Shown here piece by piece: positions 1-64,000 of a stretch of DNA of 64,000 bases. Numbering within the stretch: the stretch's first letter is position 1; the number at the start of each line of letters is the position of its first letter. This stretch comes from Flagellimonas pacifica. GTDB lineage: Bacteria; Bacteroidota; Bacteroidia; Flavobacteriales; Flavobacteriaceae. The notes below the pieces were generated by a model that worked only from the letters and a program-made list of their open reading frames with translations, searched no databases and had not been told where the DNA came from. Made by a program: the position numbers and the translations under genes. Where the stretch lies: NCBI RefSeq assembly GCF_900215465.1, contig NZ_OBEH01000001.1:496001-560000 (forward strand), read 5' to 3'.

Positions 1-774
1 GGTACTATCATTAATAACGTAGAGTTCAAAATAATCATTGCCCAAGAAGTCATAATCCAGTGTTAAAGTTTTGAGTGTTGCGTCATTTGCCACATCAAAA
101 ACTTCATAATCGCCTTCATAATCCCATTGCAAATTCATAATAGCTGTTCCTGACCCATCTACGGATAATCTGAAAAAATCGCCATTATTTCCGGATAAAA
201 ACTGAAGATAATTTTCATCATCAAACTCATTTATTGCACCTAGTTCACTCGTATAGGTTTTTTCCCAAGCATCATATTCCTGCAAAAAATAGTTGATGTT
301 ATCATAGAAAACCATATCATAATCAAAATCATTGCTGTCATACCCCCTTAAAACATATGAGATATTTGATCTTGAATCTTGGAGTTCCAGGGTATTGTTG
401 TTCAAAGCATAAACTTCCAACAACCAAAGGCCATCTACTTCATGGTCAATTTCCACAGCAGCATTCAGCGTTCCATAAGAACCAACATCTATACCCAGGC
501 CATTTCCGGTTTTTCCAATACCCACCATATTATTATTTGCGTATACCACTCCTCTGTTAAAAGAAATGGTAAATGCACGTTGTAAAAATGGAACCTCCCC
601 CGTTCCTCTTGTTTCATTGATATCTACATACCACAAATCATAAGACTCTAGCACCAAAGCTGTATTTAATGGAGATTCTTCAATAAAATCATCTTCCACA
701 ACAACTTCTGTGTAGCAAGAGGTGGCCAAAATCCCTATCAATAAAATTCCTAAGAGTAGTTTTCCATTTCCCAT
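1..774 (-). CDS. Putative lipoprotein, C-terminus outside window
   Basis: A reading frame of 258 codons runs from an ATG at 774 to the window edge without a stop, so the gene is partial. The N-terminus is a lipoprotein signal: a short charged start, a hydrophobic stretch LLLGILLIGILATSC and a lipobox cysteine at about residue 20, followed by acidic residues (EVVVEDD). The rest is rich in Tyr, Asp and Asn with alternating hydrophobic residues, suggesting a secreted beta-rich domain. It matches the look of a conserved flavobacterial lipoprotein family of unknown function. It is transcribed away from gpsA across a 123-bp divergent spacer. Confidence 0.8.
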   Translation of the reverse strand, partial: MGNGKLLLGILLIGILATSCYTEVVVEDDFIEESPLNTALVLESYDLWYVDINETRGTGEVPFLQRAFTISFNRGVVYANNNMVGIGKTGNGLGIDVGSYGTLNAAVEIDHEVDGLWLLEVYALNNNTLELQDSRSNISYVLRGYDSNDFDYDMVFYDNINYFLQEYDAWEKTYTSELGAINEFDDENYLQFLSGNNGDFFRLSVDGSGTAIMNLQWDYEGDYEVFDVANDATLKTLTLDYDFLGNDYFELYVINDST

Positions 775-872
775 AACCTTGGTTTTTGATTCCCTTAATC
801 TAAACCAAGCACCATGCCAAAAAATGTAATTTACTGACAATCAAACAATAATGATTCATCTGATTTATTTTT

Positions 873-880
873 TAGCTTTG
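873..880 (+). promoter_or_regulatory. -7 promoter element of gpsA
   Basis: TAGCTTTG is an exact match to the Bacteroidota -7 consensus TAnnTTTG and ends 17 nt before the gpsA ATG. No clear -33 TTG is visible at the right distance, so this rests on the -7 box alone. Confidence 0.5.
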
Positions 881-897
881 CTGCCTAAAGTCTATTG

Positions 898-1902
898 ATG
901 GAGGAAGGTAAACTTAGGTTTGGTGTATTGGGAGGTGGTAGCTGGGGAACCGCTATAGTTAAAATGCTCTCTGAAAATTTAGAGCATATTTCCTGGTATA
1001 TGCGAAATGAATCAGCGATTCGACATTTAAAGGTTGAGGGGCATAACCCAAATTATATCAGCTCCGTTCAATTTGATGTTTCCAAATTTTTGTTAAGCAA
1101 TGATATCAATGAAGTGGTCAGTTCATCTGATGTTCTCATTTTTGCCATTCCATCAGCTTTTTTAGAGAATGAGCTTCAAAGACTTAGCGTATCTCTCTCA
1201 GATAAAATAATTTTTTCCGCCATTAAGGGAATTGTCCCAGAGAGTGGTTTAATCGTTGGCGAACACTTTCATGATTATTACCAAATTCCCTTTAAAAATA
1301 TTGGTGTCTTAACTGGTCCTTGCCATGCGGAAGAGGTGGCCATGGAGCGTTTATCCTATCTTACCATCGCTTGTGCGGATTCATCTAAAGCCGAATTGGT
1401 GGCTAAAGTGTTGAAAAGTGACTATATCCGAACAAAAATTTCTGATGATATTATTGGCACTGAATATGCAGCCATGTTAAAGAATATTTACGCCATTGCA
1501 GCTGGAATTGCACATGGCTTGGGATATGGTGATAATTTCCAGAGCGTACTGATGAGCAATGCCATCAGAGAAATGAAACGGTTCATTGATAAAGTATATA
1601 AAATGAAGCGTAACATCAACAACTCAGCATACTTGGGTGATCTTTTGGTGACTGGTTATTCCACTTTTAGCCGTAACCGTATGTTTGGGAATATGATTGG
1701 CAAAGGCTATACGGTAAAAAGCGCCATGATGGAGATGAACATGGTTGCAGAAGGTTATTATGCCACCAAAAGCGCTCATTTACTTCATGAAAAGTTGAAA
1801 AAAAAATCAAAGACACCGATAATCAATGCTGTATACAATATCCTCTACGAAGAAAAAAATCCTAAAAAGGTTTTCAAAAAACTGACGGAAAAGCTGGATT
1901 AA
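898..1902 (+). CDS. gpsA: NAD(P)H-dependent glycerol-3-phosphate dehydrogenase
   Basis: This enzyme reduces dihydroxyacetone phosphate to sn-glycerol-3-phosphate in the cytoplasm, the entry to phospholipid synthesis. The N-terminal Rossmann motif GVLGGGSWGTA is at residues 9-19. LTGPCHAEEVA and EYAAMLKNIYAIAAGIAHGL carry the catalytic-lysine region, and GDLLVTGYSTFSRNRMFG is the family's C-terminal signature. The length of 334 residues is normal for GpsA. A TTG lies one codon upstream (895), but the ATG at 898 is the better start. glpD, which runs the reverse reaction, lies 2.2 kb downstream. Confidence 0.95.
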   Translation: MEEGKLRFGVLGGGSWGTAIVKMLSENLEHISWYMRNESAIRHLKVEGHNPNYISSVQFDVSKFLLSNDINEVVSSSDVLIFAIPSAFLENELQRLSVSLSDKIIFSAIKGIVPESGLIVGEHFHDYYQIPFKNIGVLTGPCHAEEVAMERLSYLTIACADSSKAELVAKVLKSDYIRTKISDDIIGTEYAAMLKNIYAIAAGIAHGLGYGDNFQSVLMSNAIREMKRFIDKVYKMKRNINNSAYLGDLLVTGYSTFSRNRMFGNMIGKGYTVKSAMMEMNMVAEGYYATKSAHLLHEKLKKKSKTPIINAVYNILYEEKNPKKVFKKLTEKLD

Positions 1903-1904
1903 AG

Positions 1905-2657
1905 CTAATTTAAAAGGACCTCATCCGTAACGCTTTTTCCTCTGGGAATGGAATTGTCCAGAACATCAATTGTCATAGCATCATAAGATTTTATATATGC
2001 CCTGTTAACGATATAGGATTTGTGAACTCGCCTAAAATTATCTGGTAATTGTTGTAACGTTCCTTTTATACTTCCATAACTGGTTATTTTGGATTTATCC
2101 ACCAGGTGATAGGTAACATAATTACCAAGGCCTTCCACAAAAAGGATATTCTCCGTAGGTACGCGATGTGTTTTTCTATTGGACCGTATTTCCAATATTT
2201 CGTTTTCCAAACCTTCGTTTTTTTCATTTTCCATAACCCAAAGCTGAAATAACTTAACCCCAAGAATCAGCAATACCGTGGTGTTAATCAACACAATGGC
2301 CCTTACCAACATCATAACACTAAACAATCCTGAACTGGAATCGTTCAACAACAATTCCTCATAAAAAAGATGAATAAAAACCCGTTGCAATATTCCGCCC
2401 AACAACAATGTGAGGCCATATCCTATAAAAAAGTTCAAGAACTTTCGCTTCAGCAAAAAACGGGGCAATAAAAAATAGATGGTGACATAAACCGCCAGAA
2501 TTCGAATTGGAAGCAACACAAATTCCAAATAAAAAGAGGCCAAGTAGCCTTTATCGCCCACCCAAATCAATCCAAACAAAACATAGTACAATACCCAAAA
2601 AATGGCATGCGTAGCAATCCTTGAATTGAATAGATAGAAATTAGTTGCTGATTTCAT
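1905..2657 (-). CDS. Membrane-anchored LytTR-type DNA-binding regulator
   Basis: The N-terminal half (residues about 15-140) has four hydrophobic segments that look like transmembrane helices. The C-terminal half (about 150-250) is a LytTR DNA-binding domain, with the typical ILFVEGLGNYVTYHL and FRRVHKSYIVNRAYI motifs. There is no receiver or kinase domain, so it is a one-component membrane regulator rather than a classical response regulator. The ATG at 2657 is preferred; a TTG ten codons upstream is possible. It is divergent from the PDZ-hydrolase gene across 124 bp, which makes that gene a candidate target (inference). It ends 2 bp after convergent gpsA. Confidence 0.85.
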   Translation of the reverse strand: MKSATNFYLFNSRIATHAIFWVLYYVLFGLIWVGDKGYLASFYLEFVLLPIRILAVYVTIYFLLPRFLLKRKFLNFFIGYGLTLLLGGILQRVFIHLFYEELLLNDSSSGLFSVMMLVRAIVLINTTVLLILGVKLFQLWVMENEKNEGLENEILEIRSNRKTHRVPTENILFVEGLGNYVTYHLVDKSKITSYGSIKGTLQQLPDNFRRVHKSYIVNRAYIKSYDAMTIDVLDNSIPRGKSVTDEVLLN

Positions 2658-2781
2658 GATTTTAAAATTCCATACATCATTGTTCAAGGTTCATTCATAT
2701 AAAAAATGGCTTTCTACGTATAAATTCCCTCTCAGCTAAAAATAGGCAATCTAATTTTAAAGAAAACTTAAATCCATAATC

Positions 2782-4107
2782 ATGAAATCAAAAAACGGTT
2801 TATTCCTATTAAGTGTTCTTACCTTATTTTCAACACTAAGTGTCACATCTCAAATTCTGGGAAGAAGAAGCTCATGGGAAGCAAAAATAAATGGCCCAAA
2901 TGGGAATACTCCAGGAGTTACCATAGCGGAGTTAAACAAGAATAGCCCTTTGGAAAAAGCAGGTTTCCTTACCAATGATGTAATAGTTGAAGTTGATGAT
3001 ATTTTAATAAAGGATGGTGAAGTTTGGAGCGATACTTCCTATGGTCTTAGGTCCAATACTCCAACCAAGGTCAAAGCCATCCGAAATGGAAAAATGGTTG
3101 AGGCAATCGTTCAATTTAATCCTTTGGAAAAGGAAAACCATACAGAATTGGATACCTTTTATGAAGAAGTAACCAGTCCGTACGGTATTACCCAAAGAAT
3201 CATTATTACCAAACCCAAAAAGTCAGGAAAACAACCTGCTATTGTTTTAATAGGAGGACTAAGTTGTTCCAGTATTGAAACATATCCTGGCAGGAAGGGG
3301 AATTGGGTACAGACCATAAAAGATCTGGTTGAAAAATCAGGAATGGTAGTTATGCGAATTGAAAAACCCGGGGTTGGGGACAGCGAGGGGAATTGCGGTC
3401 AATCTGATTTTTTGACAGACATTGCTGGTTTTAGGGCGGCCATTAAAAATTTAAAGTCAAAATCGTATGTTGATACTTCAAAAATTGTGGTCTACGGTTC
3501 CAGTATGGGGAGTGCTTTGGCTCCGCTTTTTGCCAATGAATTTGACCTGGCCGGGGTTATCTCAGATGGGACTTTTTTTAAAACGTGGTACGAGCATATG
3601 TTAGAGATTGAACGTCGTTTACTTCAATTTAGGGGCAATACGGAATCTCAAATAGTGGAAAAAATGAACAAGTACTATATCCCTTTATATTATGGCATGT
3701 TGATTCAAAAAAAGACCTATCAAGAAGTGGTTAATGAATATCCTTCCCTGGCAGATTACAATTATCACTCTGCAGCACACATGTATGGAAGGCCAATGGC
3801 CTACTATCAACAATTGCAAGATTTTGACTTGGCAGGCCAATGGGAGAAAATAAAAGTACCTGTGCGGATTTTGCGCGGCACCAACGATTGGATCATGTCT
3901 TCTTTTGACAATAAAATGATTATCGACGTTTTGAAAAGAAATGGACACCAGGATCATCTTTTATATGAGTACCCCGGTTTAGATCACTGGAACACCATAC
4001 ACGAATCTCCTAAAAACTCATTTGAAGGAAAACCGGGCAAATGGGATGAGGGCACCATCAACCTAGTAATAAAATGGGCCCAAGAAATGGTAGGGTTAAC
4101 ATCCTAA
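2782..4107 (+). CDS. Secreted PDZ-alpha/beta hydrolase fusion
   Basis: A signal peptide (about residues 1-23, ending SVTSQ) shows export. Residues about 40-115 form a PDZ-like domain (GVTIAELNKNSPLEKAGF, then DVIVEVDD). Residues about 125-440 form an alpha/beta hydrolase: the nucleophile elbow GSSMGS, a late acid in RGTNDWI and the catalytic histidine in GLDHW. This is a serine hydrolase/peptidase of the dienelactone hydrolase/S9 type; the substrate cannot be read from sequence. The coding end overlaps the convergent glpD end by a few bases. Confidence 0.85.
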   Translation: MKSKNGLFLLSVLTLFSTLSVTSQILGRRSSWEAKINGPNGNTPGVTIAELNKNSPLEKAGFLTNDVIVEVDDILIKDGEVWSDTSYGLRSNTPTKVKAIRNGKMVEAIVQFNPLEKENHTELDTFYEEVTSPYGITQRIIITKPKKSGKQPAIVLIGGLSCSSIETYPGRKGNWVQTIKDLVEKSGMVVMRIEKPGVGDSEGNCGQSDFLTDIAGFRAAIKNLKSKSYVDTSKIVVYGSSMGSALAPLFANEFDLAGVISDGTFFKTWYEHMLEIERRLLQFRGNTESQIVEKMNKYYIPLYYGMLIQKKTYQEVVNEYPSLADYNYHSAAHMYGRPMAYYQQLQDFDLAGQWEKIKVPVRILRGTNDWIMSSFDNKMIIDVLKRNGHQDHLLYEYPGLDHWNTIHESPKNSFEGKPGKWDEGTINLVIKWAQEMVGLTS

Positions 4108-5771
4108 TTACGTTCTAGGGAAAAGTTGGAGTGGGATATTATCTCTTTTTTCAATTTTTCCCTAAAAGAATTGATTTCATCATCGCTGTAGCCGTATGTT
4201 TTTTTGAATTCTTCCAAAACCGGTTCCATGTAGTTGCGCACACTGTCAATATCAAAATACAACATTCCGGTTCTTCTGATGAAGAAATCCATGGGATTGA
4301 GTGCCATTTCGTGGTCAATACAGAACAACGCTTCGGCACATATCAATTTAACCTTGGCATCCGCTCCGTTCAATGACGCATAGTTTTCCAAAATCACTTC
4401 TACTTGTTTTCCATATGTGGTAACCAGATACCATGCGTCGTACTCCGTAAATCTATCATCTTTTAAGCGGCTAAAAACTTGACTAATACATTTTTTAACA
4501 TGCTTGTATTTTTTAAAATCACTTCCACAAAGTGGGATTTTATCCGTAGTACATTCAGAGATTTGGGCTCCATGATCTTCCTCCATGGACTTGACTATGC
4601 GATCAACCGCCCTTTCGGCCATTTTTCGATATCCCGTAAGCTTACCCCCTGCTATGCTTACAAGGCCTGTGTCCGAAGTAAAGATTTCATCTTTCCTGGA
4701 AAGTTCGGATGCCGATTTCCCTTCTTCATGAATCAAAGGACGTAGACCTGCCCATGAAGAAATAATATCGTTCATCTCCAGATTGATGGAAGGAAACATA
4801 TTGTTCACGGCTGAAATCAAGTAGATGGCATCTGCCAAATCGGTTTTAATATTGTCCTTGTCCAGATTGAAATTTGTATCGGTTGTGCCTACATAGGTAA
4901 CCTTTCCCCGGGGTATGGCAAACATCATTCTTCCATCGGGAATATCAAAATATACAGATTGTTTTACTGGAAGTTTCTCCTTTGGAAAGACCAAATGCAC
5001 TCCTTTGGTCAAATGCAACCGTTTTCCCTTTTTGGAATTGTTCAAGCTACGCAGTTCATCAACCCAAGGCCCAGCAGCGCTTATAACATATTTGGACTTT
5101 ATACTGATCTTCTTGCCAGAAACCTCATCTTTGACCCTAACACCTGCCACTTTTTCATTTTCATAAATGAAATCCACAACTTTTGCATAGTTCAACGCTT
5201 TAGCGCCAAACTGTAAACTGGTTTTAATATTTTCAATGGTCAATCTGGCATCGTCGGTTCTGTATTCTGCATAATATCCAGCTCCATTCAGAATTTTTTT
5301 AGGTAAAAGCGGTTCCAATTTCATTGCCTCTTTTTTCTCCAGCATCCGACGTTTATCATCTCCTGAAACCTGTGCAAGAATATCATAGACCTTCAGGCCA
5401 ATTGAAGTTAACCACTTACCATAAGAGCCGCCTTCTATTAAGGGCAACAACATTTTTTCTGGTAAGACCAAATGAGGGGCCAATTTGTGTACAATGGCTC
5501 TTTCTGAGCCGACTTCTTTTACCAGCCAAAAATCGAATTGTTTTAAATATCTAAGGCCTCCGTGAATTAATTTAGTTGATTTACTACTAGTGCCAGACGC
5601 AAAATCGTCTTTCTCCAACAACAAAGTTTTCAAACCCCTTGAGGCCGAATCCAAAGCAATCCCACCTCCAGTAATTCCACCACCAATTACAATGAGGTCA
5701 TAGGTTTCTTCTTCTACTTTTCGAATGGTTTCTCTTCGGTCCAGATTGGAAAATCTGATGTACTTTTTCAT
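4104..5771 (-). CDS. glpD: FAD-dependent glycerol-3-phosphate dehydrogenase
   Basis: GlpD oxidises glycerol-3-phosphate to dihydroxyacetone phosphate at the membrane and passes electrons to the quinone pool. The FAD-binding motif DLIVIGGGITGGG is at residues 25-37. It is followed by ASRGLKTLLLEKDDFASGTS and the family signature STKLIHGGLRYL, and the C-terminal DAO_C domain is present; 555 residues is usual. A TTG five codons upstream gives a longer frame, but the ATG at 5771 matches the usual N-terminus. Its stop codon overlaps that of the convergent hydrolase. Confidence 0.95.
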   Translation of the reverse strand: MKKYIRFSNLDRRETIRKVEEETYDLIVIGGGITGGGIALDSASRGLKTLLLEKDDFASGTSSKSTKLIHGGLRYLKQFDFWLVKEVGSERAIVHKLAPHLVLPEKMLLPLIEGGSYGKWLTSIGLKVYDILAQVSGDDKRRMLEKKEAMKLEPLLPKKILNGAGYYAEYRTDDARLTIENIKTSLQFGAKALNYAKVVDFIYENEKVAGVRVKDEVSGKKISIKSKYVISAAGPWVDELRSLNNSKKGKRLHLTKGVHLVFPKEKLPVKQSVYFDIPDGRMMFAIPRGKVTYVGTTDTNFNLDKDNIKTDLADAIYLISAVNNMFPSINLEMNDIISSWAGLRPLIHEEGKSASELSRKDEIFTSDTGLVSIAGGKLTGYRKMAERAVDRIVKSMEEDHGAQISECTTDKIPLCGSDFKKYKHVKKCISQVFSRLKDDRFTEYDAWYLVTTYGKQVEVILENYASLNGADAKVKLICAEALFCIDHEMALNPMDFFIRRTGMLYFDIDSVRNYMEPVLEEFKKTYGYSDDEINSFREKLKKEIISHSNFSLERN

Positions 5772-5849
5772 ATCCTTAATTACCAATCAAAACAAGTTAC
5801 ATAAAAAGAAACCTTTTGTTGGCAATCATGAATTAAGATTATATCAATT

Positions 5850-6158
5850 CTATCTGGTAAACTCATATTCTCTTTCTACCAAACATATCCTTACTTTATA
5901 CCAAGAATACCACTCTTTAATTCCATTTTGCTGTGCCACCTTGTGGTCCATATTAGATTTCCAATTGGCAATGGCCCCTAAACTTTCCCAATAGCTTACT
6001 GAAATTCCAAGTTCATCCCTAGCACTTTCAAAATCGATGAATCCAGGCTGCTCACGAGCAAGCTTCTCCATCTCATCTGCCATTTGTCCATACCCATTAT
6101 CCTCTTCTGTTCGGGTATTTGTAAAAATTACGGCGTAGTAAGGTTTTTGTAGCTCCAT
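5850..6158 (-). CDS. ABM-family monooxygenase-like protein
   Basis: A 102-residue protein of the antibiotic biosynthesis monooxygenase fold. It starts with a beta-strand (YYAVIFTNTR), followed by a helix (MADEMEKLAREQPGFIDFES) and the characteristic ISVSYWESLGAIANWKSN motif before a His-containing segment. Relatives are small ferredoxin-like dimers, some heme-degrading and many of unknown role; no substrate can be assigned. The start ATG shares its A with the stop codon of the upstream gene (TAATG), so the two are translationally coupled. Confidence 0.75.
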   Translation of the reverse strand: MELQKPYYAVIFTNTRTEEDNGYGQMADEMEKLAREQPGFIDFESARDELGISVSYWESLGAIANWKSNMDHKVAQQNGIKEWYSWYKVRICLVEREYEFTR

Positions 6159-6514
6159 TAATCTATGTATTGCTTTTCCAAAAAATAGTTTACAAGTGCC
6201 TCTTTCATTAAAACCGATTGTTCTCCCGCTTTCAATGGAGGTAATTGCTCTTTTATCTTATAATGTGGCCAACCATCTTCATCAAAAAAATCGAAATCAT
6301 AATACCCATAAGGTTCCAGCAATCTGCAAATGGCTATGTGCATCAAATTCAGTTTTTCGTCTTTTTTAAAGCTTCTATGAAAATTGCCCAATTCTTGGAC
6401 TCCTACCAGATAGATAATCCCATCTATTTCCAAAGGATCTTCGTCAGAAAATTGACTGGACAGTTTCTCTACCAGAAAATCCCACCTTTCTTTTAGTTTT
6501 TCGTCTCGTGACAT
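6158..6514 (-). CDS. Conserved hypothetical protein
   Basis: A soluble, acidic 118-residue protein with no signal or membrane segment. It contains an IDGIIYLVGVQELG stretch and an aromatic/acidic motif YGYYDFDFFDEDGWPHY. I do not recognise a characterised domain. It overlaps the downstream ABM protein by one base and is divergent from cvpA across 61 bp, so it is the first gene of a two-gene unit. Confidence 0.75.
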   Translation of the reverse strand: MSRDEKLKERWDFLVEKLSSQFSDEDPLEIDGIIYLVGVQELGNFHRSFKKDEKLNLMHIAICRLLEPYGYYDFDFFDEDGWPHYKIKEQLPPLKAGEQSVLMKEALVNYFLEKQYID

Positions 6515-6553
6515 CTGCTTTTTTAGAAGTCCTAAAGGTACAAATCAATATCC

Positions 6554-6561
6554 TATATTTG
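6554..6561 (+). promoter_or_regulatory. -7 promoter element of cvpA
   Basis: TATATTTG matches TAnnTTTG exactly and lies 14 nt before the cvpA ATG, in the divergent spacer. Confidence 0.5.
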
Positions 6562-6575
6562 TTGAAAACCAGTTT

Positions 6576-7088
6576 ATGAGCTTTTTGGATATTGTTATTG
6601 GAATACTCTTGGTCTGGGGACTTTTTAAAGGCCTTAAAAATGGTCTTTTTGTCGAAATTGCTTCGCTAGTAGCCCTTATAGCAGGTATTTATGGAGCAAT
6701 CCATTTTTCTTACATTGCTGGGAATTATCTTGCTGAAAACCTCAATTGGAGTGAGCAATATCTAAAAATAACTTCTTTCCTTATCACTTTCTTTGCCATT
6801 GTTTTATTGGTTCATTTTGCTGGAAAATTTTTGACCAAGATTGCAGATTTTGCCATGTTGGGATTGTTGAACAAGATTGCAGGAGGGATTTTTGGTGCGC
6901 TTAAGGTCGCTGTTATTGTAGGTGCACTATTAGTTTTCTTTGATCGTCTTACTTCCTCTTTCAACTTCATAAATGAGGATACTAAAAAGGAATCAATCTT
7001 CTACGAGCCGGTAAAAGAAATTGGGGCATTTGTATTTAGTCTGGTTCTAGAAGAAAAGGGCGAAGATTCTAATGAACCTGAAAATTGA
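6576..7088 (+). CDS. CvpA family membrane protein
   Basis: A 170-residue inner-membrane protein with four predicted transmembrane helices. The CvpA pattern is clear at the start (SFLDIVIGILLVWGLFKGLK followed by NGLFVEIASL), and the glycine-rich GLLNKIAGGIFGALK segment precedes the last helix. CvpA was first linked to colicin V production in E. coli and is now regarded as an envelope-related protein of unclear mechanism. It is a single gene with its own promoter. Confidence 0.85.
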   Translation: MSFLDIVIGILLVWGLFKGLKNGLFVEIASLVALIAGIYGAIHFSYIAGNYLAENLNWSEQYLKITSFLITFFAIVLLVHFAGKFLTKIADFAMLGLLNKIAGGIFGALKVAVIVGALLVFFDRLTSSFNFINEDTKKESIFYEPVKEIGAFVFSLVLEEKGEDSNEPEN

Positions 7089-7292
7089 CACCTCATACAA
7101 ACGGTATGTTTTTCCCGACAACCCGAATGCCCGTTAACGATGATTTCTTTCTTCACATCCTTTTTTGTGCAACTTAACGGATTAATTTGCAGTCTTATGG
7201 AGATTTTTGGTCTCAAAAAAATCTCCCTCTAGATTAGCCTTCTGGAACACTTGGAATTCTTAGAACAAATTCCAAAATAATATATCCTGAAA

Positions 7293-7808
7293 ATGAAAAA
7301 ATTGTACTTCGCTTTTCTAGCGGTGGCGCTTATATTTTCCTTAAGCACATGCAGTAAGACATCCAACAATGAGGAAGAAAAATTGGCCGAGGCTCTTCTT
7401 GGGAATGAGAAGGTCATAATTGATCCTGAAAAAATGGAAGGTGAATTGCTCGATCTTGTTAATGATCACAGAGCTTCTATCGGACTGACCAAACTTCAAG
7501 CTAATTCTACATCATACAAATATGCTCAGGAACATAACGATTATATGATCTCAAAAAATAAATTGAGTCATGATAATTTTCAATCCAGAGCTTCAAAAAT
7601 AGTTGAAGAGATAAATGCTGTCAAAGTAGGTGAAAATGTAGCAAGGTATTATTCTACCGCCGAACTTACTTTACAAGGTTGGTTAAATAGTTCATCACAT
7701 AAAAAGACTATTGAGGATAGCTACACCCACACCACATTGAGCATAGAACTGGATAAAAACGGAAGGGCTTATTTTACTCAGATTTTCATACGATTGGAGC
7801 AACCTTGA
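7293..7808 (+). CDS. CAP-domain lipoprotein
   Basis: The protein has a lipoprotein signal with a lipobox (LSTC, Cys20) followed by SKTSN. The mature part (about residues 45-168) is a CAP/SCP domain: ALNDHRAS-type helix (LVNDHRASIGL), a histidine in KLSHDNFQSRA, VGENVA and WLNSSSHKKTIEDSYTHTTL. Bacterial CAP proteins of this size are usually secreted and of unknown function. A 10-bp inverted repeat (7199-7208 with 7217-7226) lies in the leader, and a strong terminator follows. Confidence 0.85.
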   Translation: MKKLYFAFLAVALIFSLSTCSKTSNNEEEKLAEALLGNEKVIIDPEKMEGELLDLVNDHRASIGLTKLQANSTSYKYAQEHNDYMISKNKLSHDNFQSRASKIVEEINAVKVGENVARYYSTAELTLQGWLNSSSHKKTIEDSYTHTTLSIELDKNGRAYFTQIFIRLEQP

Positions 7809-7841
7809 CACAAGCTTATTTTATTGTTTAAATTATACTTT

Positions 7842-7869
7842 AAGACCTGTTCAAGAACAGGTCTTTTTT
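7842..7869 (+). terminator. Intrinsic terminator after CAP lipoprotein gene
   Basis: An 11-bp perfect inverted repeat (AAGACCTGTTC with GAACAGGTCTT) closes a very short loop and runs into a T tract. It ends the CAP gene transcript before the dioxygenase gene. Confidence 0.8.
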
Positions 7870-7909
7870 GTTACCAAAGGTTTTTATACCTTTCCTAAAA
7901 AGTTCATAG

Positions 7910-8449
7910 ATGGAGATACAAGCACCTTTTAATCTTAACAAATGGATTGAAGAAAACCGGGACGCCCTAAAACCCCCGGTAGGCAATAAAAACCTCTATA
8001 AAGATGCAGGAGATTATATTGTTATGATAGTAGCTGGCCCTAATGCAAGAAAGGATTATCATTACAATGAAACAGAAGAGCTTTTTTACCAATTGGAAGG
8101 GAACATAGAAGTTCATGTACAAGAAGATGGGCAAAAAAAAACTATGAAACTTGGCCCAGGTGATATGTATCTTCACCCTGCCAAAATTCCTCATTCTCCT
8201 GTGCGATATGAAGGCTCAATTGGTCTTGTTGTGGAACGAAAAAGAGCTGACATGAATGTTGATGATGGGCTGCTTTGGTTTTGCGATAATTGCAATCATA
8301 AATTATACGAAGCCTATTTTACATTGCACGATATAGAAAAAGACTTTTTGGGGCATTTCAAGCATTTTTATAGTTTGGAAGAATTACGGACTTGTGACAA
8401 ATGCGGTACGGTAATGCCCGTAGACGAAAGATTCATAGCTAAAGATTGA
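7910..8449 (+). CDS. nbaC: 3-hydroxyanthranilate 3,4-dioxygenase
   Basis: This cupin dioxygenase opens the ring of 3-hydroxyanthranilate in the kynurenine pathway of tryptophan breakdown, leading to quinolinate/NAD or further catabolism. The Fe(II)-binding cupin shows HYNETEELFYQLEG (His and Glu ligands) and HPAKIPHSPVRY. The C-terminal part holds two CxxC pairs (CDNCNH and CDKCG), the rubredoxin-like metal site of bacterial forms. The length of 179 residues is typical. The DUF1304 gene follows directly, then an aldehyde dehydrogenase with its own promoter. Confidence 0.92.
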   Translation: MEIQAPFNLNKWIEENRDALKPPVGNKNLYKDAGDYIVMIVAGPNARKDYHYNETEELFYQLEGNIEVHVQEDGQKKTMKLGPGDMYLHPAKIPHSPVRYEGSIGLVVERKRADMNVDDGLLWFCDNCNHKLYEAYFTLHDIEKDFLGHFKHFYSLEELRTCDKCGTVMPVDERFIAKD

Positions 8450-8454
8450 AAACT

Positions 8455-8826
8455 ATGTTGTTAATAGCAAAATTTATCATTGTACTGGTTGCCATTTTAC
8501 ATATCTATTTTTTGTGGTTGGAAATGTTTGCTTGGACTACAAAGGCCAAGAAGGTATTTCGCAAATTCCCAGAAGATTTGTTTGAACCTACCAAAACCTT
8601 GGCGGCCAACCAAGGCCTTTACAATGGTTTTTTGGCAGCAGGACTTATTTGGTCCCTATTGATACAAAATCAAGAATGGCAAATGTATGTGGCTCTATTC
8701 TTTCTAAGTTGCGTGGCCATTGCAGGTATTTATGGGGCAATCACAGCATCAAAGAAAATATTTACTGTTCAGGCACTTCCCGCACTTATAGGAATTATGC
8801 TATTACTTCTATCTCATTTCCTTTAA
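8455..8826 (+). CDS. DUF1304 membrane protein
   Basis: A small membrane protein of 123 residues with four hydrophobic helices. It has the DUF1304 pattern: HIYFLWLEMFAWTT near the start, then KTLAANQGLYNGFLAAGLIW and GIYGAITASKKIFTVQALPA. Function is unknown for the family. I chose the ATG at 8455; a TTG at 8446 overlapping the dioxygenase stop is the alternative. It is probably co-transcribed with the dioxygenase gene. Confidence 0.85.
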   Translation: MLLIAKFIIVLVAILHIYFLWLEMFAWTTKAKKVFRKFPEDLFEPTKTLAANQGLYNGFLAAGLIWSLLIQNQEWQMYVALFFLSCVAIAGIYGAITASKKIFTVQALPALIGIMLLLLSHFL

Positions 8827-8835
8827 AAATCTTAG

Positions 8836-8865
8836 TTTGGCTCTCTCGTAATATTCGTAATTTTG
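8836..8865 (+). promoter_or_regulatory. Full Bacteroidota promoter of the ALDH gene
   Basis: TTTG at 8836-8839, an 18-nt spacer and TAATTTTG at 8858-8865 match the -33/-7 consensus and spacing. The predicted transcript starts about 28 nt before the ATG. Confidence 0.7.
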
Positions 8866-8899
8866 AAAAATATAACAATTCATACTTAAAAAGTTATAA

Positions 8900-10453
8900 A
8901 TGTCAAAAATAGCAATGACTTTTGGGATAGATAAAGCCCTAAAACAACTTGGGCTGTCAGAAATAAATGACGGCACCTCAACAGGTTCTAATTATTTTAG
9001 TTCAGGCGAAGCCATTTCCTCTTATTCACCAGTTGATGGTGCTCTTATAGGAAAAGTAAAAACTACTTCTTCTTCAGATTATGAAAAAGTGATGGAAACT
9101 GCCACATCTGCTTTTACAACATGGCGCTTAATGCCTGCCCCCCAGAGAGGAGAAATTGTAAGACAGTTTGGGGAAAAGCTTCGCGAGCTTAAAGAACCTT
9201 TGGGGAAATTGGTTTCTTACGAAATGGGAAAATCATACCAAGAAGGACTAGGTGAAGTTCAAGAAATGATAGACATCTGCGATTTTGCAGTGGGCCTTTC
9301 AAGACAATTACATGGTTTGACCATGCATTCCGAGCGTCCGGGACACCGCATGTACGAACAATACCATCCTATGGGAATTGTAGGTATCATTTCCGCTTTT
9401 AATTTCCCAGTTGCTGTTTGGGCATGGAATACTGCTCTTGCCTGGGTATGTGGAGATGTATGTGTTTGGAAACCTTCAGAAAAAACTCCAATGTGTGGGG
9501 TAGCCTGCCAGAATATTATTGCACAAGTCCTAAAAGACAATAATCTTCCTGAAGGAATTTCTTGTCTAATAAATGGTGATTATAAGGTCGGTGAACTTAT
9601 GACCAACGACAATCGTGTTCCTTTAGTTTCTGCAACCGGTTCCATCCGCATGGGAAAAATTGTGGCCCAAGCAGTGGCTGCAAGGTTAGGGAAATCTTTA
9701 TTGGAATTAGGGGGCAACAATGCCATTATTGTAACTCCAGATGCAGATATTAAAATGACCGTAATAGGTGCTGTATTTGGCGCTGTTGGTACCGCTGGAC
9801 AACGTTGCACCTCTACCCGTAGATTAATCATTCATGAATCTATATATGATAAAGTAAAAGATGCTATTGTCGATGCTTACAAACAAATAAGGATTGGAAA
9901 TCCTCTTGATGAAAATAATCACGTCGGCCCATTGATAGATACAGATGCCGTGAATATGTATAAAAAAGCATTAGAAGAGGCTAAAGCTGAAGGCGGCAAA
10001 GTTTTGATTGAAGGAGGTGTATTTGAAGGAGATGGTTATGAAAGTGGGTGTTATGTAAAGCCTGCTATCGTTGAGGCTAACAATTCGTATAAAATTGTGC
10101 AAGAAGAGACCTTTGCCCCTATCCTTTATCTTTTAAAATATTCTGGAGAGGTTGAAAATGCCATTGCCCAACAAAATGGCGTGGTACAGGGATTGTCTTC
10201 AGCAATTATGACCAATAATTTAAGGGAAGCTGAACGATTTTTGTCTTCTTCAGGAAGTGATTGTGGCATTGCCAATGTAAATATTGGAACCTCTGGCGCA
10301 GAAATTGGTGGAGCTTTTGGAGGTGAAAAGGAAACAGGTGGAGGCCGTGAAAGTGGTTCTGACGCATGGAAAATTTATATGCGAAGACAAACCAACACCA
10401 TAAACTATACTACTGAATTGCCCTTAGCACAAGGGATAAAATTTGATTTATAA
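8900..10453 (+). CDS. amaB: ALDH7-type aldehyde dehydrogenase (AASADH-like)
   Basis: An NAD-dependent aldehyde dehydrogenase of 517 residues. Its closest pattern is the ALDH7 / L-aminoadipate semialdehyde (piperideine-6-carboxylate) dehydrogenase family, used in lysine catabolism. Signs are HPMGIVGIISAFNFPVAVWA, the cofactor motif region VWKPSEKTP, the catalytic Glu in LLELGGNNAI, the catalytic Cys in GQRCTSTRR and the C-terminal FGGEKETGGGRESGSDAWK. It has its own promoter 35 nt upstream. A role in oxidising a kynurenine-pathway semialdehyde is possible from its position but is inference. Confidence 0.88.
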   Translation: MSKIAMTFGIDKALKQLGLSEINDGTSTGSNYFSSGEAISSYSPVDGALIGKVKTTSSSDYEKVMETATSAFTTWRLMPAPQRGEIVRQFGEKLRELKEPLGKLVSYEMGKSYQEGLGEVQEMIDICDFAVGLSRQLHGLTMHSERPGHRMYEQYHPMGIVGIISAFNFPVAVWAWNTALAWVCGDVCVWKPSEKTPMCGVACQNIIAQVLKDNNLPEGISCLINGDYKVGELMTNDNRVPLVSATGSIRMGKIVAQAVAARLGKSLLELGGNNAIIVTPDADIKMTVIGAVFGAVGTAGQRCTSTRRLIIHESIYDKVKDAIVDAYKQIRIGNPLDENNHVGPLIDTDAVNMYKKALEEAKAEGGKVLIEGGVFEGDGYESGCYVKPAIVEANNSYKIVQEETFAPILYLLKYSGEVENAIAQQNGVVQGLSSAIMTNNLREAERFLSSSGSDCGIANVNIGTSGAEIGGAFGGEKETGGGRESGSDAWKIYMRRQTNTINYTTELPLAQGIKFDL

Positions 10454-10497
10454 AAAAGAAAAGGCCGCCTATTTCCATGAACACTTAATAGGCGGTC
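10452..10497 (-). terminator. Minus-strand terminator between ALDH and the small ORF
   Basis: An 11-bp stem including one G-U pair (10463-10473 with 10487-10497) is followed, on the minus strand only, by an 11-nt T-rich tract interrupted by one C. On the plus strand the T tract is missing, so the signal terminates leftward transcription. That implies a minus-strand transcript to its right. Confidence 0.7.
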
Positions 10498-10513
10498 TCT
10501 CAAACCAACTAAA

Positions 10514-10648
10514 CTAACTCAAATTTAAATTAAACCCTATTCCAATGCCGGAACTTCGTCGGGAGAAATAGGGTTCCTTACCTAATATATAACCACTAAG
10601 ATCCGCATATTTACAATTCTGGGTAAATGCTAAAGTATCGTTGGTCAT
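10514..10648 (-). CDS. Candidate small protein, 44 residues
   Basis: An ATG at 10648 opens 44 codons ending in TAG, just before a minus-strand terminator. The peptide begins MTNDTLAFTQNCKYADLSGY and ends with SSGIGIGFNLNLS; there is no signal peptide or clear domain. The same stretch contains a 9-bp perfect inverted repeat (10533-10541 with 10567-10575), so a structured small RNA is the alternative reading. The rest of the 345-bp gap holds a palindrome at 10771-10783 (GTGTTATAAACAC) just before the next gene. Support is the matched terminator, not homology. Confidence 0.4.
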   Translation of the reverse strand: MTNDTLAFTQNCKYADLSGYILGKEPYFSRRSSGIGIGFNLNLS

Positions 10649-10798
10649 AAAAAGTGTATGGTTGGTTTCTTTTAATACATTTCTTGTTTTCCAAAAGTGC
10701 TCAACTAAACTCTAAACACCTCACTTTCTTGGTTTTAAATGCCAAATTTTAGCATTTTTTTAATACTTTGGTGTTATAAACACTAATTTTCGTTACTA

Positions 10799-11350
10799 AT
10801 GACAACAAAGACTTCCTACCTCTTAGGGATATTTGCCGCTATAGTTATTGGTACGTTACTCTATCAAAAACTCTGTGTGGGCTGCATAATTCCCCAAAAA
10901 CCTATGAATTCTGATAAAGAAAGTTTACTGGATTCGGGGCCAGTTAAATCCTTAATATCTCCTTTTTTGGTTAATGATGGAACGTATACTCACGAAGTCA
11001 ACGACAATTTTGACTTCTATCTTTCTAGCCCTTCTTTTATTATGCCCATTTCAGATGAGCTAAAAGATGGCATTGCAAACCTTAAAGATTATCTGGATTC
11101 TAATCCTGAAAAAATTATTGCTCTAACTGGAGTTTATACAGAAAATGAAGAAAACAACACTCCCTATGCAAATTTGGGATTAGCTAGAGCGAACTCCGTA
11201 AAGAACCATCTTGCATTGAGTGGCATTTCCACTACCCAAATCAACACTTTTGGTAAATTAATGCAAAACTTAGTGGCCGAACAGGATGTTTTATCGGGCC
11301 CTATTTTATATGCTTTTTCTGAAATGATTTCGGAACAGCAACAACATTAA
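10799..11350 (+). CDS. OmpA-like domain protein
   Basis: A 183-residue protein with an N-terminal hydrophobic anchor (LLGIFAAIVIGTLLY). The C-terminal domain (about 70-180) looks like a divergent OmpA/MotB peptidoglycan-binding fold: a beta-strand, a helix DELKDGIANLKDYLDSNP, ALTGVYTENE and LGLARANSVKNHLALSGIS, with the usual R-A-x-x-V-x-x-x-L pattern. The downstream HhH protein is 30 bp away and likely in the same operon. A perfect 13-bp palindrome (10771-10783) precedes the start and could be an operator. Confidence 0.75.
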   Translation: MTTKTSYLLGIFAAIVIGTLLYQKLCVGCIIPQKPMNSDKESLLDSGPVKSLISPFLVNDGTYTHEVNDNFDFYLSSPSFIMPISDELKDGIANLKDYLDSNPEKIIALTGVYTENEENNTPYANLGLARANSVKNHLALSGISTTQINTFGKLMQNLVAEQDVLSGPILYAFSEMISEQQQH

Positions 11351-11380
11351 ACTAAACATTCAACCTCTAAACTATATAAA

Positions 11381-11944
11381 ATGAATCTTGAAAATCTGAA
11401 TATCTGGTGTTGGGTCATTCCTGCATTGGTTGGAATCATAGCTGGAGTTCTTGGCTACCTTATAGGAAAGGGGTCAAATACGTCCGTAACGGGAAATACA
11501 GCAAATATTAATGTTCTTGAAACAGAAAATGCAAAACTGAAAACAGAGCTTGAAAATTGTAACAAGAAACTCTCTGCTGCGGCCACCTTGCCGAAAACCA
11601 AAGTTACCCCAGCCTCATTAGCAGCATCAGTCCCAACTGCTGACTCTTTTGATGCCGAAGCAGCAAAGGCGGCATTTGGAAAAAAAATAAAAGAAAATGA
11701 CCTCAAAATAGTTGAAGGCATTGGCCCAAAAATCGAAGAACTTTTCCACGGTTTTGGAATTAAAACCTGGAAGGACCTATCAAAGGTCTCAACAACAAAA
11801 TGCCAAGAAGTTTTAGACTCTGGTGGTAGTCGCTATCGTATCCATGACCCTGCCTCATGGCCCATGCAGGCCAAAATGGCGTATAAAGGACAGTGGAAAG
11901 AACTGGTCAAATGGCAAGACATACATAAGTCCGGAAAGTATTAG
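11381..11944 (+). CDS. Membrane-anchored helix-hairpin-helix protein
   Basis: The 187-residue protein has one N-terminal transmembrane helix (about 9-28, WCWVIPALVGIIAGVLGYLI). A coiled-coil-like stretch (ETENAKLKTELENCNKKL) and an Ala/Thr-rich linker follow. The C-terminal domain is a helix-hairpin-helix fold: LKIVEGIGPKIEELFHGFGI and WKDLSK. Similar domains occur in membrane proteins annotated as flap-endonuclease-like, but no nuclease residues are visible, so only DNA binding or structural packing can be suggested. It pairs with the OmpA-like gene upstream. Confidence 0.8.
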   Translation: MNLENLNIWCWVIPALVGIIAGVLGYLIGKGSNTSVTGNTANINVLETENAKLKTELENCNKKLSAAATLPKTKVTPASLAASVPTADSFDAEAAKAAFGKKIKENDLKIVEGIGPKIEELFHGFGIKTWKDLSKVSTTKCQEVLDSGGSRYRIHDPASWPMQAKMAYKGQWKELVKWQDIHKSGKY

Positions 11945-11970
11945 TCCCTAAAAGTAAAAATGTCAAAGAA

Positions 11971-12001
11971 AAAGAAGTTGACCAAATAGGTCAGTTTCTT
12001 T
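11971..12001. terminator. Bidirectional terminator between convergent genes
   Basis: A 13-bp stem with two G-U pairs (AAAGAAGTTGACC with GGTCAGTTTCTTT) and a 5-nt loop has an A-rich left flank and a T-rich right arm. It sits between the HhH gene and the convergent desaturase gene and touches the desaturase stop codon. Confidence 0.55.
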
Positions 12002-12995
12002 ACAACATACCATTGGCTTCTACCCATTTAAACTTGTATTGGTCCTCTCCAAATTGCATTCGCCCAGCAATTCGCTCAAGTCTCCCAGGCAGATTCATAA
12101 GGTAGTCTCGTGCTTTTTCTGCCTGTTCAGAAAGTCCGTTCAAGTTTCCAATTTCCCAATAGTTGTTCAACTTCTGTAAGATTTCAATATAATCTTGGGC
12201 CGTATAAACCCCTAGACGTTGTGCACAGTTGGAAAATTGTTCGAATGCCACACCAATACTTTCTCCAGATTCCCTTAGAAAATGCGCTGGCATCACTATC
12301 TTTCTTTTCATCATATCAGCAAAGGCTTCGATCATTCCATTAGGGTCCTCTCCCAAAATTGTCTTTACAAACTCCCGATATGCCAAATGATGCCTCATCT
12401 CATCTCCAGCAATAATGGAACACATTTTTCCCAACAGCTTATTCCCTTTCTTTTTGGCCATTTTACCAACACGCTTGTGTGAAATATTTGTTGCCAACTC
12501 TTGAAAAGACGTATAAACAAAGTTTTTATAGGGGTCTCTATCCGTGCCAATATCAAAACCGTCTGCTATTAAATGTTGGGTCGTGATCTCCACTTCTCTC
12601 ATGTTAACCCTTCCAGATAAATAGAGGTATTTGTTTAATACATCTCCATGCCTGTTTTCTTCAGCAGTCCATGCCCTTACCCACTTGCTCCAACCATTGT
12701 CACGACCATCATGTTGATCAACTCCTTCAACATCCATTAACCAAGATTCATAGGTTGGCAAGGCTTCCTCTGTTATGGTATCGGCCACAAGTGTAACCCA
12801 AAAATCGTATCCCAATTCTTTGGCCTCTTCTCTAATTTGCTCTGTTTCGCTAAAAAAATCATCGCTTTGGGAGTCAGGTAAAAAATCACTCGGTTGCCAT
12901 ATTTCTTCTATTGGAACAAGAAAAGAATCCATAAATCCCTGAACTTGTGGCTCAATCGCCTGCATCACCTCCAAGCGGATATTTTTTAACGACAT
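12000..12995 (-). CDS. Acyl-ACP desaturase
   Basis: A soluble diiron desaturase that introduces a double bond into acyl-ACP. Both iron-ligand motifs of the stearoyl-ACP desaturase family are present: EENRHG and DEMRHH, each an ExxH-type pair, with WVRAWTAEENRHGDVLNKYL as the first context. The length of 331 residues fits bacterial members. It is monocistronic, with a terminator immediately after its stop. Confidence 0.92.
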   Translation of the reverse strand: MSLKNIRLEVMQAIEPQVQGFMDSFLVPIEEIWQPSDFLPDSQSDDFFSETEQIREEAKELGYDFWVTLVADTITEEALPTYESWLMDVEGVDQHDGRDNGWSKWVRAWTAEENRHGDVLNKYLYLSGRVNMREVEITTQHLIADGFDIGTDRDPYKNFVYTSFQELATNISHKRVGKMAKKKGNKLLGKMCSIIAGDEMRHHLAYREFVKTILGEDPNGMIEAFADMMKRKIVMPAHFLRESGESIGVAFEQFSNCAQRLGVYTAQDYIEILQKLNNYWEIGNLNGLSEQAEKARDYLMNLPGRLERIAGRMQFGEDQYKFKWVEANGML

Positions 12996-13049
12996 AAATT
13001 GTTTTTTGCAAAGGTCTTTATTATAATCTGATTATCGGGTGGTATTGTC

Positions 13050-13775
13050 TTAATTTCTTCCCTTTTCCCCAGGATAAAAAGTATGTACTGGATCACTTTG
13101 CCAAAATTCCTTGGTTTCAACATCCATTGCGGTTAATCCTCCCATGAAAGCTGCTCCTGTATCAACATTCCAAACATTGGCTCCATGTTGTGGCACTACA
13201 ATACCTTTTTTTGAAAGTGGAGTATGTCCAATAAAAATCTCCTTATAATGAATCAATCTATTAGGAAAATCTTTGTCTTCTGGAGATAATTTAGGATCAA
13301 TAGCTTTTGCCAATTCCCATAAGGTACGGTCCCAATAAAACAATTGATCAAAATATTCAAAATCTACCCCTTTTAAATTGGTATAGCCCGCATGTAGATA
13401 AAGTCTATTTGTACTGTCCAAAAAATAATTTTCCAGGTCAGCATAAAATTCCAAATGACTCTGCCAGTTCTCCCTTTTATCATTTAAATACGAATTTCGG
13501 GTAGCCATGCCTCCATGGGCCAACCATTGCGGATTTTCTTTTTTGGTCAATAACCATTCCCTACAAAGTTCATCATGGTTCCCACGAATAAAAGTGCACT
13601 TATGTTCAGTCTTTAATTCCAATAAAAAATCAATGGTCTCCACCGCGGTGCTCCAGCCATCTACATAATCTCCCAAAAAAATAAGATGGTCATTAGGCCT
13701 TACATTGGCACGGATCAACAACTGCTCCAATGCTTTCATACCTGAATGTATATCCCCAATAACCAAAGTGCGCAT
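13050..13775 (-). CDS. Calcineurin-like metallophosphoesterase
   Basis: A 241-residue phosphoesterase of the bacterial PPP / Ser-Thr phosphatase type. The metal ligands are visible in order: GDIHSG (residues 7-12), FLGDYVDGW, IRGNHDE and later IGHTPLSK and a His in VPQHGANVWNVDTG. A longer frame reaches 13868, but the ATG at 13775 puts the first strand MRTLVIGDIH at the N-terminus, as usual. It is divergent from the fructokinase gene. Confidence 0.88.
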   Translation of the reverse strand: MRTLVIGDIHSGMKALEQLLIRANVRPNDHLIFLGDYVDGWSTAVETIDFLLELKTEHKCTFIRGNHDELCREWLLTKKENPQWLAHGGMATRNSYLNDKRENWQSHLEFYADLENYFLDSTNRLYLHAGYTNLKGVDFEYFDQLFYWDRTLWELAKAIDPKLSPEDKDFPNRLIHYKEIFIGHTPLSKKGIVVPQHGANVWNVDTGAAFMGGLTAMDVETKEFWQSDPVHTFYPGEKGRN

Positions 13776-13932
13776 GGTAAAATTTTTCGCAATGATACAT
13801 ACAAACCAACTTATTCCAGAAAGATTACTGTAAAATTTTGTTGCTGTTGACAAACGTTTCCTCAACAAAAAAATAGATAACTTTTGGTTGCTGGAAGATT
13901 TTCTGTGTACATTGTAATATTGTATTTATAGT

Positions 13933-14880
13933 ATGAAGAAGGTTTTTTGTGTTGGGGAACTGCTCATAGACTTTGTGGCAGAAAAACAAGGAAGTGACCT
14001 TTCCAAAGCAAATGAATTCACCAAAAAAGCAGGTGGCGCGCCCGCAAATGTGGCCTGCGCAGTTGCCAAACTTGGAGGAAAGGGAGTTTTTGTAGGAAGT
14101 GTGGGCCAAGACCCGTTTGGAGGTTTTTTATTGAACACTCTAAAGAAGGAGGGAGTAGATATTTCTTTGGCTCAAGTTTGTGACACATTTACGACCCTAG
14201 CTTTTGTTTCTTTGGCAGCGAATGGAGAGCGTGATTTTGTTTTTAGTAGAGGAGCCGATAAAGAACTTACCTATGATCCAAATGTTAGAAAAGCTTTTCA
14301 AGGGAGTCTACTACATTTAGGAGCCGCCACTGCACTTTTAGGAGGTTCTTTGGAAAAAGCCTATGGCAAATATCTTTTTGATGGGCTTATGAAGGATATG
14401 TTTATAAGTTTTGACCCTAATTTTAGGATTGATCTGTGGAAAGGCAATCAACAGCAGTTTATTAAAAAATGCATGCCTTTTATTGAAAAATCCCATTTGT
14501 GTAAGTTCAGTCTTGAAGAGGCACAATTGCTCTCGGGAAAAAACGATCTTGATGAAGCCTGTGATTTTTTCCATGAAATGGGCACCAAAATTATTACGGT
14601 AACCCTTGGCGAAAAAGGCACTTTGTTGAGTGTTAAAGATTTCAGGAAAATTGTGCCCAGTAAAAAAATAAAGCCTATTGACACCACAGGCGCCGGTGAT
14701 GCATTTATTGGATGTTTATTGTATCAAATTGCCAATCTGGATAATTTTGACCAAGCCTTGAAAGATCATCAATTATTGTCAGAAATGGTGGAAACAGCTA
14801 ACAAGGCGGGAGCCATTACCACAACCAACTATGGTGCTATTCCTGCTTTACCAAACAAATCCCAGCTTGAGGCCTTATGA
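13933..14880 (+). CDS. PfkB-family fructokinase
   Basis: A ribokinase-family sugar kinase of 315 residues. The N-terminal GGAPANVACAVAKLGG signature and the C-terminal DTTGAGDAFIGCLLYQ signature, with the catalytic Asp and anion hole, are intact. The gene overlaps the amylosucrase start by four bases (ATGA). Amylosucrase releases free fructose from sucrose, so phosphorylation of fructose is the natural role; the substrate is inferred from this coupling. Confidence 0.88.
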   Translation: MKKVFCVGELLIDFVAEKQGSDLSKANEFTKKAGGAPANVACAVAKLGGKGVFVGSVGQDPFGGFLLNTLKKEGVDISLAQVCDTFTTLAFVSLAANGERDFVFSRGADKELTYDPNVRKAFQGSLLHLGAATALLGGSLEKAYGKYLFDGLMKDMFISFDPNFRIDLWKGNQQQFIKKCMPFIEKSHLCKFSLEEAQLLSGKNDLDEACDFFHEMGTKIITVTLGEKGTLLSVKDFRKIVPSKKIKPIDTTGAGDAFIGCLLYQIANLDNFDQALKDHQLLSEMVETANKAGAITTTNYGAIPALPNKSQLEAL

Positions 14881-16802
14881 ACCAAACTGCTGTACATCGT
14901 TTAATTTCCTCACAGGCCAAAGAGAAAAGTCCAGAAAACCTTTTTAATCTTAGATTAAATGCAAATCTTGGCCATATACAGCATTTATTCCATTCGCTTT
15001 ATCCTGAAGAAAAATATCATAGTACGTTTAAAAACCTGCTCTCTTTACTACCTAAATTATTTGCGTCCAGAACAGAAGAATTGAAACTTCAAGATCTGGA
15101 AAGACTGTCTTATGGAAATTGGTATCAATCTGAGCAAATGGTGGGCATGCAACTTTATGTTGAGCACTTTAACAAAAATCTGAAAGGATTAAAAAAGAAA
15201 CTCCCTTATTTCAAAGAACTAGGCGTCAATTTTCTCCATCTCATGCCCATTACTCCCCGACCAAAAGGAGAAAATGATGGAGGTTACGCTGTAAATAATT
15301 ATTACGAAGTAGACAAAAAATACGGTACAACAAAAGAACTTTTGTCCCTTACAAAAGAGTTAAGGAGTGAAGATATGTTCCTGATGTTGGATTTTGTCGT
15401 TAACCATACCTCCGATGAATTCTCTTGGGCCAAAAAAGCCAAGGCCGGAAACAAAAAATATCAGGATTACTATTATACATTCAGTGATGACAGCATTCTC
15501 AAAGAATATGAAAAATCCATGCCTGAGGTTTTCCCAGAAATCTCTCCAGGAAATTTCACTTTTAATCCTGAAATGGACCGATGGGTCATGACCGTATTTA
15601 ATAGTTATCAGTGGGATCTTAATTACACCAACCCTGAAGTTTTTCTGGAAATGCTGACCAATTTGGTTAAAATGGTCAATCAAGGTGTGGATGTGGTACG
15701 TTTTGACGCATTGGCTTTTCTCTGGAAAAAAATGGGAACAATATCCCAAAATCTTCCAGAAACGCATGTGTTGGTTTCCTTGTTTAGAATGTGCCTTCAA
15801 ATTGTTGCCCCAGGTGTTATTGTTTTGGCCGAAGCTATAGTTGCCCCAAAAGAAATCATCAAATATTTTGGGGAAGGCCTTAGAAAAGGAAACGAATGTG
15901 AAATTGCCTATAATGCCTCTTTGATGGCTTTACTTTGGAATTCCATTGCAACAAAAAAAACACTCTTGCTGCATAAAAGCTATACCAACATCGCTACAAA
16001 ACCAGTGGATTGCACTTGGATAAATTATATTAGGTGCCATGACGATATTGGCCTTGGGTATGATGACAAACATATCCAAGAAGTAGGTTGGAACCCACAA
16101 CAGCACCGCAAATTTTTACTGGATTATTATTGTCAGAATTTAGATTGGTCGCCAGCAATGGGGCTACTCTTTATGTATAACCCAAAAACTGGAGATGGAA
16201 GAATTACGGGTAGTGCCGCTTCACTTTTAGGGCTGGAAAAAGCATTAGTTTCAAAAAACAATAAGCTCATCAATGAAGCGATTTCAAAAATCATAATGCT
16301 TCATGGTATCATCCTTGCCTATGGAGGCATTCCGATGGTTTATGCAGGAGACGAGATTGGCACATTGAACGATTATTCTTTTAAAGAGGATGTTGCCAAA
16401 AAAGATGATAGTAGATGGGTGAATAGGCCAAAACAAGATTGGAATCTTATTTCAAACTTAGAAGATAAGACCCTTGCCCAATCCAAAATATTCAAGACGC
16501 TTAAAAAGTTAATCGCTGCACGAAAGAAATATCCAGTTTTTGCAGATAACAATAATCTGGTTATCCACCGGACTGGCAACGATCATATTTTTGCTTTTGA
16601 AAGAACTGGGGAAAACAGCGGGCTTTTAGTTCTATGTAATTTTGATGAAACACAGCAAGTGGTAGAGCCAAGTTGGATACGGAAGCTTGGGTATTTCAGT
16701 AAAGGAGGGCCCAAAGATTTGGTTCTGGACAAAAAAATAGTGGTTAATAGTGGTTTATTGAGCTTAAAACCATATCAGATTGTATGGTTGAAAAAAGGCT
16801 AG
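14877..16802 (+). CDS. Amylosucrase-type GH13 enzyme
   Basis: A 641-residue GH13 subfamily 4 enzyme that acts on sucrose, either transferring glucose to an alpha-glucan or hydrolysing it, and frees fructose. The family pattern is followed throughout: GVNFLHLMPITPRPKGENDG, DFVVNHTSDE, FNSYQWDLNYTNP, the nucleophile Asp in VVRFDALAF, the acid Glu in LAEAIV, the transition-state Asp in RCHDDIGLG and YAGDEIGTLND. No signal peptide is seen, so it is cytoplasmic. It is translationally coupled to the upstream kinase. Amylosucrase and sucrose hydrolase cannot be told apart here. Confidence 0.9.
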   Translation: MNQTAVHRLISSQAKEKSPENLFNLRLNANLGHIQHLFHSLYPEEKYHSTFKNLLSLLPKLFASRTEELKLQDLERLSYGNWYQSEQMVGMQLYVEHFNKNLKGLKKKLPYFKELGVNFLHLMPITPRPKGENDGGYAVNNYYEVDKKYGTTKELLSLTKELRSEDMFLMLDFVVNHTSDEFSWAKKAKAGNKKYQDYYYTFSDDSILKEYEKSMPEVFPEISPGNFTFNPEMDRWVMTVFNSYQWDLNYTNPEVFLEMLTNLVKMVNQGVDVVRFDALAFLWKKMGTISQNLPETHVLVSLFRMCLQIVAPGVIVLAEAIVAPKEIIKYFGEGLRKGNECEIAYNASLMALLWNSIATKKTLLLHKSYTNIATKPVDCTWINYIRCHDDIGLGYDDKHIQEVGWNPQQHRKFLLDYYCQNLDWSPAMGLLFMYNPKTGDGRITGSAASLLGLEKALVSKNNKLINEAISKIIMLHGIILAYGGIPMVYAGDEIGTLNDYSFKEDVAKKDDSRWVNRPKQDWNLISNLEDKTLAQSKIFKTLKKLIAARKKYPVFADNNNLVIHRTGNDHIFAFERTGENSGLLVLCNFDETQQVVEPSWIRKLGYFSKGGPKDLVLDKKIVVNSGLLSLKPYQIVWLKKG

Positions 16803-17935
16803 TTGTATTTCACTTTTCTAAGTATTCTTAAAGATTCTTTCAAAGATTCATATACCTTTTTATCGTTCGCTTTTAGAATTGGTCTTGCCAATTCCATCTG
16901 TTCCCTCGCCTCTTCAAATCCGTTTAGATAACAAATAAGATATGTGGCAGGCAAATGTGATAGGTCTACCTCTTCGGCTTTGCTCAAAGTAATTTTCTTT
17001 TCAACTTTTTGCAAAAGTGAATTATTGGAATTCAACACGTGGTGAAGTGTCTTTTTATCATATTGTGGGGGTTCAAAAACCAACTTGCTATTTATAGCAT
17101 AGTTGCCATTTTCAGAGAAAGTAATGACCATTTCTTCCAGGGGATAATACTTTTGCTGTGAGCCCAATCCAAGTTGCACAAATTCCAATGTAGTAAAAGA
17201 ATTCTCATTATATGTAATGGTAATCTCATCCAAAGCAGAATAAAACAATTTTACCTGCTCATTGATCAATTCAATATCCACCCTTGAATAGTAGATTTCA
17301 TTATTTATGGTTTTTTTATTTCCAGCCCAACAGACCACAAACTGTTCTTTAAATACTTTATAATTACTAGTTAGATCTGCATGTCTATGGTTTATAAAAT
17401 CGATCACCGCATCCAATGTCAGTTCAATATTGTTCCGGGCGTGCTGTTCAATGGTAGCTACAACCTCTGAATTTATATCCTTTAGCACAATATCAAAAGC
17501 TTTAGGTAGACTAATGCTCCCTTCTCTAAAAAATACTGCCCCCCCGTAATACTTCCATATATTCTTTTTGAGTGCACATATTTTTGCACCAGACCTTATC
17601 GTGACCAGACCAACAACTTTCCCCTCGGGCAGATGTGGGAATGGAATGTTTTCATAAGAAATAATGGGTGGGTTATCCAAATATGCGTTTACCAAGTTTT
17701 GGATTTTGCTATCATCAAAAAAATCAACACCAACAATTGCATTATCCTCATCCTCAACGCCGATTACAATAAAGGAATTGTTTTTTGGATTACTGTTTGC
17801 CAATGCACAAACATGTTTTAAGAACTTGGCCTTACCCTCTTTTTCACCTATCGATATAAATCTTTTTTTGTCATAAAAACTATTCTCATCATTATGCGCT
17901 AAAAGATTCTTTACCAGTAGGCGTTTATTGATCAT
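16799..17935 (-). CDS. AlbA_2-domain putative DNA/ATP-binding protein
   Basis: A 378-residue protein. Residues about 15-140 form an AlbA_2 (Schlafen-type, formerly AAA_4) domain: EKEGKAKFLKHVCALANSNP, FIVIGVEDEDNAIVGVDFFD and FFREGSISLPKA. The remainder is a family-specific region without recognised motifs. Cellular role is unknown; relatives are annotated as ATP-binding or transcriptional regulators. Its start overlaps the SDR stop by four bases, indicating an operon, and its end overlaps the amylosucrase end on the other strand. Confidence 0.8.
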   Translation of the reverse strand: MINKRLLVKNLLAHNDENSFYDKKRFISIGEKEGKAKFLKHVCALANSNPKNNSFIVIGVEDEDNAIVGVDFFDDSKIQNLVNAYLDNPPIISYENIPFPHLPEGKVVGLVTIRSGAKICALKKNIWKYYGGAVFFREGSISLPKAFDIVLKDINSEVVATIEQHARNNIELTLDAVIDFINHRHADLTSNYKVFKEQFVVCWAGNKKTINNEIYYSRVDIELINEQVKLFYSALDEITITYNENSFTTLEFVQLGLGSQQKYYPLEEMVITFSENGNYAINSKLVFEPPQYDKKTLHHVLNSNNSLLQKVEKKITLSKAEEVDLSHLPATYLICYLNGFEEAREQMELARPILKANDKKVYESLKESLRILRKVKYN

Positions 17936-18693
17936 AGTTCTTTCTTGACAATGGTACTACTTGCTTGGGCGGTAGGCATTACAACTAAATCAGCAATGTT
18001 TACGTGATAAGGTCGGGTTACCGCAAAGTGAATAATCTCGGCAATGTCTTCTGGTTTTAGAGGTTGATATCCTTGGTATACTTTTCCAGCCTTGTTAGAA
18101 TCTCCTTTAAAACGAATATCACTAAATTCCGTTTCCACTAATCCCGGATTAATGGCACCAACACGAATTCCGTGTGTATTAAGATCCAAGCGCATACCTT
18201 GGTTAATGGCATCTACTGCATGTTTGCTGGCACAATACACATTTCCTTTAGGATATACCTCTTTCCCTGCAGTAGAACCAATATTAATAATATGTCCAGA
18301 TTTTCGTGTTACCATTTGCGGTACCACTGCCTTAGAAACGTACAATAACCCTTTAACATTAATGTCCAACATTGCATCCCAATCATCCAAACTTCCTTGA
18401 TCAATAGTGTCAAGCCCGTGAGCATTTCCAGCATTATTTATCAAGATGTCTATTTCAGAAAATGGCCCTGACAGTGATTCAACTGATTTAAACACTCCTT
18501 CCTTGTCCCTAACATCAAAATTTAATGTGCAAACCTGGGTAATACTCTCAAGTTGCTGTTGAAGTTCATCCAACCGTTTCTGTCGCCGTCCACATAGAAC
18601 CAAGCAAAATCCATGTTTGGCCAACAATTCTGCCGTGGCTTTCCCTATACCACTGGTCGCTCCTGTAATCAATACTGTTTTCTTCTTCTCCAT
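17932..18693 (-). CDS. SDR-family oxidoreductase (YdfG-like)
   Basis: A classical short-chain dehydrogenase of 253 residues. It has the cofactor motif TGATSGIGKATAE (residues about 10-22), an Arg-rich segment CGRRQKR after strand 2 that suggests NADP, the NNAG motif (ILINNAGNA), the catalytic Ser in NIGSTAGKE and YCASK. The nearest pattern is the YdfG 3-hydroxy acid / serine dehydrogenase type; the substrate is not certain. It is the first gene of a two-gene unit with the AlbA_2 gene. The upstream DNA is a decayed aldo/keto reductase fragment. Confidence 0.88.
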   Translation of the reverse strand: MEKKKTVLITGATSGIGKATAELLAKHGFCLVLCGRRQKRLDELQQQLESITQVCTLNFDVRDKEGVFKSVESLSGPFSEIDILINNAGNAHGLDTIDQGSLDDWDAMLDINVKGLLYVSKAVVPQMVTRKSGHIINIGSTAGKEVYPKGNVYCASKHAVDAINQGMRLDLNTHGIRVGAINPGLVETEFSDIRFKGDSNKAGKVYQGYQPLKPEDIAEIIHFAVTRPYHVNIADLVVMPTAQASSTIVKKEL

Positions 18694-18708
18694 TTTGATG
18701 TAAACTAT

Positions 18709-18919
18709 GGCACAATATGCCCCTGATTTGCTTTCAAAAATTCAAGTCAATTTACCTATGAATCTCCTGAATAAATATCTACATAATCAACAAAAGTCTC
18801 TACACTCTAAATACACTGGTATATTAGACCGATTATTATGTTTTAAGGAAATTTTTATCCTATCTTCCCCAGATTGTGCCTCCGGCAATAATTCTAGAAT
18901 ATTTATCCGTATTGTGCAT
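18709..18919 (-). pseudogene. Decayed 5' fragment of an aldo/keto reductase gene
   Basis: On the minus strand an ATG at 18919 begins MHNTDKYSRIIAGGTIWGR and then hits a stop. Beyond it, pieces in shifting frames keep the order of an AKR N-terminus: DKNFLK, then ETFVDYVDIYSGD (compare T-F-D-H-A-D-I-Y-G) and EFLKANQG. Spacing between pieces fits the family. Several stops and at least one frameshift show it is dead, and only about 70 codons remain. A 71-codon frame on the opposite strand is its antisense shadow. The rest of the 383-bp gap (18920-19076) is AT-rich and should hold the moxR promoter. Confidence 0.6.
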
Positions 18920-19076
18920 TAGGAGTGAAAGTATAAAATTAAACCCTTAAATCCTTCACAAAACTAGGGGTTCGGCGTTTTTTTTAACCATTAATTAACA
19001 GACGGATTTTAAATAAATTTTCATTTTGCACTTCTAGAAAAAAACTAACGATAACTCAATAACGATAAAAGTTAAT

Positions 19077-20078
19077 ATGGAAGAAAACACTACTATTGAT
19101 ATTAGTGCTGTGAATGAAAAAATTGCCCAAGAAAGTGCTTTTATTGACTTACTCACCCATGAGATGAACAAGACCATTGTTGGTCAAAAATACATGGTTG
19201 AAAGATTGCTTATTGGTCTTTTGGGCCAAGGCCACATTCTTCTTGAAGGCGTTCCCGGGCTTGCAAAAACACTAGCCATTAACACTTTGGCGAAAGCGGT
19301 AAAAGGCAGTTTTAGTAGAATACAGTTTACTCCCGATCTTTTACCTGCCGATGTTGTGGGTACATTGATCTATAACATTAAGGAGAATGATTTTTCCATT
19401 AAAAAGGGACCCATCTTTGCAAATTTTGTGCTAGCAGATGAAATAAACAGAGCACCTGCCAAAGTACAATCGGCTCTACTTGAAGCTATGCAGGAAAAGC
19501 AGGTGACCATTGGGGATGAAACTTTTAAATTGGCACCTCCTTTCTTGGTAATGGCAACCCAAAACCCGGTAGAACAGGAAGGAACTTATCCATTACCTGA
19601 AGCACAGGTTGACCGTTTTATGCTAAAAACGGTTATAGATTATCCTAAACTCAACGAGGAGCAACTCATTATAAGACAAAATCTAAAAGGTGAAACCGAG
19701 CCCATAAAACCCGTGGTTACCTTAAAACAGATATTAAGTGCACAACAAGCCGTTCGTGAAGTTTATATGGACGAAAAAATAGAAAAGTACATCTTGGATC
19801 TTGTGTTCGCCACCCGATATCCAGAAAAATACAATCTTGAAAACCTTAAACCCCTAATCAGTTTTGGTGCCTCCCCAAGAGGAAGTATCAATTTGGCAAA
19901 TGCCTCCAAATGCTATGCATTCATTAAAAGAAGAGGATATGTTGTCCCTGAAGATGTTAGAGCCGTTGTTCATGACGTGCTAAGGCATCGTATTGGGATA
20001 ACCTATGAAGCCGAAGCTGAGAATATCACTTCTGAGGAAATCATTAACAAGATTGTCAACGAGGTAGAAGTACCTTAA
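19077..20078 (+). CDS. MoxR-family AAA+ ATPase
   Basis: A 333-residue MoxR ATPase that acts as a chaperone-like partner of von Willebrand A-domain proteins. Walker A is LLEGVPGLAKTLA, Walker B is FVLADEINRAPAKVQSALLE, and sensor motif MATQNPVEQEGTYPLPEAQV and the AAA lid follow. It heads the Bat (Bacteroides aerotolerance) operon: DUF58, a BatD-like protein, BatA, BatB, BatC, BatD and BatE follow on the same strand. Confidence 0.93.
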   Translation: MEENTTIDISAVNEKIAQESAFIDLLTHEMNKTIVGQKYMVERLLIGLLGQGHILLEGVPGLAKTLAINTLAKAVKGSFSRIQFTPDLLPADVVGTLIYNIKENDFSIKKGPIFANFVLADEINRAPAKVQSALLEAMQEKQVTIGDETFKLAPPFLVMATQNPVEQEGTYPLPEAQVDRFMLKTVIDYPKLNEEQLIIRQNLKGETEPIKPVVTLKQILSAQQAVREVYMDEKIEKYILDLVFATRYPEKYNLENLKPLISFGASPRGSINLANASKCYAFIKRRGYVVPEDVRAVVHDVLRHRIGITYEAEAENITSEEIINKIVNEVEVP

Positions 20079-20168
20079 AAAGTTGACCTTTGGCAACATG
20101 GGGTGATGGCTTCTCCCTAAACAATCCACCACCTTAAAAATTGATTGCTGAATACTGTTTGCTTGCAG

Positions 20169-21035
20169 ATGGATACAAAAGAGTTATTAAAAAAAGTTCG
20201 TAAAATTGAGATAAAGACCAGGCGTCTTTCCGACCATATTTTTGGTGGGGAATACCATTCTACCTTTAAAGGTAGAGGTATGACTTTTAGTGAAGTACGA
20301 CAATATCAATTTGGGGATGATGTAAGAAATATTGATTGGAACGTTACTGCAAGGTACAACGAGCCTTTTGTGAAAGTCTTTGAAGAAGAACGGGAACTTA
20401 CCATGATGTTGATGGTTGATATTAGTGGCTCTGAACTCTTTGGAACCACCAATCAATTTAAAAAAGAGGTTATTACCGAAATATCTGCAACCCTTGCATT
20501 TTCAGCATTACAAAACAATGATAAAGTTGGACTGATTCTGTTTTCTGATGAAGTGGAACTGTTCATCCCTCCCAAAAAAGGGAAAAGCCATGTACTTCGT
20601 ATTATCAGGGAACTTTTGGAGTTTACTCCAAAAAGCAGTCAAACCAATATTGCCGAAGCATTAAAGTTTTTGACCAATGTGATGAAGAAAAAGGCCATTG
20701 TATTTGTGCTTTCCGATTTTATTGCTAACGATTACGACAATACGTTGCGCATTGTAGGCAACAAACATGATGTTACAGGCATCAGAGTTTTTGATGAACG
20801 CGAAGAATCCATTCCCAATTTGGGAATGGTACAAATGCAAGATGCTGAAACCGGTGCATTGCAATTGGTAAATACACGCTCCAAAAAAGTACGTAGCGCT
20901 TATGGACAGTTCCATAAAGACAAGGTTGCCTATTTTGTGGATTCATTTACCAAATCTGGTTGTGGTGTGATCAATTGCCGTGTGGATGAGAGCTATGTGA
21001 AAAAATTGTTGGGCTATTTTAAACGTAGAGGATGA
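20169..21035 (+). CDS. DUF58 domain protein of the Bat operon
   Basis: A 288-residue cytoplasmic DUF58 protein. The hallmark motif GRGMTFSEVRQYQFGDDVRN followed by IDWNVTA is at about residues 35-65. A VWA-like MIDAS motif (VDISGSELFG) follows. A longer frame begins at 20145, but the ATG at 20169 (MDTKELLKK) is the usual N-terminus. It overlaps the next gene by four bases. DUF58 proteins regularly sit between MoxR and BatA. Confidence 0.9.
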   Translation: MDTKELLKKVRKIEIKTRRLSDHIFGGEYHSTFKGRGMTFSEVRQYQFGDDVRNIDWNVTARYNEPFVKVFEEERELTMMLMVDISGSELFGTTNQFKKEVITEISATLAFSALQNNDKVGLILFSDEVELFIPPKKGKSHVLRIIRELLEFTPKSSQTNIAEALKFLTNVMKKKAIVFVLSDFIANDYDNTLRIVGNKHDVTGIRVFDEREESIPNLGMVQMQDAETGALQLVNTRSKKVRSAYGQFHKDKVAYFVDSFTKSGCGVINCRVDESYVKKLLGYFKRRG

Positions 21036-22669
21036 TGAGAGCTAAAAAGTTAAATTCTAAAATAGTCTGTACTACATTATTGATGCTCCTATCTTTTGTT
21101 GGATTCTCTCAAGATGATTCCAAAATCACTTCAACAATTGACACCACTTCCATAAAAATTGGAGAACAGATTCAATATACCATTACCGTAGAAACAGATT
21201 CCCTGAATGTCGTCCATTTTCCAGAAGGGCAAACTTTTTCTCCACTGGAAACGGTAGAGGCTATTATGCAGGACACAATCAAAAACAATAATAAAGTAAT
21301 TCTTCAACGCATTTATGCCCTTACTCAATTTGATAGTGGGGCATATACTATTCCACCCCAGCGGATAGCAATCAATGAACAACCCTTTTTCACCGATTCT
21401 TTCCGTATTAAAGTGGCCGATGTGGTAGTGGATACCATAAAGCAGAAAATGTTTGACATAAAACCTCTGATCGAGGTTGAAAAAAGCAATGCTAAAATTT
21501 GGAAAATCGGATTGACGATACTTCTTGCTCTTTTGATAATTGGTGGATTGGCATATTGGTTCTTCCTAAGAAAAAAACCGCTTACCGAAGAAGAAAAAGA
21601 AGCTTTGCTCCCACCATATGACAGAGCCTTATTGGAGCTTAAAAAGTTGGAAAATTCTAAATACCTTATCCATGACGAGTACAAAAAATACTATTCAGAG
21701 CTTACAGATATCGTACGCTCCTATTTAGAAGAAGATGTCCATGTTTCCGCTTTGGAAAGTACTACTGGACAACTGATCACAAAATTGGAGATGTTAAAGG
21801 ATTCCGGAGAACTCAACTTGGATGATGATACCATAACCCAATTCCAAAAAATATTACAAACTGCTGATTTGGTGAAGTTTGCCAAATCAAAGCCTCCAAC
21901 TTCCATTGCAGAGCAAGATCGCCTAGCAGTAGAGCAAATTGTAGTCAAAACACATGATGCCCTTCCAGAGCCTACAGAAGAAGAATTGCTGCAAAATGCC
22001 GAATATTTAGAAGAACTTGCCAAGAAAAAGCAACGAAAAAAAATCTATTGGGCCGCTGCTATTTTTGCTGGAATCCTATTTATAGGAGGTGCATTTTCCG
22101 TAGCTTATTTTGGATTTAGAGAAGTTAAGGATACTGTTTTTGGTCACCCAACAAAAGAATTATTGGAAGGTGAATGGGTTGCGAGTTCTTATGGATTTCC
22201 ACCCATTGAAATTGAGACACCAGATGTACTTCTCCGTCAAAAGGTAGAACTCCCGCAAGAGATATTGGACAGCATTCAAGACATACAAACTTTTGCTTAC
22301 GGAAGCTATACTCAAAACCTTTCCTTAAGCAGTACTTCAGTGACTTTCAAAAACCAGAGTGACCCTGATTTTGAAGGAGCTATTGGTTCAGCTATCGGTA
22401 TTTTTGAGCAGGTGGGCATCAGAAACATTATTACCAAGCAAGAGGAGTTTACCACTCAATCAGGTGTTACCGGACTTAAAGTATATGGCACGGGTAATTT
22501 TAAGAATCCTATAACTGAAAAGTCAAAAAAAATAAAGTATAATATCTTAATGTTTGGTGGCAAAGGATTCATTCAGCAAATTGCCATTACTTGGGAAGAT
22601 GGTGATGATTATGCCGAACAAATTGTAAGCCGAATATTGAACACTTTAGATGTAAAAACGCAGACCTAA
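21032..22669 (+). CDS. BatD-like membrane protein of the Bat operon
   Basis: A 545-residue protein with a signal peptide (about 1-26, ending VGFSQ) and a periplasmic beta-domain that resembles the start of BatD (SIKIGEQIQYTITVE). It has a transmembrane helix near 150-172, a cytoplasmic helical stretch similar to DUF4381 (YDRALLELKKLENSKYLIHD) and a second helix near 338-362. An extra C-terminal domain of about 175 residues follows. Its stop directly abuts the batA ATG. This position is occupied by a similar protein in flavobacterial Bat operons; function is unknown. Confidence 0.8.
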   Translation: MMRAKKLNSKIVCTTLLMLLSFVGFSQDDSKITSTIDTTSIKIGEQIQYTITVETDSLNVVHFPEGQTFSPLETVEAIMQDTIKNNNKVILQRIYALTQFDSGAYTIPPQRIAINEQPFFTDSFRIKVADVVVDTIKQKMFDIKPLIEVEKSNAKIWKIGLTILLALLIIGGLAYWFFLRKKPLTEEEKEALLPPYDRALLELKKLENSKYLIHDEYKKYYSELTDIVRSYLEEDVHVSALESTTGQLITKLEMLKDSGELNLDDDTITQFQKILQTADLVKFAKSKPPTSIAEQDRLAVEQIVVKTHDALPEPTEEELLQNAEYLEELAKKKQRKKIYWAAAIFAGILFIGGAFSVAYFGFREVKDTVFGHPTKELLEGEWVASSYGFPPIEIETPDVLLRQKVELPQEILDSIQDIQTFAYGSYTQNLSLSSTSVTFKNQSDPDFEGAIGSAIGIFEQVGIRNIITKQEEFTTQSGVTGLKVYGTGNFKNPITEKSKKIKYNILMFGGKGFIQQIAITWEDGDDYAEQIVSRILNTLDVKTQT

Positions 22670-23668
22670 ATGTTTGAGAATATAGAATTTGCAAATCCAC
22701 AGTTTTTTTGGTTGCTGCTTTTGCTTCCAATGGCTTTGCTATGGTATTTTTTCAAACGAAAAGATGAAGTAGCATCCTTGAAAATTTCCAGTATAAAAGG
22801 ATTTTCAGTAAAAAACATTGCCTCCCAGCTAAGACCTGTCCTTTTTGCACTGCGCCTTTTAGCACTTGCTGCTATCATAACAGCATTGGCAAGACCCCAG
22901 ACTGAAGATATCTCTACACGAACCAAGACTACAAAAGGAATTGATATTGTTATGGCAATTGATGTCTCCTCTAGTATGTTGGCTCGTGATTTAAAGCCCA
23001 ACAGGCTCACGGCACTGAAAGAAGTAGCTGGGGATTTTATCAAACAGCGTCCCAACGACCGCATTGGTCTTGTGGGCTATGCCGGTGAAAGCTATACCAA
23101 AACCCCCATTACAAGTGATAAATCCATTGCCCTGAGTGCCCTAAAGGAAATAACATATGGTGAATTGGAAGATGGTACCGCAATAGGTATGGGTTTGGCA
23201 ACTTCGGTGAATAGATTAAAAGAAAGTAAGGCCATTAGTAAGGTCATTATTCTTTTGACAGATGGAGTGAACAATTCGGGTTTTATTGAACCCAATACAG
23301 CTGCTGATCTAGCTGTGGAATTTGGTATAAAAACCTATACCATAGGTCTGGGCACCAATGGCAATGCCTTATCACCAATTGCTTACAATCCTGATGGGTC
23401 ATTTAGATATGGAATGCGAGAGGTGAAAATTGACGAAAAACTCTTGGAAGAAATCGCAGATGTGACCGGCGGAAAATATTTCAGGGCTACGGACAATGAG
23501 AAACTGGAAGAGATTTATGATGAGATCAATAAATTGGAAAAGACGGAGATAGAAGAATTTAAATACTATAAATACGAAGAAAAATATAGACCCTTGATAT
23601 TATTGGCTGGAGTATTGTTATTAATTGAATGGGTATTGCGCAACTCAATTTTTAAAAGTTTTATTTAG
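22670..23668 (+). CDS. batA: BatA, VWA-domain membrane protein
   Basis: A 332-residue protein with N-terminal membrane helices (FFWLLLLLPMALLWYFF and another near 60-75). A von Willebrand A domain spans about 88-290, with an intact MIDAS motif (AIDVSSSMLARD), DRIGLVGYAG and LTDGVNNSG. A C-terminal transmembrane helix ends the protein. It starts at the base after the preceding stop. It likely assembles with BatB and is remodelled by MoxR (family inference). Confidence 0.92.
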   Translation: MFENIEFANPQFFWLLLLLPMALLWYFFKRKDEVASLKISSIKGFSVKNIASQLRPVLFALRLLALAAIITALARPQTEDISTRTKTTKGIDIVMAIDVSSSMLARDLKPNRLTALKEVAGDFIKQRPNDRIGLVGYAGESYTKTPITSDKSIALSALKEITYGELEDGTAIGMGLATSVNRLKESKAISKVIILLTDGVNNSGFIEPNTAADLAVEFGIKTYTIGLGTNGNALSPIAYNPDGSFRYGMREVKIDEKLLEEIADVTGGKYFRATDNEKLEEIYDEINKLEKTEIEEFKYYKYEEKYRPLILLAGVLLLIEWVLRNSIFKSFI

Positions 23669-23674
23669 AGAAGA

Positions 23675-24721
23675 ATGATTCAACTTGATGAAAAAATGTA
23701 TTTCTACCTATTGGCCATTATTCCGGTAATGGTTCTGGCTTTTTTCTTTCTTCAAGTTTGGAAAAAAAGAACTCAACGCCAGTTTGCGGAGATCAAACTT
23801 TTAAGAAGATTGGCCCCAAATAAGTCTAGTTTCAAATCAGCCTTAAAATTGATTTTTTTATTACTGGGATTGGCCTTTTTGATTATTGGTCTGGTCAACC
23901 CAAAAATTGGAACAAAGCTGGAAACGGTAAAACGCGAAGGAGTTGATATTGTTTTTGCCGTTGATGTTTCTAAAAGTATGCTCGCTGAGGATATTGCCCC
24001 AAATCGATTGGAAAAAGCCAAAAGATTGGTTTCAGAAATCATTAATCAATTGGCCAGCGATCGAATTGGAATTATTGCTTATGCTGGTCAGGCATATCCG
24101 CAATTGCCCATTACCACTGACTACGGAGCTGCTAAGATGTTCTTGCAGGGCATGAACACCAATATGCTTTCTTCCCAGGGAACTGCAATTAATGCCGCCA
24201 TAGATTTGGCAAGCACTTATTATGACGATGATGACCAAACCAATAGGGTCTTATTCATAATCTCAGATGGAGAAGACCACTCAGAACAATCAACTATCAA
24301 TGCTGTTGAAAATGCTGTCCAAAATGGGATACGCATCTTTACCATTGGGGTAGGAAAACCAAAAGGCGCTCCCATTCCCATCAAAAGAAATGGGATTGTT
24401 CAAAGTTTGAAAAAGGATAACCAAGGAGAAGTGGTCATTACAAAATTAAATGAGACAGTCCTTTCGGAAATAGCTAGTGAGGGTAATGGAGAATATATTG
24501 AAGGCTCCAATACAGAAAATGCTGTAGAATACATAAAAGAGCAATTGAACCAGATGGATAAAAAGGAATTTGAGGCCAAGCAATTTGCCGAGTATAAGGA
24601 CCAATTTCAATGGTTCTTGGGCATAGGTCTTTTATTTCTATTTTTGGATATTTTCGTTCTCGACAGAAAAACTAAGTGGTTGAAAAAACTAAACCTTTTT
24701 AATGAACACGATAAGGTATAA
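23675..24721 (+). CDS. batB: BatB, VWA-domain membrane protein
   Basis: A 348-residue paralogue of BatA with the same plan: two N-terminal helices (YFYLLAIIPVMVLAFFFLQV and a second near 56-73), a VWA domain with MIDAS FAVDVSKSMLAED, DRIGIIAYAG and ISDGEDHSEQ, and a final helix (FLGIGLLFLFLDIFVLD). Its end overlaps the batC start by 20 bases. Confidence 0.92.
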   Translation: MIQLDEKMYFYLLAIIPVMVLAFFFLQVWKKRTQRQFAEIKLLRRLAPNKSSFKSALKLIFLLLGLAFLIIGLVNPKIGTKLETVKREGVDIVFAVDVSKSMLAEDIAPNRLEKAKRLVSEIINQLASDRIGIIAYAGQAYPQLPITTDYGAAKMFLQGMNTNMLSSQGTAINAAIDLASTYYDDDDQTNRVLFIISDGEDHSEQSTINAVENAVQNGIRIFTIGVGKPKGAPIPIKRNGIVQSLKKDNQGEVVITKLNETVLSEIASEGNGEYIEGSNTENAVEYIKEQLNQMDKKEFEAKQFAEYKDQFQWFLGIGLLFLFLDIFVLDRKTKWLKKLNLFNEHDKV

Positions 24722-25595
24722 GATAAGATGGATGTTTGGCCTATTGTTGTTTGCCAGTTTAACTGGTCAAGCACAGGAACATGAAGTGATCAAAGAGGCC
24801 GAAAAAGCTCTTCAAGCTTCCACAAATCTTACGTGGGAGGCTAACAAGGAACTTACTTCAAACGATTTTACCACTGCAGAGTCCAATTATAGAAGGGCTA
24901 TTTCCAAGAGTGGAGAAAACACTGTGGCACCATTTAATCTAGGTACCGCCTATTACAATAGAGAAAGTTATAGTGAAGCTTTTGGTAGATTTAAGCAAGC
25001 TGGTGAAAAAACGGTCGAAAAACCAAAAAAGCATAAGGCGTTTCATAATATGGGCAATGTCTTTATGAAGAACAAAGAGTATCAAAAAGCTGTTGAAGCC
25101 TACAAAGAAGCGTTGAGAAATAATCCAACAGATGAAGAGACCCGTTATAATCTAGCATTGGCCAAAAAGATGTTGGAGAAACAACAGGACGAGCAAAAAA
25201 ACGATCAAAACCAAGACAATAAGGATAAACAAGACCAAGAGGATCAAAAAGATCAAAATAAGGATCAGAACGACGAAGGCGACCAGAACAAGGAAAATGA
25301 AGGGGAGCAAAATGAAGATGAGAACAAGGACAAGGGAGATGAAGGCGATAATGGAGAAAATAAACCAGAAGAGAACACAGAAGGAGACGGCGATAAAAAG
25401 AAAGAGCAAGAGAAAAAACCCAATGAAGGTGATCAGCCCGAAGAACAAAAACAACAACCTAGACCCAATCAGCTATCCAAACAACAGATTCAAAATTTGT
25501 TAGAAGCTATGCAAAATGAGGAAAAGAAAGTCCAAGAAAAAATGGAAGCGAAAAAGGTAAGGGGCAAAAAGACTAAAAACGAGAAAGACTGGTAA
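24702..25595 (+). CDS. batC: BatC, TPR protein with acidic low-complexity tail
   Basis: A 297-residue periplasmic protein with a signal peptide (ending LTGQAQE). Two to three tetratricopeptide repeats at about 55-155 (APFNLGTAYYNRESYSEAF, AFHNMGNVFMKNKEYQKAV) match BatC. Residues about 165-255 are an extreme Glu/Asp/Lys/Gln/Asn-rich low-complexity segment, followed by a conserved QLSKQQIQNLLEAMQ helix. The low-complexity DNA is strongly purine-rich on this strand and creates a long hydrophobic antisense frame that is not a gene. Confidence 0.88.
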   Translation: MNTIRYKIRWMFGLLLFASLTGQAQEHEVIKEAEKALQASTNLTWEANKELTSNDFTTAESNYRRAISKSGENTVAPFNLGTAYYNRESYSEAFGRFKQAGEKTVEKPKKHKAFHNMGNVFMKNKEYQKAVEAYKEALRNNPTDEETRYNLALAKKMLEKQQDEQKNDQNQDNKDKQDQEDQKDQNKDQNDEGDQNKENEGEQNEDENKDKGDEGDNGENKPEENTEGDGDKKKEQEKKPNEGDQPEEQKQQPRPNQLSKQQIQNLLEAMQNEEKKVQEKMEAKKVRGKKTKNEKDW

Positions 25596-27373
25596 TGCAA
25601 AAAGTGTGGTTCAAATTTTTGTTTTTGAGTATGTCCTTGTTTTTAGGACTTTCTTCGCATGCCCAAGAAAATGAAGTCACGTTTGAGCTGAAGGTCAGCA
25701 AGGAAAAATTGGGCATTAATGAGCGCTTACGGGTAGAGTTTACCATGAATAAAGATGGGGATAATTTCAACCCCCCTCCGTTTGAAGGTTTCAAGGTGGT
25801 CATGGGACCCTCCCAATCCATAAGCTCATCCTGGATTAACGGAAAACGAACCTTTTCCAAATCGTATTCCTATATTTTGGTGCCAACAGCAAGAGGCAAG
25901 TTTACCATTAAACAAGCCACTATTGAAATAAGCGGGCAAACCTACAAAACTCTTCCAAAAGCCATTGAGGTTACAGCTGCTGTAGATAAACCCAATAGCG
26001 AAAAAACAGTGGATGATGTTGCAGATGAAAGTCTGCATTTGGTAGCGGAAGTCTCCAAGACAAGCCCTTATTTAAATGAGGCGGTTACGGTTGTCTACAA
26101 ATTATTTGTGAGTCCAAACATCAGTGTTACCAACTACCGCCCACTGGACAATCCTAAATATAATAATTTTTGGAGCCAAGAAATTCCAGTTACAAAACAT
26201 ACTGCTCAGAATGGCACTTATAAGGGAAAACCGTACCGTTATGTTGTACTAAAACGAGTAGTACTGTACCCTCAGAAATTTGGAAGGTTAGAAATTGAAC
26301 CGCTTTCACTAGAAATATTTGTAGATGTGCCTACCAACAGAAGAGACTTTTTTGGAGGCCGTATTTATTCCCAGACCAGTAAAACTGTTTCTGCAGGAAA
26401 GCGCACCCTAAATGTTAAGGCATTGCCGGAAGCAGGCAAACCTACAGATTTTGGGGGAGCTGTTGGAGATTTCGATTTTTCAGTCACAACAAGTAAAAAG
26501 CAGTTAAACGCTTCTGAATCGCTACAAGCAAAGGTTCAGGTCAGCGGAAAAGGAAACTTGAAGCTATTCCAACTTCCAGAGCCAGAACTCCCAAGTGCTT
26601 TGGAAGTGTACGAACCAGAGTATGATGAAAATGTACGTACCATTAGTTCAGGAATGGAAGGCAAAGTTGCCAATAATTACACTATTGTGCCTTCATACAG
26701 AGGCAAGTATCCTATTCCCGGTATTTCATTTAGTTACTTTAACCCAAAAACCGCAAAATACGTTACCTTAAATTCAGAGGAAATCAATATTGAAGTATTG
26801 GAAGGCCCCCTTGGAGCATCAGACAATGCAGTAACACCATCAAACAACAAACAATTTGTAGTACCAACAGGAAAGCAATTTCATTTTATAAAGCTCAATC
26901 CCAATTTAAGCAAGATAGGCGTCAATTATTTCTTTGGTTCAAACAAGTTCTATCTCTTACTATTTGCTCCCTTGTTACTAATTCCCATAGCAGTTTTCTT
27001 TTTTAAGAAAAGAGAGGCCATAGCCAGTGATGTGGCCGGAAATAAGATAAAAAGAGCCAACAAGCTTGCCAAAAAATACCTTTCAACCTCAAAAAAGGAA
27101 TTGGGCAACAAAGAGGCATTTTATGTCGCTCTTGAAAAAGGACTTCATAATTATCTAAAAGCCAAACTGAAGATAGAAACTTCAGAATTTAGCAAAGAAA
27201 AAATCACTGCAATTTTAACGGATAAAAATGTGGAAAGTTCTTATGTAGAAGGATTTATAAGCCTTTTGAAAAACTGTGAAATGGCTCGTTACAGCCCTTT
27301 TTCAGATGTACAAATGCAGAATGATTATGAAAAGGCCAGTGAAGTAATCTCTAAAATGGACAAGCAATTATGA
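25595..27373 (+). CDS. batD: BatD, large periplasmic protein
   Basis: A 592-residue BatD (oxygen-tolerance) protein. The signal peptide ends SSHAQ. Tandem immunoglobulin-like beta-domains run from about 25 to 445, with VTFELKVSKEKLGINERLRV and FEGFKVVMGPSQS typical of the family start. A transmembrane helix lies near 450-470 and a cytoplasmic helical tail follows. The start codon overlaps the batC stop (TAATG), and the end overlaps batE by four bases. Confidence 0.92.
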   Translation: MQKVWFKFLFLSMSLFLGLSSHAQENEVTFELKVSKEKLGINERLRVEFTMNKDGDNFNPPPFEGFKVVMGPSQSISSSWINGKRTFSKSYSYILVPTARGKFTIKQATIEISGQTYKTLPKAIEVTAAVDKPNSEKTVDDVADESLHLVAEVSKTSPYLNEAVTVVYKLFVSPNISVTNYRPLDNPKYNNFWSQEIPVTKHTAQNGTYKGKPYRYVVLKRVVLYPQKFGRLEIEPLSLEIFVDVPTNRRDFFGGRIYSQTSKTVSAGKRTLNVKALPEAGKPTDFGGAVGDFDFSVTTSKKQLNASESLQAKVQVSGKGNLKLFQLPEPELPSALEVYEPEYDENVRTISSGMEGKVANNYTIVPSYRGKYPIPGISFSYFNPKTAKYVTLNSEEINIEVLEGPLGASDNAVTPSNNKQFVVPTGKQFHFIKLNPNLSKIGVNYFFGSNKFYLLLFAPLLLIPIAVFFFKKREAIASDVAGNKIKRANKLAKKYLSTSKKELGNKEAFYVALEKGLHNYLKAKLKIETSEFSKEKITAILTDKNVESSYVEGFISLLKNCEMARYSPFSDVQMQNDYEKASEVISKMDKQL

Positions 27374-28134
27374 GCATTAAACAGTTAAGTACCCTCATTT
27401 GTTTGTTTGTGTTCTTTTTTGGGGTGTCTCAGAACAGTTCCATTTTTGACCAAGCTACAGAACATTATAATAATGGTGAGTACTCAAAGGCCATTGAAAA
27501 CTATGATAAAATTTTAGAAAATGGGGAGCATTCTGCAGAACTATACTTTAATCTAGGAAATTGCCACTATAAATTAAATGCCATTGGTCCAAGTATTTAT
27601 TATTATGAAAAGGCACTACTTTTAAAACCAAACGATGGCGAAATCCTGAATAATCTCGGATATGCCCAAAATATGAGATTGGATGCTGTGGAGAAAATGC
27701 CCAAAACGGAAATCGCGCAATTATACAATGATTTTGTCACTGTTTTATCATTTGATCAATGGGCATATTTATGCATCTTGCTGATTATTTTGTTTGTTTT
27801 GGCCTACTTGGCCTATTTCTTTTTGCGCTTCGCCTCCCAAAAACGCATAGCATTTATTGCCAGTGTTTTATTCTTGATTGGAGGAGCTTTGAGTGTGCTA
27901 TTGGCCTATCTGCAGTATCAGGATTTCAAAAATGATAATCCCGCTATCATTTTTAGCAAAGAGGTAAAAATCAATGCAGAACCCAACAATAATAGTGAGG
28001 TTGTCTTTATGTTACATGAAGGGACCAAGGTCAATGTTCTGGACCAACTTAAAGATTGGAAGAAAATTAAATTGGCAGATGGGCAAACCGGATGGTTACC
28101 CAAGAACAACTTAAAATTGTTGAAAGATTTTTAA
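27370..28134 (+). CDS. batE: BatE, TPR and SH3 membrane protein
   Basis: A 254-residue protein ordered as signal peptide (ending FFGVSQ), TPR repeats at about 22-105 (ATEHYNNGEYSKAIENYDKI, ELYFNLGNCHYKLNAIG), two transmembrane helices (about 135-155 and 165-180) and a C-terminal bacterial SH3-like domain (VKINAEPNNNSEVVFMLHEG, WLPKNNLKLL). It closes the Bat operon. Family data link the operon to aerotolerance or envelope integrity; the mechanism is unresolved. Confidence 0.9.
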   Translation: MSIKQLSTLICLFVFFFGVSQNSSIFDQATEHYNNGEYSKAIENYDKILENGEHSAELYFNLGNCHYKLNAIGPSIYYYEKALLLKPNDGEILNNLGYAQNMRLDAVEKMPKTEIAQLYNDFVTVLSFDQWAYLCILLIILFVLAYLAYFFLRFASQKRIAFIASVLFLIGGALSVLLAYLQYQDFKNDNPAIIFSKEVKINAEPNNNSEVVFMLHEGTKVNVLDQLKDWKKIKLADGQTGWLPKNNLKLLKDF

Positions 28135-28190
28135 AGTTTCCTTAACAGAAAAAATATTGTTTCACCTTATTTTTGCCACAAAGTACCCAA

Positions 28191-28496
28191 ATGCTTAAGA
28201 CCATAGCACATCCGATGATTTGTCTTATGTTAATATTCTCCATATTGACTCCATCCATTATTTCCTTATTAAATAAGGATTGTGCAGTAGTCGTTCTTTT
28301 AGATACTAATGATGAAGAAAAACAAGAAAAGGAATCTGAAAAAAAAATTGGAGAAAAAAACTTGTTTGCTGGACCCTTTGATATGAACAATGGGCTATTC
28401 TTCGATCTTACGGAAGTAGAAAACATCGAATATCTACTTTTTAACACAGATTACATGGCAGAGATATTCCTGCCGCCACCTGAGAAATTGGTTTAA
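28191..28496 (+). CDS. Small conserved membrane-anchored protein
   Basis: A 101-residue protein with one N-terminal hydrophobic helix (PMICLMLIFSILTPSIISLL) and a charged linker (DEEKQEKESEKKIGEK). The C-terminal part is FDMNNGLFFDLTEVENIEYL and a proline end. I do not recognise a domain. The ATG at 28191 is preferred over an upstream TTG. It lies 56 bp after batE and 76 bp before the first SulP gene and could belong to either unit. Confidence 0.65.
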   Translation: MLKTIAHPMICLMLIFSILTPSIISLLNKDCAVVVLLDTNDEEKQEKESEKKIGEKNLFAGPFDMNNGLFFDLTEVENIEYLLFNTDYMAEIFLPPPEKLV

Positions 28497-28572
28497 CCCT
28501 CACTATTTATCGATCAATTTCTAATCGTCTCCAACCTAAAAACACTGTTGGGGGCACAACTATTTTATTATC

Positions 28573-30153
28573 ATGTTTAAACATATTAAAAACGACTTGC
28601 CTGCAAGTATCGTTGTATTTTTTGTGGCACTACCCCTTTGCTTAGGAATAGCGCTGGCTAGTGGAGCACCTCTATTTTCAGGCTTAATTGCTGGAATTAT
28701 CGGAGGGATCGTTGTAGGTTCCCTTAGTGGTTCCCACATCGGGGTCAGTGGTCCTGCGGCAGGTTTGGCGGCAATAGTATTGACCGCTATAGGAACCTTG
28801 GGAGGTTTTGAAAACTTTCTGGTTGCCGTTGTTCTTGGTGGCCTCATCCAAATTGTTTTTAGCATTCTAAAAGCTGGTGTCATTGCTTACTATTTTCCAT
28901 CCTCTGTAATCAAAGGAATGCTTACCGGAATCGGGATTATCATAATATTAAAACAAATCCCCCATTTCTTCGGTTATAATTCCAACTTTTCCTTTTTCCA
29001 AACAGATGGGGAAACTACCGTTAGTGGCATTTTTAACGCCTTGAACTTTATAAGTCCTGGAGCCACTTTAATTGCTGTAATCGCTCTTGCAATCCTTATT
29101 CTGTGGGATAAAGTTTTAAGTAAGAAATCAAAAATTTTCCAGCTGGTGCAGGGGCCTTTGGTAGCTGTCGTCGTTGGGATATTATATTTCGTGTTCACCA
29201 ATGGCAATTCTGAGTGGGGAATAAATGAGAAACTATTGGTAAGTGTTCCAATTCCTGAAAGCATAGAGTCTTTGGGTAACTTACTGAGCTTTCCAAATTT
29301 TGCCGTAATAGGTAATTCCGAGGTTTGGATCACCGCTTTTACCATTGCCTTGGTAGCAAGTTTGGAAACCCTTCTTTGTGTGGAGGCCACGGACAAATTG
29401 GATCCCGATAAGAGAACCACCCCTACAAACAAGGAACTTCTTGCCCAAGGAGTAGGTAATAGTATCTCCGGTCTTTTAGGAGGATTACCCGTTACCCAAG
29501 TTATCGTTCGCAGTTCGGCAAACATCCAATCTGGCGGAAGAACTAAAGCATCGGCTATAATTCATGGTTTTTTCTTGTTGATTTCCGTCATTTTAATTCC
29601 ACGGTTGCTCAATATGATTCCACTATCCGTATTGGCATCAATTCTGTTCCTCGTCGGCTATAAATTGGCCAAACCTGCTTTGTTCAAAAAAATGTACGGT
29701 TTGGGTTGGAAACAGTTTATTCCTTTTACAGTTACTGTTTTTGGTATCGTTTTCACGGATTTGTTGATTGGCATCGGATTGGGTCTTATGGTCGGTATTG
29801 TTGTGATTTTATTGAAAAGCTACCAAAACTCCCACTTCCTTCATATTGAAGACAAAAGTAATGGCAAGCATAGAATCAAAATGACCTTGGCCGAAGAAGT
29901 GACCTTTTTTAATAAGGGTGCTATTCTAAAGGAGTTGGACAGCCTTCCAAATGATACTTACTTGGAATTAAATCTTTTAAATACGAGATTCCTTGATAAT
30001 GATATCATCGAAATTCTTGAAGATTTTGCCTTAAAGGCAAAGCAGCGGAATATCGATATTCAGTTGGTCTCTAAACGCGGGGTGGAAGAAAACCCATCAA
30101 GCTATATTGAGTTCTTTAGAACTCGTCCAAAATCAACACTAAGTTTGAGTTAA
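28573..30153 (+). CDS. SulP-family anion (probable bicarbonate) transporter
   Basis: A 526-residue SLC26/SulP transporter with 12 or more hydrophobic segments. The family start is clear (DLPASIVVFFVALPLCLGIA), and SGSHIGVSGPAAGLAAIV is the substrate-site region. NKELLAQGVGNSISGLLGGL is also characteristic. The C-terminal 75 residues resemble a short STAS domain. The next gene but one is a carbonic anhydrase and a second SulP follows, so bicarbonate is a better guess than sulfate; this is inference from context. Confidence 0.88.
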   Translation: MFKHIKNDLPASIVVFFVALPLCLGIALASGAPLFSGLIAGIIGGIVVGSLSGSHIGVSGPAAGLAAIVLTAIGTLGGFENFLVAVVLGGLIQIVFSILKAGVIAYYFPSSVIKGMLTGIGIIIILKQIPHFFGYNSNFSFFQTDGETTVSGIFNALNFISPGATLIAVIALAILILWDKVLSKKSKIFQLVQGPLVAVVVGILYFVFTNGNSEWGINEKLLVSVPIPESIESLGNLLSFPNFAVIGNSEVWITAFTIALVASLETLLCVEATDKLDPDKRTTPTNKELLAQGVGNSISGLLGGLPVTQVIVRSSANIQSGGRTKASAIIHGFFLLISVILIPRLLNMIPLSVLASILFLVGYKLAKPALFKKMYGLGWKQFIPFTVTVFGIVFTDLLIGIGLGLMVGIVVILLKSYQNSHFLHIEDKSNGKHRIKMTLAEEVTFFNKGAILKELDSLPNDTYLELNLLNTRFLDNDIIEILEDFALKAKQRNIDIQLVSKRGVEENPSSYIEFFRTRPKSTLSLS

Positions 30154-30164
30154 AAAATAAAATT

Positions 30165-30983
30165 ATGGAAAGTAAAAATTATAGAATACTAGTACTCTCA
30201 GATTTGAGAAAAACTTCAACCACCATTTTGAAAAATACCGCCAGTTTGGCAAAAATGATCGGTGGCGAAATTGCATTGTTGCACGTAAAACAACCTCTAG
30301 GCGTAGTAAAGCAGGACAATCAACTTTCTGCCGTTAGATCTATCAATGACACCTATACGTCAACCAAAAGCCAAATCAACGCATTGGTAAATCCAATTAC
30401 CGAAGATTATGGGGTAAAAATCAGTACCACTTTTAAGGTTGGAAACGTTAAGGAGGAAATCAAAAAGAAAATAGAAGAGTTCCATCCAGATATCATTGTG
30501 CTGGGACAACGCAAATCTAAGCCGTTCAAATTGTTGGGCAGCAGCATCACAAAACATATCATGTCAACTTTTGATGGCCTGGTCCTGATTGCATCCCATG
30601 AGCAAAAAATCGGGAGCGATAAGGAGCTTTCTCTAGGTACCTTAAACAGCTCCAAAAACTTGATGAAAATGGGATTGTTGGAACAATTGATGAAACAAAG
30701 CTCACAACCATTAAAGTTATTTAAGATCAAGCATGGTAAAACTGAGTCCACTCAAGAAGAGCTCGCTGACAGACACATGGTAGAGTATGTTTTTGAACCT
30801 CAAGACAATGCCATCAATAATATGTCAACCTACCTTACTAGAACGAACGTAGATCTTTTGTTCATGGATTTGGATGACATTGCCAATACCAATATCAATG
30901 TTAAAAATGTAATTGGTAAATTTAATGTACCTTTTCTCTTGGCAGGAAAACAAAAATCAAAAATTAATAACTCTTTAAACTAA
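30165..30983 (+). CDS. Universal stress protein family
   Basis: A 272-residue protein. Residues about 5-145 form a UspA-like domain (YRILVLSDLRKTSTTILKNT, DIIVLGQRKSKPFKLLGSSI), with a partly degenerate nucleotide-binding loop. Residues 150-272 look like a second, diverged Usp half. It lies 11 bp after the SulP gene and 7 bp before the carbonic anhydrase gene, so it is co-transcribed and may regulate transport (inference). Confidence 0.82.
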   Translation: MESKNYRILVLSDLRKTSTTILKNTASLAKMIGGEIALLHVKQPLGVVKQDNQLSAVRSINDTYTSTKSQINALVNPITEDYGVKISTTFKVGNVKEEIKKKIEEFHPDIIVLGQRKSKPFKLLGSSITKHIMSTFDGLVLIASHEQKIGSDKELSLGTLNSSKNLMKMGLLEQLMKQSSQPLKLFKIKHGKTESTQEELADRHMVEYVFEPQDNAINNMSTYLTRTNVDLLFMDLDDIANTNINVKNVIGKFNVPFLLAGKQKSKINNSLN

Positions 30984-30990
30984 GAACAAT

Positions 30991-31617
30991 ATGAATGCAC
31001 ATACTAAAGAAACACAAGCCGCCATATCTCCTCAAAATGCCCTTGAGCTGTTAAAAGAGGGTAACAATCGATTTGTAGAAAAAAATCCCGCTGATAGGGA
31101 TTTGTTACAACAGGTCTCCCAAACTGCTTCTGGACAATATCCTTTTGCCACGATTCTGAGCTGTATAGACTCAAGAGTTTCGGCAGAATTGATTTTTGAT
31201 CAAGGTGTTGGTGATATTTTCAGTGCCCGTGTAGCAGGAAATATTGTGAACGAGGACATCCTTGGTAGCATGGAATTTGCTTGTAAATTGGCCGGAACCA
31301 AAATCATTGTGGTTTTAGGGCATACCGCTTGTGGTGCCGTAAAAGGCGCCTGCGATGATGCCAAAATGGGCAATTTAACTGAATTGTTGAGCAAAATAAA
31401 ACCTGCTGTTGATGCTGTATCTGAACCTGCCGACGCTTCACAAAGAAATTCAGGTAATATTGGTTTTGTAAATACCGTTGCAGAAAAAAATGTTCAAATG
31501 ACCATTGACAACATTAGAACCCAAAGTCCTGTACTAAAGGAAATGGAGGATAACGGTGAAATTTTGATTATTGGTGGCATGTATGATATTGGCAATGGAA
31601 AAGTGAGCTATATATAG
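30991..31617 (+). CDS. Beta-class carbonic anhydrase
   Basis: A 208-residue cytoplasmic zinc enzyme interconverting CO2 and bicarbonate. The zinc ligands are visible: Cys and Asp/Arg dyad in ILSCIDSRV, and His and Cys in VVLGHTACGAVKGA. The phosphate-loop-like FSARVAGNIV and SMEFACKLAGTK motifs are intact. It is the last gene before a terminator, sandwiched between two SulP transporters, and probably supplies or traps bicarbonate for anaplerotic carboxylation. Confidence 0.93.
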   Translation: MNAHTKETQAAISPQNALELLKEGNNRFVEKNPADRDLLQQVSQTASGQYPFATILSCIDSRVSAELIFDQGVGDIFSARVAGNIVNEDILGSMEFACKLAGTKIIVVLGHTACGAVKGACDDAKMGNLTELLSKIKPAVDAVSEPADASQRNSGNIGFVNTVAEKNVQMTIDNIRTQSPVLKEMEDNGEILIIGGMYDIGNGKVSYI

Positions 31618-31640
31618 ATTTTCTTTCCCTTAGTAATAAA

Positions 31641-31680
31641 AAGGTCAATGTTAACACTTCATTGACCCTTTTTATTTTTT
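31641..31680 (+). terminator. Intrinsic terminator after carbonic anhydrase
   Basis: An 8-bp stem (GGTCAATG with CATTGACC) flanked by A and T tracts lies 25 nt after the stop. The second SulP gene therefore probably has its own promoter. Confidence 0.75.
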
Positions 31681-31727
31681 GAAAATCACTATCTTAACAG
31701 CTATTCACTTTTAAACGGCTGTTAGGT

Positions 31728-33587
31728 ATGTTCAAACATTTTAGAGGAGATTTATTCGGTGGTATCACCGCAGGTATTGTTGCCTTGCCCTTGGCGCTTG
31801 CTTTTGGGGTAAGTTCTGGTTTAGGTCCAAGTGCTGGACTTTATGGTGCAATTTTCATCAGTTTTTTTGCTGCTCTTTTTGGCGGCACAAATACGCAGAT
31901 TTCCGGCCCCACTGCACCAATGACAGCAGTAAGCATGGTAATAATCGCTGGTATTCTGGCCGTTCACGATGGCGATGTCAACAAAGCTCTACCTATTATT
32001 TTAGCAGTATTTCTCTTGGCCGGATTAATGCAAATTGGTCTGGGGCTCATCGGTCTTGGAAAGTATATAAAATACATACCGTATCCCGTTGTATCTGGCT
32101 TTATGACCGCTATTGGGGTCATCATTTTGGTAACACAAATTCTTCCTGCAGTTGGTTATTACCCTAAGGAAGATGCCGAATATGTCAATCAATTTAAAGC
32201 TGCCGCTGAGGAAGAAATCCTAGAAAATATTCTGAGAGAAGAAGCCGGAGAGGGAATTTTGGTATTGGAAAACTTTGAGGAAACTATTAGAAGAGCAGAA
32301 AAAATTACTCCTGCAGATATGCAAAAAGAAGCCAAGACATTGGCAGCTAAAGATGCATCTGGTGTCATGGGTACTATAAAAGTACTCCCAAGGGCATTGC
32401 AAAACATTAATTGGTTGGAGCTAGTTTTGGCATTGGCCACCATAATTATCATTTATGGCTTTAAACGTATTACCACAGCCGTTCCGAGCACGTTAGTTGC
32501 GTTAATAGTAGTCTCTGGTGTAGCTGTCGGATTTGATCTAGGTTATCGGCCAATTGAACAAATTCCAGAAGGGCTTCCAATTCCACAGCTTGGAATTTTT
32601 ACAGAATTTAAACTATCCGCACTTACTCCATACATATTTACAGCACTTACATTATCGCTTCTAGGAGCAATTGATTCCTTATTGACCTCAGTAGTTGCAG
32701 ATAATATGACCCAAACCAAACATAAACCCAATAAAGAGTTGGTGGGTCAGGGAATAGGAAATAGTATTGCCGCATTTTTTGGTGGTATTCCTGGTGCAGG
32801 TGCCACGATAAGAACTGTAGTTAACATTAACTCTGGAGGTAAAACCAGACTTTCTGGAATGGTTGCTGGGATACTTTTATTGGTAATCCTTCTTGCTCTA
32901 GGACCAATTGCTTCTCAAATTCCTGCAGCTGTTTTAGCTGGGATTCTGGTAACTGTAGGTATTGGAGTAATGGATTATAAAGGATTGAAAGCAATCCCAT
33001 TCCTACCAAAAGACATAAAGCTTGGGCCGTTAAAATTGAGCTCTGAAGTCATTATCATGTTAGTCGTTTTAGTACTGTCCTCTATTTGGAACTTGGTATA
33101 TGCAGTGGGAATTGGGTTAGTGATAGCTTCCTTGATGTTCATGAAAAAAATTGGGGATCTTACTGCAACTAGATCCAATGTTAGACCATTAAAAGAACAA
33201 CCTTGGGCAGATGAAAAAGGCTTCCCTTCCAAACTAAAGGAAGAAGTTTTTATAAAACACATTAAAGGTCCTTTGTTCTTTGGCTCAACAAGTGATTTTC
33301 AGCAATTGGCAGAGCAAATTCCAGATACAGCATCAACGGTCGTCATCAGATTAGACCGCATGCAATACATGGATCAATCAGGGTTATATGCCATGGAAGA
33401 CATATTGCAAGACCTGAATAAAAAGGACATCAAAGTATTGTTTGTGGGCCTTCTTGATCAACCCAAATATATGATGGAGCGTATTGATATTATTCCTGAC
33501 CTAATTTCGAAGGAGAATATTTTTGAAGACTTCCAGCATTGTATAGATTGGATTTTAGCTAATATTGAAGACACCCATACAAGTTGA
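31728..33587 (+). CDS. SulP-family transporter with STAS domain
   Basis: A 619-residue SulP transporter with the usual start (DLFGGITAGIVALPLALAFG), the motif TNTQISGPTAPMTAVSMVII and the GIGNSIAAFFGGIPGAGA segment. A full STAS domain occupies about 500-610 (VIRLDRMQYMDQSGLYAMED). An unusual feature is an inserted acidic, helical segment of about 75 residues (roughly 145-220) between transmembrane segments. It resembles cyanobacterial BicA-type bicarbonate carriers in plan and context, but the substrate is inferred. Confidence 0.88.
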   Translation: MFKHFRGDLFGGITAGIVALPLALAFGVSSGLGPSAGLYGAIFISFFAALFGGTNTQISGPTAPMTAVSMVIIAGILAVHDGDVNKALPIILAVFLLAGLMQIGLGLIGLGKYIKYIPYPVVSGFMTAIGVIILVTQILPAVGYYPKEDAEYVNQFKAAAEEEILENILREEAGEGILVLENFEETIRRAEKITPADMQKEAKTLAAKDASGVMGTIKVLPRALQNINWLELVLALATIIIIYGFKRITTAVPSTLVALIVVSGVAVGFDLGYRPIEQIPEGLPIPQLGIFTEFKLSALTPYIFTALTLSLLGAIDSLLTSVVADNMTQTKHKPNKELVGQGIGNSIAAFFGGIPGAGATIRTVVNINSGGKTRLSGMVAGILLLVILLALGPIASQIPAAVLAGILVTVGIGVMDYKGLKAIPFLPKDIKLGPLKLSSEVIIMLVVLVLSSIWNLVYAVGIGLVIASLMFMKKIGDLTATRSNVRPLKEQPWADEKGFPSKLKEEVFIKHIKGPLFFGSTSDFQQLAEQIPDTASTVVIRLDRMQYMDQSGLYAMEDILQDLNKKDIKVLFVGLLDQPKYMMERIDIIPDLISKENIFEDFQHCIDWILANIEDTHTS

Positions 33588-33608
33588 TTCTTTTTTGGCA
33601 ATAATGTG

Positions 33609-34301
33609 ATGCTTTTTTTGAAGTTTCCAAATGATTCAGGACCCATTTATTTGGAGACCATAGAGGGAAGGTTCCCAGTGGAGCCTTTTAACACCTATAG
33701 TAATTTGGTCTTTGTTGCACTGCTCATTTATTGGGGCGCTAAAGTATACAAGAACCCAAGACGGCACCTTTTCCTGTCTTGGGTTCTTCCAATTATTGCC
33801 ATAAGCTATATTGGTGGAACGATTTTCCATGCAACCAGAAGTCATGAATTTTGGCTCAGACTGGATTGGATGCCTATCATGCTTCTATGTTTTACAGTCG
33901 TTATCTATTTCATTTTTAAATTATCAAAGTTTTGGTGGAAACGATTTTTGTTGATTGTTATCATTCTTGGAACTTCATTTTTACTGAGAATTTTACCCAT
34001 TCCTGCACCGCTTCGTATTTCTTTAGGTTATATAATCACAGCCTCAACCATCCTTTTCCCCATGGTATGGTACATGGCAAAAACCAAATGGCAAAATGCT
34101 CATCTTACACTTTTGGCTTTTTCAATCTTTGGGGTGGCAATTTACTTTAGGAGTATAGATTTATCACAAGCCTTCTTTCCAATGGGAACGCATTGGCTAT
34201 GGCATCTGTTGGGTGGTATTGCAGTACATTTTCTTATTGCCTACATATTCAAAGACAATTTGCTAAATTTGTCGGCCAATAGCGCCAACAACAATGATTG
34301 A
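33609..34301 (+). CDS. Ceramidase-like CREST-family membrane protein
   Basis: A 230-residue protein with seven hydrophobic helices and the conserved polar residues of alkaline ceramidases and related CREST hydrolases. These are the start signature EPFNTYSNLVFV, the Ser/His context GGTIFHATRSHEFW, an Asp in RLDWMP, and the paired histidines in MGTHWLWHLLGG. It could hydrolyse ceramide-like lipids; Bacteroidota make sphingolipids, but the substrate is not shown. The preferred start is the ATG at 33609 (a GTG precedes it). It overlaps pheS by 8 bases. Confidence 0.8.
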   Translation: MLFLKFPNDSGPIYLETIEGRFPVEPFNTYSNLVFVALLIYWGAKVYKNPRRHLFLSWVLPIIAISYIGGTIFHATRSHEFWLRLDWMPIMLLCFTVVIYFIFKLSKFWWKRFLLIVIILGTSFLLRILPIPAPLRISLGYIITASTILFPMVWYMAKTKWQNAHLTLLAFSIFGVAIYFRSIDLSQAFFPMGTHWLWHLLGGIAVHFLIAYIFKDNLLNLSANSANNND

Positions 34302-35313
34302 GACCATTAAGGAACATTTAGCCGAAGTAGAAAGTTTTACTTCCACCTCAAAAGATGAAATAGAAGTTTTCCGAATTAAATATTTAGGAAAAAAAGGGTT
34401 GCTGAACACATTCTTTGCCGAATTCAAAAATGTCCCGAACGAGCAGAAAAAAGAATTCGGACAGGTTATCAATCAATTGAAGAGCGCTGCTACGGAAAAA
34501 GTAAATTCACTTAAGGCCTCATTTGAAAACCAAGCAGATGTCAAGGGGAAATTTGGAGATCTTACCCGGCCGGGAGAACCCATAGAAATTGGAGCAAGAC
34601 ATCCTATTTCCATTGTGAAAAATCAGATTATCGATATTTTTTCACGAATAGGATTCAATGTTTCAGAAGGTCCTGAAATTGAAGATGATTGGCACAATTT
34701 TACAGCATTGAACTTGCCTGAATATCACCCTGCTCGAGATATGCAGGATACGTTCTTTATCCAGACCGACCCAGATATCTTGCTCCGCACCCACACATCT
34801 TCGGTACAGGTACGCTATATGGAGAATAACAAGCCGCCCATTAGAACCATTTCTCCGGGAAGGGTATACAGAAACGAGGCTATTTCTGCTCGTTCCCACT
34901 GCTTTTTTCATCAAGTGGAAGGATTGTATGTAGATAAAGACGTTTCTTTTGCCGATTTGAAGCAGACCTTACAGTATTTTACATCGCAGATGTTTGGAAA
35001 ATCAAAGATTAGGCTTAGGCCGTCCTATTTTCCATTTACAGAACCCAGTGCAGAGGTGGACGTGTATTGGGGTCTTGAAACGGAAACAGATTACAGAATG
35101 ACCAAAGGAACAGGGTGGCTAGAAATTATGGGCTGCGGCATGGTGGACCCCAATGTCCTTCAAAACTGTGGAATTGATTCAGATATATATTCTGGTTTTG
35201 CCTTCGGAATGGGTATTGACCGAATTGCTCTGCTGTTACATCAAATCTCGGATATTCGTTTATTAAGCGAAAACGACATTCGGTTTTTGGAACAGTTTAA
35301 AAGTGCACTTTAG
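34294..35313 (+). CDS. pheS: Phenylalanine-tRNA ligase alpha subunit
   Basis: The catalytic subunit of the (alpha-beta)2 phenylalanyl-tRNA synthetase. The N-terminal coiled coil (about 1-90) precedes the class II core: motif 2 region TISPGRVYRNEAISARSHCF with FHQVEG, and motif 3 FAFGMGIDRIALLLH. The length of 339 residues is typical. pheT is not in the window, so the subunits are split, as is common in Bacteroidota. Confidence 0.96.
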   Translation: MIETIKEHLAEVESFTSTSKDEIEVFRIKYLGKKGLLNTFFAEFKNVPNEQKKEFGQVINQLKSAATEKVNSLKASFENQADVKGKFGDLTRPGEPIEIGARHPISIVKNQIIDIFSRIGFNVSEGPEIEDDWHNFTALNLPEYHPARDMQDTFFIQTDPDILLRTHTSSVQVRYMENNKPPIRTISPGRVYRNEAISARSHCFFHQVEGLYVDKDVSFADLKQTLQYFTSQMFGKSKIRLRPSYFPFTEPSAEVDVYWGLETETDYRMTKGTGWLEIMGCGMVDPNVLQNCGIDSDIYSGFAFGMGIDRIALLLHQISDIRLLSENDIRFLEQFKSAL

Positions 35314-35332
35314 TATATTCTTTTACCAAAAA

Positions 35333-35998
35333 TTATCTTTTCTTTCCCAAAATTAGGTAGGAGGCATTTGAAATTAAGGAAATACTCAACCAATATGTGC
35401 TCAATATAACCAAACCAGATAGGTTGAAAGGGGATCTAAATTTGTTGACGGCAATCATTGTATCAGAAAACATAAACAATAAAACTGCCAAAGCTATTAA
35501 TAGATAAGCAGTTTGTTTCTGTCTTAAAAAAAGGCTCATTCCTTGCCATGCCATAAAAATGATGACAATAATGTATATAGTCACTGGGAGCTCAAAATTC
35601 CCCAGATTTGGCTGTAACCAAAATAAAATAACTCCACCTATTACAAGAAAAATGAGTAGTGAAACCCAATGAAAATGAAATCCTTCCAATTTGATAAAAG
35701 CCGATGCAAACAACAAATGACCTATTAAAAATGACCCTAGACCAAAAACAAAGTAACTGTCCTTAAGTAAAAATACGTCTCCCAATAAACAGAATGCCAG
35801 GGCTATAATTATGAGATTCCTGTATTTGGATAGTGTGCCGCTTTGCACAAAAAACAAAAGTGACAATATTAAAATTGTGGTTAAGGGTTTAAATATGGAA
35901 AACAGGGTTTTATCTACAGCAGAGTCAAAATAAATAGCTAAACATGCAGAAATAAAGCTCAATATGTTGATGACCCTTCGGGTTTTTGAATTTTTCAT
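35333..35998 (-). CDS. YhhN-family lysoplasmalogenase-like protein
   Basis: A 221-residue membrane protein with about eight helices. YhhN/TMEM86 signatures are KPLTTILILSLLF near residue 35, LAFCLLGDVFLL and GSFLIGHLLFASAF. Eukaryotic and some bacterial members hydrolyse the vinyl-ether bond of lysoplasmalogens; activity here is inferred. The start ATG overlaps the CYTH stop by four bases (ATGA), so the two genes form an operon. Confidence 0.82.
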   Translation of the reverse strand: MKNSKTRRVINILSFISACLAIYFDSAVDKTLFSIFKPLTTILILSLLFFVQSGTLSKYRNLIIIALAFCLLGDVFLLKDSYFVFGLGSFLIGHLLFASAFIKLEGFHFHWVSLLIFLVIGGVILFWLQPNLGNFELPVTIYIIVIIFMAWQGMSLFLRQKQTAYLLIALAVLLFMFSDTMIAVNKFRSPFNLSGLVILSTYWLSISLISNASYLILGKKR

Positions 35999-36471
35999 AA
36001 CCAATCCTTAAATGGCTTTTTGCTTAATTGGGAATTATAATATTTTACATCTCCTGTTACTTCTTTTCCCAACCATTCTGGCCTATCGAACAGTTCGTCT
36101 TCATGTTGAAGCTCAATCTCTGCAACAACAAGGCCTTTGTTCTCTCCTAAAAATTCATCAACCTCAAAAACATGATTGCCCAAGGGAACCAAAAATCGAT
36201 TCTTTTCCAGAATGACTTCCTCACATAGATCAATTAAATTAGTTGCTTCTGCAATGTTGATTTCTGTTTCCCATTCAAACCGGGTAGTCCCCGCCTGATT
36301 GCTTTTCCCTTTAATAGTCAAAAAAGCAGCATCTCCTTTAATTCGCACACGTACAGTTCTTTCTGGATGGGTATTCAAAAACCCCTGAACTATTCGCTCT
36401 TGCGAATTTGCTTCCTGCTTGTACATGTCAGATCTGACCAAAAACTTACGTTCTATTTCTAAGTGTTCCAT
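35995..36471 (-). CDS. CYTH-domain protein (triphosphate tunnel metalloenzyme)
   Basis: A 158-residue CYTH protein. The signature EIERKFLV is at residues 4-11 and is followed by RTVRVRIKGDAAFLTIKGK, FEWETEI and FEVDEFLGENKGLVVAEIEL, which supply the Glu, Arg and Lys residues of the tunnel. Bacterial members often hydrolyse inorganic triphosphate. It is divergent from dinB with only 27 bp between the start codons. Confidence 0.88.
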   Translation of the reverse strand: MEHLEIERKFLVRSDMYKQEANSQERIVQGFLNTHPERTVRVRIKGDAAFLTIKGKSNQAGTTRFEWETEINIAEATNLIDLCEEVILEKNRFLVPLGNHVFEVDEFLGENKGLVVAEIELQHEDELFDRPEWLGKEVTGDVKYYNSQLSKKPFKDWL

Positions 36472-36487
36472 CAAACTAAATATACCC

Positions 36488-36495
36488 TAAATTTG
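36488..36495 (+). promoter_or_regulatory. -7 element of dinB, leaderless candidate
   Basis: TAAATTTG matches TAnnTTTG and ends 3 nt before the dinB ATG. Transcription normally begins about 5-8 nt after the box, so the mRNA may start at or next to the start codon. Confidence 0.45.
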
Positions 36496-36498
36496 AGT

Positions 36499-37599
36499 AT
36501 GGACTTTGATTTTCCTCTTAGAAAAATCATTCATGTGGACATGGACGCGTTTTATGCTTCTGTGGAACAACATGACAACCCCGAGTTAAAGGGAAAACCT
36601 GTGGCTGTGGGTGGAGGATCCAAACGGGGTGTTGTTTCCGCTGCCAGTTATGAGGCCAGAAAATTTGGTGTCCGCAGTGCCATGGCCGGATATATTGCGC
36701 GAAGAAATTGCCCTGATTTAATTTTTGTAAAGCCCAGATATGATCGCTATAAAGAAGTCTCCCAACAAGTACGTAGCATCTTTTTTGAATACACCGATCT
36801 TGTTGAACCTCTTTCATTAGATGAAGCTTATTTGGATGTAACCGAAAACAAGAAAGGGAACCCTTCTGCGACACTCATCGCTAAAGAAATCCGTCAAAAA
36901 ATATTGGCCGCTACTGGATTGACCGCCTCTGCGGGAATCTCTATAAACAAATTTATTGCCAAGGTAGCCAGTGATTATAATAAGCCCAATGGACAAAAAA
37001 CCGTTAACCCCGAAGAGGTCATTCAATTTTTGGAGGATCTTGATATCCGAAGGTTTTACGGAGTGGGAAAAGTCACCGCTGAAAAAATGTATAAGCTGGG
37101 TGTTTTTACCGGAAAAGATTTAAAGGAAAAATCCATTGAATTCTTGGACAGCAATTTCGGAAAGAGCGGCAAATATTATTATTATGTGGTTCGTGGCATT
37201 CATAATAGCGAGGTGAAACCTCATCGTATTCCAAAATCTGTTGGAGCTGAACGCACTTTTTTTGAGAATCTAAGCAGTGAAATTTTTATGCTAGAAAAAT
37301 TGGAAAACATAGCCAATGAACTGGAAAGAAGGCTCAAAAAATCCAAAATCTCTGGAAAGACCATCACATTAAAGATTAAATACAGTGATTTTACGCTCCA
37401 GACTCGCAGTAAAACACTTCCATATTACATTGCAGACAAAGAATTGATTTTGGAAACTGCCAAAGAGTTATTGTATCAATCTTCTTTGGAGAATTCGGTA
37501 AGATTGTTAGGTATTTCATTGGCCAACCTCAATACCGAAAAGAAGGAGAAAAAGGAAAAAGAGGAGTCCGTATCTGTACAGTTAAAGTTCGATTTTTGA
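36499..37599 (+). CDS. dinB: DNA polymerase IV (Y family)
   Basis: A translesion polymerase of 366 residues. Palm motifs are IIHVDMDAFYASVE and the catalytic pair in PLSLDEAYLDVT; ASAGISINKFIAKVASDYNK and the HhH GVGKVTAEKMY follow. The little-finger domain is complete. The last residues (SVQLKFDF) form a beta-clamp-binding motif. The ATG at 36499 (MDFDFPLRK) is preferred over an upstream frame start. It is divergent from the CYTH gene. Confidence 0.94.
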   Translation: MDFDFPLRKIIHVDMDAFYASVEQHDNPELKGKPVAVGGGSKRGVVSAASYEARKFGVRSAMAGYIARRNCPDLIFVKPRYDRYKEVSQQVRSIFFEYTDLVEPLSLDEAYLDVTENKKGNPSATLIAKEIRQKILAATGLTASAGISINKFIAKVASDYNKPNGQKTVNPEEVIQFLEDLDIRRFYGVGKVTAEKMYKLGVFTGKDLKEKSIEFLDSNFGKSGKYYYYVVRGIHNSEVKPHRIPKSVGAERTFFENLSSEIFMLEKLENIANELERRLKKSKISGKTITLKIKYSDFTLQTRSKTLPYYIADKELILETAKELLYQSSLENSVRLLGISLANLNTEKKEKKEKEESVSVQLKFDF

Positions 37600-37637
37600 A
37601 AAATTCCTTTTCTACATAACAGAGCCATGCCCAGCAA

Positions 37638-38087
37638 TCATATTTTGTTCATGGAAATGGCAACTGTCCAAACAAAAACTGAAGAGATAAAAATACCTAT
37701 GGTGTTTGCCCAAAATGCTTTCTTCTTTTCAATCCCGAACAAATAAGAGGCTATACTACCCGCATACACTCCTGTTCCTGGTAAAGGAATCATAACGAAG
37801 AACATTAAGCCAAAAAAGCCAAATTTTTCAATTTTCTTGCCCGACCCTGTTTTGGCACGCTTGGCAACGTATATGGCCGATTTTTTATAAAATCGCCATC
37901 TTATAAGGTAACGATTAATGTGCTCCAGAAAAAACATCATCAATGGAAATACTGCAACATTTGCCAAAAAGCATGCCCCAAAGACCAAATAACTATTAAG
38001 GCCTTTCATAATACCATAAGGTATGCCCACTTTGGCTTCCCCAAAAGGAGACAAACTCCAAAGCATAGAAGTCAACAAATCCACCAT
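37638..38087 (-). CDS. Small multidrug export-type membrane protein
   Basis: A 149-residue protein of the COG2426 / Sm_multidrug_ex family with about four hydrophobic segments. The start LWSLSPFGEAKVGIPYGIMK and the motif MIPLPGTGVYAGSIASYLFG are diagnostic of this membrane family, whose name is historical and whose transport function is not established. It is a single gene. Confidence 0.8.
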   Translation of the reverse strand: MVDLLTSMLWSLSPFGEAKVGIPYGIMKGLNSYLVFGACFLANVAVFPLMMFFLEHINRYLIRWRFYKKSAIYVAKRAKTGSGKKIEKFGFFGLMFFVMIPLPGTGVYAGSIASYLFGIEKKKAFWANTIGIFISSVFVWTVAISMNKI

Positions 38088-38208
38088 AGCAATTTTAATC
38101 TGCTAAATTAAGCTAAAACTGCATCGCCAACTAGTTAAAAAAATATTAACCCTTAACTGTGGGAAAAATGTTTTCGAACAATAACCAAACTGAACAGACC
38201 AGTCTTTT

Positions 38209-38216
38209 TATATTTG
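38209..38216 (+). promoter_or_regulatory. -7 element of tetR-like gene, leaderless candidate
   Basis: TATATTTG matches TAnnTTTG and lies 4 nt before the ATG at 38221, again predicting a transcript with little or no leader. Confidence 0.45.
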
Positions 38217-38220
38217 TAGA

Positions 38221-38799
38221 ATGAAAAAAGCCATACTTCGCGAAAAGATAATCAGTACTGCTGGTGAACTGTTTTATTCAAACGGATATAATTCAACTGG
38301 AATTAACGAAATTATTGCAAAGTCTGGAATTGCAAAGGCCACTTTGTATAGTCATTTTAAGTCAAAAGAAGATATCTGTATTGCGTATTTAACCCAGAGA
38401 CATGAAGATTTTCTTACTTCTTTGAAAAACTACATCTCTAAACGCAAGAAGGGTAAAAACCAACTCTTAGCCATTTTTGATTTCTTACAGGATATGTATC
38501 GCGAAAAAAAATTTCATGGCTGTTGGGCTCTTAAGACCTTGGGTGAACTCTCTCCAAAACAAAAAAAGGTTTTGGCTGTAATTCAAAAACAAAAGAAAGA
38601 CCTTCTGTTATATTTAGGAGAAGTTGTGGGCAATAATATCTTGAACGTCTCCAAGGCGGAAACCGAAAAAATATCCGGGGGGATTTATCTTTTGTATGAG
38701 AGTGCCATTACAGAAAGTCATCTTTTCAAAAATGATTGGCCCATTTACATGTCCAGAAGTCTAGCCCCGTCTGTTTTTGCAAATTCAGAATTGGTATGA
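38221..38799 (+). CDS. TetR/AcrR-family transcriptional regulator
   Basis: A 192-residue regulator. The N-terminal helix-turn-helix (about 5-52) reads IISTAGELFYSNGYNSTGIN followed by IAKSGIAKATLYSHFKSKED, a textbook TetR DNA-binding domain. The C-terminal ligand domain has the CWALKTLGELSP context seen in the YxaF/LmrA-like group. Target genes are not evident; the nearest are the cupredoxin/AhpD genes on the other strand. Confidence 0.9.
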   Translation: MKKAILREKIISTAGELFYSNGYNSTGINEIIAKSGIAKATLYSHFKSKEDICIAYLTQRHEDFLTSLKNYISKRKKGKNQLLAIFDFLQDMYREKKFHGCWALKTLGELSPKQKKVLAVIQKQKKDLLLYLGEVVGNNILNVSKAETEKISGGIYLLYESAITESHLFKNDWPIYMSRSLAPSVFANSELV

Positions 38800-38801
38800 A
38801 C

Positions 38802-38834
38802 AAAAAAAGCCCCTTTTAGTAAGGAGCTTTTTTG
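38802..38834. terminator. Bidirectional terminator
   Basis: A stem of A6-AGCCCCTT / AAGGAGCT-T6 with one mismatch and a TTAGT loop lies between the convergent tetR-like and cupredoxin genes. It has T tracts on both strands. Confidence 0.7.
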
Positions 38835-38849
38835 TCGACTATCCCATCT

Positions 38850-39242
38850 TTATTTTACAATCAATGTATTGTCTGTTGATGTTGGATTCAATGGACAGAA
38901 GTAGACATATTCTCCTTTTTCCAATTTTGTGGGTTTTGATGTTTGTGACGCTCCCGTTTTTACAGGTTTTGTTACATAAGCTGTTTGAATGTGATTTTCT
39001 GGCTTGCTCACATCTTTTCCTTTTTTGACCAATACAAAGCCAACATCATGTCCTACTCCATTATTGGTAATGTCAAAAACATAGGTTCCTTCAGAAACGG
39101 TAATTTGTTTTTGGGTAAACTCACCTGCTGTTTGCTCTAATGCAACAGTTTTCACTGTAGCATCCTTCATCATCTTATCCTGTGCGCTTGCGGAAAAAAC
39201 GGTTCCAACGGCCAATACTAAAATTGCAAATACTTTATTCAT
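38850..39242 (-). CDS. Exported cupredoxin-like protein
   Basis: A 130-residue periplasmic protein with a signal peptide ending FSASAQ. The mature part is a plastocyanin/azurin-like beta-barrel: VSEGTYVFDITNNGVGHDVG and GEYVYFCPLNP. Of the usual copper ligands (His, Cys, His, Met) only the first His and the Cys are visible; the loop after Cys reads PLNPTSTDNT with no His or Met. Copper binding is therefore doubtful or atypical. It lies 37 bp downstream of the AhpD-like gene, probably co-transcribed. Confidence 0.8.
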   Translation of the reverse strand: MNKVFAILVLAVGTVFSASAQDKMMKDATVKTVALEQTAGEFTQKQITVSEGTYVFDITNNGVGHDVGFVLVKKGKDVSKPENHIQTAYVTKPVKTGASQTSKPTKLEKGEYVYFCPLNPTSTDNTLIVK

Positions 39243-39279
39243 CTTGTCTTATTTAATTTATTACGATTTATTATTCTTA

Positions 39280-39828
39280 TTAGGCTTCAACGGCTTGTAA
39301 AGGTTGGGCCGCTGGGAAATCAACAGGTATTTCTGTTGTATTGTTGATATAGTTTGAAATGGTCTTATCACCAACCAATAGTATCGTGTCTATCAAGTTT
39401 TCTTTAGTCCATCCAGCAGTAAAGAAATTATCTACAACCTCAGCATTGGTAGCTCCTCTATTTTCTGTGATATTTCTGGCCAATCTTGCCAACGCATCCA
39501 ATTTATTGTCAAAAGATGCCCTACCGGCTCTCAATTCCAATATTTGATCTTCTGTAAAACCATTCATCTTACCAATGGCAGTATGCGCGGATAAACAATA
39601 TAGACAACCATTAACTTCACTTACGGCAAGGTTAACCGCTTCTTTCTCTTTTGCCTTCAAAGATGTTTTTGCATTGGCAAAGTTTAAATAATTGCCCAGT
39701 GCATTTTCTGAATATGCATATGTGGCATAAAGGTTAGGGACAAACCCGACGGCCTTTTCCAAATTGTCAAAAATTGCCTGGTTGGCGCTACTTACTTCTT
39801 CTCTTTTTGGTACATTAAATGTGCTCAT
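39280..39828 (-). CDS. AhpD-like carboxymuconolactone decarboxylase family protein
   Basis: A 182-residue protein of the alkylhydroperoxidase AhpD/CMD fold. The redox motif is CLYCLSAHT (CxxC followed by His), preceded by KEKEAVNLAVSEVNG, which contains the proton-relay Glu. Such proteins reduce peroxides or accept electrons from thiol carriers. Its neighbours are an AraC regulator upstream and a cupredoxin downstream on the same strand, which suggests an oxidative or metal-stress unit. Confidence 0.88.
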   Translation of the reverse strand: MSTFNVPKREEVSSANQAIFDNLEKAVGFVPNLYATYAYSENALGNYLNFANAKTSLKAKEKEAVNLAVSEVNGCLYCLSAHTAIGKMNGFTEDQILELRAGRASFDNKLDALARLARNITENRGATNAEVVDNFFTAGWTKENLIDTILLVGDKTISNYINNTTEIPVDFPAAQPLQAVEA

Positions 39829-39859
39829 AGTTTAAAAATTTTATGTGTTGTTATATGGA

Positions 39860-40020
39860 TTAAAAATTCTTTACAAATGGTTTTTCCGTATCACAATAAA
39901 AATCGTGATGGTGTTTTTGCTCACAATGTGATGCGGGTATGACAGCCTGATCGGCGGATTTCTTTGAAGTCCTAAAAATCTCTATGAGATTAAAAATTGA
40001 TTTTTCTATTGCTTTCATCT
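39860..40020 (-). other. Candidate small gene with a -1 frameshift
   Basis: An ATG at 40020 starts MKAIEKSIFNLIEIFRTSKK, then the frame becomes unlikely and stops after 49 codons. In the -1 frame from the A5 run near 39960 the reading continues as SADQAVIPASHCEQKHHHDF and YCDTEKPFVKNF, ending at TAA 39860-39862. A single extra A, or a -1 slip, would give one 53-residue protein with a His/Cys-rich metal-site-like segment. It lies 31 nt upstream of the AhpD-like gene on the same strand. It may be a recent pseudogene, a recoded gene or a sequence error. Confidence 0.4.
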
Positions 40021-40109
40021 TTACCTTACTTTTAATTACACAGCAAAGATGTGGCGAAAAAGAAGGGTAGTGTTAGCAAGAATTTCCCGATGGCTTGCCC
40101 AAATTTCCC

Positions 40110-40958
40110 TTAGGCGCTTGCAAGAAGGTTTTCTCGGTATTCGGAAGGTGTCATCTGGGTCATTTTTTTAAAGAAACGACTAAAGTGTGCTGGATCATTA
40201 AATCCCAAATCAAAAGCAATTTCCTGATTTTGTTTATCTGTAAAATGAATAAGTCGTTTTGCTTCCAGTCCCAAACGGTCCAATATAATTTGTTGTGGAG
40301 ATTTCTGATTATATATGGAAAACAAATTGGATAGCGTCTTTGGTGATTTGAACAACATTTCTGCATAGTCGCTGACTTTTCTTTTGGTCCTATAATGTAT
40401 GTCCACTAAATAATTGAATTTTCTAATGGTATCTATCTGGTCATTATTCAGTGTTTTTACAATAAGTTGTTCTTTGGCCAAACGTGTGCTCATAATGATT
40501 AATCGTTTTAAGAGCATTTGTAGCATATCTCCTTGAATATTGTCAGGGGTTGAAAATTCTTCAACAAAAACTTCAAACCAAAGGTTGAATTTTCTAGCCT
40601 GTTCTTCTGGGATTGAGATAATAGGTAAATTTTGAGTGCCAAAAAACAAAATTCCATTGCATGATACCTCACTGTCATGATCAGATATACAATAAAACTC
40701 CCTATTAAAAAGTATGGCTGAAAGCGGCAGGTTGGTCTGCGAAAAAGAAACGTTTTGCAGATAGGTAACTGTAACCAATTGATTAGGCTTCAATTTCAGT
40801 TCCATCTCATCAACATTAATGACCAATGGCTCATTGTTTCTGTTCCACAAAAATTTTATGGTGTTGGTAGTTATGGAGAAACGATTGTTATCATTCTTAA
40901 TATCATCCGTTAAGCCTAAAATAGCACCTAACTTTGTATCCTTATATTCGTGTTTCAT
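40110..40958 (-). CDS. AraC-family transcriptional regulator
   Basis: A 282-residue regulator. The N-terminal half is a cupin-like sensor region (VSFSQTNLPLSAILFNREFY). The C-terminal half (about 185-280) carries two helix-turn-helix motifs: VSDYAEMLFKSPKTLSNLFS and EIAFDLGFNDPAHFSRFFKK with MTPSEYR at the end. It lies directly upstream of, and co-directional with, the small ORF, AhpD-like and cupredoxin genes and is the best candidate for their regulator (inference). Confidence 0.9.
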   Translation of the reverse strand: MKHEYKDTKLGAILGLTDDIKNDNNRFSITTNTIKFLWNRNNEPLVINVDEMELKLKPNQLVTVTYLQNVSFSQTNLPLSAILFNREFYCISDHDSEVSCNGILFFGTQNLPIISIPEEQARKFNLWFEVFVEEFSTPDNIQGDMLQMLLKRLIIMSTRLAKEQLIVKTLNNDQIDTIRKFNYLVDIHYRTKRKVSDYAEMLFKSPKTLSNLFSIYNQKSPQQIILDRLGLEAKRLIHFTDKQNQEIAFDLGFNDPAHFSRFFKKMTQMTPSEYRENLLASA

Positions 40959-41131
40959 CCCAATTTCCCTTCTTAAATTGATTGTTCAGGTTGAATTTAT
41001 TAGCAATTAGTCCTTCAATGTTGTTTATACTTACACATGGTGGAAGTCCTTATTTCACATCATTCCTTAAACAAGAATGTTAATTTCTTGACCAAATTTT
41101 ACTAATCATCATACTTTTTATAGTATTGGGT

Positions 41132-41653
41132 ATGGAAAATACCAAATTTTATGACCAAGCTGTAAGTAATTTTTATAGTGATAAAGAAATAAATGGGTAT
41201 CCTATAAGTTCATTGGACATCTATGCGCAGCACTTTGGTAGAGTATGTAAAAATCTACATGACATAAAAAATCTTAACGCTTTGGCTAAAAGGGAAAAGT
41301 GGAAAGGTAGTTTGCCTTTGCGTACGGAAATTCTGGACAAAGAACATATAGTAGTTGTTACCGATGCTGACTTGAATATTGTTTATGCCACCCAAAACAT
41401 GCATCAAATGAACGGGTATATGCCAGATGAGGTTGTAGGCAAAAAACCGAATATGTTTCAGGGTGAAGCGACTTGTAGAAAAACAACTAAACTTGTTTCG
41501 CAAGCAATCAAGAACCGCAAACCTTTTGAGGTAACTTTAGTCAATTACAGAAAAAACGGAACCGTTTACAACTGTAAAATTAAAGGAGTTCCAGTTTTTG
41601 ATATTACTGGAAAAGTTGTCAATTTTATAGCTTTTGAAAAAGAAGTTGCCTAA
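41132..41653 (+). CDS. LOV-like PAS protein lacking the photoactive cysteine
   Basis: A 173-residue protein with a leading helical region and one PAS domain at about 65-172. The PAS closely follows the LOV pattern: VVTDADLNIVYATQNMHQMN, DEVVGKKPNMFQGEATC, NYRKNGTVYNCKIKGVPVFD and FIAFEKEVA. At the LOV motif G-x-N-C-R-F-L-Q the residue in the cysteine position is Pro, and the last-strand Gln is Glu, while two flavin-contacting Asn (NYRK and YNC) are kept. There is no output domain. The start is the ATG at 41132. Confidence 0.82.
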   Translation: MENTKFYDQAVSNFYSDKEINGYPISSLDIYAQHFGRVCKNLHDIKNLNALAKREKWKGSLPLRTEILDKEHIVVVTDADLNIVYATQNMHQMNGYMPDEVVGKKPNMFQGEATCRKTTKLVSQAIKNRKPFEVTLVNYRKNGTVYNCKIKGVPVFDITGKVVNFIAFEKEVA

Positions 41654-41665
41654 CCCTAAATCCTA

Positions 41666-43108
41666 TTAAAAGTTACAGGTTTCAATTTCTGTAACCCGTA
41701 GGGTGTTAACCATACCCTTATCCTTAATGGGCATAGCTGCTAGACTGATGAGCATATCGCCGACATCCAAAAATCCTTTTTTGCATGCAATTTGATTTAC
41801 ATCATCAATAGTTTCATCTGTTGAAACATATTTGTCATAGTAAAAGGCCTTAACCCCCCATAACAAGTTCAACTGCGTTAAAATCCTTGTGTTGGATGTA
41901 AATACAAGAATATGTGCACTGGGTCTCCATGCCGATATCTGAAAAGCTGTATATCCACTATTAGTAAGAGTAGAAATTGCTTTTGCTTGAATTTCATTGG
42001 CCATTGTTGCCGCGTGGTAGCAAACAGATTTGGTAATATATCTTTTGGTACGAATATGTGGAGGTGTTTGTGGAACGCTAATTAAGCTGGAACTTTCAAC
42101 ACTTTCCAAAATACTAGACATTTTTTCTATTACTTGAACAGGATAGTTTCCTACAGAGGTTTCACCAGAAAGCATCACTGCGTCTGCGCCGTCCATTACG
42201 GAATTGGCAACATCATTTACTTCTGCTCTAGTGGGTGTTAGGCTGGTAATCATTGTTTCCATCATTTGGGTAGCAATAATCACTGGAATTCTTGCTTTTT
42301 TGGCACGTAGCACTAACTTTTTTTGGATGAGTGGTACCTCATGGGCCGGAACTTCCACACCTAAATCTCCTCGGGCTACCATTAAACCGTCGCAGTAGGC
42401 TACAATCTTATCAATGTTTTCAACCGCTTCTGGCTTCTCAATTTTGGCAACAATAGGAATCTTATGTTCTGAGTGCTGATTGATTAAGTTCTGTAAATCA
42501 ATGAGATCTTGGCTATGACGAACAAAAGAGAGTGCCATCCAATCCACTTCTTGACCTATGGCAAATATGGCATCCTTGATATCTTTTTCGGTCAGCGCCG
42601 GTAAAGAAATATCTGTATTGGGAAGGTTCACTCCTTTTTTTGATTTTAAAGGACCTCCTTGTATAACAACAGCTTTTACCTCATCTTTCCCATTGGTTGA
42701 TTTTACCTCGAAAATCAATTTTCCATCATCCAATAAAATACGTTCTCCAGGTTTTACATCCTGCGGAAAACTTTGGTAGTTCATATATACCTTTTTGGCA
42801 CTTCCTTCAAAAGGCTCTCCTGTTGCAAAAGCAATTTCATCTCCTGGAGCAACAACGGCTTCTCCGCCCATTACACCAACTCTAAGTTTTGGTCCTTGTA
42901 AATCTGCCAAAATAGAGGTGTTTACCCCTAACTCTTTATTTAGGTCCCGTATCATTTGAATGCGCTCAGCTACATCATCATGAGAGGCATGTGAGAAATT
43001 TATTCTAAAAACATCCACCCCTGCTTTCATCATTTTTGTTAAAACTTCCTTCTTACTGGTGGCTGGGCCCAAAGTGGCCACTATTTTTGTTTTCTTACTG
43101 GTTGGCAT
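41666..43108 (-). CDS. pyk: Pyruvate kinase
   Basis: Catalyses phosphoenolpyruvate plus ADP to pyruvate plus ATP at the end of glycolysis. TKIVATLGPATSKKEVLTKM and MKAGVDVFRINFSHASHDDV open the protein. The active-site signature VAKIEKPEAVENIDKI with MVARGDLGVEV is intact, as is TRAEVNDVANSVMDGADAVM. The length of 480 residues is standard. It follows the IPExxxVDY-family gene with 2 bp between, a conserved flavobacterial arrangement. Confidence 0.96.
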   Translation of the reverse strand: MPTSKKTKIVATLGPATSKKEVLTKMMKAGVDVFRINFSHASHDDVAERIQMIRDLNKELGVNTSILADLQGPKLRVGVMGGEAVVAPGDEIAFATGEPFEGSAKKVYMNYQSFPQDVKPGERILLDDGKLIFEVKSTNGKDEVKAVVIQGGPLKSKKGVNLPNTDISLPALTEKDIKDAIFAIGQEVDWMALSFVRHSQDLIDLQNLINQHSEHKIPIVAKIEKPEAVENIDKIVAYCDGLMVARGDLGVEVPAHEVPLIQKKLVLRAKKARIPVIIATQMMETMITSLTPTRAEVNDVANSVMDGADAVMLSGETSVGNYPVQVIEKMSSILESVESSSLISVPQTPPHIRTKRYITKSVCYHAATMANEIQAKAISTLTNSGYTAFQISAWRPSAHILVFTSNTRILTQLNLLWGVKAFYYDKYVSTDETIDDVNQIACKKGFLDVGDMLISLAAMPIKDKGMVNTLRVTEIETCNF

Positions 43109-43110
43109 TG

Positions 43111-43575
43111 TTAAAAGATTAGGTTTCTTTTTGATTTTAAGGTTTGCGCATCTATTGGATATGCTGTAATAACCTTTGGTATTTTATTTATAGATTTAAC
43201 TTGTTCCTCAAGGGTAATCGTATCCCCTGCATCCACTTTTAAAAAATAATCAACTTCCTTTTGTTCTTTAATCAAATGATCTGTTCTAAAAGAGGTGTTT
43301 TTTTCAAAAAGGCCATCAGAAGGGATATCCACTTCAACTGCACATTTATTGGAAATAAGTGTCCAATAGATATCGTTCATCTCATCATCCCATTCAAATA
43401 CAGAAAAAGAAAGGTTTTGATCAAAAATCAAATCCTTCCCCAGCCTTTTTAGATACAGTCCACAATTGAAATTTATGGCATAACCTATGGCATAATCTTC
43501 CAAATTGCTATGTATTGCGATGAGCTGAAAGTCGTCATCATAAAAGTCTGCTGATATCTTATGTGTTGTCAACAT
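43111..43575 (-). CDS. IPExxxVDY-family protein
   Basis: A 154-residue soluble protein of a Bacteroidota-specific family. The namesake motif is near residue 105; here it reads LIKEQKEVDYFLKVD, so the Pro of IPE is Lys while VDY is kept. Its role is unknown, but it is regularly found between rnc and pyk, as here. It starts 111 bp after the rnc stop and abuts pyk. Confidence 0.82.
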   Translation of the reverse strand: MLTTHKISADFYDDDFQLIAIHSNLEDYAIGYAINFNCGLYLKRLGKDLIFDQNLSFSVFEWDDEMNDIYWTLISNKCAVEVDIPSDGLFEKNTSFRTDHLIKEQKEVDYFLKVDAGDTITLEEQVKSINKIPKVITAYPIDAQTLKSKRNLIF

Positions 43576-43686
43576 GCTCCAAAAGCGAACTGTAAATATA
43601 GTCTTAATCCATTAGCCAGCCTAGTTGAAGTAGTACAATAGCCTTTTAAACATTACGAAAACGTTTGAGTTTACCTTAATTTAAAG

Positions 43687-44424
43687 TTATTGGTTTTCCA
43701 TTTTGCTCTGTAGCGCAAAATAGGCTCTTCTTGATGCTTTTTCTTCGGCCTTCTTTTTGGAAGTGGCCCTCGCTTTGGCCAATATTTTATCCCCTATGGT
43801 AAGTTTAACAGCAAAGTGTTTTAATTCATCATTCCCTGTATCCTCGTAAACTTCATAATTAAATGATTTTTTTTGCTTTTGACACCATTCAATTACCAAG
43901 CTTTTATAACTAATGACCTTTCCTTCTAACTGCTCAATGTCCACATAGGGTTTAATCACTTTTTCATTGATGAATTTTTCGCAATGAGCATAGCCTCGGT
44001 CCAAATAAATGGCTCCCACCAATGCTTCAAACACATTGCCATGGATGTTCTCCCCAAAATGCGATTTTGGAATTCTACTCTCCACATAACGTAAAAGCTC
44101 CAAATCCTTGCCCAGTTCGTTCAAGTGTTTTCTGCTTACAATTTTAGAGCGCATTTTGGTTAGGTACCCTTCGTCTCCCTCAGGAACTTCGTTGTATAGG
44201 TGTTTTGAAATAATGGTGCCAAGCATGGCGTCTCCTAAGAATTCCAATCGTTCATAGTTCATGGGGTTGCCCTCAGCATCTCTTTTGTTCACCGAGCGGT
44301 GCAAGAATGCCTTTTTGTAAATAGCCAAACCTTTAGGTTTGAATCCCAGAATTGTTTTGATGCCCAAAAAAAAATCCCCATCCGATTTTGGATGGGAATT
44401 GAATATTTTGGAGGTTAATTTCAT
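43687..44424 (-). CDS. rnc: Ribonuclease III
   Basis: Double-strand-specific endoribonuclease of 245 residues that processes rRNA and mRNA. The catalytic signature NYERLEFLGDAMLGTIIS is near residue 55, and GNVFEALVGAIYLDRG carries the second acidic residues. The double-stranded RNA-binding domain occupies about 170-240 (DKILAKARATSKKKAEEKAS). It is downstream of fabF with 11 bp between, the usual acpP-fabF-rnc order. Confidence 0.95.
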   Translation of the reverse strand: MKLTSKIFNSHPKSDGDFFLGIKTILGFKPKGLAIYKKAFLHRSVNKRDAEGNPMNYERLEFLGDAMLGTIISKHLYNEVPEGDEGYLTKMRSKIVSRKHLNELGKDLELLRYVESRIPKSHFGENIHGNVFEALVGAIYLDRGYAHCEKFINEKVIKPYVDIEQLEGKVISYKSLVIEWCQKQKKSFNYEVYEDTGNDELKHFAVKLTIGDKILAKARATSKKKAEEKASRRAYFALQSKMENQ

Positions 44425-44435
44425 CTTTTACAAAA

Positions 44436-45686
44436 CTATCCTATTTTTTTGAACAACACACATGCATTGTGTCCGCCAAAACCAAAAGTATTGCTCATGG
44501 CTACATTTACTTCACGTTTCTGAGCTTTATTCAACGTCAGGTTCAGTGATGGATCTATATTTTCATCAACTACGCTATGGTTTATGGTAGGTGGCACCAA
44601 ACTGTGTTCCATTGCCAATATAGAGGCAATGGCCTCAATTGCTCCGGCAGCTCCTAACAAATGTCCGGTCATGGACTTTGTAGAGTTGATGTTAATATTG
44701 GTTGCATGCGCTCCAAACACCTTGGATATCGCTTTTAACTCAGCCACATCTCCAAGAGGAGTTGATGTTCCATGCGTATTTATAGCATCTATATCTTCTG
44801 GTTTAAGTCCAGCATTTTGCAAGCAATTTTCCATTACTTTGACCACTCCAATTCCTTCAGGATGAGGTGCTGTCATGTGGTGTGCATCACTAGAAAGTCC
44901 GCCACCTAGAACTTCTGCATATATTTTTGCCCCTCGGGCTTTGGCATGCTCGTATTCCTCAAGAATCAAAGCGCCTGCACCTTCCCCTAAAACAAAACCA
45001 TCCCTGGTTGCATCAAAAGGTCTTGATGCTGATTCTGGGCTTTCATTTCTTGTTGATAGCGCATGCATTGCATTGAATCCACCCATTCCTGCAATGGTAA
45101 CTGCTGCTTCGCTTCCTCCAGAAACAATAACATCGCAATGACCCAACCTTATATAATTAAGTGCATCTATCATTGCGTTAGCGGATGACGCACAGGCTGA
45201 AACTGTGGTATAATTGGGGCCCATAAATCCATGTTTTATGGAAATATTTCCTGGCGCAATATCTGCTATCATTTTAGGAATAAAGAATGGATTAAACCGA
45301 GGAGTTCCATCTCCTGCGGCATACCCCATCATTTCATTTTGGAAAGTTTCCAGACCTCCAATTCCAGCTCCCCAAACAACACCGACCCTAAATTTGTCGA
45401 TTTTATCCAGATCTAACCCAGAATTTACTATTGCCTCATCGGAAGAAACCAAAGCATATTGCGCAAACCTGTCCAGTTTTCTGGCCTCTTTTCTATCAAA
45501 AAAGTCTTCAGGTTTATATCCTTTAAGTTCACAGGCAAACTTGGTCTTGAACTTTTCTGTATCAAAATACGTAATTGGAGCGCATCCACTTTTACCATTC
45601 TTTAGTCCTTCCCAATAAGCCTCCAAATTGTTACCAATAGGTGTAAGTGCACCCATTCCAGTAACCACTACTCGCTTTAACTGCAT
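44436..45686 (-). CDS. fabF: Beta-ketoacyl-ACP synthase II
   Basis: Condensing enzyme of fatty acid elongation, 416 residues. The Cys-His-His triad is visible: Cys in TTVSACASSANAMIDAL, His in INTHGTSTPLGD and His in KSMTGHLLGAAGAIE. The start RVVVTGMGALTPIGN is typical. It is preceded by acpP, with a strong hairpin and T tract between the two genes. Confidence 0.96.
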   Translation of the reverse strand: MQLKRVVVTGMGALTPIGNNLEAYWEGLKNGKSGCAPITYFDTEKFKTKFACELKGYKPEDFFDRKEARKLDRFAQYALVSSDEAIVNSGLDLDKIDKFRVGVVWGAGIGGLETFQNEMMGYAAGDGTPRFNPFFIPKMIADIAPGNISIKHGFMGPNYTTVSACASSANAMIDALNYIRLGHCDVIVSGGSEAAVTIAGMGGFNAMHALSTRNESPESASRPFDATRDGFVLGEGAGALILEEYEHAKARGAKIYAEVLGGGLSSDAHHMTAPHPEGIGVVKVMENCLQNAGLKPEDIDAINTHGTSTPLGDVAELKAISKVFGAHATNININSTKSMTGHLLGAAGAIEAIASILAMEHSLVPPTINHSVVDENIDPSLNLTLNKAQKREVNVAMSNTFGFGGHNACVLFKKIG

Positions 45687-45718
45687 TGAACTATGTTTTT
45701 ACCTTTAGAACCTAAATT

Positions 45719-45759
45719 AAAAAAAAATTATCCATGCGATGATCATCACATGGATAATT
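45719..45759 (-). terminator. Terminator or attenuator between acpP and fabF
   Basis: A 12-bp perfect stem (45724-45735 with 45748-45759), extended inwards by the palindrome GATGATCATC, is followed on the minus strand by an uninterrupted run of T. It lies inside the acpP-fabF unit, so partial termination would yield more acpP than fabF mRNA. Confidence 0.75.
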
Positions 45760-45786
45760 TAAAATCTTTAGTAAAATATCATAAAT

Positions 45787-46020
45787 TTACTTCGCTTCTT
45801 CTATATAGCTAATGGCTTGACCAACAGTTGCAATGTTTTCTGCTTGATCATCTGGAATTTGAATATCAAATTCTTTCTCAAACTCCATGATAAGTTCAAC
45901 AGTGTCCAAGGAATCCGCACCTAAATCGTTGGTAAAGCTTGCCTCAGCTACTACTTCATTTTCATCAACACCTAGTTTATCAACGATGATAGCCTTTACT
46001 CTTGATGCAATGTCTGACAT
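45787..46020 (-). CDS. acpP: Acyl carrier protein
   Basis: A 77-residue acidic carrier for fatty acid synthesis. The 4'-phosphopantetheine attachment serine is in [29 protein letters not shown] box on the minus strand (46060-46053) is a likely -7 promoter element. It is the first gene of acpP-fabF-rnc and is divergent from purN. Confidence 0.96.
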
Positions 46021-46182
46021 AATTATATCGGTTTTAAAAATTTAATCGTTGGCAAAAATATAAAACTTTGGATTAAATACACCATTTGTCGATAAAATGT
46101 GCCTCAAATTAAACATCTTAGGCTCTAGTACACTACTTTAGCCTGATAAATTTAGTGAAATAACCATAGTAGTAGTCCCATA

Positions 46183-46758
46183 ATGAAGCAAATAGTGATC
46201 TTGGCCTCCGGCAGTGGTTCAAATGCAGAAAATATTATTTCTTATTTCGGAGAAAGTAAGGTCATAAAGGTAGTAGCGGTTTTAACCAATAAAAAAAATG
46301 CCAAAGTGCTGGAACGATGTGAAAGATTAGAGATTCCGGCTTATTATTTTAATAAAATGGCATTTTCAGGGTCAGAAAGCCTTGTCCAAATGCTCCAAGG
46401 AATAAATCCGGATTTAATAGTTTTAGCCGGGTTTTTATGGAAAATTCCTTCTGCACTGATAAATGCCTTTCCAAACAGAATCATCAACATACATCCTGCG
46501 CTACTTCCAAAATATGGTGGAAAGGGAATGTATGGAATAAGGGTGCATCAAGCTGTAAAAGATAATTTAGAACCTGAAACCGGCATCACTATTCATTTTG
46601 TCAATGAAAATTATGATGAGGGTGCTGTTCTATTCCAAGCAAAAACAGAAGTGGTTCCTACGGATGATGCGAACACTATCGCCCAGAAGGTACATCAACT
46701 GGAATATGAGCATTTTCCAAAAGTGATAGAAAAATTGTTGCTAGAAGATGGCGAATAA
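46183..46758 (+). CDS. purN: Phosphoribosylglycinamide formyltransferase
   Basis: Transfers the formyl group from 10-formyl-THF to GAR in purine synthesis. The start VILASGSGSNAENII binds phosphate. The catalytic Asn-His pair is in RIINIHPALLPKYGGKGMYG, and the Asp is in ITIHFVNENYDEGAVLFQ. The length of 191 residues is normal. The last 11 bases overlap the RNase H gene. Confidence 0.95.
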   Translation: MKQIVILASGSGSNAENIISYFGESKVIKVVAVLTNKKNAKVLERCERLEIPAYYFNKMAFSGSESLVQMLQGINPDLIVLAGFLWKIPSALINAFPNRIINIHPALLPKYGGKGMYGIRVHQAVKDNLEPETGITIHFVNENYDEGAVLFQAKTEVVPTDDANTIAQKVHQLEYEHFPKVIEKLLLEDGE

Positions 46759-47383
46759 GAAGAAGTTTTATGTGGTTTGGAAAGGCAAACGCCCAGGTAT
46801 TTATGAATCTTGGGCCGATTGCAAAACACAAATAGAAGGTTTTAAAGGAGCCCAATACAAATCTTTTCCAGCTTTTGATCAAGCTAAAAAGGCCTTTAAT
46901 GGCAATTATTTAGAATATAAAGGTAAATCCAAGGGTAAAAGTGAACTGTCCCCAGAAGAGCTTTTAAAAATTGGAGAACCCAACTACAATTCCATTTCTG
47001 TGGATGCCGCATCCAGCGGAAATCCAGGAAGAATGGAATACCAAGGCGTTGACACCAAAACCAAGAAACCTCTTTTTAAACAAGGCCCTTTTAATCAAGG
47101 CACTAACAATATTGGTGAGTTTTTAGCACTTGTGCACGGTTTGGCATTTTTAAAACAGAAGAAAAGCAATCGGGTTATTTATTCCGATTCTAGGATTGCC
47201 ATTGGCTGGGTACGAAAGAAGAAATGTGGCACCAAACTGAAGAAAAATGTTAAAAACGCTGTAGTTTTTGAGTTGATTGAACGTGCAGAGGATTGGTTGA
47301 ACAAAAATTCATACAACACCCCAATTGTAAAATGGGAGACAAAGGCATGGGGAGAAATCCCTGCCGACTTTGGAAGAAAATAA
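46748..47383 (+). CDS. Viroplasmin-domain ribonuclease H
   Basis: A 211-residue RNase H of the type with an N-terminal RNA/DNA hybrid-binding (viroplasmin, HBD) domain: KKFYVVWKGKRPGIYESWAD to about residue 45. The catalytic domain shows acidic residues in ISVDAASSGNPG, NNIGEFLALVHGLAF and VIYSDSRIAIGW. The final acidic residue is likely the Asp in IPADFGRK. It overlaps purN by 11 bases and is therefore co-expressed with it. Confidence 0.88.
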   Translation: MANKKKFYVVWKGKRPGIYESWADCKTQIEGFKGAQYKSFPAFDQAKKAFNGNYLEYKGKSKGKSELSPEELLKIGEPNYNSISVDAASSGNPGRMEYQGVDTKTKKPLFKQGPFNQGTNNIGEFLALVHGLAFLKQKKSNRVIYSDSRIAIGWVRKKKCGTKLKKNVKNAVVFELIERAEDWLNKNSYNTPIVKWETKAWGEIPADFGRK

Positions 47384-47458
47384 CCCCCCCCTAAACCCTA
47401 TTTTCTCATCTTTATCTTAAAAACAGTTGCCTTTAATGCAAATGGATTGGCTAAAGTG

Positions 47459-47466
47459 TATATTTG
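47459..47466 (+). promoter_or_regulatory. -7 promoter element of the PfkB-kinase gene
   Basis: TATATTTG matches TAnnTTTG and ends 15 nt before the ATG at 47482, which also argues against an in-frame TTG start at 47464. Confidence 0.5.
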
Positions 47467-47481
47467 CAGCAAATTTCAGGA

Positions 47482-48408
47482 ATGGGCAAATTGTTGATTG
47501 TTGGGAGTGTCGCTTTTGACGATATTGAGACACCTTTTGGCAAGAGCGATAAAATATTGGGCGGAGCGGGAACTTTTATAGGCTTGGCCGCTTCACAATT
47601 TAAAGTACAATCATCTGTGGTATCCGTTGTGGGCGAAGATTTTCCACAAAGCTATCTTGATATATTCACCGACCATAATATTGATATCTCAGGAATAGAT
47701 GTTGTAAAAGGCGGAAAAACTTTCTACTGGAAAGGAAAATACCATAACGACCTAAATTCCAGGGACACCTTGATTACAGAGCTTAATACCATGGCAGATT
47801 TCAATCCAGTTGTTCCAGACAACTTTAAGGATGCCGATGTGGTCATGTTGGGCAATCTTCACCCAAGCATACAGTTGGGTGTAATTGATCAAATGGAAAA
47901 ACGACCAAAACTCATTATAGCGGACACTATGAATTTTTGGATGAACAACACATGGGATGAGTTGATGGAAGTGGTTAAACGGATTGATGTAATCACCATA
48001 AATGATGAAGAAGCACGACAAATGACCAATGAATATTCGCTGGTAAAAGCCGCTGCTAAAATTCAAGAAATAGGACCAAAATATGTGGTCATAAAAAAAG
48101 GAGAGCACGGAGCACTTTTGTTTCATGAAGAGCATATTTTCTTTGCGCCCGCCTTACCTTTGGAAGAGGTTTTTGACCCAACAGGTGCAGGAGATACTTT
48201 TGCAGGAGGGTTTGCAGGTCATTTGGCCGAGACTAAGAATATTTCTTTTGAAAGTATGAAGAATGCAATTATACACGGTTCCAATCTTGCTTCTTTTTGT
48301 GTTGAACGATTTGGCACAGAACGAATGCTCAACCTGAAAAGGCATGAGATTGATAGCCGCCTATTACAGTTTAAAGAATTGACACAGTTCAATATTGAAT
48401 TAACATAA
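47482..48408 (+). CDS. PfkB-family carbohydrate kinase
   Basis: A 308-residue ribokinase-family kinase. The start KLLIVGSVAFDDIETPFGK and GGAGTFIGLAASQF form the substrate side; the C-terminal signature DPTGAGDTFAGGFAGHLA carries the catalytic Asp. The SVAFDDIETPFGK form is typical of a widespread bacterial subgroup annotated as sugar kinase, with the substrate unassigned. An intrinsic terminator follows at once, before purF. Confidence 0.88.
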   Translation: MGKLLIVGSVAFDDIETPFGKSDKILGGAGTFIGLAASQFKVQSSVVSVVGEDFPQSYLDIFTDHNIDISGIDVVKGGKTFYWKGKYHNDLNSRDTLITELNTMADFNPVVPDNFKDADVVMLGNLHPSIQLGVIDQMEKRPKLIIADTMNFWMNNTWDELMEVVKRIDVITINDEEARQMTNEYSLVKAAAKIQEIGPKYVVIKKGEHGALLFHEEHIFFAPALPLEEVFDPTGAGDTFAGGFAGHLAETKNISFESMKNAIIHGSNLASFCVERFGTERMLNLKRHEIDSRLLQFKELTQFNIELT

Positions 48409-48414
48409 ATACAC

Positions 48415-48441
48415 GCCCTGAAAAATTTCGGGGCTTTTTTT
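48415..48441 (+). terminator. Intrinsic terminator after PfkB-kinase gene
   Basis: An 8-bp stem (GCCCTGAA with TTCGGGGC, one G-U pair) and a T7 tract lie 6 nt after the stop codon. Confidence 0.75.
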
Positions 48442-48454
48442 ATTTTGGTTTGTT

Positions 48455-50353
48455 ATGAGTGATGCGATTAAGCACGAATGCGGAATATCAATGATCCGTT
48501 TGCTTAAACCCTTAGAGTATTACAAAGAAAAGTACGGTACAGCTTTTTATGGAGTGAACAAAATGTACCTTATGATGGAAAAACAGCACAATAGAGGACA
48601 GGATGGTGCTGGTTTTGCAAGTATAAAACTGGACATGAATGCCGGGGAGCGCTACATGAGTAGGGTACGTTCCGCACAACAGCAACCCATTCAGGATATC
48701 TTTGCCCAAATCAACGACAGGATCAATACTGCTATTGAGCAAAACCCTGAATATGAAAACGATGTCGCCCTTCAAAAAAAGAACATTCCGTATATAGGGG
48801 AATTATTGATGGGCCATGTTAGATATGGAACCTTTGGGAAAAACAGCATCGAAAGTGTTCATCCATTTCTACGTCAGAATAATTGGATGCACCGTAACCT
48901 TATTGTTGCAGGTAATTTCAACCTAACAAATGTCAACGAGCTTTTCAATAATCTGGTAGAATTGGGACAACACCCCAAAGAGTTGGCAGATACCGTTACC
49001 GTAATGGAAAAAATCGGCCATTTTTTGGACGATGCAGTAGCCAAACTCTACAAGCAGATAAAAAAGGAGGGGCATAATAAAAGGGAAGCATCCCCTTTAA
49101 TTGCAGAGCGATTGAATGTTGCCAAAATATTGAGAAAAGCTTCCAAGAATTGGGATGGTGGATATACCATGGGAGGCCTTTTAGGACATGGCGATGGATT
49201 TGTGGTAAGAGATCCAGCGGGAATCAGACCTGCATATTTTTATAAAGATGATGAAATTGTGGTAGTGGCATCAGAGCGACCAGTTATCCAAACCGTATTC
49301 AATGTTCCTTATGAAAATGTTCATGAATTAGACCCAGGACATGCCCTCATCATAAAGAAAAGCGGCACCACCCGCATTGAGCAAATCAAAGAACCAGTTG
49401 AGCGAAAGGCCTGCTCCTTTGAACGCATTTATTTTTCAAGGGGAAGTGACAAGGAAATCTACCAAGAAAGAAAGATGCTTGGAAAATTAGTATTCCCTCA
49501 AATTTTAAAATCTATTGATGACGATTTGAGCAATACTGTTTTTTCATACATTCCCAATACAGCCGAAACTTCCTTCTTTGGAATGGTGAAAGAGGCTCAG
49601 AATTATCTTAACAAAAGAAAGGAGGAGCAAATTCTAGCTCTTGGACCAAATATTACTGGAGAAGAACTCCATAGAATTTTGGCCGTAAGACCTCGTATTG
49701 AAAAAGTAGCCATTAAGGACGCCAAGTTACGTACGTTCATTACCCAAGATAGTAGCAGGGACGATTTAGTGGCCCATGTCTATGACATCTCTTATGGTTC
49801 TGTGAAGAAAAATGACAACCTTGTTATTATTGATGACAGTATAGTGAGAGGAACAACCTTAAAAAAGAGTATCCTTAAAATTCTAGATAGGTTATCCCCT
49901 AAGAAAATCATAGTAGTCTCCTCCGCCCCACAGATTAGATATCCAGATTGTTATGGTATTGACATGGCCAAGCTGGAAGACTTTGTCGCCTTTAAAGCTG
50001 CACAGGCCCTACACGAAGACCATGGAACCACACATAAGATAAAAGAGATTTATGAAAAGTGTTTGACCCAGACAGAATCAAAGGATAAAGAGGTGGTGAA
50101 TTACGTTCAGGAGTTTTATGCTCCGTTCACTGCTGATCAAATCTCTAAAAAGATTGCAGAAATACTCAGTCCCGAAGGAATAAATGCAGAGGTGGACATT
50201 ATTTACCAAACTATTGAAAACCTACATGAGGCATGTCCTAAAAACTTAGGCGATTGGTATTTCACCGGCAACTATCCCACTCCAGGCGGAAATAGAGTGG
50301 TAAACAAGGCTTTCATCAACTTTTATGAAGGAAAGAACGAAAGAGCTTATTGA
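48455..50353 (+). CDS. purF: Amidophosphoribosyltransferase, long Bacteroidota form
   Basis: A 632-residue class II glutamine amidotransferase fused to a phosphoribosyltransferase, the first committed step of purine synthesis. The candidate N-terminal nucleophile is Cys9 (HECGISMIRL), which would need removal of eight residues. NRGQDGAGFAS, HVRYGTFGKNS and GDGFVVRDPAGIRP follow. The PRPP loop is LVIIDDSIVRGTTL. It is about 130 residues longer than E. coli PurF, with an inserted helical region (about 85-105) and a longer C-terminus. It could be a PurF paralogue. Confidence 0.88.
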   Translation: MSDAIKHECGISMIRLLKPLEYYKEKYGTAFYGVNKMYLMMEKQHNRGQDGAGFASIKLDMNAGERYMSRVRSAQQQPIQDIFAQINDRINTAIEQNPEYENDVALQKKNIPYIGELLMGHVRYGTFGKNSIESVHPFLRQNNWMHRNLIVAGNFNLTNVNELFNNLVELGQHPKELADTVTVMEKIGHFLDDAVAKLYKQIKKEGHNKREASPLIAERLNVAKILRKASKNWDGGYTMGGLLGHGDGFVVRDPAGIRPAYFYKDDEIVVVASERPVIQTVFNVPYENVHELDPGHALIIKKSGTTRIEQIKEPVERKACSFERIYFSRGSDKEIYQERKMLGKLVFPQILKSIDDDLSNTVFSYIPNTAETSFFGMVKEAQNYLNKRKEEQILALGPNITGEELHRILAVRPRIEKVAIKDAKLRTFITQDSSRDDLVAHVYDISYGSVKKNDNLVIIDDSIVRGTTLKKSILKILDRLSPKKIIVVSSAPQIRYPDCYGIDMAKLEDFVAFKAAQALHEDHGTTHKIKEIYEKCLTQTESKDKEVVNYVQEFYAPFTADQISKKIAEILSPEGINAEVDIIYQTIENLHEACPKNLGDWYFTGNYPTPGGNRVVNKAFINFYEGKNERAY

Positions 50354-50385
50354 TTAAGCTTGCATAAATTAAAGTTAATCCGTGC

Positions 50386-50401
50386 ATTTCATCGATGAAA
50401 T
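50386..50401. repeat. Perfect 16-bp palindrome
   Basis: ATTTCATCGATGAAAT lies 33 nt after the purF stop and about 48 nt before the -7 box of the first small RNA. There is no T tract, so an operator is more likely than a terminator. Confidence 0.4.
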
Positions 50402-50449
50402 ACGCAGATTGTCGTGTTTTTGTACATTAGGCAAATGTCGAACCTACTT

Positions 50450-50457
50450 TAGTATTG
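50450..50457 (+). promoter_or_regulatory. -7-like box before small RNA copy 1
   Basis: TAGTATTG differs from TAnnTTTG at one position and abuts the conserved segment. Copy 3 has TAGTTTTG at the same place. Confidence 0.5.
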
Positions 50458-50528
50458 CCATAGCATAAGTAGGTTAAGTTCATGGTAAGATTTGGGGCAA
50501 AAAAGGTGGAAGCTATTCCACCTTTTTT
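50458..50528 (+). ncRNA. Tandem small RNA family, copy 1
   Basis: A 39-nt conserved segment starting CCATAGCATAAGTAGG is followed by a hairpin: seven paired bases (GGTGGAA with TTCCACC) extended by A6/T6, loop GCTA, ending in T6. The layout is promoter box, conserved 5' part and rho-independent terminator, with no room for a normal gene. Copies 2 and 3 keep the 39 nt but change the hairpin sequence while keeping it paired. Confidence 0.75.
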
Positions 50529-50663
50529 ATTTTACGGTAATCCAAGTTTCTCTTCACGTAATCCTTTTCCTTAACAATAGTACTCCCTGCCGACAAGGTT
50601 GGCAATTCAACCAAATAAAAGGGGTTTCGTCTAAAAGCTTTTTCAATAAGGGTCGCCTTGGCT

Positions 50664-50671
50664 TACATTTG
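50664..50671 (+). promoter_or_regulatory. -7 box before small RNA copy 2
   Basis: TACATTTG is an exact TAnnTTTG match, 5 nt before the conserved segment of copy 2. Confidence 0.55.
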
Positions 50672-50676
50672 GAGGA

Positions 50677-50746
50677 CCATAGCATAAGTAGGTTAAGTTC
50701 ATGGTAAGATTTGGGGAAAGAAGGCGGAGTATTCTCCGCCTTCTTT
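50677..50746 (+). ncRNA. Tandem small RNA family, copy 2
   Basis: The conserved segment is identical to copy 1 over CCATAG...GATTTGGGG. The terminator is a perfect 13-bp stem (AAAGAAGGCGGAG with CTCCGCCTTCTTT) and loop TATT, different in sequence from copies 1 and 3. It starts 219 nt after copy 1. The DNA between copies is not conserved. Confidence 0.75.
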
Positions 50747-50860
50747 ATGTTTGAACCTCAAGGATTTATCAAATTTTCCATCCAAAACCTCTTCAGTTTT
50801 TTCTTCAAAACACAAAAATTTCCTCAAAAACTTTTGTTATTTCTCACAATACCAGTAATT

Positions 50861-50868
50861 TAGTTTTG
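50861..50868 (+). promoter_or_regulatory. -7 box before small RNA copy 3
   Basis: TAGTTTTG is an exact TAnnTTTG match directly before the conserved segment; a TTTTG lies 24 nt further upstream. Confidence 0.55.
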
Positions 50869-50940
50869 CCATAGCATAAGTAGGTTAAGTTTATGGTAAG
50901 ATTTGGGACGAAAAGGGTGAGGGCTTCCTCACCCTTTTCT
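50869..50940 (+). ncRNA. Tandem small RNA family, copy 3
   Basis: The conserved segment differs from copies 1 and 2 by a C-to-T change in AAGTTYATGG and at its 3' edge (GGGAC). The hairpin is a perfect 13-bp stem (GAAAAGGGTGAGG with CCTCACCCTTTTC) and loop GCTT. The C-to-T change would extend a CCAT/ATGG pairing within the conserved part to five base pairs. It starts 192 nt after copy 2. Confidence 0.75.
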
Positions 50941-50961
50941 ATTGTAGCCTGTCAAGACAAT

Positions 50962-50996
50962 AAAAAAGGGGTGCCGCTGAGCGGCACCCCTTTTTT
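50962..50996. terminator. Strong bidirectional terminator
   Basis: A6, a perfect 10-bp GC-rich stem (GGGGTGCCGC with GCGGCACCCC), a 3-nt TGA loop and T6. It separates the small RNA array from the convergent sodA gene and can stop both. Confidence 0.9.
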
Positions 50997-51013
50997 AAGC
51001 AGATGTTTTCTAC

Positions 51014-51622
51014 CTATTTATTTGACTTGTAATTTTCAGAAACTTTATCCCAATTGATTACATTGAAGAATGCAGATACATAGTCTGGTCTTCTGTTTTG
51101 GTAATTCAGATAATAGGCGTGCTCCCAAACATCCAATCCAAGGATAGGATGCCCTCCACAATCTATTCCAGGCATTATTGGATTGTCTTGATTGGCAGTT
51201 GAGCAAATTTCAAGTTTTCCTCCTTTGTGAACGCAAAGCCATGCCCAACCAGATCCAAATCGAGTTCCCGCAGCTGCACCGAACTTCTCTTTAAATGCAT
51301 CAAAAGAACCAAAAGCATCATCAATGGCAGTAGCTAGATCTCCACTAGGCGTGCCTCCGCCATTTGGCGACATTACTTCCCAAAAGAGGGCATGGTTATA
51401 AAATCCGCCACCGTTATTTCGTACTGCACCATTGGTCATGTCCAAATTGGATAAAATATCCAAAATATCTTTCCCTTCTAAATCTGTTCCCGCTATGGCA
51501 CCATTCAATTTTGTGGTGTATCCATTATGATGCTTTGTATGGTGTATTTCCATAGTTCTTGCATCTATATGTGGCTCCAAAGCATCATATGCATAGGGTA
51601 AATTAGGTAATTCAAAAGCCAT
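51014..51622 (-). CDS. sodA: Superoxide dismutase, Mn-type features
   Basis: A 202-residue cytoplasmic Fe/Mn superoxide dismutase. Metal ligands are the His in [12 protein letters not shown], the His in [11 protein letters not shown], and the Asp and His in [13 protein letters not shown]. The C-terminal-domain Gln in [10 protein letters not shown] and the GGG before FYNH are typical of manganese-specific or cambialistic enzymes rather than FeSOD. It is monocistronic and ends at the strong terminator. Confidence 0.93.
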
Positions 51623-51741
51623 AATTATTTTGTTTTTAAGTTAATAATGATAACTGTAAAAATACGATTTTAAGACTTATTTTTAATGCATTTGCTAGTT
51701 AAGTTCATGTTCGTAATCCGTAATTTGCAGTAAAAACATTT

Positions 51742-54700
51742 TTGGAAGTTTCCAATTTCGAAATATACAGTGCTTCAGCAGGTTCTGGCAAAACATATTC
51801 TTTGGCCAAAGAATACCTTAAATTATTACTTGCCAATAATTCCCCTTTGAAGTTTCGCCAAATTCTGGCCATTACTTTTACCAACAAGGCCGTGGGCGAA
51901 ATGAAAGCCCGAATTCTTGACAACCTTTACGCTTTTGGTGCTCCCAAGGATCCAGAGAACCAAAGCACCTTATTCAAGGAGATTTGTCATGATCTTTTAA
52001 TGAGCCCAGAAGAATTGCAACAACAAGCAAAACTTGTGCTAAAAAGAATTTTGCACAACTATTCTTTTTTTGAGATTTCCACCATTGACAAGTTCAACCA
52101 TAAAATCATAAAAACATTTGCAAGGGACCTCCAGCTTTCCCAAAGTTTTGAAGTTGAACTGGACACCGAAATATTGCTAGAAGAAGCCGTAGGCAGATTA
52201 TTAGAACGGGCGGGGAACGATCAAGAACTCACCGAAGTCCTTTTGGCTTTTTCACTTGAAAAAATTGATGAAGACAAAAGCTGGAACATTTCCTATGATC
52301 TGGTGGAAATTGGGAAATTGCTCTTTCAGGAGAACCATTCGTCCTCTATTGAAGCGTTACAATCAAAATCACTCCATGATTTTAAAGAAATCCAGCAGAA
52401 AATTACATCACAGTTAAAATCAATTGAAGCTTCAGTCATTGAAGAAGCGCAAAAAATCCTTGTGGAAATGGACAATCAAGGATTTGCCCCTTCTGATTTT
52501 CCAAGACAGACCTTGCCCAATCATTTTAAAAAAATAGTTGCTGGAGAGTTTAAAACAAAAACACTTTACAACAACAAACTAGAACAAAATCTTTTAGAAG
52601 GAAAAATTCTAAAAGCTACAGACAAAAGAGATGCATCCCATTTGGCAAGTTTGGTTTTGGAAGCTTTTCTACTGATCAAAAAGAAGCTGTACAGGCGAAG
52701 CTATCTTAAAAACATTTATGGAAACATTGTCCCTTTGACCGTGTTGAATGAAATCGCCAAAGAAATAAAAAACATAGAAAACGAAAAGGATATTATTCCC
52801 ATTTCATCCCTGAACTCTTTACTGTCCAAAGAAATTAAAGACCAACCCGTTCCTTTTATTTATGAGCGAATGGGTGAAAAATATCGGCATTATTTTATTG
52901 ATGAGTTTCAAGACACCTCTCAAATGCAATGGGAAAATTTGATTCCATTGATCGGCAACGCCCTTGAAAGCGAAAACGAAAGAAAAGAATTGGGCTCCTT
53001 ATTTATTGTTGGCGATGTAAAACAAGCCATTTACCGATGGCGGGGTGGCAAGGTAGAACAGTTCCTAGATCTTTTAAACAGAAAATCGCACCCTTTTGTG
53101 GTCCGGCCCACGATTAAAACATTGGACACCAATTGGAGAAGTTACAGTGAAATTATCCAATTCAACAATGACTTTTTTACCAAAATTGGCCCATTCCTAA
53201 AACCTGAAGATCATAAAACCCTCTTTTTGGAAGGTTGTAACCAAAAACCCAATAACCGAATAGGGGGCTACATACAATTATCCTTTTTGGACAAGGAAAT
53301 TATAAACAAAGAAGAAGCATACTGCCATCAGGTTTTGGAGATAATCAATGAGGTCTCATCCAAAAAATACGCGTATTCCGACATCTGTATTTTGGTGCGC
53401 GACAATAAAAAAGGAATGCTTCTTGCAAATTTCCTATCCCAAAAGCAAATTCCCATTGTGTCTTCAGATTCACTACTGTTGGGCAACAATGAGACCGTAA
53501 TTTTCTTGATTTCGATTTTAAAGGTTCTTGAAAACACCAATGATAAAGAGTCCATTTACACCATTCTTAGCTTTTTAGCCAAAGATGATGGTGAAAAACA
53601 TGATTTTATAGCATCTTATATAAATAACATAGAGGAGTTGCTTGCCAAAGGGTATGACTTTCACCTTCAAAATCAAAAAGGCAGATCGGTCCTAGCAATT
53701 TTAGAGAATACCATTATCCATTTTAATCTCAACACCAATGCTGCAGCTTACCTCAACTTTTTAATGGATGAAGCTTTAACTGTTGAGAAAAAAGACAGTG
53801 CGGGCATATATTCCTTTTTGAAGCATTGGGAGTTAAAAAAAGGAATCCTTTCCATTGCTGCTCCGGATAATGTAAATGCGGTAAAAATCATGACCATCCA
53901 CAAAGCAAAAGGGCTTGAGTTTCCCATTGTGATCTTTCCTTTTGCCAATTCCATTATTGATGATAAACGAAAGAAAAAGAAATCCTGGGTGCCCGATACG
54001 CCTTCAGAACCTGATTTAGGATTAGATGAATTCCTCATCAACACCAATTCAGAAATGTTGGAGTACAACGATAGCGCCGCTGCAGCATATGCTGATGAAG
54101 TAGTTAAAACGGAATTGGATGCCATAAACATTCTGTACGTAGCCTTAACCAGAGCAGAAAAGGGTCTGTACATTATTTCTGAAACTGGAAAACCAATAAC
54201 CACATTGGCCAATGCCAATTCATACTCAGATTTGTTTCAATACTTTTTGCTAGAAAAAGGCCTTCAAGAAAACGACCAAGGTGTCTATACTTTTGGTGAT
54301 TTGGATGAAAATCGCACTCCTTTAACCATAAAAGCGGATGAACAACAGTACATTCAGTATATCACAAGAGATAAAAAGGATAAGGATTTTACTATTTCCT
54401 CAAGATCCAGTGGATTATGGGATGATGAAAAAAGAGATGCGATAGAAATGGGCAATCTGATTCATTTTGCCTTAAGTCATATCAGAACAGCAGACAATGT
54501 CCCCAAAGTTCTTGAAGAACTTGAACTTCTAGGACGTATTCCAAAGGATGCTTCGCAGTATGTCAAAGAAAAAGTGCTGAGTGTTGTCAACCATCCCCAA
54601 TTGATCCAATATTTTTCCAGTGGATATGAAATCTTAAATGAACAGGAAATTTTAACTGTAAATGGTGCATCTTTGCGCCCTGATCGGATAGTAATATTCG

Positions 54701-54861
54701 ATAATGAAGCTATAATAATTGACTATAAAACCGGAAAACCATCACCATCCCATAAAGAGCAGATAATGCAATACGCCACGGTTCTAAAAGAAATGGGTTA
54801 TAAAATAAAACATTCCATAATTATATATATTGATCAAAAAATAAATCTCATTTTTCTTTAA
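51742..54861 (+). CDS. AddA-like UvrD-family helicase-nuclease
   Basis: A 1039-residue double-strand-break repair enzyme of the RecB/AddA type. Helicase motifs in order are SASAGSGKTYSLAKEYL (Walker A), ITFTNKAVGEMKARI, FIDEFQDTSQMQWENLIPL (Walker B), FIVGDVKQAIYRWRGG, NWRSYSEI, KIMTIHKAKGLEFPIV and LYVALTRAEKGLYI. The C-terminal PD-(D/E)xK nuclease is intact: GNLIHFALSHI, LRPDRIVI, IIDYKTG and a Gln/Tyr pair (EQIMQYA). The start appears to be TTG at 51742; no in-frame ATG lies just upstream. The probable AddB partner starts at 57604. Confidence 0.88.
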   Translation: MEVSNFEIYSASAGSGKTYSLAKEYLKLLLANNSPLKFRQILAITFTNKAVGEMKARILDNLYAFGAPKDPENQSTLFKEICHDLLMSPEELQQQAKLVLKRILHNYSFFEISTIDKFNHKIIKTFARDLQLSQSFEVELDTEILLEEAVGRLLERAGNDQELTEVLLAFSLEKIDEDKSWNISYDLVEIGKLLFQENHSSSIEALQSKSLHDFKEIQQKITSQLKSIEASVIEEAQKILVEMDNQGFAPSDFPRQTLPNHFKKIVAGEFKTKTLYNNKLEQNLLEGKILKATDKRDASHLASLVLEAFLLIKKKLYRRSYLKNIYGNIVPLTVLNEIAKEIKNIENEKDIIPISSLNSLLSKEIKDQPVPFIYERMGEKYRHYFIDEFQDTSQMQWENLIPLIGNALESENERKELGSLFIVGDVKQAIYRWRGGKVEQFLDLLNRKSHPFVVRPTIKTLDTNWRSYSEIIQFNNDFFTKIGPFLKPEDHKTLFLEGCNQKPNNRIGGYIQLSFLDKEIINKEEAYCHQVLEIINEVSSKKYAYSDICILVRDNKKGMLLANFLSQKQIPIVSSDSLLLGNNETVIFLISILKVLENTNDKESIYTILSFLAKDDGEKHDFIASYINNIEELLAKGYDFHLQNQKGRSVLAILENTIIHFNLNTNAAAYLNFLMDEALTVEKKDSAGIYSFLKHWELKKGILSIAAPDNVNAVKIMTIHKAKGLEFPIVIFPFANSIIDDKRKKKKSWVPDTPSEPDLGLDEFLINTNSEMLEYNDSAAAAYADEVVKTELDAINILYVALTRAEKGLYIISETGKPITTLANANSYSDLFQYFLLEKGLQENDQGVYTFGDLDENRTPLTIKADEQQYIQYITRDKKDKDFTISSRSSGLWDDEKRDAIEMGNLIHFALSHIRTADNVPKVLEELELLGRIPKDASQYVKEKVLSVVNHPQLIQYFSSGYEILNEQEILTVNGASLRPDRIVIFDNEAIIIDYKTGKPSPSHKEQIMQYATVLKEMGYKIKHSIIIYIDQKINLIFL

Positions 54862-54870
54862 ACAAAAACT

Positions 54871-56073
54871 ATGTACGGCAAAATAAAAGAACACCTGACC
54901 AATGAACTGGACACTATAAAGGAAGCAGGGTTGTTTAAAAAAGAACGCATTATTACTTCTCCACAAGATGCGGTTATTAAAATATCAACCGGGCAAGAAG
55001 TCATCAATTTTTGTGCGAACAATTATTTGGGACTTTCTTCCCATCCAGATGTGATTCAAGCGGCAAAAGATGCATTGGATTCCCACGGTTTTGGAATGTC
55101 TTCGGTTCGATTTATATGTGGCACCCAGGATATTCATAAAGAATTGGAACAAAAAATAGCCGATTTTTACGGTACGGAAGACACTATTTTATATGCTGCA
55201 GCCTTTGATGCCAATGGTGGGGTTTTTGAACCTTTATTGACCGCTGAAGATGCCATAATCTCCGATTCGTTGAACCATGCATCCATTATTGATGGGGTTC
55301 GTTTGTGCAAAGCCAAAAGATACCGATATGCCAATAATGACATGTCCGACCTTGAGACCCAATTAAAACAAAGCCAAGAAGATGGTGCCCGATTCAAGAT
55401 CATTGTCACCGATGGCGTTTTTTCTATGGATGGCTTATTGGCTCCGCTAGATAAAATCTGTGATTTGGCCGATAAATATGACGCTCTTGTTATGATTGAT
55501 GAATGTCATTCGGCAGGATTTATTGGTGAAACCGGAAGAGGTACCCTGGAGGAAAAAGGGGTTATGGACAGGATTGATATCATAACAGGAACCTTGGGCA
55601 AGGCACTGGGAGGAGCCATGGGCGGATACACCACAGGCAAAAAGGAGATTATTGAAATCCTTCGCCAAAGATCCCGGCCTTATTTATTTTCCAATTCTTT
55701 GGCACCTGCCATTGTTGGAGCCTCCATAAAGGTTTTTGAAATGTTGGATAAGGATACTTCTTTAAGGGATAAGCTCCAAAAGAACACAGAATACTTTAAA
55801 GAAGGAATGAAAAAAGCTGGTTTTGATATTGTTGATGGCGATTCTGCCATTGTACCGGTAATGTTATATGACGCCAAGCTATCCCAGCAAATGGCAGACA
55901 TGCTATTGGAAAAAGGTATTTACGTCATTGGTTTCTTCTATCCCGTTGTTCCCAAAGGAAAGGCGAGAATTCGTGTACAGTTGTCTGCAGCACATGAAAA
56001 GCACCATCTTGACCAAGCAATAAATGCATTCATTGAAGTGGGAAAAGCACTTAAAATCGTTGAAATGCAGTAA
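54871..56073 (+). CDS. kbl: Glycine C-acetyltransferase (KBL)
   Basis: A PLP enzyme that cleaves 2-amino-3-ketobutyrate with CoA to glycine and acetyl-CoA in threonine breakdown. The length of 400 residues is typical. [17 protein letters not shown] is the family start, [13 protein letters not shown] holds the PLP Asp and His, and [18 protein letters not shown] holds the Schiff-base Lys. No threonine dehydrogenase gene is in the window. It starts 9 bp after the AddA-like gene. Confidence 0.94.
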
Positions 56074-56112
56074 AACTTCTATGTAATGCAGTAAAAAAAA
56101 AGAAAAATTGAT

Positions 56113-56143
56113 TTTGTTAATAAGTCTTAACAACTTACATTTG
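56113..56143 (+). promoter_or_regulatory. Full Bacteroidota promoter of the OmpA gene
   Basis: TTTG at 56113-56116, a 19-nt spacer and TACATTTG at 56136-56143 match the -33/-7 consensus and spacing. About 34 nt of leader would follow. Confidence 0.75.
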
Positions 56144-56177
56144 CTGCTGATAAACACTTAAACTTAAAATTTTGAGC

Positions 56178-57536
56178 ATGAAACATCTTAGCAAATTATT
56201 GGTTGTTGCACTAGTCTTTTTGGGTGCGAACAACATACAAGCGCAAGACGAGAATAATCCATGGCAGATTAGTTTTGGAGTAAACGCAATTGACGCTTAC
56301 CCAACTAACGATGAAAACAACGCATTTTCAAGTACTACATTATTTGATGAGTACTTCAACGTTTCTGATCACTGGAACATCTTGCCTTCTGTTTCCTATG
56401 TAGGCGTATCCAAATATATTGGAGATGGTTTTTCAGTAGGTGCTAGAGGTTCTTTAAATAGAATTGAAAAAATTGGAGAACAAACAGTAGATGATTTGTC
56501 TCACTACGCTATAGATGGTACTATTAAGTACAACTTCCTAAAGAACACTACAATAGATCCTTTTGTTGAGATTGGTGGTGGTTATACTTGGGTTGATGAA
56601 ATCGGAGCTGGTACCGCTAACGGTGGTATAGGTGTAAACTTCTGGTTTTCTGAAAACATTGGTCTTACTTTACAAACACAGTACAAGCATGCCTTTGAAG
56701 ATTACTTGGTTAAGCATTTCCAACACATGGCTGGTATTAGCATCAAATTTGGTGGTACAGATACCGATGGTGACGGAATCTATGACAAAGACGATGCTTG
56801 TCCAGAAGTTGCTGGCCTTGAAGCTTTCAACGGTTGTCCTGATGCTGATGGTGATGGTATCGAAGACAGCAAAGATAGCTGCCCTAACGAAGCTGGTTCT
56901 AAAGAAATGAACGGTTGTCCTGATGCTGACGGTGACGGAATTGCTGATAAAGACGATGCTTGTCCAAACGAAGCTGGTCTTGCTGCACTAGCAGGTTGTC
57001 CTGATGCTGATGGTGACGGTGTTGCTGATAAAGATGATCAGTGTCCAAACGAAGCTGGTCCTGCTGAAAACAACGGATGCCCTTGGCCAGATGCTGACGG
57101 TGACGGTGTTCTTGACAAAGATGATCAGTGTCCACAAGTTGCTGGAACAGTAGCTAACAACGGTTGTCCAGAAGTAACTGAAGAAGTTCAAAAGCAATTG
57201 AACGACTATGCAAGAACTATCTTGTTTGATACTGGTAGATCTTCTATCAAAGCAGAATCTACTTCTGTAATGGTTGATATCATCCAAATCTTGAACGAGT
57301 ATCCTAACGCTAAATTTACTGTTGAAGGTCACACTGACAGCGTAGGTAGTGGAAAATTGAACCAGTCACTTTCTGAGAAGAGAGCTAATGCTGTTAGAGA
57401 TTTCTTGGTTGACAAAGGAATTTCTGCTAGCAGATTGACAGCTATTGGTTATGGTGAAGACAAACCAATTGCTACCAACAACACAAGAGCTGGTAGAAAG
57501 CAAAACAGAAGAGTTGAAATCAACTTGGTAAAATAA
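56178..57536 (+). CDS. OmpA-family outer membrane protein with TSP3 repeats
   Basis: A 452-residue protein with a signal peptide (ending NNIQAQ), then an eight-stranded beta-barrel-like region (about 25-190, ending GISIKFG). Five calcium-binding thrombospondin type 3 repeats of the form DADGDGIxDKDDxCP are at about 195-330. The C-terminal OmpA peptidoglycan-binding domain is complete ([40 protein letters not shown]). Codon use is noticeably biased (GCT, GGT, AAC), fitting very high expression. It has a consensus promoter and a strong terminator. Confidence 0.95.
56758..57174 (+). repeat. Tandem coding repeats (TSP3 units)
   Basis: Five imperfect units of about 75-84 bp encode acidic Ca-binding loops DxDGDGxxDxxDxCP separated by GCP. 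The DNA similarity between units makes this a recombination- or collapse-prone stretch. Confidence 0.85.
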
Positions 57537-57562
57537 TAAGAAAACAATCGTTTTCTTTTCAG

Positions 57563-57592
57563 AAAAGGCCCTGCAATTGCAGGGCCTTTTTT
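57563..57592 (+). terminator. Intrinsic terminator after OmpA gene
   Basis: A 14-bp perfect palindromic stem (AAAAGGCCCTGCAA with TTGCAGGGCCTTTT) runs into T6. The AddB-like gene starts 12 nt later. Confidence 0.9.
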
Positions 57593-57603
57593 ATTTTTAA
57601 TAC

Positions 57604-60330
57604 ATGCAGCAAAGTTTTCTTGAATACGTTTTGGATGACCTACAGAAAAAAAATGTTCCCATTGGGTCATGTATCTATGTTCTTCCCAGTAAACGTTCTG
57701 GAACATTCTTAAAAAAGCATATTTCAAATCAGTTCAACAAAAACATCTTTAGCCCAGAAATCATTTCCATTGAAGATTTTGTGGCACAAATTGCAGGTAT
57801 TACCACTGCCCCCACAATTGACCTCCTTCTTGAACTCTATGGGGTATACCTAAATTCTGCGGTTGAAGTACACGATGACTTTCTAACCTTTCTAAAATGG
57901 GGGCAAACATTGTTGCAGGATTTTAATGAAATTGACAGATACCTTATCCCAGCAAAAGATATTCTCAATTATCTATCCGCTATCAAAGAGTTGAATCATT
58001 GGTCTCTAAAAAAGGACAAGACCAATCTGGTAGAAAACTATCTATTGTTCTGGAACCACCTTGAATCTCTCTACAGTAAATTTTCTGAAAATCTATTAGC
58101 CAAACAGAAAGGCTATCAAGGATTGGTCTACAGAACTGCGGTAGACAAACTGGAGGGCTATAAACAAAACACCACAAATAAACCCATTATTTTTATCGGG
58201 TTCAACGCCCTAAATACTGCCGAGTCAAACATAATACAATCCTTTTTAGAGCAATCCGATAATCACATCTACTGGGATATTGATTCTTGTTTTTTAAACG
58301 ACCCTGTTCATGATGCGGGATTGTTTATTAGAAATTACAAACAGGAATGGTCATATTACCGCACAAGAAATATTCTTGGCGTCCACAATAGCTATTCATC
58401 AAAAAAAAGCATTTCTGTAACTGGTGTCCCAAAAAGTATCTCTCAAGCCAAATATGTTGGAAAAATATTGCAGGATATTCATTCCTCTTCTAATAACGGA
58501 ATCCAAAATACAGCTCTTGTTTTAGCAGACGAATCCTTGCTTGATCCTATTCTTCAAGTGATACCCTCCGCTATACATGAGGTAAACATTACCATGGGAT
58601 TGCCTCTGAACAAAACTGTACTTTATTCTTTTTTTCTATCCTTTCTGGAACTAAGTATTTCCAGGACCAAAAAAGGATGGTTTTATAAGGATGCTCTTAA
58701 ATTTATTACAAACCCATACAGTATAACCGTTTCTTCGTCAGAAAAAAACAATCCTGCCAATGTCATTGCCAAAGACATCAAAGAGCGTAATTGGATTTAC
58801 CTCACACCAAGCAACCTGTCAAACTATTCTTCCTCATCCTATTTAGATGCCATATTTCCAAATAAAAGCCCATCACCTCTTCAGTGGATTGAAAATTCCT
58901 TGTCGCTTGTTCAAATGCTAAAAGACATTTTTCAGCAGGAAAACAATGTAATGGAATTGGAATATTTATATCGGTTCTATACCCTGTTCAATCAATTAAA
59001 ACAGCATGTAAGCACACTTGATTTTATCACTGATTTAAAATCAATAAAGAGTTTTTTTAAACAACTTGCCTCAACAGAAGCGTTGGATTTTATTGGGGAA
59101 CCACTCTCGGGCCTTCAAATTATGGGAATGTTGGAGAGTAGAAACCTAGACTTTGAAACTGTAATATTAACCTCTGTGAATGAAGGTATCCTTCCTTCTG
59201 GAAAATCCAACAATTCCTTTATCCCTTTTGATATTAAAAGAGAATACGGCCTTCCTACCTATAAAGAAAAGGATGCTATTTACACCTATCATTTTTATAG
59301 ACTGATACAACGAGCCAAGAATGTATACCTGGTTTATAATACGGAAACAGATGTGCTGGAAGGAGGCGAAAAAAGCAGATTGATATCCCAATTGCTTACA
59401 GATGAAAGTATTTCGGATTGTATTACACATACTATTGCCTCTCCAGAAGTTAAAATTAACCCTTTGCCCACAGAAACAATTGTCAAGACCCCATTATTAC
59501 TTCAAAACATCAAAAAGGTAGCCGGCAGCGGATTTTCACCAACATCGTTAAGTAATTATATCAGAAATCCTATTGAATTTTACAAAAAAAATATTCTTAA
59601 AATCCGTGATCTTGATGAAGTAGAGGAGAATATTGCAGCCAACACTTTTGGAACCATTGTACATGACAGTTTGGAGCAATTGTACCAACCCCTTATTGGC
59701 CAAATCTTGAATCTGGAACACCTTACTTCATTAGATTCTGAGATTCCTAAAGTTGTCAAAATTCATTTTGAAAAGAATTTGTCAGGTATTGATATCACAA
59801 AAGGAAAATTTCTTTTGGTATATAGTGTAATCGTAAAATACCTGCACAACTTTATTAATAAGGAAAAGGAGCAACTCTCCAAACATGAAATAAAGATTCT
59901 GAAACTGGAAGAAAAATATGAAATTGCATTGAATGTCCCTGGTCTGGATTTCCCCATAAAACTCAAAGGAACTTTAGACAGAGTGGACGAAGTTGATGGT
60001 GTTATAAGAATAGTGGACTACAAAACAGGAAGGGTTGAACCCAGAAATGTTAAAATCACTGAATGGGAAGAACTGATTTCAAATTATGATAAAAGCAAAG
60101 CCTTCCAACTCTTATGTTATTCTTATATGTATTCCAAAAAACATGGACTCCACAACCACCTTCAAGCTGGAATCTATTCTTTCAAAAACTTGAATCAAGG
60201 TTTCTTGTCCTTTTCATTCAACGGAAACACAATAACAACAGAAACCTTGAAAACTTTTGAAACTTCCCTCCATCAGCTAATTCATGAAATCTGTAATCCA
60301 GACATCCCGTTTGTTGAAAAAGAAATTTGA
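57604..60330 (+). CDS. AddB-like PD-(D/E)xK nuclease subunit
   Basis: A 908-residue protein matching the second subunit of AddAB-type recombination nucleases. The N-terminus (CIYVLPSKRSGTFLKKHIS) resembles AddB, but the Walker A motif is degenerate. The C-terminal nuclease is complete: SLSNYIRNPIEFYKK, FGTIVHDSLEQLY, TLDRVDEVDGVIRIVDYKTG and KAFQLLCYSYMY. The four cysteines that hold an iron-sulfur cluster in Firmicute AddB are absent (Asn at the first position). The AddA-like partner ends 2.7 kb upstream. Confidence 0.85.
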   Translation: MQQSFLEYVLDDLQKKNVPIGSCIYVLPSKRSGTFLKKHISNQFNKNIFSPEIISIEDFVAQIAGITTAPTIDLLLELYGVYLNSAVEVHDDFLTFLKWGQTLLQDFNEIDRYLIPAKDILNYLSAIKELNHWSLKKDKTNLVENYLLFWNHLESLYSKFSENLLAKQKGYQGLVYRTAVDKLEGYKQNTTNKPIIFIGFNALNTAESNIIQSFLEQSDNHIYWDIDSCFLNDPVHDAGLFIRNYKQEWSYYRTRNILGVHNSYSSKKSISVTGVPKSISQAKYVGKILQDIHSSSNNGIQNTALVLADESLLDPILQVIPSAIHEVNITMGLPLNKTVLYSFFLSFLELSISRTKKGWFYKDALKFITNPYSITVSSSEKNNPANVIAKDIKERNWIYLTPSNLSNYSSSSYLDAIFPNKSPSPLQWIENSLSLVQMLKDIFQQENNVMELEYLYRFYTLFNQLKQHVSTLDFITDLKSIKSFFKQLASTEALDFIGEPLSGLQIMGMLESRNLDFETVILTSVNEGILPSGKSNNSFIPFDIKREYGLPTYKEKDAIYTYHFYRLIQRAKNVYLVYNTETDVLEGGEKSRLISQLLTDESISDCITHTIASPEVKINPLPTETIVKTPLLLQNIKKVAGSGFSPTSLSNYIRNPIEFYKKNILKIRDLDEVEENIAANTFGTIVHDSLEQLYQPLIGQILNLEHLTSLDSEIPKVVKIHFEKNLSGIDITKGKFLLVYSVIVKYLHNFINKEKEQLSKHEIKILKLEEKYEIALNVPGLDFPIKLKGTLDRVDEVDGVIRIVDYKTGRVEPRNVKITEWEELISNYDKSKAFQLLCYSYMYSKKHGLHNHLQAGIYSFKNLNQGFLSFSFNGNTITTETLKTFETSLHQLIHEICNPDIPFVEKEI

Positions 60331-60331
60331 A

Positions 60332-61042
60332 TTATTTTAGGTCAGGTCTTGTGGGGCGCACCTCTATTTTACTAGGTAATGTGCGCGGATGCATCTGCAA
60401 CAAATCCATCACTAGCTTTCCAATATCTTCAGCTTGGATTTTCCAAGCATCCTTTTCAGAAGGATCATTGCCATTAAAATGGGTAGCTACAGAACCAGGC
60501 ATAATAGTCGTCACTTTTATGTTGTATTTCCGCAAATCCAACATAGCTGCTTGGGTAAACCCAACCACGCCAAACTTGGTTGCATTGTAACCTGCTCCTT
60601 GCGCAAAAAAATTGGTGCCCGCCAAACTGGCCAAGGTCATATAATATCCCTCAGATTTTTTTAAAGCTTCTACACAAGCTTTTAGTGTGTGGAACACTCC
60701 ATTCAAATTGGTGTTGATCATTTGGTGCCATTTACTTTCTTCCATCTCATCAATTGGTGCAAAATGACCCACTCCAGCATTGGCCAACACCAAGTCCACT
60801 TGTCCCCATTTATTCAATATCTGTTTTATCGCTTTCTCTTCATCACTTAATATAGATACATCAGAACATATGCCAAGAACATTTTTATTATCATCAAGTG
60901 CTTTAATTGCTGCCTCTACTCCTTCTTTATTTCGTCCACTAATGGCAACCTTCATGCCTTGATCAAGCAAACATTGAGCTACCCCAAATCCAATACCTTT
61001 GGTTCCGCCAGTGACATAAGCAACCTTACCATTCAATTTCAT
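60332..61042 (-). CDS. SDR-family oxidoreductase
   Basis: A 236-residue classical short-chain dehydrogenase. Cofactor motif TGGTKGIGFGVAQ is at about residues 11-23, with SGRNKEG after strand 2. NAG is in LVLANAGVGHFAP, the catalytic Ser is in MTLASLAGTNFF and the Tyr/Lys pair is in GYNATKFGV. The substrate is unknown; the general look is 3-ketoacyl-ACP reductase-like. It is convergent with the AddB-like gene, with one base between the ends. Confidence 0.88.
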   Translation of the reverse strand: MKLNGKVAYVTGGTKGIGFGVAQCLLDQGMKVAISGRNKEGVEAAIKALDDNKNVLGICSDVSILSDEEKAIKQILNKWGQVDLVLANAGVGHFAPIDEMEESKWHQMINTNLNGVFHTLKACVEALKKSEGYYMTLASLAGTNFFAQGAGYNATKFGVVGFTQAAMLDLRKYNIKVTTIMPGSVATHFNGNDPSEKDAWKIQAEDIGKLVMDLLQMHPRTLPSKIEVRPTRPDLK

Positions 61043-61265
61043 GCTATAATTGTTTTTATTAATATATAAACATTATTAAGACGATTAAATTTATGCTATT
61101 TGCCTTGCACCTACCTAAAATATATTCAAAATCTAAGCAATAATAATATTGATAACAGCAAAATAACCTCTTGTCCATTGAATATTACCAGTCTAAATTG
61201 GTCAAATAGTTATATTGAAGCAATTTACAATCTCAGAATGAGGTCTTTATCTTAAAAAAATCTTG

Positions 61266-63626
61266 ATGAAACTTTATGTTATATGGCCATTTATACTATT
61301 GATGGTTTTTTTTACGGGTTGCCAAACAAAAGAAACGCACTTGTATATTGGCAAGAATTTAAACGATCCAGATAAAATATCTTTTAACAGTGTACAAGAA
61401 GGCCTAACCAAAGCGAAACAAATCTACCAGAGCAACAAGAATTCCAAGGTCATTATGCATCTTTTGGAGGGAAATCACTATTTAGATTCTTCTTTAAAGA
61501 TTACCTCAGAGCTTAACGGATTACAAATCTTGGGACCAAAAAATGGTGTTGCGGTCATAAAGGGTTCTCGAAAATTATCTTTGAACTGGGAGAAATATTC
61601 AGATAGTATATGGATGGCCAAGGTTTCGGGCAATACCATGTTTGATCAATTGTTTGTAAATGGCAAAAAGCAAATTTTGGCCAGATACCCCAATTACAAT
61701 GAAAATGGTGGACACTGGCAAGGGCATGCCTCGGACGCCATAGCTCCTGAACGTATTAAAACCTGGTCTCAACCTATTGGAGCAATAGTTCATGCGATGC
61801 ACGCAGGTGAATGGGGAGGTTTTCATTATATGATTTCTAAAATTGACGAAAACGGAGAAGCGGTATTGCAAGGAGGGCACCAAAACAACCGAAAAAGTGC
61901 CGGGATTCATGATACATATAGAATGGTAGAAAACGTGTTCGAGGAATTGGACGCTCCACGAGAATGGTTTTTGAACAGTGAAACCCAAATTCTTTATTAC
62001 TGGCCAGAAGAAGGGGTAAAACCACAAAACACGATTATGGAAGGGGTCCATTTAAAACATCTGATTACCATAAAAGGTGACCAGGAAACACCCGTAAAAG
62101 ATGTTTTGATTAAAGACCTGAAATTTGAACATGCCCAAAGAACCATAAATGAAGACTATGAACCACTATTGCGCAGTGATTGGACCATTTACAGGGGTGG
62201 AGCGGTATTCATTCAAGATTCAGAAAATGTTACGATCAAAGATTGTGAATTTTCCAATTTAGGAGGAAATGTTCTTTTTGTTAGCAATTATAACCAACAA
62301 ACCCATCTAATAGGGAATCATATCCATGATTGTGGGGCATCTGGTATTAGCTTTGTTGGAAACCCTTCCGCCGTGCGCTCCCCCGCTTTTCAATACCGGG
62401 AATTTGTTCCTTTTAATGAATTGGACACCGTAAAAGGACCAGCAAACAATTCTTATCCCAAAGAAGGTTTAGTAGACAACAACCTTATATACAGAACTGG
62501 AAGACTTGAAAAACAAACTGCTGGGGTACAGATTTCCATGGCAATGAATATTACCGTAAGCAATAACAGTATTTATGATGTTCCAAGAGCTGGAATAAAC
62601 ATTAGTGAAGGTACTTGGGGAGGTCATCTGATTTCGTATAATGACGTGTTCAACACTGTATTGGAATCTGGTGACCATGGATCTTTTAATTCTTGGGGAA
62701 GAGACCGTTTTTGGCACCCCAACAGAGCAATTATGGACAAAATGGTCTTGGAAAATCCTGAAATGCCCCTTTGGGACGCCATTCACACCACAGTTATCAA
62801 AAACAATAGATTTAGATGTGATCATGGATGGGATATTGATCTGGATGATGGTTCGTCCAACTATAAAATCTACAATAACTTATGCTTGAATGGAGGTCTG
62901 AAATTGCGAGAAGGTTTTTACAGAACTGTTGAGAACAACATTATGATCAACAATGGGTTTCACCCTCATGTATGGTTCAAAAACAGTGGTGATGTGTTCC
63001 GTAAAAACATAGTCCTTACAGACCACAAGGATATTCGATTGCAATCATGGGGCAAAGAAGTAGACTACAATCTTTTTCCTGATGAAGAAGCCCTTATAGA
63101 TGCACAAAAAAACAACGTAGATACTAATAGCTTTTTTGGGAACCCAAAATTTATGAACCCGGAAAAAGGCAATTATACAATTGCGGAAGATTCACCTGCA
63201 CTTACCCTTGGTTTTAAAAACTTTTCTATGGATAGTTTTGGGGTTAAAAAACCATCTCTACGCAAATTGGCAAAAACTCCTGAATTTCCTGTGCTCTGGT
63301 CCATTTCCGGCACTAAAAAAACAAAAGGCACCTCACTTGTTTGGCTTGGCGGACATCTTAAAAATATTGAAACCCTTGCAGAAAGGTCTGCCTCCGGGCT
63401 CAATAAAACTTCTGGAATACTAATAACCGAAATTGATACACAAAGTGTCCTTGCCCTCTCCCAGTTGGAAAGTGGAGATGTTATTGTAGGCGGAGAAGGC
63501 GCAGAGATAAATACCATAAAAGATTTAATGAAGCTATATCAGGAGCATGGCTGGAAAGGACATCTAAGTCTTCAAGTCTATAGAAACCAGAAAAAAAACG
63601 ACTTCAGGGTAAAATTAAAAAAATAG
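61266..63626 (+). CDS. Lipoprotein with parallel beta-helix and PDZ domain
   Basis: A 786-residue lipoprotein: signal with lipobox FFTGC, then an N-terminal beta region and a right-handed parallel beta-helix (about 250-620, with repeated short strands such as VTIKDCEFSNLGGNVLFVSN and LVDNNLIYRTGR). A C-terminal PDZ-like domain follows (about 700-786, GILITEIDTQ and LESGDVIVGGEG). The motif DHGSFNSWGRDRFW sits where beta-helix glycosidases carry active-site residues. A surface polysaccharide hydrolase or lyase (GH141-like plan) is likely but not proven. The start ATG at 61266 follows a TTG. Confidence 0.8.
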   Translation: MKLYVIWPFILLMVFFTGCQTKETHLYIGKNLNDPDKISFNSVQEGLTKAKQIYQSNKNSKVIMHLLEGNHYLDSSLKITSELNGLQILGPKNGVAVIKGSRKLSLNWEKYSDSIWMAKVSGNTMFDQLFVNGKKQILARYPNYNENGGHWQGHASDAIAPERIKTWSQPIGAIVHAMHAGEWGGFHYMISKIDENGEAVLQGGHQNNRKSAGIHDTYRMVENVFEELDAPREWFLNSETQILYYWPEEGVKPQNTIMEGVHLKHLITIKGDQETPVKDVLIKDLKFEHAQRTINEDYEPLLRSDWTIYRGGAVFIQDSENVTIKDCEFSNLGGNVLFVSNYNQQTHLIGNHIHDCGASGISFVGNPSAVRSPAFQYREFVPFNELDTVKGPANNSYPKEGLVDNNLIYRTGRLEKQTAGVQISMAMNITVSNNSIYDVPRAGINISEGTWGGHLISYNDVFNTVLESGDHGSFNSWGRDRFWHPNRAIMDKMVLENPEMPLWDAIHTTVIKNNRFRCDHGWDIDLDDGSSNYKIYNNLCLNGGLKLREGFYRTVENNIMINNGFHPHVWFKNSGDVFRKNIVLTDHKDIRLQSWGKEVDYNLFPDEEALIDAQKNNVDTNSFFGNPKFMNPEKGNYTIAEDSPALTLGFKNFSMDSFGVKKPSLRKLAKTPEFPVLWSISGTKKTKGTSLVWLGGHLKNIETLAERSASGLNKTSGILITEIDTQSVLALSQLESGDVIVGGEGAEINTIKDLMKLYQEHGWKGHLSLQVYRNQKKNDFRVKLKK

Positions 63627-63640
63627 AAGACCCTACAATT

Positions 63641-63696
63641 GACCTGTAAGTCAAAAGAAAAACCATTGTGCTTGCATTAGTTTTATGGTACAGGTC
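63641..63696. repeat. Inverted repeat after the beta-helix gene
   Basis: GACCTGTA (63641-63648) pairs perfectly with TACAGGTC (63689-63696), and an inner ACCAT/ATGGT pair lies within the loop. There is no T tract, so it is a weak terminator at best. Confidence 0.4.
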
Positions 63697-64000
63697 AGAC
63701 CTATGAACAATCCTTTTCAAACACCAACACTTAAAGCCCCTCTGGTCCGTTAGCATTTCCATTTCGTAATGTTCATTCAAGGTTTAGTTGTAGAGGTTGT
63801 CTTAGCGTAATATTTTGAGGTCCATTTTCCCTGCTATTGTTGAAAAAAATACTATTTTTGATACTATCACAGTATATCATAGTTAATATATTTGTTTTTA
63901 ATCATAAACAATAGCGAATTGATAAGCAGCATATTAACTAAGCATAGCTTATAAGTTCGTAGAAAATTTCATTTCTAGCATTAACATAAGAACCTATCTT
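63697..64000. other. Intergenic AT-rich region with promoter candidate
   Basis: I see no gene here. It holds a short inverted repeat (ATACT-ATCAC-AGTAT, 63861-63875) and a TAnnTTTG match TATATTTG at 63887-63894. These suggest a rightward promoter for a gene beyond the window. Confidence 0.4.

Follow-up and report, generated by a model that had tools for sequence, protein, structure and literature searches.

The tandem small RNA (sRNA) units described here are probably base-pairing siblings that are titrated by a trans-encoded sponge RNA. As predicted from their sequences, the three units would be trans-acting sRNAs of ∼72 nt that are transcribed from separate promoters, end at intrinsic terminators of their own, and pair with their targets via a common head. 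Another RNA, whose gene lies elsewhere and which is antisense to this head, would titrate all siblings together, and in a second clade of Flavobacteriaceae the sRNA may in addition block translation of a ∼41-aa protein.

Three tandem units between purF and a superoxide dismutase gene

The window, i.e., the whole 64,000-nt stretch of DNA that was analyzed (G000:C5:496001-560000), belongs to a genome of 4.44 Mb. An initial annotation of this stretch had proposed three tandem sRNAs with an almost invariant 39-nt head, CCATAGCATAAGTAGGTTAAGTTYATGGTAAGATTTGGG, and a search with the 39-mer (Y at position 24) recovered all three on the plus strand (Table 1). No further match with ≤3 mismatches was present within the window, and 100 dinucleotide shuffles yielded 0 matches. 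The single C/T difference reported among the heads was likewise found: position 24 is C in copies 1 and 2 and T in copy 3.

Table 1. Features of the sRNA array and its surroundings (positions within the window)
Feature	Position	Strand	Basis or remark
purF (amidophosphoribosyltransferase; presumed), upstream of array	48455..50353	+	ORF of 632 aa
Palindromic box GCATTTCATCGATGAAATACGC upstream of copy 1	50383..50404	.	Possible operator
−7-like box, copy 1 (TACTTTAG)	50445..50452	+	Box 13 nt upstream of head
Head, copy 1, 39 nt	50458..50496	+	39-mer match
Intrinsic terminator hairpin, copy 1	50499..50528	+	13-bp perfect arms
−7 box, copy 2 (TACATTTG)	50664..50671	+	Box 13 nt upstream of head
Head, copy 2, 39 nt	50677..50715	+	39-mer match
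Intrinsic terminator hairpin, copy 2	50717..50746	+	13-bp perfect arms
−7-like box, copy 3 (TAATTTAG)	50856..50863	+	Box 13 nt upstream of head
Head, copy 3, 39 nt, T at position 24	50869..50907	+	39-mer match
Intrinsic terminator hairpin, copy 3	50910..50939	+	13-bp perfect arms
Superoxide dismutase gene (presumed), convergent, downstream of array	51014..51622	−	ORF of 202 aa

Boxes resembling the flavobacterial −7 consensus, given as TAnnTTTG at −12 to −5 in PMC9723704, precede all three copies as annotated, but according to their letters (Table 1) only that of copy 2 is an exact TAnnTTTG. The perfect hairpin described behind each head is present in all three copies as a 13-bp inverted repeat with a 4-nt loop, and units of 79 to 81 nt folded better than shuffled sequences (z = −3.3, −4.9, and −4.5). 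That the stems differ completely in sequence was an overstatement, since an A-rich base and a GG..CC core are common to them; nevertheless, 7 of the 13 terminator pairs change on both sides in 13 aligned units of the genus. The stem itself is kept, in line with the proposed selection on RNA structure, but intrinsic terminators require a stem rather than a particular sequence, so that this says less for a special structure than had been assumed. All 10 pairs of a possible hairpin within the head are invariant across 13 aligned genus units. Within the genus, the stretch upstream of copy 3 (positions 50830 to 50863) shows much stronger conservation than the corresponding stretches of copies 1 and 2, as might be expected if the promoter there is regulated. 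The initial annotation had allowed for the 39-mer being part of a protein gene; the head was found to lie outside protein genes. A viral origin of the head was dropped after two scans of the viral contigs of IMG/VR had given 0 matches.

The array sits between a 632-aa ORF, which we take to be purF, and a convergent 202-aa ORF, presumably a superoxide dismutase (SOD) gene, whose terminator may be an 18-bp inverted repeat at positions 50961 to 50997. A purF-like C terminus was found upstream of the array at 27 of 29 same-genus loci, 27 of 30 wider-clade loci (including the window's own genome), and 19 of 23 diverged loci. The corresponding numbers for SOD-like sequence downstream were 22 of 29, 30 of 30, and 16 of 23.

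The sRNA family is widespread in the Flavobacteriaceae

The window's genome contains the exact head 22-mer at three places; a fourth site, with 3 mismatches, is not part of any unit. A motif search in relatives detected the exact head 18-mer in 34 of 36 same-genus genomes, in support of the annotated units, and the two genomes without it are 83% and 75% complete. Among 76 genus units from 28 loci (the window's included), selected by the first 23 letters of the head, only two 39-nt forms occurred, with either C (53 units) or T (23 units) at position 24. Model R1, which pairs only the terminator, matched 221 of 249 Flavobacteriaceae genomes at E ≤ 0.01, and strong matches (E ≤ 5.4e-9) were present in 201 of the 249 by our own count. 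The 20 R1 genomes left out had E > 1e-8 and showed mostly bare terminators; one of them, G218, looks real by eye. Carriers among the matches listed were Maribacter, Zobellia, Arenibacter, Cellulophaga, Robiginitalea, Eudoraea, Muriicola, Kordia, Croceivirga, and Leptobacterium, and arrays ranged from one unit to at least six exact ones (in Zobellia uliginosa, among the matches listed). The head has two main forms, that of clade A, the window's clade (..GGTAAGATTTGGG), and that of the second clade, clade B (CCATAACATAAG..GGTAGATTTGGGGC).

Searches of the order (176 genomes) and of the class (198 genomes) yielded no convincing relative beyond the Flavobacteriaceae. Matches from outside the family, at best 41.7 bits (order) and 38.8 bits (class), were rejected as terminator-like with AT-rich heads. 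One match of 37.4 bits (L127, CCATAT..CATGGTAAAT) is an unproven lead for a relative beyond the family.

Comparison with known RNA families

The initial annotation had been unable to assign a family name, and Rfam indeed gave 0 gathering-level matches in the 64,000 bases, Flavo-1 included, which leaves Flavo-1 without support in the window. The strongest subthreshold match was STnc40 (33.7 bits, with 45 needed), mostly to its terminator. CsrB/RsmZ protein-sequestering RNAs carry repeated GGA motifs in loops. A protein-sequestering array, one of the roles originally considered, appears unsupported, as the head contains no GGA and no Csr/Rsm family reached the gathering level in the window, where these families gave terminator-sized matches alone (12.5 and 13.6 bits).

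According to PMC11697453, FopS of Bacteroides (RF04319) comprises multicopy Bacteroidota sRNAs with a terminator and a shared pairing region, and the array, with its three copies, has the FopS feature of several paralogous copies per genome. Membership was rejected on score (best 21.5 bits versus a gathering cutoff of 56), and this cutoff was reached by 0 of 148 phylum genomes, the window's included. The R1 seed of FopS and the head share a 17-column local match with a 2-nt gap (UUCAUGGUA..AGAUUU), a likeness that 158 of 20,000 shuffles equaled when the best of the four forms of the head was used, and 523 to 5,733 with the other forms; these counts are uncorrected for the choice among 4,227 families. 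FopS acts by pairing near start codons (PMC11697453); the UUCAUGG of the head would suit pairing of this kind. Binding by RbpB is a further criterion for FopS membership. The word "sponge" is absent from the main text of that paper.

Rfp RNAs are sRNAs of Flavobacterium psychrophilum that were detected by transcriptome analysis, and one of them, Rfp18, is described as conserved in the genus, with predicted pairing to several mRNAs (PMC9723704). One Rfp RNA of F. psychrophilum may be a member of the family studied here. No description of this RNA or its motif strings was found in the article texts searched.

A conserved antisense element between DUF3078 and hflX-like genes

Genus sites that differ from the head 18-mer by two mismatches pointed to a conserved element, which is flanked by a DUF3078 gene (Pfam, 44.4 bits) and a gene for an hflX-like GTPase (GTP-binding middle region, 88.5 bits). 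In the window's genome, this partner is located outside the window on the minus strand of contig C5 (∼889,560 to 889,700), ∼343 kb from the array. R3, a sequence model of the element, detected it in 34 of 36 same-genus genomes at E < 1e-15 and, by our own count, in 21 of the 247 genomes from the family's other genera at E ≤ 1e-5; the weaker of the 154 R3-matched genomes were left out, as they mostly match the sRNA head itself (model positions ∼6 to 51).

In other genera, the antisense strand carries TTCACAACA-N12-TTCACAACA, an AATTTA block, ∼20 variable bases, and TAnnTTTACA, followed by ∼110 to 190 nt with sites such as CCCCAAATCG..TTGAACTTAACC, CCCAAATCG..TTGACCTA, and AACCTACTT, and then by a terminator. 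These ∼3 sites are complementary to the head, and there the partner is often present in more than one copy per genome. The window's genus has one long site (e.g., TCTACCATAAACTTAACCTACTTAGACCATGG in L236). The paired 9-bp repeats recall LytTR-type regulator sites. Terminator-like hairpins were found on the antisense strand at 23 of 28 loci, on the other strand, past the promoter end, at 3 of 28, and in 34 of 500 random stretches; an earlier scan, which failed to recognize stems reaching into the T-run, had given 14 of 28 versus 1 of 28. The consensus fold of the plus strand is weak (−2.57 kcal/mol), and a 14-aa frame on that strand was dropped, as it is broken in L192 and has a TTG start in L193. 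We infer that both RNAs are transcribed and that they pair in cells.

Sponge-type promoters also precede another conserved short RNA (TTTTTTCATTTTCATATAGTGTTCTCGTAAAAG plus a terminator) at L389 (G000:C7 near 608640), L390, L381, L382, and L383; its transcript shows no pairing with the head. One locus (L443; G252:C5, ∼200738, 201205, and 201670) contains three tandem copies of a sponge-like RNA, ∼466 bases apart.

Predicted pairing between head and partner in clade A

For the window's genome, the predicted duplexes of the partner with copies 1, 2, and 3 had energies of −38.8, −38.8, and −42.9 kcal/mol, and the gain on cofolding with folded partners was −23.5, −23.5, and −27.6 kcal/mol. Pairing with the head beat all 100 dinucleotide shuffles in 21 of 28 clade A RNAs (13 of 20 from other genera and 8 of 8 from the window's genus), while 7 of 28 failed to beat every shuffle. 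The same-genus pairing is not independent evidence because the element was found there through the head's own motif.

The promoter pattern, whose letters hold no complementarity to the head, was present in 38 of 249 genomes versus 9 for the reversed control. Among 34 stretches behind it, ≤2 of 100 shuffles paired as well in 15 of 18 with a second TTCACAACA box and in 2 of 16 without; the pattern had been written after the R3 alignments were viewed, most pairing loci had already been picked up by R3, and only about four pairing stretches were new to it (L386, one of L394, one of L398, and L403). Three transcripts (L381 and both of L400) have both boxes, yet no pairing.

Departures of the sites from perfect complementarity to the head outside the genus, counted in two sets, included 28 and 36 C>T, which keeps a G-U pair, versus 1 and 0 G>A, an excess that is weakened by base composition (24 or 22 C versus 7 G) and by shared ancestry. 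The ratios of A>G to T>C were 22:15 and 9:13, the latter being opposite to the G-U expectation. Within the window's genus, C>T versus G>A was 12:14 and A>G versus T>C was 32:19.

At two loci of the window's clade (L386 and L406), 35- and 33-aa ORFs (MEAQ..RKLFML) lie behind a sponge-type promoter. The leader and AUG of these mRNAs were predicted to pair with the head at −31.1 and −29.6 kcal/mol, and this pairing over the AUG was equaled by 1 and 0 of 200 shuffles. Near-matches to the head's complement also overlap the opening codons of lipoprotein-like genes, or immediately precede them, in three genomes (L144, L147, and L150); these sites are possible mRNA targets of the sRNA, which presumably has further ones.

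Antisense sites in a small-protein mRNA of clade B

The pattern CCCAAATC..CCCAAATC was present in 71 of 249 genomes and its reversed control in 13 (our own count); many of its matches are coding or simple repeats, and the clade B RNAs, with sites such as CCCAAATCTAYCATRAAYTTTAACTTATG, were chosen by eye. All 13 of these RNAs beat all 60 shuffles in pairing with the clade B head (−32 to −51 kcal/mol), but only 9 of the 13 stayed at ≤5% of shuffles when the GATTTGGGG part of the head was masked. This set omits L433, because the head of its genome has diverged, and retains L440, which lacks a full ORF. Each RNA had 3 to 5 sites at −13 kcal/mol or better, a number not beyond that of shuffles (maximum, 3 to 4), whereas site strength was beyond them. 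When sRNA and partner were taken from the same genome, three genomes gave −25.8 to −38.5 kcal/mol.

At 13 of 14 clade B loci, the last sites overlap the start and the "PNLP..PT" codons of a 40- to 57-aa ORF (that of the ∼41-aa protein) with a conserved KKxFML-like tail. Since the mRNA thus carries sites both in its leader and in its initial codons, the sRNA would block translation there. Differences at codon positions 1, 2, and 3 numbered 838, 488, and 1113, as expected of a protein. The small protein had no match in Pfam or NCBIfam, and a protein database held only 4 relatives of one such protein, all without a name. A compact two-site RNA (ACCTACTTATGTTGTTAG, CCCAAATCTA, and a terminator) was noticed at L411, L412, L419, and L447; its pairing with the clade B head is weak, and 6, 18, 9, and 3 of 200 shuffles, respectively, paired as well.

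RNAs of both clades preferred their own clade's head (24 of 28 in clade A and 12 of 13 in clade B), often by <1 kcal/mol, which would suit coevolution, although few positions distinguish the two heads and the loci are related by descent. The candidate complementary RNAs in two clades lend support to the original suggestion that the units are sibling sRNAs with a shared pairing sequence.

Direction of regulation and alternative explanations

Regulation might also run in the reverse direction, with the multisite RNA as a regulated target that the tandem sRNAs mainly silence, as in a threshold or antitoxin-like lock, and with the stand-alone RNAs of the window's clade as further targets or relics. 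The ORF with its KKxFML-like tail at 13 of 14 clade B loci and its protein-like codon differences (838, 488, 1113) would fit such a target, as would the 33- to 35-aa mRNAs that pair over the AUG in two window-clade genomes. However, an ORF of this kind is missing from the partner in the window's genus, which ends in a terminator, and one small mRNA would hardly keep the head fixed family-wide; moreover, the ORF is cut to 25 aa at 1 of the 14 loci (L440), and the small protein has only its 4 database relatives and no Pfam or NCBIfam match. We regard this reversal as unlikely and infer instead that the sRNA is limited by the partner, and not solely the other way round. It is improbable that head and element are same-strand binding sites for one protein, which the arrays would sequester with no RNA-RNA pairing involved. 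The search had picked up the element as a copy of the motif in the same sense, tandem multicopy RNAs can be protein decoys, and a sequence that is constant in loop and stem alike suits a binding site, but the promoter- and terminator-like signals lie on the antisense strand and the clade B sites are antisense within an mRNA. The excess of G-U-keeping C>T over G>A outside the genus also speaks against protein sites, although it is weakened by composition and ancestry, and A>G versus T>C is mixed. Very little credence is given to ordinary tandem copies that serve dosage, with the antisense element being functionally unrelated or an old inverted copy: tandem sRNA copies are common, but here both clades show the complementarity, in RNAs that are built differently, and it sits behind one shared promoter type.

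Titration of sibling sRNAs by a sponge may extend to a family-wide switch, which we consider possible rather than probable. In such a switch, a nearly invariant tandem sRNA would be checked by dedicated multisite antisense RNAs. The antisense RNA would have begun as, or become, an mRNA leader in front of the coding sequence for a small amphipathic peptide, which could be translated only once the sRNA has been depleted. In clade A, the antisense RNA would have turned into a pure sponge, multiplied and equipped with its own promoter with paired 9-bp TTCACAACA repeats 12 bp apart.

Relation to other sibling sRNAs

The LhrC sRNAs of Listeria, which belongs to another phylum, also occur as several near-identical copies placed in tandem; we know of no partner RNA antisense to their shared part. 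In Caulobacter crescentus, the sibling sRNAs SisA to SisD are reported to be inactivated through pairing by a separate noncoding RNA, CrfA (PMC12559287). The two systems are likened by description only, as several siblings plus one separate partner RNA: the array provides at least two sRNAs with one pairing region, and a separate RNA gene complementary to that region is present as a sequence feature. SisA-D/CrfA is alphaproteobacterial, Hfq-studied, and experimentally shown, whereas the flavobacterial system belongs to another phylum and is known from sequence. Unlike SisA to SisD, the siblings here are in tandem with a nearly fixed head, and unlike CrfA, the partner is often multicopy, has ∼3 sites, and is part of a small-protein mRNA in one clade.

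As far as we have found, no circuit of an sRNA and an antisense partner has been described earlier for flavobacteria, and the partner RNA is the candidate new element here, beyond the tandem units themselves. Flavobacteriaceae dominate marine algal-polysaccharide breakdown. To our knowledge, work on posttranscriptional control in Bacteroidota has come almost exclusively from gut Bacteroides, and we know of no well-known RNA chaperone in flavobacteria. An RNA kept letter for letter throughout such a family, together with a deletable partner, would make sRNA networks that operate without such a chaperone directly testable. If true, the passage from an mRNA leader to a stand-alone sponge would show how sponges arise.

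Upstream palindrome and insertions at the array locus

The palindromic box upstream of copy 1, GCATTTCATCGATGAAATACGC, is at a nearly fixed distance from this copy in most clade A loci. Within 200 nt upstream of copy 1, TTCATCGA or its complement occurred in 48 of 57 window-clade rows (3 of the 57 being the window's own locus) and in 0 of 17 clade B rows, with ∼5% expected from its overall frequency in the analyzed DNA. An exact TTCATCGA box precedes no more than 7 of the 28 sponge promoters and 8 of the 13 clade B RNAs, and its distance varies, so that shared control of array and partner is a lead only. In five genomes (L151 and L154, and at the same place in G011, G016, and G017), 2.5 to 8 kb lie between array copies. 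The two inserts inspected (L151 and L154) contain lipoprotein-like ORFs with HExxH-like motifs, as judged by eye.
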